From: a virus
Virus record (IMG/VR): IMGVR_UViG_3300030103_005831
Location: 16,465-42,424 of that record
Length of the DNA: 25,960 nt
Strand: one strand, 5' to 3'
The notes below the pieces were generated by a model. The model had not been told where the DNA came from. It saw only the letters and a list, made by a program, of their open reading frames with translations, and did no database searches. The position numbers were made by a program, and so were the translations under genes. Of the stretch, positions 1 through 25,960 are shown in pieces; position 1 is the first letter of the stretch; the number at the start of each line of letters is the position of its first letter.

Positions 1-132
1 ACCCCAGAAATCAATGTCCTGCCATTTACCCTCTTCATAAGGTCCAAGCTTACAGCCTAATACAGTTGTGTAGAATGGAAGTGTTAAATCCAACTTCCCA
101 CCTTCTACAGCTAAATGAAAACAATTACTCAT
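1..132 (-). CDS. VOC/glyoxalase-fold protein, N-terminal part (partial)
   Basis: The first 44 codons of a minus-strand gene whose 3' end lies beyond base 1. The protein begins MSNCFHLAVEGGKLDLTLPF, then FYTTVLGCKLG and WQDIDFWG. The pattern FHLA, then FYxxVLGCKLG, then W-DFxxxG is the first beta-alpha-beta-beta unit of the vicinal oxygen chelate superfamily (glyoxalase I, bleomycin-resistance protein, dioxygenases); the early His (residue 6) sits where a metal ligand usually lies. Small VOC proteins of this kind occur in marine T4-like phages with unknown substrates, so no reaction is assigned. ATG at 132-130 is the only usual start codon after the in-frame stop at 156-154. No Shine-Dalgarno is visible. 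A TATAAATA late promoter ends 5 bases before the ATG, and the gp4 stop lies 8 bases upstream. The fold call is fairly sure; the activity is unknown. Confidence 0.7.
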   Translation of the reverse strand, partial: MSNCFHLAVEGGKLDLTLPFYTTVLGCKLGPYEEGKWQDIDFWG

Positions 133-137
133 AAGAC

Positions 138-145
138 TATTTATA
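138..145 (-). promoter_or_regulatory. T4-type late promoter on the gp4 stop codon
   Basis: The minus strand reads GTTATAAATAGTCTTATG; TATAAATA is the core of T4-type late promoters recognised by a gp55-like sigma factor with the sliding clamp. The octamer includes the gp4 stop codon (143-141). With usual T4 spacing (octamer at -13 to -6) transcription would start at base 132, the A of the downstream ATG. A chance octamer is possible in DNA this AT-rich, but position and the trailing G match the other late promoters here. Confidence 0.6.
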
Positions 146-644
146 ACTTTTTTCTACGCTTTTTTCGAAAAGGTTTGTATGGTTTGAATTTACCTAATTT
201 GCCGGGCACCGGTCCTTGTAATAACTTCATTTCTTGCAATGTTTTCTCCGTCCATATTTGAAACTGCCAACCGCGATCTTTTGCATAATCATTAGCAGCT
301 TCCCATTTATTCATGTTCTTTACGTATGATAAACCTTCAGCAATATATTGTTTAGTGCGTTTTGGACCTGTAGGTGGTAACGTTTCTTTTTCTGGTTTGA
401 TTTCTACTAAGAGTGTTTTATCTTCAAATACTATTTTCATGTCAACAAAATATCTGTGATACTTTTTATCAACTTCGTAGTAGTAAGGTATCACTATTTC
501 TTCTGAACTCCATTGCTTTACTTTAGGATTCTTATCACACCACTGAAATACAGCCTTCTCCCATAAAGACCTATATATTATATTAGTGACGTCACCTTTA
601 TATTTGGATGCATTTTTGATTGAATATCTACCAGAATAAGCCAT
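141..644 (-). CDS. 4: Head completion protein gp4, nuclease-like
   Basis: A 167-residue protein starting MAYSGRYSIKNASKYKGD and continuing IIYRSLWEKAVFQWCDKNP, the conserved N-terminus of T4 gp4 (also called gp50/4), which acts late in capsid maturation before tail joining. A PD-(D/E)xK-like core is visible: Asp68 in RYFVDMKIVF and Glu81-x-Lys83 in LLVEIKP, with Glu29 in SLWEK as a possible extra ligand; TnsA-like endonuclease similarity is known for the family. The C-terminus is strongly basic (KPFRKKRRKKL), which suits DNA binding. Reading further upstream to base 731 would add 29 hydrophobic residues unlike the family and overlap gp48, so ATG 644 is chosen. No clear minus-strand late promoter or Shine-Dalgarno precedes it. 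It is divergent from gp48, separated by 53 bases. Confidence 0.88.
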   Translation of the reverse strand: MAYSGRYSIKNASKYKGDVTNIIYRSLWEKAVFQWCDKNPKVKQWSSEEIVIPYYYEVDKKYHRYFVDMKIVFEDKTLLVEIKPEKETLPPTGPKRTKQYIAEGLSYVKNMNKWEAANDYAKDRGWQFQIWTEKTLQEMKLLQGPVPGKLGKFKPYKPFRKKRRKKL

Positions 645-653
645 GTTTTTTGT

Positions 654-661
654 TATAAATA
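654..661 (+). promoter_or_regulatory. T4-type late promoter for the hub operon
   Basis: TATAAATA followed by GA, preceded by a run of six T. It lies in the divergent spacer 36 bases upstream of the gp48 start, with the Shine-Dalgarno-like TAAGGA at 686-691 between them. The TATAAATAGA form is shared with the promoters at 9491, 12860 and 22769. Confidence 0.75.
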
Positions 662-697
662 GAAAAATAATATTTAATATATCTATAAGGATTTCAC

Positions 698-2098
698 ATG
701 TCAGATATAGGATTAACTGGAGTACCAACAACAGGACTCAATAAAGTAGGCGGCATGGGAGAAGTACAATCTTCCAATAACTTTCCGGGTATAGATGCAT
801 TTGGCGGTGCAGGACCAAAAATACCACAAACATCAATTGATGAAGTAGGAAATCAAATCAGAAATGTAGACTTTACTGACTTACAAGATACCATGAGAAA
901 TATGGGTAGTCGTTTACAAGGTATACTAGGTGAGTTCTTCGGTGCTGGAAGAGGTGCTGATTTAAAGTATCCTTTAGAAACAGAAAATCCTGCATATCAA
1001 GCGAGAGTTAAATTTACTGTTATGACATTCAAACCTAAAGATGGTGAATCAATGAAAAGGTTTGCAAAAATTGCTAATGATAATTTAAAAAATGCTGCAG
1101 GTGGAACTCCATTATCAGAAGATCAAAGAACTAGTAATTTAGGTGGTGAAGAAGAAGAGGGCTTAGCTGTAGGAAGTAGAGGCAGTGGAGCTTACCTTGA
1201 TAATCGCGGAAGAAATGTTCCAGCTGCAGGTGGAGAAGCCACATCTAAATCTAGAACTGAACAACAAGGTGAAAGTACTTCAGGCACGGGTAATTATAAA
1301 AAAAGACAATCAGATAAAAACACATCGCTTAAAGCTGCAGAGGAAAAAGTCAGATTGTTTTCAGGCGGATTAAAACCTGTTAAAGTTAATGCACCAGTAG
1401 TTGATATGTACTTTCCGCTAACTATGCAATTTAATGATAATGCGCAGTATGATAACGCACCTCTCAATGCTTTAGGTGCAGCAACAGAAGGATTAATTAA
1501 TGCTGGTGCAGGTGCTTTAGAATCAACGATTGGTGCATTCGTTCAAGGTGGAAAGAGTATATTCGATGTTATACAAGGCAATCAAGATTTAACTGAAGCC
1601 GGTTTGCGTGTTGGTGCAGCAAGGCTTATCGATAAGGTTGGTGTTTTAAATACTGGCATTGCTAACGCGTTAACACTACAAAACAGAACAATAGTAAATC
1701 CAAATATGAGAGCTATGTTTGGAGGTGTAGCATTGAGAGAATTTACATTTCAATTTAAAATGATTCCTAAGTCACAATATGAAAGCAATGTCATTAAAGA
1801 AATAGTTAAACATTTTAGAAAACAAATGTATCCGGGAACATACGATATCGAAGCTTTAGGCGGTGCTTCTATAGGATTTAAGTTTCCTCATTTATTTAGA
1901 ATAGATTTTAGATATAGAAATGCACGAAATAGAAATATTCCAAAAATACATTTATGTTATTTGCGTAACGTTAGTACAACGATAAATCCAACTGGAGGTG
2001 CTATGCGAAGAGATGGTGCACCAAATGAAGTTGACTTAACGTTATCGTTTGTTGAACACAAAACACTTGATAAAAAAGATATTGATGGAGGTTATTAA
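698..2098 (+). CDS. 48: Baseplate tail tube cap gp48
   Basis: A 466-residue protein of the T4 gp48/gp54 tube-cap family, which closes the baseplate hub and starts tail tube polymerisation. The C-terminal half carries the recognisable part: NPNMRAMFGGVALREFTFQF, then IPKSQYESNVIKEIVKHFRK and MYPGTYD, followed by a beta-rich end (RIDFRYRN, LSFVEHKTLDKKD). It is longer than T4 gp48 (about 364 residues). The excess is mainly a hydrophilic, Gly/Ser/Glu/Lys-rich stretch at about residues 131-217, including a GGEEEEG run, which looks disordered. ATG 698 has TAAGGA 7 bases upstream. The stop overlaps the gp53 start by one base (TAATG), so the two are probably translationally coupled. A separate gp54 is not seen in the window. 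gp48 rather than gp54 is my preference, not certain. Confidence 0.8.
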   Translation: MSDIGLTGVPTTGLNKVGGMGEVQSSNNFPGIDAFGGAGPKIPQTSIDEVGNQIRNVDFTDLQDTMRNMGSRLQGILGEFFGAGRGADLKYPLETENPAYQARVKFTVMTFKPKDGESMKRFAKIANDNLKNAAGGTPLSEDQRTSNLGGEEEEGLAVGSRGSGAYLDNRGRNVPAAGGEATSKSRTEQQGESTSGTGNYKKRQSDKNTSLKAAEEKVRLFSGGLKPVKVNAPVVDMYFPLTMQFNDNAQYDNAPLNALGAATEGLINAGAGALESTIGAFVQGGKSIFDVIQGNQDLTEAGLRVGAARLIDKVGVLNTGIANALTLQNRTIVNPNMRAMFGGVALREFTFQFKMIPKSQYESNVIKEIVKHFRKQMYPGTYDIEALGGASIGFKFPHLFRIDFRYRNARNRNIPKIHLCYLRNVSTTINPTGGAMRRDGAPNEVDLTLSFVEHKTLDKKDIDGGY

Positions 2099-2841
2099 TG
2101 TTATATTTTAAAGACTTTCAAGATGTCTTTTATAATTTTGGAAATGAAGCTACACCGACGTTAACACAAAATTTATCTCGATATGTTGATATAGTTGATC
2201 AAATAAAAGACGATATATCTTTTCTAACATTTTATACTATAATAGAAGGTATGAGACCTGATCAAGTGTCCATGCAATTATATGATACTCCTTTATATTA
2301 TTGGACATTCTATCTTCTCAATGATGATATACGACAACAAGGTTGGCCACTCACAAACACCGAATTTCAAACATATATCAAAAAAATATTTCCTAATACA
2401 GTTTTAACAACACGTGAAAATATTTCAACTAAGTTTAAAGTTGGTCAAACTGTAACTGGTAACACATCTGGTGCAAGTGGTAAGATTATAAGAAGAAACT
2501 TAGACCTCGGTCAAATAGTAGTTGAAGGCACCGTTTCATTTACTACAGCTGGCGAAACTTTGACATCTCAAAATGCTAGTGGTGTATTTGAAAGTGTCAC
2601 TGCAGTTTCAACTTCAGCAGAATACCAAGCAGCTAATTATTATACAGACACATCCGGCGGAATTGTTGATTTAGGTGTAGATGGAAACGGAAATCTTTTA
2701 GATCCCGGTGGTACAAAAAATGAAATAACTAATGAACAATCGTACTTTAATGTCAATGAAAGCTTAAAACAAATTAGAGTTATTAGACCAAATTTAATAA
2801 CGTCAATTGTTTCGGGTTACAAAAAAGCAATAAGAGAATAA
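2098..2841 (+). CDS. 53: Baseplate wedge protein gp53
   Basis: A 247-residue homologue of T4 gp53, the clamp joining wedges around the hub (T4 length about 196). Family features: an N-terminal FKDFQDVFYNFGNEATPTLT followed by a helical segment with YRXXL-like spacing (FYTIIEGMRPDQVSMQLYD), the hallmark PLYYWTFYLLNDD, and the C-terminal LKQIRVIRPNLITSIVSGYK that corresponds to the end of T4 gp53. The extra length is a beta-rich insertion at about residues 112-175 starting KFKVGQTVTGNTSGASGKII, a small domain that recurs in two other baseplate genes here. GGAGG at 2087-2091 is a good ribosome binding site 6 bases before the ATG. The gene lies between the tube cap and hub genes. Confidence 0.85.
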   Translation: MLYFKDFQDVFYNFGNEATPTLTQNLSRYVDIVDQIKDDISFLTFYTIIEGMRPDQVSMQLYDTPLYYWTFYLLNDDIRQQGWPLTNTEFQTYIKKIFPNTVLTTRENISTKFKVGQTVTGNTSGASGKIIRRNLDLGQIVVEGTVSFTTAGETLTSQNASGVFESVTAVSTSAEYQAANYYTDTSGGIVDLGVDGNGNLLDPGGTKNEITNEQSYFNVNESLKQIRVIRPNLITSIVSGYKKAIRE

Positions 2842-2842
2842 A

Positions 2843-4201
2843 TTGAGTGAATTAGGAATTGAGAAACAATCTGAGTATCAGATTTCATCAGCTGTATTAT
2901 CTAACAGTGGTAGAAATAATGATATAAGTTTTGATATAAAAAATTTAATATCATCTTTTCAAATATTCGAACACATTGAAAAACCTTATTTGACTGCAGA
3001 GTTTAATATAGTTGATAATGTTAATCTTATTCAAGGATACGATTTTCAAGGTGGAGAAAAATTAACAATTGATATCGTTCAATCCGAAGAAAGAAATGAT
3101 GGAACGGGTATCGTTAAAGAATTTTTAATTGACAGAATAGAAGAAGTCACAAGAGCAGATGAAGTAATTGATTCTCTTGTATTTCATTGTATCGAATATC
3201 ATTCATTTAAATCATCACTGCAAAATATAAGTCGTTCTTATACCGGAACAACTGGAAGTATTATCACAAAAATTATGAGTGAATACTTAGATCGCGATCT
3301 TTTGACATTAGGAAATGAAGGAACGGGTAATATTAAAGTCATCATACCTAACTTAAATCCAATTGAAGCGGCATTATGGTTAAAAAATAGAAGTGTAAGC
3401 AATATAGGCATGCCTTACTACATTTTTTCAGTTTTAGGTACTAATAATCTTATAATGAAAGATCTAGGCACAATACTGTCAGAACAAGTAATGAATAAAG
3501 ATGTTCCATTTGTTTATGCGCCTAGTATGACGGCAAATACAATTCATCATCAAAAACATTATAATATTATTAATTTTAAAATATCAGAAACTGAAGACTT
3601 ACATTCTTTAATAAGTGAAGGCTTAGTTGGTAGTGAGTATTATTACTATAACACAATGACTGCTGCACCTTATAGAGTTAAATATGATGTTGAAGAAACT
3701 TTCAAAGATATTGCAGCCGCTGATTTGCTCGGTGGTGAAAATGATAGATTTGTTTATGCTCCAGATTATAAAATTAATGATGAAAAAATATCTACATATA
3801 ATGCAAGATCCATAACTCAAATAGCTTCTAGTGGAGCATATACAACTGCAACACGTAAGTTTAAAAGTTATAATGAAGAGAATGATGCAGCGAGTCATAA
3901 GAAAAAAATAATTGCAAAAGCTATGAAATCTTTCTTAGCAAAATCTCCTATTGAAATTACTGTAAGAGGCAGAGAATTTTTAACTGGTGACAATAACTAT
4001 ACGATCGGAAGAATTATACGAATACTTTTTATAGATACAGCAAGCACTAATGAAAGAGAAGCGCAACTGTTGTATGATACCAAAAAATCTGGAGACTATG
4101 TGATATGTGCAGCAAAACATGTATTTTCTGAAGAAGCGTATAATACAACTTTATTGTGCGGTAGATTAGGGACATTAGGAGAGGATATAAGCTTATCATG
4201 A
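2843..4201 (+). CDS. Baseplate hub protein, gp27-like
   Basis: A 452-residue protein with TTG as start, one base after the gp53 stop; no ATG or GTG in frame gives a sensible N-terminus. It begins MSELGIEKQSEYQISSAVLS and shows the pattern of hub proteins of the gp27/VgrG N-terminal kind: ISSFQIFEHIEKPYLTAEFN, FQGGEKLTIDI and an IDRIEEVTRADEVIDSLVFH strand set resembling the tube-like domain. Its gene overlaps gp5 by four bases (ATGA), and in T4 gp27 directly binds the gp5 OB domain, so context supports the call. T4 gp27 is about 391 residues. Sequence similarity between marine T4-like hubs and T4 gp27 is weak, so this rests on fold-like pattern and position; another hub-proximal structural role is possible. 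Confidence 0.6.
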   Translation: MSELGIEKQSEYQISSAVLSNSGRNNDISFDIKNLISSFQIFEHIEKPYLTAEFNIVDNVNLIQGYDFQGGEKLTIDIVQSEERNDGTGIVKEFLIDRIEEVTRADEVIDSLVFHCIEYHSFKSSLQNISRSYTGTTGSIITKIMSEYLDRDLLTLGNEGTGNIKVIIPNLNPIEAALWLKNRSVSNIGMPYYIFSVLGTNNLIMKDLGTILSEQVMNKDVPFVYAPSMTANTIHHQKHYNIINFKISETEDLHSLISEGLVGSEYYYYNTMTAAPYRVKYDVEETFKDIAAADLLGGENDRFVYAPDYKINDEKISTYNARSITQIASSGAYTTATRKFKSYNEENDAASHKKKIIAKAMKSFLAKSPIEITVRGREFLTGDNNYTIGRIIRILFIDTASTNEREAQLLYDTKKSGDYVICAAKHVFSEEAYNTTLLCGRLGTLGEDISLS

Positions 4202-5046
4202 GTCAAATGTTTTATGGTGATCAAAATAGATGGTTTGTTGGCCTCGTCGTTGATGTCGATGATCCACTTAAACTCGACCGTGTTAAAGTTAGAATACAAG
4301 GTGTGCATACACCAGACACTACATTAATACCTAACGCAGATCTACCATGGGCACAAGTTGCAATACCAGTAACTGAAGGAGGAAGCTCAGGTTTAGGTGC
4401 TAATAGTAGTTTAAAACCGAGAGCTCAGGTGTTTGGTTTCTTCTTAGATGGAAAAAATTCACAACTACCTTTAGTTATCGGATCAATACCTAAAATAGAA
4501 TCTTACGCAAATCAGGCTGGAGATGCAGACAACATTAAATATCCTACACTTGATAAAAAATCTGGCAGAGGTAATATTGATTTAGATCTGGATGGTAATG
4601 ATAATATAACAAAAGCATTTAACTTCTTTGTATCACAAGAAGGAGGAGATTATTCTTTTGAACAAGCTTGTGGAATAATAGGTAATTTTTGTGTTGAATC
4701 TGGACCAACATTAAATCCAAGAGCAGTTGCACCAACAGAAGGCTCAACCGGAATAGCACAATGGAATCCAGCAGAAGCAGCAGGAAATAGATTAGGTAAA
4801 CTCATTGATTACTCTGCAAGCTTAGGCCTAGATCATCTGACTTTAGGTGCACAATTATTATTTACTAAATATGAACTAGAAACATTTAGTTATTTAGGTG
4901 ATGGATTGTTGAGAAAAGCTAACACAGTAAAAGATGCAACAATAGCTTTTCAAGATGCATATGAAAGACCTAACAAAGCTGTGGCTCATACAGATAGAAG
5001 AATAAACTACGGAAAAGAAGTTTTCGATAAATTGGTGAACGTATAA
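4198..5046 (+). CDS. 5: gp5-type hub OB-fold with tail lysozyme domain
   Basis: 282 residues, two domains. Residues 1 to about 100 are the gp5/VgrG OB-fold: WFVGLVVDVDDPLKLDRVKV, RIQGVHTPDTT, LPWAQVAIP, then PRAQVFGFFLDGKNSQLPLV and IGSIPK. Residues about 135-282 match the phage tail lysozyme type (Phage_lysozyme2-like): FNFFVSQEGGDYSFEQACGI, IGNFCVESG (candidate catalytic Glu167), GSTGIAQWN, LGAQLLFTKYELE and AYERPNKA. It should cut peptidoglycan during tail penetration. T4 gp5 uses a different lysozyme (T4 lysozyme/GH24 type) and carries its beta-helical needle in the same chain; both differ here, and the needle is encoded at 7196-8551. The start overlaps the hub gene (ATGA) and the stop overlaps the next gene by one base. 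Confidence 0.85.
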   Translation: MSQMFYGDQNRWFVGLVVDVDDPLKLDRVKVRIQGVHTPDTTLIPNADLPWAQVAIPVTEGGSSGLGANSSLKPRAQVFGFFLDGKNSQLPLVIGSIPKIESYANQAGDADNIKYPTLDKKSGRGNIDLDLDGNDNITKAFNFFVSQEGGDYSFEQACGIIGNFCVESGPTLNPRAVAPTEGSTGIAQWNPAEAAGNRLGKLIDYSASLGLDHLTLGAQLLFTKYELETFSYLGDGLLRKANTVKDATIAFQDAYERPNKAVAHTDRRINYGKEVFDKLVNV

Positions 5047-7196
5047 TGGCAATATTAATAGCAACCGGAAGTTCAATACAACTACCTTTAGGTACAGTTC
5101 AAGTTCATAGCGTAAGAATGAGGCGTAAAATTGATCCTGAATATCGTAGGTTGTTTTTAAATAATTCCGGTCCTGAATATAGATACACAAATATTCCTAG
5201 TGTTTTATATAGTTTTGATAGTGCTACAAGTATATTAACTATCAGAAAAGATTATGATGAAGTAGAAATTAATTACACACCTCCGTTGAATACAGAAGCA
5301 TTAAAGAAAATAGTTCCAATAACGAAGGCAAACACTGCAGCGAAGAATACTAGATTTTTTGACACTAATAGAACTTATATACTAGAATCTCAACAACAAA
5401 ATAAAATTAGTAATGAAGGTACTGTAGTCGGCAATTTTAATGAAACCAATGGCGTTAAGTCGTTGACACCATTTGCTAAAGAAGGCGAATTAATCACTAA
5501 GAGAATTATGCCAGTAAAATTAACAGGTGCTGCAGGTGATGGTAGATTACTAGTAAGTACAACAAATGCAAGTGAGCTGACCAGCATATTTGGTGTTGCA
5601 CCAGCAGCAAACGGAACATTAAAGAAAATAGTGACTAGTGGAGCACCACAGTCATTACTAAAGCAAATGCAAAAAAACTTTGCAGGATTATCTCCTCAAA
5701 AAATAAGAACTTATGCATCAAACGTTTCTGCTAATCCTTCGCTTACAATAAATTCTCTTAAACCCGAAAATAACCCTTCAACCGTTTCAGTACAAACCGC
5801 ATCAAAAATTTACAAAGAAAAATTGAAACTTAAATTAAACAATGGTGGATTTAATTTAGATCCGTTTGGTGCTTTTTCTGGACTGGCTAGAAGTAAACAA
5901 AATTTAGCAGGTCAATTTATAGGAACACTTTTAAATAAAGTCGGCAGTGTGTTTGGTAGTATACTAAATGGTTTAAAGATTTTCGACAATCCATCACCTT
6001 CAATAACATCTGCGTTCGGTGGTAACGTAAAAGATTTAATAGAACAAGGCGGATCTCAAACAAATCTTTCAACTTATATGAGCAAAGGAAATACTGTTAA
6101 TGTAAGTGCACCGACAATATCGTATGTCTTACAAAATCAAAATGCATTTCAAGGATACGCAACTCCAGCATCATACGAATTTACATTTGTTAATTCAACT
6201 GAAGAACTAATAAGTGAATTTAGTTCATCACGTAGAGGTCCTAATAGCACAGAAGAAGATGCTATAGGTGGTTTATTTGTGCATGAAACATTTAAGTTTA
6301 CAGGTCCGCCAGAAAAAGCTAATGCAAGAGCGATGAATGAAGGTGTAAAAAAAGTTCAACTTAAAATACTCACAAAAGAAATACAAGAAACTAATACTGC
6401 GGCAGATGATAAAACACCAGCTGAAACTGCACTCGATAGAATATCAATTAGACCAAATGATTATGGACTAAACTCACATTATTTAATTTTAACTGATGGA
6501 AGCTTACAAAGAGGTAGACCTATTGATAAGACTCGTACACCAAGTGCATATCCTAGATTTAATAAAACAGGCCTTCAGCTTACATTTGTATCAGGTGGAA
6601 AAAAACCAAATGCAAAGATGTTTGAAACTTATGATAGATTTTTAAAAGCTTGGTTTGCGGTGTTTCCGGACTGTGGTGTTTATGCAACAAGTGAAGTAAG
6701 TAATGATGTACAAAATACTTTCGATGTAAGACAAACTGTAAAGTCAAAATTTAGATTTGTTTATCGATATGATGACTTATCAGAACTAGATGAGTTTCCA
6801 ACCAAAGTTGAAAGAGCCATCACAAGACCAACAAAAATAGCAACTACATCATCTACTATAAATAAACCTATACCGTTATCAGAAGCAAATCAAAATATAA
6901 ATGATTTACTTGAAAGCAATAGAATTAATAATGACGCTAATAGTTTAATGAAGAAAGCTGGAGGTGCTTTAGCTCTACTCAATGGTGAAAGTAGAAATGC
7001 AGCTGCAGCAAAATTTGGTGCAGAAAATTTACCGAAGAATGATGTTAAAGCACAATTTGATAAAGACTATAAAACATTTCAAGCGGGCATGAAGCAGAGA
7101 AATAAAGAAATCAATAATATTGTTAACAAATTAAATACTAATAATACAACTGTTAAAACATTTGGTAATGAATTAAATAAAAATAGGAGTAGATAG
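5046..7196 (+). CDS. Large hub-region structural protein with degenerate amidase-like domain
   Basis: 716 residues; the whole protein is not recognised. Residues about 1-75 form a beta-rich N-terminus (SSIQLPLGTVQVHSVRMRRK). Residues about 290-320 hold a Gly-rich hydrophobic helix (GQFIGTLLNKVGSVFGSILN). Residues about 375-575 follow the Amidase_2/PGRP layout of T7 lysozyme: GGLFVHETF with His413 at zinc ligand one, SHYLILTDGSLQRGRPID (His478 beside the usual catalytic Tyr position, which is Ser here), FNKTGLQLTFVSGG, and NTFDVRQTVKSKF corresponding to CPSFDL. The later zinc His and Cys positions appear as Thr548/Ser549 and Gln556, so the domain is probably inactive. The C-terminus is helical and Asn/Lys-rich. 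It sits between the two gp5 parts, suggesting a place at the tail tip. Overlaps on both sides (TAATG, TAGTG) imply coupled translation. Confidence 0.6.
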   Translation: MAILIATGSSIQLPLGTVQVHSVRMRRKIDPEYRRLFLNNSGPEYRYTNIPSVLYSFDSATSILTIRKDYDEVEINYTPPLNTEALKKIVPITKANTAAKNTRFFDTNRTYILESQQQNKISNEGTVVGNFNETNGVKSLTPFAKEGELITKRIMPVKLTGAAGDGRLLVSTTNASELTSIFGVAPAANGTLKKIVTSGAPQSLLKQMQKNFAGLSPQKIRTYASNVSANPSLTINSLKPENNPSTVSVQTASKIYKEKLKLKLNNGGFNLDPFGAFSGLARSKQNLAGQFIGTLLNKVGSVFGSILNGLKIFDNPSPSITSAFGGNVKDLIEQGGSQTNLSTYMSKGNTVNVSAPTISYVLQNQNAFQGYATPASYEFTFVNSTEELISEFSSSRRGPNSTEEDAIGGLFVHETFKFTGPPEKANARAMNEGVKKVQLKILTKEIQETNTAADDKTPAETALDRISIRPNDYGLNSHYLILTDGSLQRGRPIDKTRTPSAYPRFNKTGLQLTFVSGGKKPNAKMFETYDRFLKAWFAVFPDCGVYATSEVSNDVQNTFDVRQTVKSKFRFVYRYDDLSELDEFPTKVERAITRPTKIATTSSTINKPIPLSEANQNINDLLESNRINNDANSLMKKAGGALALLNGESRNAAAAKFGAENLPKNDVKAQFDKDYKTFQAGMKQRNKEINNIVNKLNTNNTTVKTFGNELNKNRSR

Positions 7197-8551
7197 TGGC
7201 TGACGTTGATCAAATAGATCCAAGCGAACTCGCATCGATAGCTAATCCTACAGATGGAAGATCAGATCCCGATAAAAGGTTTCCAAGACAAGACTACGTC
7301 GGTGTATCTTCTGTAAACAATATTGCGCGCGGTACAAGAGTTAAAAATGTTTACATCGGTGGAAGTGTGCCGGGCGTTGATTTGGAACTAAATGATGAGC
7401 CATCTACTCAGTATCCGGAAAATCAAGTAAAAGAAACATCATCAGGTCATGTAATTGAATATGATGACACTAATGGCCGTGAACGCGTAATGATAAGACA
7501 TAGAACTGGATCTGGCGTGGAGATGAGAGCTGATGGAAGTGTTATATTAAGTTCAACAAACAATACATTACGAATAGTTGCAGCAAACGAAAAAGTCATA
7601 GTTGAAGGCGATGGTGAAGTAGTATATAACGGCAACTTAAAAATGAGAGTTGCAGGTGATTTTGATTTAGAGGTTGGCGGAGACTTTAATGTAAATGTTA
7701 TTGGTGACAAAGAAGAGAATGTAAGAGGTTCAGTTTTAGAATCAATAACTAAAAATAAAACTACAACTATTATGGAAAATCGTGCGGAAACAGTATTGGG
7801 TGTAGATACTCTTACTGTATTAAGTGATAAAAATCAAATTATAAAAGGTAATTATGAAACAGATGTACAAGGTTTTATTGAGTTGGATGCTAATGGAAAA
7901 CTCACAATGACGAGTGAAAGTAAAATAATTACATCATCGCCCGATATAAACATTACTGCAAAAAGTTTAACTGCAGTAGGAAACACAGGTACAATAGGTG
8001 GCGATCAAATAACTTTTTACTCACAAAATATATTTGGCAAGTCGTCAACTTTTACAAATGGCGTAACTGCACCAACGTTTCATGGTGATTTACAAGGAAC
8101 TGCTGTAGGTGCGGAAAAAGCAGGGACGGCTGCAGTAGGACCGGCACATAGTGGAAGTGCATCGAATACTTCAACTGACACTGTTCAAACAAGTCAACCT
8201 ACATTATCAATAATAAACGCAGGCTTAGCAAATCCAGAATATGGTGTAAGAGAAGTTGATATAGATGCATTTCAAGATTTACAATACAGTGTTGATAGGA
8301 GTAGAAGTTACGGTGGAATCAGTAAAGTCGATTTGACTACTAAAACTGCAAGATCGAAATTACGTGATCCAAACAATATAGCTAATGAAACCTTTGTAGG
8401 TGAAATTATTTCAGATGGTACTGTTTCAAAAGATTTTGCAAACACCATACCGCCTAAGTTTGGTAAAGTAGTAAATGCAAGTGATAAAGCACAAAGAGGT
8501 ACCGAAGCTATTGGTCCTTCTAATCCAAAAGGTAAGGTATTTCAAGTATGA
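7196..8551 (+). CDS. Central spike needle, gp5 C-terminal-like
   Basis: 451 residues, GTG start overlapping the previous stop (TAGTG) with AGGAG at 7185-7189. SSGHVIEYDDTNGRERVMIR followed by HRTGSGVEMRADGSVILSS is the entry to the gp5C/VgrG beta-helix. Residues about 105-270 then alternate short strands with Gly/Asn turns (NLKMRVAGDFDLEVGGDFNV) in the roughly 8-residue rhythm of the trimeric needle. The C-terminal third is different: Ala/Gly/Ser-rich then polar, without a motif I recognise. T4 gp5 carries OB-fold, lysozyme and needle on one chain that is cleaved during maturation; here the needle is its own gene, about 2.1 kb from the OB/lysozyme gene. It probably trimerises and forms the membrane-piercing spike. 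Confidence 0.75.
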   Translation: MADVDQIDPSELASIANPTDGRSDPDKRFPRQDYVGVSSVNNIARGTRVKNVYIGGSVPGVDLELNDEPSTQYPENQVKETSSGHVIEYDDTNGRERVMIRHRTGSGVEMRADGSVILSSTNNTLRIVAANEKVIVEGDGEVVYNGNLKMRVAGDFDLEVGGDFNVNVIGDKEENVRGSVLESITKNKTTTIMENRAETVLGVDTLTVLSDKNQIIKGNYETDVQGFIELDANGKLTMTSESKIITSSPDINITAKSLTAVGNTGTIGGDQITFYSQNIFGKSSTFTNGVTAPTFHGDLQGTAVGAEKAGTAAVGPAHSGSASNTSTDTVQTSQPTLSIINAGLANPEYGVREVDIDAFQDLQYSVDRSRSYGGISKVDLTTKTARSKLRDPNNIANETFVGEIISDGTVSKDFANTIPPKFGKVVNASDKAQRGTEAIGPSNPKGKVFQV

Positions 8552-9480
8552 CGTTAAAAGTTGACATAGTTGTTGATGGTCAATATGATCCTACGTTTCA
8601 ACCTAATATAACTGGTAGAACTAGATTATCTCAAAATGTTACCATGTCTAAATTTTTAGGTGGCTTCGGCGACCCACAAAGTATAAATCATTTAAGCAAA
8701 GAAGACAAACTATTATTAGCTAAACAATATTATTTACACGCACAAGTATTGCAACTCATAAATTCGGCGCCAGGATTAAGAGGCGTAGCAGGATTTGAAA
8801 AATTTAGATTAGTTGTTTCAGAAGCATATTATAGACAGAGTGATGACGAAGATTTAGACGTTACCGATGGCATAAACTATTTGATGACTAACGGTAGAGC
8901 AGTGGTTTATGAACTTATTGGTGAAGATGGAAAGATAGCACTTGAGAAAACATTCGATTTAGCCGTGTATTTAAAAAACAATATAAATTATGATAAATTG
9001 ATTTTAAATTACGATACGTATAATCCAGATGGATCTATTCATGTCGATATCATTTTAATTATGCCTGAAATAATAGCACCTTGGAATGTTACTTATGAAA
9101 AGATAATAGAGACTCGTTTCAATAATGCTGTTCAATCTACAGGCGAATTAATGGAACTTGGCGAAGAAGAAGAAACAGCTGCTTCTACAGGTTCAGAACC
9201 ATTGGATGAATCTAAACCATTTGCAGTCTTTGGAACAGGCGCTAGTGGTTTTGGTACAGGTCAAAAAGGATATTTTTATCCTCTCTACACTGACAAAGAA
9301 AAAATTAGAGAAGCTTTTCATGTGCATACCTTTGTTGAATATCCAGAAATAACTTTTTACATGCCTGATTCATCGAAAAATCACGCTAAATCCGATTACA
9401 ACAGAAATCTTTACACCCTATATCCTTCAGCTGACGTGGCATCAACAAGAAGTTCAACTGCTGGCGCAGGAGAATATTGA
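8548..9480 (+). CDS. Conserved virion structural protein
   Basis: 310 residues; overlaps the needle gene by four bases (ATGA). No T4 counterpart is recognised. The N-terminal two thirds look like a compact alpha/beta domain (SKEDKLLLAKQYYLHAQVLQ, FEKFRLVVSEAYYR, ending DIILIMPEIIAPWNVTYEKI). An acidic Gly/Ser linker (GELMELGEEEETAASTGSEP) leads to a C-terminal module GYFYPLYTDKEKIREAFHVH then TFVEYPEITFYMPDSSKNHA. This FYPLY then H-HTFxEYPxxTFYMP...NHA module is familiar from structural proteins of marine T4-like phages, where its role is undefined. Position at the end of the hub operon, before the gp25 promoter, suggests a tail tip or baseplate component. Two His-rich patches could bind metal, which is inference. 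Confidence 0.55.
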   Translation: MTLKVDIVVDGQYDPTFQPNITGRTRLSQNVTMSKFLGGFGDPQSINHLSKEDKLLLAKQYYLHAQVLQLINSAPGLRGVAGFEKFRLVVSEAYYRQSDDEDLDVTDGINYLMTNGRAVVYELIGEDGKIALEKTFDLAVYLKNNINYDKLILNYDTYNPDGSIHVDIILIMPEIIAPWNVTYEKIIETRFNNAVQSTGELMELGEEEETAASTGSEPLDESKPFAVFGTGASGFGTGQKGYFYPLYTDKEKIREAFHVHTFVEYPEITFYMPDSSKNHAKSDYNRNLYTLYPSADVASTRSSTAGAGEY

Positions 9481-9490
9481 TGTTTTTATG

Positions 9491-9498
9491 TATAAATA
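9491..9498 (+). promoter_or_regulatory. T4-type late promoter for the wedge operon
   Basis: TATAAATAGA in the 36-base spacer between the preceding stop and gp25, preceded by TTTTTATG. The Shine-Dalgarno-like AAAGGA lies at 9505-9510, so the leader would be short. Confidence 0.75.
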
Positions 9499-9516
9499 GA
9501 ACATAAAGGAACTACA

Positions 9517-9990
9517 ATGCCAGTAAGAGTATTTTCAAATGAAGACGGAAATTTAAATTCAAAGAGCGTCATAGTTTCTAGAACTAAGCAGAATGCTGAC
9601 ATTGATTTGTCTTTTAGTGCAAAGTTCATTGGATTAGATAGTGATGGTAGCAATTTACGTGCAGATGTTTTTAAAAAAACAAATGCAGCTGCAGTTAAAC
9701 AAGCTGTAAGAAATTTATTATTAACTAACTTTACTGAAAAGCCATTTTTACCGAGATATGGTGGTAATCTTTCTGCAATGCTTTTTAGATTAAGTACTGA
9801 AATAGATGATGCAAGTTTAGAAGATGATATTGCCAATGCAATATCATCGTATGAGCCAAGAGCTCAGGTATTAAACATCAATACTGTCGTTAGTCCAGAT
9901 AATAACGACGTAAGAGTAACGGTAAGGTTTTTAGTAGTAGCTACTTTACAGCAAGAAACAGTAGAGTTAAATTTAACAAGGTTAAGATAA
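9517..9990 (+). CDS. 25: Baseplate wedge protein gp25
   Basis: 157 residues, the gp25/GpW-gp25 lysozyme-like fold protein that sits at the sheath-baseplate contact and helps start sheath assembly; the family has no enzymatic role in the baseplate despite the name. Conserved features are the helical KQAVRNLLLTNFTEKPFLPR, YGGNL, and the hallmark SYEPRAQVLNI (Glu113-Pro114-Arg115), followed by the paired strands DVRVTVRFLVV and QQETVELNLTRLR. It is slightly longer than T4 gp25 (about 132) because of an N-terminal extension. First gene after the late promoter at 9491; AAAGGA 6 bases before ATG. The stop abuts the gp6 start. Confidence 0.92.
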   Translation: MPVRVFSNEDGNLNSKSVIVSRTKQNADIDLSFSAKFIGLDSDGSNLRADVFKKTNAAAVKQAVRNLLLTNFTEKPFLPRYGGNLSAMLFRLSTEIDDASLEDDIANAISSYEPRAQVLNINTVVSPDNNDVRVTVRFLVVATLQQETVELNLTRLR

Positions 9991-11886
9991 ATGGCAACAA
10001 CAATTCAATCAACAGATTTAGATTTTGACGTAATTAAAACAAGATTAAAAGATTATCTTAAAAAACAAGATGAATTTAGTGACTATGATTTTGAAGCCTC
10101 AGGTTTAAGTAATATACTTGACGTATTAGCCTACAACACACACTTCAACGGATTGATAACAAACTTTGCTCTTAATGAAAGTTTTTTAAATACAGCACAA
10201 CTAAGAAGTTCAATAATATCACACGCTGAAGCTTTAGGTTATGTACCAAGATCATATGCTTCTGCATTAGCTAAATTAACATTATCAATTACTATATCAT
10301 CAACTAATAGACCTACATTAATTACTCTACCTAGAAACACACAATTTACTACATCGATAGATAGTGTGTCTTATACATTTCAAACAAGAGAAGTTTACAG
10401 TGCAACACCTGATGCGAATGGTTTATATACATTTAAAACATCAGACGGCAGTAGTGAAATACCGGTTTACGAAGGTACTGAAAAAACTAAAACATTTTTT
10501 GTAGGTGAAACCAGTGATGCACAAATTTATGTAGTACCAGACATCACTATGGATACTACAACAATTAGAGTACGTGTATTTGATACTGCTGTAAGTTCTA
10601 CATTTGATACATACACAAATATTAATACAGCAAGTAGAATAACAAGTAATTCAACACATTATCAAATTAAAGAAGTGCCTAATGGATATTACGAAATTAT
10701 TTTTGGTGACGGAACAAGTACCGGTAAAGCGCCTTCGGCTGGAAATAAAATAATTATAGATTATCTTTCTACCAAAGGACCTGAAGCTAATGGTGCAAGT
10801 ATATTTTCGACCACAGCTCAGATTGAAGGTGTAAACTTAGTTAATGTTACAAGTACCGCAGCTGCCGGTGGATCTTTTAAAGAAGGTGTAGAATCAATAA
10901 GACAAAATGCACCTCTATACTTTACATCACAACGTAGAATGGTTACTGCAGAAGATTACACAGGACAGATATTAACAAACTTTGGTTCATATATTGATGA
11001 TGTAACTTCTTGGGGAGGTGCCGATAATGATCCTCCGATTTATGGAAAAGTGTTTGTATCATTAAAATTTAAATCTGGTGTAGATGCTGCTACGCAATTA
11101 GACGTTAAATCAAGAATTATAAGTGAGCTTACGGATAACTTTGCTGTTGCAAGTATTGATACGCAGTTCGTAGATGTAAATACTACATTCTTAGAAATTT
11201 TAACCACATTTAATTTTGATCCTGATTTAACTAGCAACACATCAGGTGCAACTCAAAACTTAATACAAACAACAATAAATACATTCTTTGCAAACAACCT
11301 TCAAAAATTTGGAGGAGTTTTTAGAAGATCAAATTTGCTGTCAATTGTTGATGATATAGATGAAGCGATTTTAAATACAAGAATGTCAATAAAAGTTCAA
11401 CAAAGATTAGTACCAACAATAGGCCTTGCTCTAAATTATCAAGTTAATTTTCCAGTTGCGCTGTTTGGAACAAGTGCAACGGAAAGAGTCATAACATCAT
11501 CGAGATTTACATTTAATTCAAAAACATGTAGTATTAGAAGTAGATTTAATTCTACAACTCTTGAGATTATTAATACAGCGGATGGCGTAGAAGTTGATAA
11601 TATTGGAGCTTACAATCCTGTGACAGGTAGAATAGATTTAGTGGGATTTAATCCAACTGCTATTGAAGGCGATTCAATAAAGATCTCTGCAAAACCTGCA
11701 AATGAAAGTACAATAAGACCATTAAGAGCAAGCGTACTTGATGTAGATACGGTTAATTCAAAAGCGACAGCAGTGTTGGATTATCAAGAAACACAAGTAG
11801 CTTTAGCTGGAAGCAGTACGTCTTCAATTTCAACCACAGCAACAACAACAACATCATCATCAGGATCAGGTAGTTCAGGTTATTAA
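9991..11886 (+). CDS. 6: Baseplate wedge protein gp6
   Basis: 631 residues, close to T4 gp6 (660), the backbone of the wedges and inner baseplate ring, related to the gpJ family of contractile tails. Strong family features: LDFDVIKTRLKDYLKKQDEF, SGLSNILDVLAYNTHFNGLI, TNFALNESFLNTAQLRSSII, AEALGYVPRS, then the beta-rich middle with NGYYEIIFGDGTSTGKAP and ESIRQNAPLYFTSQRRMVTA plus EDYTG, the latter being the J-like domain signature. The last 25 residues or so are a Ser/Thr-rich low-complexity tail (TTATTTTSSSGSGSSGY). Begins directly at the base after the gp25 stop and overlaps the gp7-like gene by one base (TAATG). Confidence 0.93.
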   Translation: MATTIQSTDLDFDVIKTRLKDYLKKQDEFSDYDFEASGLSNILDVLAYNTHFNGLITNFALNESFLNTAQLRSSIISHAEALGYVPRSYASALAKLTLSITISSTNRPTLITLPRNTQFTTSIDSVSYTFQTREVYSATPDANGLYTFKTSDGSSEIPVYEGTEKTKTFFVGETSDAQIYVVPDITMDTTTIRVRVFDTAVSSTFDTYTNINTASRITSNSTHYQIKEVPNGYYEIIFGDGTSTGKAPSAGNKIIIDYLSTKGPEANGASIFSTTAQIEGVNLVNVTSTAAAGGSFKEGVESIRQNAPLYFTSQRRMVTAEDYTGQILTNFGSYIDDVTSWGGADNDPPIYGKVFVSLKFKSGVDAATQLDVKSRIISELTDNFAVASIDTQFVDVNTTFLEILTTFNFDPDLTSNTSGATQNLIQTTINTFFANNLQKFGGVFRRSNLLSIVDDIDEAILNTRMSIKVQQRLVPTIGLALNYQVNFPVALFGTSATERVITSSRFTFNSKTCSIRSRFNSTTLEIINTADGVEVDNIGAYNPVTGRIDLVGFNPTAIEGDSIKISAKPANESTIRPLRASVLDVDTVNSKATAVLDYQETQVALAGSSTSSISTTATTTTSSSGSGSSGY

Positions 11887-12845
11887 TGTCTAACATTCAA
11901 TATCATTATAATAGAAGGCCTCGTAACTTTTTACGTAGAAGTGTTCGTGATGTTTTACCAGAACATTTTACGCAAGATTATCCAAAGCTTGTAACATTTC
12001 TAGAAAAGTATTATGATTACATGGATTCGGATGAAGCCAGTTCATTTGATCATCAACTTAGAAAAATATATCAAACAAGAGATACACAAGAAACTCCATC
12101 AAATCTTTTAACTAATTTAATTCAAGAAATCGCTGGTGGCAATACTGGTGAAAATTTTATTGATCGTAATTTCTATGCACAAAGAATACATGAACTGCAT
12201 AGAACAAAAGGTAGTAGGTTTTCAATTGAAGAATTTTTTAGAGCATTCTTTCAACAAAATGCCGAGGTGGTATATCCAAAAGATGATATATTTACGATAG
12301 GCCATGATTCAGCTGGGCCTCTAAGTAGAATAGGCCCTGAATCAAATAAGTTTATTCAAAACAACACAATATATCAAGTGTTTTCGATATTAATTAAAAG
12401 TGCTATATCACAAACTACATGGGAAGAACTATACAAAAAGTTTGTACACCCAGCTGGATTCTATATAGCAGGATCTGTTGTTACAGATGTTGAAGCTGTA
12501 GGAACATTAACGGCACCATTAGCATCAGCGGACAGTGGAGCAAGAGGTGTCATATCATCTGTGGCAGAAACAATATCTGCACCATTCACACAACTTACTG
12601 CATTGACTGATTCTGGTGTAACTACTTTTAGATCAAGACTCGATGAAAAGATTAATGAATATCAATCTCTTACTCCTACAGAACTTGAAAAGTTCTATAG
12701 TAATATTGATGAAATTACAACAGTTAAATCATTTACATTTGACGATAGTGATAATAGAGCTAACGTGGCAGCTGCTACACCAGACTTCTCACTTGATCTC
12801 GAAACAATGGATAACGAACAATTTGATTCATCTTTTAATTCATAA
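11886..12845 (+). CDS. 7: Baseplate wedge protein, gp7 C-terminal domain only
   Basis: 319 residues against about 1032 for T4 gp7. It aligns by eye with the T4 gp7 C-terminal region: LVTFLEKYYDYMDSDEASSF where T4 has an FCEAYIQYLSDGYGT-like segment, FIDRNFYAQRIHELHRTKGS (Asp93 onward) where T4 has KRDAVARFFESRSYDFYSTKG, the EEFFRAFFQQ helix, and KFVHPAGFYIAG (His188-Pro189) where T4 has RFVHPVGFGFIAI. A late INEYQSLTPTELEKFY segment also resembles the T4 end region. The N-terminal beta-propeller-like part of T4 gp7 is missing. Position between gp6 and the gp10-like/gp8 genes agrees with T4 order 6-7-8. It would link gp6 dimers with gp53 and the outer wedge. The T4 comparison is from memory, so the call is good but not absolute. 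Confidence 0.72.
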   Translation: MSNIQYHYNRRPRNFLRRSVRDVLPEHFTQDYPKLVTFLEKYYDYMDSDEASSFDHQLRKIYQTRDTQETPSNLLTNLIQEIAGGNTGENFIDRNFYAQRIHELHRTKGSRFSIEEFFRAFFQQNAEVVYPKDDIFTIGHDSAGPLSRIGPESNKFIQNNTIYQVFSILIKSAISQTTWEELYKKFVHPAGFYIAGSVVTDVEAVGTLTAPLASADSGARGVISSVAETISAPFTQLTALTDSGVTTFRSRLDEKINEYQSLTPTELEKFYSNIDEITTVKSFTFDDSDNRANVAAATPDFSLDLETMDNEQFDSSFNS

Positions 12846-12859
12846 TGATTATTTTTTTG

Positions 12860-12867
12860 TATAAATA
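12860..12867 (+). promoter_or_regulatory. T4-type late promoter before the gp10-like gene
   Basis: TATAAATAGA in the 44-base spacer after the gp7-like gene, preceded by seven T and a G. AGGAAG at 12879-12884 is the ribosome binding site. Confidence 0.75.
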
Positions 12868-12889
12868 GAACTATTATTAGGAAGAATAA

Positions 12890-13846
12890 ATGACTAGACA
12901 AAATATTGGCATAGGTAGTGCAGCTAATGACGGTAACGGAGATACATTACGTACAGCTGGCACTAAGATAAATGCAAACTTCGCAGAAGTTTATGCATTA
13001 TTAGGTGGTGGAGATAGTAGTAATTTATCAACACAAATAACATTAGAAAATGATGCTGTTACATTTGAAGGAACGAGTGCAAATAATTTTGAAACAAGAT
13101 TAAAAGTAACTAATCCAACACAAGATAATATTATAACATTACCGGATTCTACGGGTACCGTCACACTCGATAATACAATACAGACACTTACAAATAAAAC
13201 TTTAACTGCACCTAAACTCAATGAAAACGTAGCACTTACAAGCACTGCAACAGAATTAAATTTATTAGATGGCGTCACTGGTGTAATTGTTACTGAAGCT
13301 GGTACACAAACACTTACCAATAAAACATTAACAACACCTACTATAACTGCACCAAAAGTAGGAACATCCATCAATGATACTTCTGGTAATGAAGTTATAA
13401 AAATAACTGCAACTGGAAGCGCAGTAAACGAATTAACAATCGCAAACGGTGCATCAACGACAGGACCAACACTCTCTGCTACTGGAGGTGGAGCTAATTT
13501 AAATATCATTATGAATGCAAAAGGCACTGGTTCAGTAAATTTAAGTAAAGCGGCTTTTAGTTCTACAACTGTAAGTACAAATGCCGCATCTATAGTAGCT
13601 GGTACGTTGATTATAGGTAATAAAAATTCTGGTGGCACGTTAACTCTTAGTTTAGCCAATGGAACTACTGTAGGCGAATATAAAATTTTTACAAATAAAG
13701 GTACAGAAGCAATGGAAGTTACACCAGTTACTTTTAGAGGTTCACAAACTAAATTTACATTAGCACAATTTGACGGCTGCACTTGTATATGGGATGGAAC
13801 CAGTTGGTTTTTAGTCGGAAACCAAGGCGAAGTAACGGTAGCATAA
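12890..13846 (+). CDS. 10: Baseplate protein with gp10 N-terminal domain and fibre-like insert
   Basis: 318 residues. The start, TRQNIGIGSAANDGNGDTLR then TAGTKINANFAEVYALLGGG, matches the N-terminus of T4 gp10 (QNINIGNVVDDGTGDYLRKG), a segment also related to gp9. The C-terminal 80 residues (LANGTTVGEYKIFTNKGTEA, VTPVTFRGSQTKFTLAQFD, CTCIWDGTSWFLVGN) resemble the next T4 gp10 domain. Between them lie about 180 residues of fibre-type sequence with two copies of TQTLTNKTLT(A/T)P and the TELNLLDGVTG motif seen in many tail fibres. The T4 gp10 middle and pin domains are absent. It may be a short wedge-bound fibre or adaptor. Own late promoter, AGGAAG ribosome binding site, 10-base gap to gp8. 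Confidence 0.6.
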   Translation: MTRQNIGIGSAANDGNGDTLRTAGTKINANFAEVYALLGGGDSSNLSTQITLENDAVTFEGTSANNFETRLKVTNPTQDNIITLPDSTGTVTLDNTIQTLTNKTLTAPKLNENVALTSTATELNLLDGVTGVIVTEAGTQTLTNKTLTTPTITAPKVGTSINDTSGNEVIKITATGSAVNELTIANGASTTGPTLSATGGGANLNIIMNAKGTGSVNLSKAAFSSTTVSTNAASIVAGTLIIGNKNSGGTLTLSLANGTTVGEYKIFTNKGTEAMEVTPVTFRGSQTKFTLAQFDGCTCIWDGTSWFLVGNQGEVTVA

Positions 13847-13856
13847 GGAATAGAAT

Positions 13857-15260
13857 ATGTCAGCAATAATTACAGATCCGTTTAAAAAACAATTCATGCA
13901 AAATGTGTTGGATGAAGTTACAAACCTAACTGCAAGGTATTATGTAGGCATAGGTAAAAATGATCAATGGAATGTCAGTGAAACTGTTCCAACTCCTACA
14001 GATACACCAAAAACAATAAGATCAGCTCAATCTGCACTACAATCAGTAAAAGCCGTTGCTGATGCATCATTTGTTATACCAAGATTTAACTGGTCATCGG
14101 GTTCAATTTATGATGGATTTGATGATGATTTAACCGCAATACCTACAAACAGTTATTATGTACTTACAGAAGACAACCAAGTTTATTTGTGTGTACAACA
14201 AAGTAAAAATGCAACTGGTGCTGCAAACGTATCGACAGTAAAACCAACAGGTACAACAAACAACGCATTTAAAACTTCCGATGGATACACATGGAAATTT
14301 TTATATGCACTATCTGCTGCAAAAGCAAGTGCATTCTTATCTGCTAACTTTGTGCCAATACAAAAAATTGATTCAGCAGGTGCCGCAACAAATGCTATCG
14401 AAATACAACAAGCATCTGTACAAGACTCAGCTGTAGCAGGTAGAATATTAAATATTATCGTAACTAACGGCGGAACCGGTTATACATCTGCTCCAGCAGT
14501 CACTATATCAGGAAACGCTGGAACTATAGGTGATAGCGCACAAGCAACTGCAACAGTATCCGGTGGATCTGTAGTAAAAATAGATATGTTGAATGAAAGT
14601 GCAGGTTCAGGAAAGAATTTTACAAATGCAACTGTAACAATAGAAGCGCCATCTTCTGGTACAACTGCGGTAGCAAGAGCAGTTATAGGTCCACAAAACG
14701 GTATTGGCGCGGATCCGAGAGATGAATTAAAAGCAACATCATTGATGTTTAATGCAAAACCAAACGGCGCAGAAGGCGGTGACTTTTTAGTTGGAACTGG
14801 TCAAGATTTCAGGCAAGTAATGTTAATTAGAAATATATTAGATTCTGCTGCGGGTAATGCATATACAGGATCAACTGGATTAGCTTTAAAATATTTAAAA
14901 GTTGACTCAGCGTTTGCAGGTAATTTAAGTGTTGATGAATTAATTACAAACAGTTTAACACCGCCGGCAAACGCATACGTCAATAAAGTTGTGAATGATG
15001 ATACACTCGGCGCAAAAGTGTTTTATCATCAAACAGATAGTACAGGATTTACACCTTTTAGTGTAGGTAATACATTAACAGATGAACAAGGTAATACAGG
15101 AACAATAGTTATTGCAGACAGTGATAATTTAATTGACAGCGCATCTTCCTTTGATGATGTTTTAAATACTTCGGGAGAAGTCTTATACATAGAAAATAGA
15201 GCACCAGTTATTAGAGATGCTGCACAGACAGAAGACATCAAAGTAGTAGTTACACTTTAG
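13857..15260 (+). CDS. 8: Baseplate wedge protein gp8
   Basis: 467 residues against about 334 for T4 gp8, which dimerises and binds gp6, gp7 and gp10. Family features: YYVGIGKNDQWN, VIPRFNWSSGSIYDGFDDD, TSDGYTWKFLYALS, and the C-terminal TSGEVLYIENRAPVIRDAAQ plus TEDIKVVVTL, which lines up with the end of T4 gp8. The extra length has two sources: residues about 195-280 hold two copies of a beta-repeat (VTNGGTGYTSAPAVTISG and a second, diverged copy ending ATVTIEAPSSGTTAVARAVI), and residues about 400-430 hold a VGNTLTDEQGNTGTIVI segment. TAAGGA overlapping the previous stop serves as ribosome binding site 7 bases before ATG. Confidence 0.88.
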   Translation: MSAIITDPFKKQFMQNVLDEVTNLTARYYVGIGKNDQWNVSETVPTPTDTPKTIRSAQSALQSVKAVADASFVIPRFNWSSGSIYDGFDDDLTAIPTNSYYVLTEDNQVYLCVQQSKNATGAANVSTVKPTGTTNNAFKTSDGYTWKFLYALSAAKASAFLSANFVPIQKIDSAGAATNAIEIQQASVQDSAVAGRILNIIVTNGGTGYTSAPAVTISGNAGTIGDSAQATATVSGGSVVKIDMLNESAGSGKNFTNATVTIEAPSSGTTAVARAVIGPQNGIGADPRDELKATSLMFNAKPNGAEGGDFLVGTGQDFRQVMLIRNILDSAAGNAYTGSTGLALKYLKVDSAFAGNLSVDELITNSLTPPANAYVNKVVNDDTLGAKVFYHQTDSTGFTPFSVGNTLTDEQGNTGTIVIADSDNLIDSASSFDDVLNTSGEVLYIENRAPVIRDAAQTEDIKVVVTL

Positions 15261-15272
15261 TAGGATATTAAT

Positions 15273-18200
15273 ATGGCGACAACGTTTACAGAAACCACAT
15301 TATCAAGCACATACAAAGATGATTTTCGTGATAGTGATAACTATCATAGAATATTATTTAACACAGGTGTTGGATTACAAGCAAGAGAATTAACACAACT
15401 TCAAACTATTTTACAAAATCAAATACAGAGATTCGGTAATAACGTTTTTAAAGAAGGTGCAGTTGTTCAGCCCGGTGGAACAAATATAAATCCACAATAT
15501 GAATTTATAAAACTTGATGAGACTGATCCTTCTCACGTTATGCCTACCGACGTTACAAGTCTTGTTGGTAAAACAGTAACGGGTCAAACTTCTAATATTG
15601 TTGCAACTATAATAGAAGCAGTGGCTGCAGCCGGTAGTGATCCTGCAACACTTTACGTAAAATACACTAGCACCAGTTCAGCACAAGGTAGCACAGATAT
15701 TGTAACACAAAGGATGGCGTCCAATGAAATTATGGATGTTTCAGATGGTACAGATTTAAAAGTTAAATCGGCAACTGTAGCAGATCCATCAACTGGCACA
15801 GGTACACAAGTAACATTGCGTGCAGGTATTTACTATGCACGAGGTAATTTTGTATTTACTGAAGATCAAAGTAAAATTATATCAAAATATACTGACACGC
15901 CAACAACTGACATTGGATTTAAAGCAATTGAAGATGTAGTAACTGCAAGTGACAATAATGCACTTTATGATAATCAAGGTGCTGTCCCAAATGTTAGTGC
16001 ACCAGGTGCAGATAGATATAGAATTCGACTTAGTATCGCAGAACGAAGTGAAATAACTTCAAGTGAAAATTTTATACACGTAGCAACTATTGTAGATGGT
16101 GCTGTGTTTGAGGCCGTCAGTACTGACACATCATACAACGTACCAAATCAAATAATCGCTACAAGAATTAAAGAAAATTCTGGCGATTATATTGTAAAAC
16201 CATTTAATGCTAGATTCGAACTTGATTCAGAAGACACTCATCTATTACTTAAAGTAAGCGATGGAACTGTGGTAGTAGATGGATTTAGATCACACCGCGG
16301 TTATCCAACTATCATAAGAACAGAAAAACCAACTGCAACATCTGTTATTAATAATGAACCTACAGGCGCGGCTTTAGGCCATCATGTTCTAGTTGATGTC
16401 AGTATAGGAGGTTCTACAACTACAAACGGTATTCCAAATTTTAATGAAATGGAAGAAATGAATTTAAGATCGGCTGTAGGACACGGCGGTAGCACACTTG
16501 GAACAGCAAGAGTTAAAGCTATTACGAAGAGTGGCACTGACTTAAAAATGCATATTACAGACGTTCAATTGAATTTGGGAAATGCTTTTCGTAATGTAAA
16601 AAGTATAGGTACATCAACAAGTAATTATTTTGACATTAAACTTGAAAACTCAAAGGCGGTATTGAAAGAACCTACTAATGATTTTAGCTTATTTCAACTT
16701 CCTAGACAAAGACCTAACTCAATTACAGATTTAATTTACACAGGTCAAAGAAAATTTACTGGAAAAAGCGCTAATGGTTCCGGTATAATAACATTAGATG
16801 GATTAACTGGCGGTGAAGTATATACACAAACGAGTGACTTTGTTTTTGCAAAGGCTGATAGTGATGTTGCCATAACCTCACCTACTATAACATTATCTGG
16901 CGGTGGCACTGGCGGTACTGTAGATTTTGGAACTGGAGGAGCCGTTGGAACGATTGCAAGTTCATCAAATATCGAATATACGAGTTTTATTAGTAAAACT
17001 CAAACATCTGCAAAAACAAAAACACTAACCACATTCAATTTAACTAGCAGCGTTGAATCTGATGGCGCTGGATTTAAATTTATTAATATGAAGCGTGCTG
17101 ATATATTTGAAGTTGATGAAATAGTAAAAGCTGGTGATAGTAGTGTGGATTTTTCAAGTAGATTTATTTTAGATAACGGACAAAGGCCTTCAAGATATGA
17201 ACCGGGCAGATTGATAGTTGCAGCCGGTCAATCAGCACCTACTGGAAATGTGTTTGTAAAATATAAATTTTTTGAACCAAGCGCATCCGGTGATTATTTT
17301 TCTGTAAACTCTTATACTGGTCAGGTTGATTATGATAAGATACCTAATTATACAACACCTAATGGAACTACAGTCAATTTAAGAAATTTCTTAGATTTTA
17401 GATCTGTAGCTGACTCTGCAGGAAACTTTAATACATCAGGTGCTACAATGTTAGAGTTGCCTAAAGATGGAACAACTATAACTGCAGATGTAACTTATAA
17501 TTTAGGAGCTGCAAGTAAACTGGTAATAGATCGTAATTCAAACTTATCACTTGTCCAAGGTCCTCCTTCATTTACTCCTAGTTTTCCAGATAAACTTGAA
17601 GGAACACTTCCACTGTTTGACATTGTACTGAATCCTGCTACATTGAATGATTCTGACGTATCGTTAAGTAGGTTTAATTATAGACGATTTACCATGAAAG
17701 ACATTGGTCAAATAGAAAAAAGAGTCGATAGATTAGAAGAAATTACTACATTAAATTTATTAGAGATAGACACAAAGAATTTTGAAGTTTTAGATTCTGC
17801 TGGAAACAATAGAACAAAAAGTGGATTTTTAGTCGATAATTTTAAAAATCACTCAATGTCACAATTAATTCCTTCCAATGAATATAGAGCTTCACTTGAT
17901 TTGCGCAATCAACACTTACGACCTCAAACACACGAAGATCAACTAAGAATGATTTACGATTCAGCGAGTTCTGTAAACACTATAAGAAAAGGTGATAACG
18001 TTTATCCTACACACGATGAAGTTTTATTTATTAATCAAACAACTGCGAGTAAAGCTATAAAAGTTAATCCTTTTGCTGTAACGATATATTCAGGAACTAT
18101 AACGCTATCACCATCTACTGATGAGTGGAGAGACGTTGAAAGATTACCGGATAAAGTAGTTCAAGGTGGAACTACAATTTCTAGAAAACCTGCAAATTTA

Positions 18201-19040
18201 TATGATAATCACGTATTTGATTGGTGCGGAACTACTACTGATCAAGCATTAGAAAGAGTCGTCACCGATGAAGCGATATTAAGTTTAGTTGAAGATAGAG
18301 TTATTGAATCTGTATTGGCACATTTTATGAGAGCACGAAAAGTTTTTTTCAAAGCAACCGGATTAAGACCTAATACGAGAGTGTTTACATTTTTAGATGG
18401 AAATAATATCACTAACCTAACTAACGGCACTGGTGGTCATTCTGGATTTCAATTTTATTCAGACGACGCTACTGATACTGGAAACACATTAAAAAATATT
18501 ACTGTACATCCGGATGGCGCATCTACGTTAGTAACTGATGCAGATGGATTTATTTCAGGCTCTTTTATTGTACCGAATAGCGATGCTTTAAAAATAAGAA
18601 CCGGAACTAGACAATTTAAAATTCTTGATATCAGTGTTGATAATGAACAAAATGCAGCATCCATATCATCAGCTCCATATACCGCTTCAGGTTTTATAGA
18701 TACTAAACAAGCTGAATATAAATCAAGTAGATTAATATATAGACCATACTACTACTATGGTAGCGACGGTGGCGATGGTAGCCCTGGAGGCTGGGGATAT
18801 ACATTAGTTAATGGTAGTTGGGTGTCTAATAAACCTTCAAAACCAAGTACAGTAGAATTAGACCACATATTCGGTAACCGCTTTGATTATAGTGACTTTA
18901 GTTCAGGAACAACTGGTGGTGGTCAAGGTGGTTTAGATATGTCATCAGGCAGTTATGATACATCTAACTTATCTGGAGACACCGGAACGGAAGGTGGTGG
19001 TTATGGAGATGTAGGCAATGATGTAGGCGGATGGACATAA
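15273..19040 (+). CDS. Large virion structural protein, DUF4815-like
   Basis: 1255 residues, the largest complete gene here. The N-terminus YHRILFNTGVGLQARELTQL followed by QTILQNQIQRFGNNVFKEGA (residues 24-63) is the signature of the DUF4815 structural family of marine T4-like and related phages; no enzymatic function is known. Residues about 97-135 carry LVGKTVTGQTSNIVATII, also seen in gp53 and gp8. The middle is beta-rich; FTMKDIGQIEKRVDRLEEIT is a likely helix near residue 810. The last 100 residues are Gly/Ser/Tyr-rich (YYYYGSDGGDGSPGGWGYTL; GTTGGGQGGLDMSSGSYDTS). Position after gp8 suggests an outer wedge or fibre-attachment part. AGGAT 7 bases before ATG. Confidence 0.65.
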   Translation: MATTFTETTLSSTYKDDFRDSDNYHRILFNTGVGLQARELTQLQTILQNQIQRFGNNVFKEGAVVQPGGTNINPQYEFIKLDETDPSHVMPTDVTSLVGKTVTGQTSNIVATIIEAVAAAGSDPATLYVKYTSTSSAQGSTDIVTQRMASNEIMDVSDGTDLKVKSATVADPSTGTGTQVTLRAGIYYARGNFVFTEDQSKIISKYTDTPTTDIGFKAIEDVVTASDNNALYDNQGAVPNVSAPGADRYRIRLSIAERSEITSSENFIHVATIVDGAVFEAVSTDTSYNVPNQIIATRIKENSGDYIVKPFNARFELDSEDTHLLLKVSDGTVVVDGFRSHRGYPTIIRTEKPTATSVINNEPTGAALGHHVLVDVSIGGSTTTNGIPNFNEMEEMNLRSAVGHGGSTLGTARVKAITKSGTDLKMHITDVQLNLGNAFRNVKSIGTSTSNYFDIKLENSKAVLKEPTNDFSLFQLPRQRPNSITDLIYTGQRKFTGKSANGSGIITLDGLTGGEVYTQTSDFVFAKADSDVAITSPTITLSGGGTGGTVDFGTGGAVGTIASSSNIEYTSFISKTQTSAKTKTLTTFNLTSSVESDGAGFKFINMKRADIFEVDEIVKAGDSSVDFSSRFILDNGQRPSRYEPGRLIVAAGQSAPTGNVFVKYKFFEPSASGDYFSVNSYTGQVDYDKIPNYTTPNGTTVNLRNFLDFRSVADSAGNFNTSGATMLELPKDGTTITADVTYNLGAASKLVIDRNSNLSLVQGPPSFTPSFPDKLEGTLPLFDIVLNPATLNDSDVSLSRFNYRRFTMKDIGQIEKRVDRLEEITTLNLLEIDTKNFEVLDSAGNNRTKSGFLVDNFKNHSMSQLIPSNEYRASLDLRNQHLRPQTHEDQLRMIYDSASSVNTIRKGDNVYPTHDEVLFINQTTASKAIKVNPFAVTIYSGTITLSPSTDEWRDVERLPDKVVQGGTTISRKPANLYDNHVFDWCGTTTDQALERVVTDEAILSLVEDRVIESVLAHFMRARKVFFKATGLRPNTRVFTFLDGNNITNLTNGTGGHSGFQFYSDDATDTGNTLKNITVHPDGASTLVTDADGFISGSFIVPNSDALKIRTGTRQFKILDISVDNEQNAASISSAPYTASGFIDTKQAEYKSSRLIYRPYYYYGSDGGDGSPGGWGYTLVNGSWVSNKPSKPSTVELDHIFGNRFDYSDFSSGTTGGGQGGLDMSSGSYDTSNLSGDTGTEGGGYGDVGNDVGGWT

Positions 19041-19065
19041 TGACAATTTTTAGGAGAAACATGAT

Positions 19066-20646
19066 ATGGCAGTAAGTTCAACAGGATATAGAGTAGGAAA
19101 GCATCCTTTAGCACAATCTTTCTATGTTGCTCAGCCAAGCGGTATATACTGCACTAAAGTAGATTTATATTTGAAGACTGCTGATGAAAATGCACCTATA
19201 CAGATAGAAATAAGACCAATGAGTAATGGTTTTCCTTCAGTGTCTGAAGTTCTCCCTGGTAGTATCAAAGCTTTGCCGGGAAGTACATTTGCAAATGAAG
19301 CCAACGTTTCAGCAGATGCAACTGTTCCCGTTTCTTTTGAACTAGATGAGCCTTTATATTTAGCGGGTCAAAGAGACTATGCTTTAGTGGTAACCGCAGA
19401 CTCTAAAGATTATGAAGTCTATGTAGCACAAATAAATGAATTTACAGTAGGATCTACAGAAAAAAGAATAAATAAGCAACCAACTTTAGGAAGTCTATTT
19501 TATTCACAGAATGCAACAACATTCACACCTGCACAGAATCAAGACTTAACGTTTAGAATACACAGAGCAAAATTTAAAACTGCAACATCTACAGTAAGGC
19601 TTAAAAATGCATCAGTGCCAAAACAACTTTTATTAAGAAATCCAATAACAACTACCTCTGGATCTCAAACTGTCACTGTACTTCATCCGAATCATGGAAT
19701 GCAAGTTGGTCAACCAGTGGTTTTATCAGGCGTGGATTCAGCTGGAGTTGGTGGAATATTAGCATCAACATTAAACAAAAGATACAACATTACTGCAATG
19801 GATTTTACTGGTTACCAGTTCACTGCAGATTCGGCCGCAGATTCAGACGCTATAGGTGGAGGTTCTTTAGTACAATCTACTAAAAATATTTCATATAATA
19901 AAATATTTCCGAATATACAAACAATTATACCGCCAGGAGCAAACATCAACACAACAATAAAGACTACTACCGGTAAATCATATGGCGGTGTAGGAACTGC
20001 ATTCCAAAAAGATACAGAATTTAGATCATTAAAATTATTACAAAACACTAATCTTACAAGATTAAACTTAGTTGCTCATGACAGTGCTGAAACAAGTGAA
20101 TTAGGTTCTGGTGTTAAATCATTAGAAATGGAAATAGAATTAAATCAAGATTCTAATAATGCTGGAATGATAGATTTACAAAGATCTTCAGTGGCGTTAA
20201 TTAGTAATATTATAGATAAACAAGCATCAAGTGTAACTAACGGCTTTAATGTTCCGTTAAATTTCGTAGATGAAACATCTGCAATAGGTGGAAGTGCTGC
20301 AGCAAAGCATTTATCGAGAGTTATAGTACTTGAAGAAGAAGCGGTTGGTCTTAAAATTTTAATAGATGCTAATAGACCATCTGTAGCAGACTTTCAAGTT
20401 TATGTAAGAACATGTGATGTAGATGAAAATATAAGAGAACAAAGTTTCACATTACTATCTCAAGAAACTATAGTTCCTTCAGATGATAATCCTCTTATAT
20501 TTAGACAATATACATTTTTACACGGTGGATTAGGTGGAGACTTAACACCTTTTAAGAAATATCAAACTAAAATAGTTTTTAGAAGTACGGATCAGGCTTT
20601 AGTTCCAGTATTAAGAAATTTAAGAGTGATTGCATTAAGTGTATAA
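19066..20646 (+). CDS. Virion structural protein, partner of the DUF4815-like protein
   Basis: 526 residues. It starts TGYRVGKHPLAQSFYVAQPS then GIYCTKVDLYLKTADENAPI, IEIRPMSNGFPSVSEVLPGS, the (D/H)PLAQ(T/S)F motif and jelly-roll-like region common to baseplate-fibre structural proteins of marine T4-like phages. Residues about 194-267 contain a separate beta-module: TVTVLHPNHGMQVGQPVVLS, then an ASTLNKRYNITAMDFTGYQF stretch. The C-terminal part (ENIREQSFTLLSQETIVPSD; PFKKYQTKIVFRS) is conserved-looking but unnamed. TAGGAG at 19051-19056 fits the ATG at 19066; the ATG at 19061 is out of frame. The next gene overlaps by 8 bases. A role at the baseplate edge is inferred from neighbours. Confidence 0.6.
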   Translation: MAVSSTGYRVGKHPLAQSFYVAQPSGIYCTKVDLYLKTADENAPIQIEIRPMSNGFPSVSEVLPGSIKALPGSTFANEANVSADATVPVSFELDEPLYLAGQRDYALVVTADSKDYEVYVAQINEFTVGSTEKRINKQPTLGSLFYSQNATTFTPAQNQDLTFRIHRAKFKTATSTVRLKNASVPKQLLLRNPITTTSGSQTVTVLHPNHGMQVGQPVVLSGVDSAGVGGILASTLNKRYNITAMDFTGYQFTADSAADSDAIGGGSLVQSTKNISYNKIFPNIQTIIPPGANINTTIKTTTGKSYGGVGTAFQKDTEFRSLKLLQNTNLTRLNLVAHDSAETSELGSGVKSLEMEIELNQDSNNAGMIDLQRSSVALISNIIDKQASSVTNGFNVPLNFVDETSAIGGSAAAKHLSRVIVLEEEAVGLKILIDANRPSVADFQVYVRTCDVDENIREQSFTLLSQETIVPSDDNPLIFRQYTFLHGGLGGDLTPFKKYQTKIVFRSTDQALVPVLRNLRVIALSV

Positions 20647-20845
20647 AGATGTAGAAGGACATAGTAACTTAGTAAGAGACACATCTACAGGTGCTATATT
20701 GAATATAAATAAAGAAGAGATATCGGCTGCAAGAAAAAGAAAGCTTGAAAGAAGGCAAAAAGAAAAAGAGTTTGAAGATTTAAAAAATGAAGTTGGTGAT
20801 ATTAAGAACATGTTAACTAAAATTATAGAGAAATTAGATGGCTAA
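20639..20845 (+). CDS. Small coiled-coil structural protein
   Basis: 68 residues. The start is GTG at 20639, overlapping the upstream gene by 8 bases; no other start is available before YKDVEGHSNLVRDTSTGAIL, which is the conserved first strand-turn-strand. From about residue 25 it is a charged helix rich in Lys, Arg and Glu, ending with heptad-like FEDLKNEVGDIKNMLTKIIE, a probable short coiled coil. Small proteins of exactly this form follow the structural genes in marine T4-like phages and are counted as virion proteins; their role is not known to me. It overlaps the next gene by 8 bases, so the three genes are probably coupled in translation. Confidence 0.65.
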   Translation: MYKDVEGHSNLVRDTSTGAILNINKEEISAARKRKLERRQKEKEFEDLKNEVGDIKNMLTKIIEKLDG

Positions 20846-21587
20846 AACTACAGTTAACTTAACAGACACCGTAACTAACTGGGTTACAAAGACAAATCAA
20901 ATATCGAATACAATTGGCGATTTGGCGAGCCTCAACACAACAGTTGATTCAGATGTAGTAGGTGCTATCAACGAATTAAAAGTTGCTGTTGATAAGACTG
21001 ACTCTTCAGATGTGATCAATGTTGCAAGAAATAATCTTGCTGCAGTGGACGCCGGTGGAGATGGTTCATTTGTATATGATTCAGCCAATGGTAAATTTAC
21101 TTACACTGGTCCTTCAGCTTCAGAAGTACGTGCACATTTTACTGGCGGATATGGCGTAGATATTGCTGCTGGTAATATTTCAGTTGATTCATCAGAAATA
21201 CGAGAATTAATATCAGTTACAGATGCAGGTGGTAGTGGATCACTGGCTTATAATAATTCAACTGGCGTATTAACATACACTGGTCCGGGTGCAGTTGCTA
21301 ATCCATCAACAGTTACAAGTTCACAAACATTCGCTCCGCCTTCGAGCGATGATCAATATTTAAGAGTTGATACTACATCAGGTGATATTACATTAGGAAT
21401 TGCAAAAGGTAGTTTAAATGTAGGACAAACTGTAGTGGTGGATAAAATTACAGGTGGCAACAATCTTACTATAAATTGGAATATTACTGCCACATCACAA
21501 GGCATATCACTTGGTAATTCAGTTGAACTTGCAGTTGGATTTTACAACGGTACAGCTTTCTCATTTGTTGAAACAGTTAAGTCATAG
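20838..21587 (+). CDS. Tail fibre-like protein
   Basis: 249 residues. The N-terminus (TTVNLTDTVTNWVTKTNQIS then IGDLASLNT and VVGAINELKVAVD) is a helical attachment region seen on tail fibre proteins of marine T4-like phages. Residues about 69-100 (AAVDAGGDGSFVYDSANGKF, TYTGPSASEVRAH) form a strand-turn module, and a second copy follows at about 130-152 (VTDAGGSGSLAYNNSTGVLT then YTGP). The same module appears in the long fibre at 25249-25344. The C-terminal about 90 residues form a beta-rich domain (SSDDQYLRVDTTSGDITLGI, VGQTVVVDKITGG, GTAFSFVETVKS) that resembles a fibre-tip jelly roll but is not assigned. ATG overlaps the coiled-coil gene by 8 bases. Confidence 0.6.
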   Translation: MAKTTVNLTDTVTNWVTKTNQISNTIGDLASLNTTVDSDVVGAINELKVAVDKTDSSDVINVARNNLAAVDAGGDGSFVYDSANGKFTYTGPSASEVRAHFTGGYGVDIAAGNISVDSSEIRELISVTDAGGSGSLAYNNSTGVLTYTGPGAVANPSTVTSSQTFAPPSSDDQYLRVDTTSGDITLGIAKGSLNVGQTVVVDKITGGNNLTINWNITATSQGISLGNSVELAVGFYNGTAFSFVETVKS

Positions 21588-21594
21588 GTGATAT

Positions 21595-22755
21595 ATGGGT
21601 GCTCCACTTATTTCAAATCTTGGTTTTACTGAGGTTAGCTCGGCCGGTAGTTTAAACACAGAAGCCGGTGCAAAGATAAATCTTCCAATACAATTATATA
21701 AACTTACTAGTAATATTTCAGGTCAATTGACGCTTGATTCTACAGCTAATCATAAAAAAGTCATCTTAGATACAAATGGATTCAATATTGATAACGGTTC
21801 AGATGCACCGTTAGATATGGATACGCCCGCAGGTACAACAGTAGAATTAAAAGGAACCGGTGCAATAAGAGCTACCGGTAAAACAACCACAATAACACAA
21901 GGTAGTGCAAGTCACACAGGAACTACAACTGCCGGTTCAGGTGACACTACACAAGTTGTAGTTGGCACAAATCACACATATACCGAAACACAAATCAACG
22001 ATATCAGGCCAGATCCGGGTAGTAGTTTTGGATCAGGTGGTGGAGTGTCATGGAGTGATAACTTTAGAATTACGGTAGGATATCCTCCAACGGGAGGTAA
22101 TAGAAGCAGCACTGCTGCTAATCCAACTTATTACAATACTTCGACTGGAACAAAATTCGGTGGAAGAATGTTAACTAATGTGTTAAGATCTGACTTTAGA
22201 ATGACATTTACACACGCCTTTGTGGAAGATGGCAATCGTACTGATGGACCGATAACCGGTAACGGAGGTTCTTTTCCTCCTACAAATAACACAACACACA
22301 CCGTAGGCGGTAACACATATCGGTGGTTGAGGTGGTTCAGCGCTTTTCAACGCGTTAATAATGGTAATGCTGGCCAAACTGGTGTTGCTATATATTTAAA
22401 TACATCTAACCAAAAAGCTGTTGTTGAGCTTGAAAACGGAAGACCTTCATTTTGTCAAATACGAGATGTAAAATGTTTTTCTACTGAAACTGGTAGAAAA
22501 TTTACATTTACTAATAATACTGATCATACAGTTACTATGGGTGGATCAAATAATCCAGTGAGTGGATCATCAGTTGCAGCAGGTGGATCACTTACCGGAA
22601 CAAGAAATTCTGAAAATGGTTCATATAACATTACATTCACCTTACCAAATACTGATGGTGGTGGTAATCCTTTAGCAATACACGATTTAAATAAAGGCAC
22701 TGCACTTCTCGACAGTAGCCAACATACAGGAATAACTTCGGTTAAAGGCTTTTAA
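21595..22755 (+). CDS. Unknown fibre-block structural protein
   Basis: 386 residues, not recognised. It is rich in Gly, Thr, Asn and Ser. Residues about 1-90 look like short strands of a beta-solenoid (SNISGQLTLDSTANHKKVIL, DTNGFNIDNGSDAPLDMDTP, VELKGTGAIRATGK). A Thr/Ser/Gly linker (QGSASHTGTTTAGSGDTTQ) leads into a domain with unusual aromatic and charged content (GGRMLTNVLRSDFRMTFTHA, TYRWLRWFSAFQRVNNG), and the C-terminus is again beta-rich (NNTDHTVTMGGSNNPVSGSS). Lying between two fibre-type genes, it could be a receptor-binding or fibre-tip protein; that is inference. AGGTG at 21586-21590 precedes the ATG. A short stem overlapping its stop may end transcription. Confidence 0.5.
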   Translation: MGAPLISNLGFTEVSSAGSLNTEAGAKINLPIQLYKLTSNISGQLTLDSTANHKKVILDTNGFNIDNGSDAPLDMDTPAGTTVELKGTGAIRATGKTTTITQGSASHTGTTTAGSGDTTQVVVGTNHTYTETQINDIRPDPGSSFGSGGGVSWSDNFRITVGYPPTGGNRSSTAANPTYYNTSTGTKFGGRMLTNVLRSDFRMTFTHAFVEDGNRTDGPITGNGGSFPPTNNTTHTVGGNTYRWLRWFSAFQRVNNGNAGQTGVAIYLNTSNQKAVVELENGRPSFCQIRDVKCFSTETGRKFTFTNNTDHTVTMGGSNNPVSGSSVAAGGSLTGTRNSENGSYNITFTLPNTDGGGNPLAIHDLNKGTALLDSSQHTGITSVKGF

Positions 22756-22767
22756 AAAGTCGTTTTT
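22747..22767 (+). terminator. Possible weak intrinsic terminator
   Basis: GGCTT (22747-22751) can pair with AAGTC (22757-22761), one G-T pair, around a five-base loop, followed by GTTTTT. It overlaps the stop codon of the preceding gene and runs into the T-tract of the next late promoter. The stem is short and AT-rich, so this is weak. Confidence 0.3.
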
Positions 22768-22768
22768 G

Positions 22769-22776
22769 TATAAATA
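22769..22776 (+). promoter_or_regulatory. T4-type late promoter for the distal fibre genes
   Basis: TATAAATAGA in the 74-base spacer before 22830, preceded by TTTTTG. It shares the extended form of the promoters at 654, 9491 and 12860. Confidence 0.75.
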
Positions 22777-22789
22777 GACTTAAAGGCAG

Positions 22790-22803
22790 GGGCGTTAGCG
22801 TCC
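22790..22803 (+). other. Hairpin in the leader of the distal fibre transcript
   Basis: GGGCG (22790-22794), loop TTAG, CGTCC (22799-22803) form a five-pair stem with one G-T pair. It is a markedly GC-rich patch in an AT-rich spacer, near the expected 5' end of the late transcript and 26 bases before the ATG at 22830. It could stabilise the 5' end or shape translation; function unproven. Confidence 0.4.
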
Positions 22804-22829
22804 GACAAAGAAATCAACCGGAGTATTTC

Positions 22830-23183
22830 ATGGCCGTATATCAAGAATTTACAATTGACCAAGGTTCCGACGCAACCATTGAATTACACTTAGTAGATAA
22901 GAATGGCGCAGCTAAAGATTTAACTGGCCACACTGTAACAGCAAGACTTAAGAAAAATTATAGTGACAGTGCTGGAGAAGCTACAGCATTTACAAGTGTT
23001 ATTACAAACATCAATGGCGGAATAGCAACTATTTCACTTACAAACTCTCAAACAGATGCATTAAAAGCAGGCAGACATGTTTATGACGTTGAATTATCAA
23101 ACGTCGATAGCGCTAGTGGTGATACTATTATAGAAAGAATTCTCGAAGGCAGAATACAAATAACTCCATCTGTTACTAAGTGA
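22830..23183 (+). CDS. Small beta-domain virion protein
   Basis: 117 residues. AVYQEFTIDQGSDATIELHL, then VDKNGAAKDLTGHTVTARLK and a C-terminal GRHVYDVELS followed by ERILEGRIQITPSVTK, form a complete small Ig-like/BppU-N-like beta-sandwich of the type encoded next to tail fibres in marine T4-like phages. It is probably a fibre or baseplate adaptor; the partner is not visible. CCGGAG at 22818-22823 gives a ribosome binding site about 6 bases before ATG. First gene after the late promoter at 22769 and its hairpin leader; 10-base gap to the long fibre gene. Confidence 0.6.
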   Translation: MAVYQEFTIDQGSDATIELHLVDKNGAAKDLTGHTVTARLKKNYSDSAGEATAFTSVITNINGGIATISLTNSQTDALKAGRHVYDVELSNVDSASGDTIIERILEGRIQITPSVTK

Positions 23184-23193
23184 GGTATAACTA

Positions 23194-25960
23194 GTGTCTG
23201 TTAAAGTTACAGTAGGTCAACAAACCTTCATAAAAAAGATTGTACTTGGTACTCCGATTACGACTGCCAGAGAAACTTTATCTATTGATGAATTTACCGA
23301 TTTTGATGTTTCTACTAAATCTGATGCGCAGATACTAGTATTTGATTCATCAGAAGGTGTATTTAAAAACTTTACATTCGATGTTGGACAAGGTTTAGCG
23401 AGAGAATATTCACCTGCTGACGATAAATTAATTATTGGTATCGATTCTGATAAAACACCAGTCGTTACAGGTATATTATCAAAAGGCAATCTTACACCAA
23501 CACTCGATAGTGCATTTGACTTAGGTGATAGCGCTCGTAAGTGGAGAAATTTACATCTAAGTGGAAAGACTATATTCTTAGGTGGATTAAAAGTTAAAGA
23601 CTCAGGTGGTGATTTTGCTGTAAAAGATAGTAATGAACAACCAGTAAACTTTGATTTATCGGGTTCAATATCGCAGATAAGAGGTTACTTCAGTTCCGGT
23701 GGAGACTTAAGCTACGATTCATCAACTGGTAGATTTGAATTTGATGTTGAGCAAGTATACACTAAAGCAAATTTTGACAGTGATTTAGGTGCAGCATTAA
23801 GTGGCGGTGTAGGTATAGCATACGATTCAGCAACCGATACTATTAGTATTGATTCAGCTGAGTTAGAAGCAAACTTCAAACAAGATATACGCGGTTATTT
23901 TAGTTCAAGTAATAGTTTAAATTATAATAGTACAACAGGTGACTTTAGATTACCACAACCTTTAGACTCTGCAGCTAATCCTACATTTGCAAATATTACT
24001 GCTACTGGTGATGTTACATTTGATTCATCAGGTGCTATATTATTTGATAAATCAGATAAAGCTCTTGAGTTTGGTGATAATTACAAAGCGGTGTTTGGTG
24101 ATAATGATGACTTACAGATTTATCACCACAATAATGGAACTGGTATCATTCAGAATGCTGGTGCAGGGCAACTACAACTTCGTGCTAATACAATAAGACT
24201 TCTTAATCAGGCTACTGATGAAAACTTTGCTTTCTTTAATGATGATGGTAGTGTAGATTTATACCATAACAATATTAAAAGGTTTGAAACAACAGACTCT
24301 GGCATTGCAGTCACAGATCATATATCATTAGCCGATAATGGTGAAGCCAGATTTGGTACTGGTGATGATCTGCAAATATATCATACTGGCACAACAGGCA
24401 ATATCAAAAACACTACAGGCTCTTTAATCTTACAAGCTCCTACAGTTAGAATACAAGATGCAGGATCGTCTCAGACAGCCATTTCAGCCTCAAATGGTAT
24501 TGCTACACTTTTATTTGAAAACTCAGCAAAATTGGCAACCACAGATTCCGGCGTAACAGTTACCGGAAGTATACGTGGTGATTCAGCGACAGTTCCACTT
24601 ATTACTGCAGATAGTGCATTAATTACAAATATATCAGGTTCTTCAGCTAATTTTACTGCACTTCATTCAAAAAGCACAACATTAGATTCTGCACACATTG
24701 ATGCATTAACTGGTGATTCTGCAAGATTTAATGATTTACACGCAGACTCAGCGCATATTACAAATTTAACTGCATCCACAATTAGTTTCAATGATATTGA
24801 TGTAGACTCAGCAGACATTACTAATTTAACTGGCGATTCAGCAGATATAACAAATGTTTCAGGTAGCAGTTTAAATTTTGCAAATATACACAGTTCAGTA
24901 GCAACATTAGATAGTGCAACCTTAACGAATGTAACTGCAGACTCTGGTGTAATAACAGATATTTCTGGTACAAATTTAAATTACATTGAAATACACTCAA
25001 AAACAGCTTTATTAGATAGTGCAACTCTGACAAACGTAACTGCCGATAGTGCAGTCATAACAGATATATCAGGTACATCAGCTAATTATGTAACTGTACA
25101 CGGTTCAACTGCTACATTTGATTCTGCAATTGTAACAGATATATCAGGTAATACATTAAACTTTGGTACACTAAATGGAATATATGAAGGCTTTGATTCT
25201 GATTTAGCGAGAACAACTTCAAGACAAACAATAAGAACTTATTTAAATGCAGTAGATGCCGGCGGTGATGGAAGTTTCGCTTACGATTCAGCACTAGGTA
25301 AATTTACATACACTGGTCCATCTTCTACTGAAGTAAGAGCGCATCTAAGTGCAAGTAATAGTTTAAGTTATAATAGTACAACAGGTGACTTTAGATTACC
25401 ACAGCCACTCGATTCAGCCGCAAATCCAACATTCAATCAACTACGTGGTCCAGCAAGCTTTATAATAGATCCTGCTGCTATTGGTGATAACACAGGTACT
25501 GTCAGAATTCTTGGTAACTTGCAAGTTGAAGGCACACAAACAATTATAAATTCAACCACTGTAAGTCTTAATGATAAGAATATTGTTATTGCAGATAGCG
25601 CGGCAGATAGTTCAGCATTAGACGGTGGAGGTATTACATGGGGTGGAGCAAGTATAGTAGATACTCCTTCATTCAATTATTCACATGCAGATGCAAGACT
25701 TGTTTCAAATAGAGAAATAAATGCACCATTATTTTCAGGCTCTGGTGCAGCATTAACTAATTTACCTGCAGCATCATTAACGGGTACTATTGATTCTGCA
25801 AGAATACCTACATTATTAATTGCAGATATTGGAAACATTACTTCAATAGATCATGACGCACTTACTAACTTTGTAGCAAATGAACACATCGATCATACTT
25901 CAGTTTCAATAACAGCAGGAACTGGATTAAAAGGCGGCGGAACAATTGCAGCCACACGCG
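23194..25960 (+). CDS. Long tail fibre protein (partial, runs off window)
   Basis: Open for 922 codons with no stop. GTG at 23194 is chosen: it is 10 bases after the previous stop, has GAGGT at 23182-23186, and gives MSVKVTVGQQTFIKKIVLGT. Modules in order: N-terminal attachment domain (about 1-95); LDSAFDLGDSARKWRNLHLS and GKTIFLGGLKV (about 100-140); strand-turn repeats of the LxYxSxTGxF kind (about 165-265); two FGxxDDLQIYH modules (about 283-460); decapeptide repeats (473-662); a module shared with the gene at 20838 (686-717); a second LPQPLDSAANPTF module; a VEGTQTIINSTTVSLNDKNI module (about 776-810); and a NEHIDHTSVSITAGTGLKGG module near the window end. These are typical of fibres of marine T4-like phages. 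The receptor-binding tip should lie beyond the window. Confidence 0.8.
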   Translation, partial: MSVKVTVGQQTFIKKIVLGTPITTARETLSIDEFTDFDVSTKSDAQILVFDSSEGVFKNFTFDVGQGLAREYSPADDKLIIGIDSDKTPVVTGILSKGNLTPTLDSAFDLGDSARKWRNLHLSGKTIFLGGLKVKDSGGDFAVKDSNEQPVNFDLSGSISQIRGYFSSGGDLSYDSSTGRFEFDVEQVYTKANFDSDLGAALSGGVGIAYDSATDTISIDSAELEANFKQDIRGYFSSSNSLNYNSTTGDFRLPQPLDSAANPTFANITATGDVTFDSSGAILFDKSDKALEFGDNYKAVFGDNDDLQIYHHNNGTGIIQNAGAGQLQLRANTIRLLNQATDENFAFFNDDGSVDLYHNNIKRFETTDSGIAVTDHISLADNGEARFGTGDDLQIYHTGTTGNIKNTTGSLILQAPTVRIQDAGSSQTAISASNGIATLLFENSAKLATTDSGVTVTGSIRGDSATVPLITADSALITNISGSSANFTALHSKSTTLDSAHIDALTGDSARFNDLHADSAHITNLTASTISFNDIDVDSADITNLTGDSADITNVSGSSLNFANIHSSVATLDSATLTNVTADSGVITDISGTNLNYIEIHSKTALLDSATLTNVTADSAVITDISGTSANYVTVHGSTATFDSAIVTDISGNTLNFGTLNGIYEGFDSDLARTTSRQTIRTYLNAVDAGGDGSFAYDSALGKFTYTGPSSTEVRAHLSASNSLSYNSTTGDFRLPQPLDSAANPTFNQLRGPASFIIDPAAIGDNTGTVRILGNLQVEGTQTIINSTTVSLNDKNIVIADSAADSSALDGGGITWGGASIVDTPSFNYSHADARLVSNREINAPLFSGSGAALTNLPAASLTGTIDSARIPTLLIADIGNITSIDHDALTNFVANEHIDHTSVSITAGTGLKGGGTIAATR
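23906..23960 (+). repeat. 55-base direct repeat in the fibre gene, copy 1
   Basis: Matches 25352-25406 at 53 of 55 bases, both differences A to G (23921 and 23958). It encodes SSNSLNYNSTTGDFRLPQP. The flanking sequence that still encodes similar protein has diverged at synonymous sites. Confidence 0.85.
24040..24575 (+). repeat. Two tandem FGxxDDLQIYH fibre modules
   Basis: Two copies of a module of about 90 residues inside the fibre: AVFGDNDDLQIYHHNNGTG ... FETTDSGIAVTD, then ARFGTGDDLQIYHTGTTGN ... LATTDSGVTVTG. Each runs from the DDLQIYH strand through a polar loop to a TTDSG(I/V)(A/T)VT end. This is a common building block of marine phage fibres; the copies are diverged at DNA level. Confidence 0.7.
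24610..25179 (+). repeat. Decapeptide (DSAxITNxTG) repeats in the fibre
   Basis: Residues 473-662 are built from ten-residue units with consensus D-S-A-x-(I/L)-T-(N/D)-(I/L/V)-(T/S)-(G/A), for example DSADITNLTG, DSADITNVSG, DSAHITNLTA. Some units are separated by five-residue spacers. Two 35-residue super-units are in perfect tandem at 24901-25005 and 25006-25110. The rhythm suggests a repetitive beta-helix or triple-stranded shaft. Confidence 0.75.
25352..25406 (+). repeat. 55-base direct repeat in the fibre gene, copy 2
   Basis: Second copy of the repeat at 23906-23960, offset by exactly 1446 bases (482 codons), so both copies are read in the same frame and encode the same peptide with Asn to Ser at one position. 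Confidence 0.85.

Follow-up and report, generated by a model that had tools for sequence, protein, structure and literature searches.

A probable pseudo-amidase domain in the tail hub of a marine T4-like phage, encoded beside an apparently intact hub lysozyme

Why would a phage tail hub keep an amidase domain that appears to have lost its catalytic site? Lysozymes and amidases of the hub are generally described as enzymes of entry. The question is raised by the window, a 25,960-nucleotide stretch of a 42.4-kb IMG/VR virus contig, which carries a T4-like baseplate operon in the order gp27-like tail protein, gp5 N-part, 716-aa protein, gp5 C-part, 310-aa protein, gp25-like protein and gp6. A preliminary description had proposed that the 716-aa protein contains an amidase-like domain at residues ~386–575 which has lost most of its zinc site and become a peptidoglycan-binding or purely structural tail-tip domain next to an apparently intact lysozyme. 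The open reading frame (5046–7196; this and all window features below lie on the + strand) and its motifs were found where they had been reported.

The tail protein upstream of gp5N (2843–4201) occupies the position of the gp27-like hub gene, matches phrog_350 (E 6.9e-44) and has relatives with the same gene order. The gp5 N-part (4198–5046) consists of a T4 gp5-type OB domain at residues ~10–100 (Gp5_OB E 1.3e-4; T4 gp5 OB in the PDB E 5e-12) and a Phage_lysozyme2 domain at residues 135–279 (PF18013). The gp5 C-part, the needle β-helix, is a separate gene (7196–8551) that matches positions 322–569 of phrog_430 (E 3.8e-34), with a Gp5_trimer_C match at E 1e-5 that lies below the cut-off. The OB domain and needle of the T4 gp5 hub-spike type are therefore both present on separate genes, with the split falling between lysozyme and needle and the 716-aa gene sitting in the gap. 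In some relatives the 310-aa protein (8548–9480) forms the end of a fused gp5C. It is 55% identical to residues 465–664 of the gp5C of locus L140, and in L140 and L176, among others, the equivalent of 7196–9480 is a single fused gene of 665–680 aa. These fusions suggest that spike genes split or fuse repeatedly.

The 716-aa protein itself consists of an N-terminal cassette (residues 1–85, 5046–5300; pLDDT ~85), a middle region that is largely helical in a low-confidence model (residues 96–374, 5331–6167), the amidase-like domain as modelled (residues 375–600, 6168–6845) and a C-terminal tail which is helical by DSSP on the model (residues 585–716, 6798–7193; dN/dS 0.25). The cassette, with homologues in L007, L016 and L021–L026, is exchanged between relatives, its identity being discordant with that of the rest of the protein. 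L021 and L023 are 23% identical in the first 85 residues and 92% elsewhere, while L007 and L022 are 93% identical in the first 85 residues and 69% elsewhere. The dN/dS of residues 1–95 is 0.64, and the first 85 residues are possibly a recognition or contact module.

Direct searches with the 716-aa protein gave no significant match in Pfam, PHROGs, PDB sequences or INPHARED. For Amidase_2 (PF01510) in particular, the window protein has no match and one relative reached E 0.21, below the Pfam cut-off. A scan of bacterial and archaeal genomes returned no relative of the protein, and its close relatives, at 61–100% identity, are in IMG/VR. A profile built from this family aligned with T7-type amidases over residues ~473–567 at E 3e-5 (hhalign). 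As a control, five other stretches of the protein gave E 0.1 or worse against the same amidases, on which basis a chance resemblance was rejected. Sub-threshold tblastn matches of the domain among 50,697 phage records were mostly annotated as amidases, lysozymes or endolysins.

Structure prediction returned the same fold. An AlphaFold2 model of residues 375–600, from a 65-sequence alignment that includes intact amidases, has a pLDDT of 91.8 and a pTM of 0.88, and a Foldseek search of the PDB with it found PGRPs, LysC, AmpD and T7 lysozyme at probability 1.00. The full-length model, from the degenerate family only, was poor (pLDDT 42.5); use was made solely of its first 80 residues, which are confident, and of the model as a Foldseek query uninfluenced by active relatives. 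Its top two matches were again a PGRP and T7 lysozyme, so that the fold cannot be put down simply to the presence of active sequences in the alignment. Profile, relatives and model agree that the region picked out in the preliminary description has a PGRP/N-acetylmuramoyl-L-alanine amidase fold.

Active versions were found at the same operon position. Scanning with the gp5 N-part gathered 80 loci. Wherever a locus extends far enough, the following gene encodes a protein of 490–820 aa, and more than 40 of these proteins are recognised by the family profile. Among the proteins directly after gp5N are intact H-Y-H-D amidases that match Amidase_2 at E 1e-7 to 1e-15 (L176 4e-14, L188 9e-15, L190 1.6e-12), and L176 matches T7 lysozyme at E 1e-11. 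L140 has lost its ligands yet still matches T7-type amidases directly at E 1e-4. The presence of intact amidases directly after the gp5 OB-lysozyme in homologous loci argues that an active amidase of the hub was the ancestor of the window protein.

A tree of the domain, computed with the ligand columns removed, T7-type amidases as outgroup and the ambiguously aligned L165 left out, places the intact forms first, nearest the outgroup. The window clade of 16 rows (100/99) lies inside a 30-row clade (100/100) in which all members have lost the site. Tracing the intact or lost label over this tree gives four changes, at least three of them on well-supported branches. Several loci look like intermediates. 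L143 (1615–3480) and L186 (7972–9996) have His, His and Cys but Trp for Tyr, L146 (7801–9840) has only the first His left and L144 (7812–9860) has no ligand. Within the window clade the median dN/dS of the domain is 0.18, compared with 0.21 and 0.25 in neighbouring regions, indicating that purifying selection continues to act on the dead domain. Judged by its sequence, the domain appears dead as an enzyme, yet not neglected.

The loss extends across most of the active site. The preliminary description read the second His and the Cys as Thr548/Ser549 and Gln556, and the catalytic Tyr before HYLI as Ser, and profile alignment with T7-type amidases reproduced both readings. T7 H122 aligns with Thr548 (Thr548/Ser549, the H122/H123 position, 6687–6692; T/N/S/H and S/N/G/H/I across relatives), C130 with Gln556, the third zinc ligand position (6711–6713; Asp in intact hub amidases, Q/I/P/V here), and Y46 with Ser477 (6474–6476), which is an invariant Ser in the clade. 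T7 K128 aligns with Asp554 (6705–6707), so that the catalytic Tyr and Lys are both missing. Position 554 holds seven residue types in the clade and is the most variable active-site column, at the 98th percentile. Overall, the old active-site positions fall at the 75th–98th percentile of variability in the domain, with only Ser477 among them invariant.

The claim that the first zinc His is kept proved wrong or at least unsafe. His413 (6282–6284; T7 H17) is His in 13, Tyr in seven and Phe in one of 21 family members. As the sister clades have Gly, Ser or Asp there, it may be a chance or regained His; alternatively, His413 may have been retained and separately lost in the sister clades. His occurs at position 548 in 2 of 22 clade members, and with many members carrying His413 it follows that single members can hold one ligand. 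Where Amidase_2 has the set His, His and Cys/Asp, the window domain has His413, Thr548 and Gln556, variable in the clade, and the GAHA..GHN loop of active relatives is gone from the clade. The GRP-type loop was correctly described as kept (Gly-Arg-Pro 490–492, 6513–6521), with Arg491 and Pro492 unchanged throughout the clade and in 13 intact relatives. Also invariant in the clade are Ser477, His478, Asp484-Gly485 and most of the block 526–546. No rebuilt zinc site is apparent. Among the His and Cys residues of the domain only His478 and Cys543 are invariant, and a substitute site was rejected for want of a second conserved His.

Taken as a whole, the domain is probably a pseudo-amidase, a PGRP-fold domain whose ancestor was an active tail-hub zinc amidase. 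It would no longer bind zinc or cut peptidoglycan and would persist as a building block that the hub still requires. The earlier proposal, in which an enzyme domain of a tail-tip protein lost its catalysis next to an intact lysozyme, is thereby supported, given the active versions at the same gene position, the clade-wide loss of the metal site and the confirmed fold. Of the two outcomes named in advance as refuting it, a zinc site rebuilt from other residues was not seen among conserved positions, and a model lacking the PGRP-like fold was not obtained. Of the two roles it offered, the structural one fits better; binding of peptidoglycan at the old site fits less well because the old active-site positions are variable while the scaffold is invariant.

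Binding is nevertheless the strongest of the other explanations, although it appears unlikely. The domain could be a non-catalytic peptidoglycan-binding module like metazoan PGRP-SA or PGRP-I, its groove holding wall fragments and so anchoring or orienting the hub while the lysozyme cuts. This would suit the structural matches, the best of which are largely to PGRPs, several of them known non-catalytic binders, as well as the retention of His478, Gly485 and Arg-Pro 491–492 and the purifying selection on the domain. However, nearly all floor residues (Tyr, second His, Lys and Cys/Asp) are replaced, unlike in non-catalytic PGRPs, most floor positions are more variable than the domain at large, and the loop seen in active relatives is missing. 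A surface groove may exist for another ligand.

It is very improbable that the domain is still an enzyme with changed chemistry, either metal-free or acting through other residues. The strong conservation of the block around 477–546 is what such an enzyme might show, but there is no conserved substitute metal or nucleophile set near the old site, the old ligand positions are variable, and the single invariant Cys, Cys543, lies five positions before the second ligand, with one invariant His besides. Neutral decay of a functionless domain on its way out is least credible of all, since the lost catalytic residues and more than one change on the tree are set against a dN/dS of about 0.18, an open reading frame that is intact in relatives and a fold kept across a deep clade, and a pseudogene was rejected on the dN/dS value.

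If the pseudo-amidase does not cut, the wall would most likely be opened by the lysozyme of the gp5 N-part, encoded just upstream. This lysozyme appears intact, as had been noted, with PF18013 at E 1.9e-24 and both Glu167 (4696–4698) and the GIAQW motif present. We take Glu167 to be the catalytic Glu from its place in a conserved ES motif. It is invariant in 14 close relatives and lost in the amidase-intact clade, L196 and L269. The Glu and GIAQW are intact in the window clade and in nearly all amidase-lost loci. In a second group, whose amidases are intact, the motif has decayed and the Glu is replaced by Lys, Val, Ala, Ile, Thr or Ser, with a weakened lysozyme domain still recognised by Pfam. 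A mirror image of the window is found in L194, L195, L197–L199, L201 and most of L202–L280, where a PF18013 domain without the presumed catalytic Glu and GIAQW adjoins an intact hub amidase.

Across 113 distinct loci the Glu is present and the amidase lost in 44, the Glu lost and the amidase intact in 53, both are present in 15 and neither in one (L196). These are automatic calls from two scans seeded from opposite groups, the second with the lysozyme-lost group; L143, L144 and L146, with Trp at Y46 and some or no ligands, are absent from them, and L235 and L241 are counted as lysozyme-present on a Glu kept in an otherwise decayed motif (GLMGW or similar for GIAQW), their state being unsure. 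G[IVL]AQW occurs in 55 of 59 Glu-bearing loci and in 1 of 54 Glu-lacking loci. After thinning, L196 is the one row among 31 without the amidase site that also lacks the lysozyme Glu, and the one among 44 without the lysozyme Glu that also lacks the amidase site.

On an independent tree of the OB domain and gp27-like protein (85 rows), the lysozyme state changes four times and the amidase state twice. With so few changes per trait the locus counts are not independent, and no formal test, a sign test on independent pairs included, could reach significance. The reciprocal loss appears to be a strong pattern rather than a statistical proof. In relatives one of the two domains usually seems dead, and it is exceptional for neither to look able to cut. 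The sole locus to have lost both, L196 (752–3183), has Lys for the lysozyme Glu and no amidase ligands, and no other enzyme domain was found in its gp5C; its relative L191 keeps the lysozyme Glu. Conversely, L271, L272, L277 and L279 have the lysozyme Glu and the amidase ligands both intact and branch at the base of the lysozyme-lost group, making them candidates for the ancestral state.

The simplest reading is that both domains would be structural in the hub and either would be able to supply the cut. The pseudo-amidase protein would probably share the hub-spike complex with the needle and the OB-lysozyme part, gene order being what points to its presence in the virion. Extended to marine T4-like phages, this becomes a proposal that we consider evenly balanced: their hubs would carry an adjacent lysozyme and amidase, of which one is switched off in some lineages and the other elsewhere with both folds kept, the dead partner being essential for hub assembly and the loss of one enzyme fixing dependence on the other.

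Hub amidases are not new, as Vibrio phage VP-1 has one in a hub/spike protein. A search of the open-access literature found no account of a phage hub with a dead PGRP domain, or of such a domain and a hub lysozyme being lost in alternation. Folds here outlive their chemistry, with a large clade bearing an amidase fold minus its site and a sister clade bearing a lysozyme fold minus its presumed catalytic Glu. This suggests a second, structural job for the enzyme domains of tail hubs, with one active cutter usually being enough. It also means that annotation by fold alone will label dead domains as enzymes.

Among named phages, the nearest relative by gp6 is C48C1 (OQ984149), with a 42% identical gp6 and the same baseplate gene order; it differs in that its gp5 is short and lacks a lysozyme domain, and nothing in it corresponds to the 716-aa protein. 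The cultured VP-1 (MH363700, 130646–133696, here L286:30646–33696; Ackermannviridae) encodes a baseplate hub/spike protein in the order OB, needle, Amidase_2 and endosialidase chaperone. Its amidase (residues 418–538, E 2.6e-12) has apparently intact motifs and follows the needle in one polypeptide, in which no lysozyme domain was found.

The window domain shares its fold, its order of strands and helices and its DG and GRP motifs with T7 lysozyme (gp3.5) and the phage zinc amidases of PF01510, and direct relatives at its gene position score in Amidase_2. It differs from them in that its zinc ligands are lost or unconserved, it is without the catalytic Tyr or Lys, it has no Pfam amidase match and it lies inside a 716-aa hub protein. 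A PGRP fold without catalysis is common to the window domain and to metazoan PGRP-SA and PGRP-I, which have no amidase activity, and PGRPs are its top Foldseek matches. Non-catalytic PGRP domains are well known in animals; PGRP-SA and PGRP-I have lost mainly the Cys ligand and keep the groove, whereas the window domain has very little of the site left and is part of a viral tail.

T4 gp5, composed of OB domain, lysozyme and β-helix needle, is the closest parallel for the hub as a whole, as the window OB domain matches it and a needle part is present. It is made as a single chain, and cleavage follows Ser351 in the linker that joins lysozyme to needle (PMC3004832). The window has its gene break at the matching place, between those two domains, but its lysozyme belongs to another family (PF18013), and the pseudo-amidase gene separates the gene for OB-lysozyme from that for the needle.
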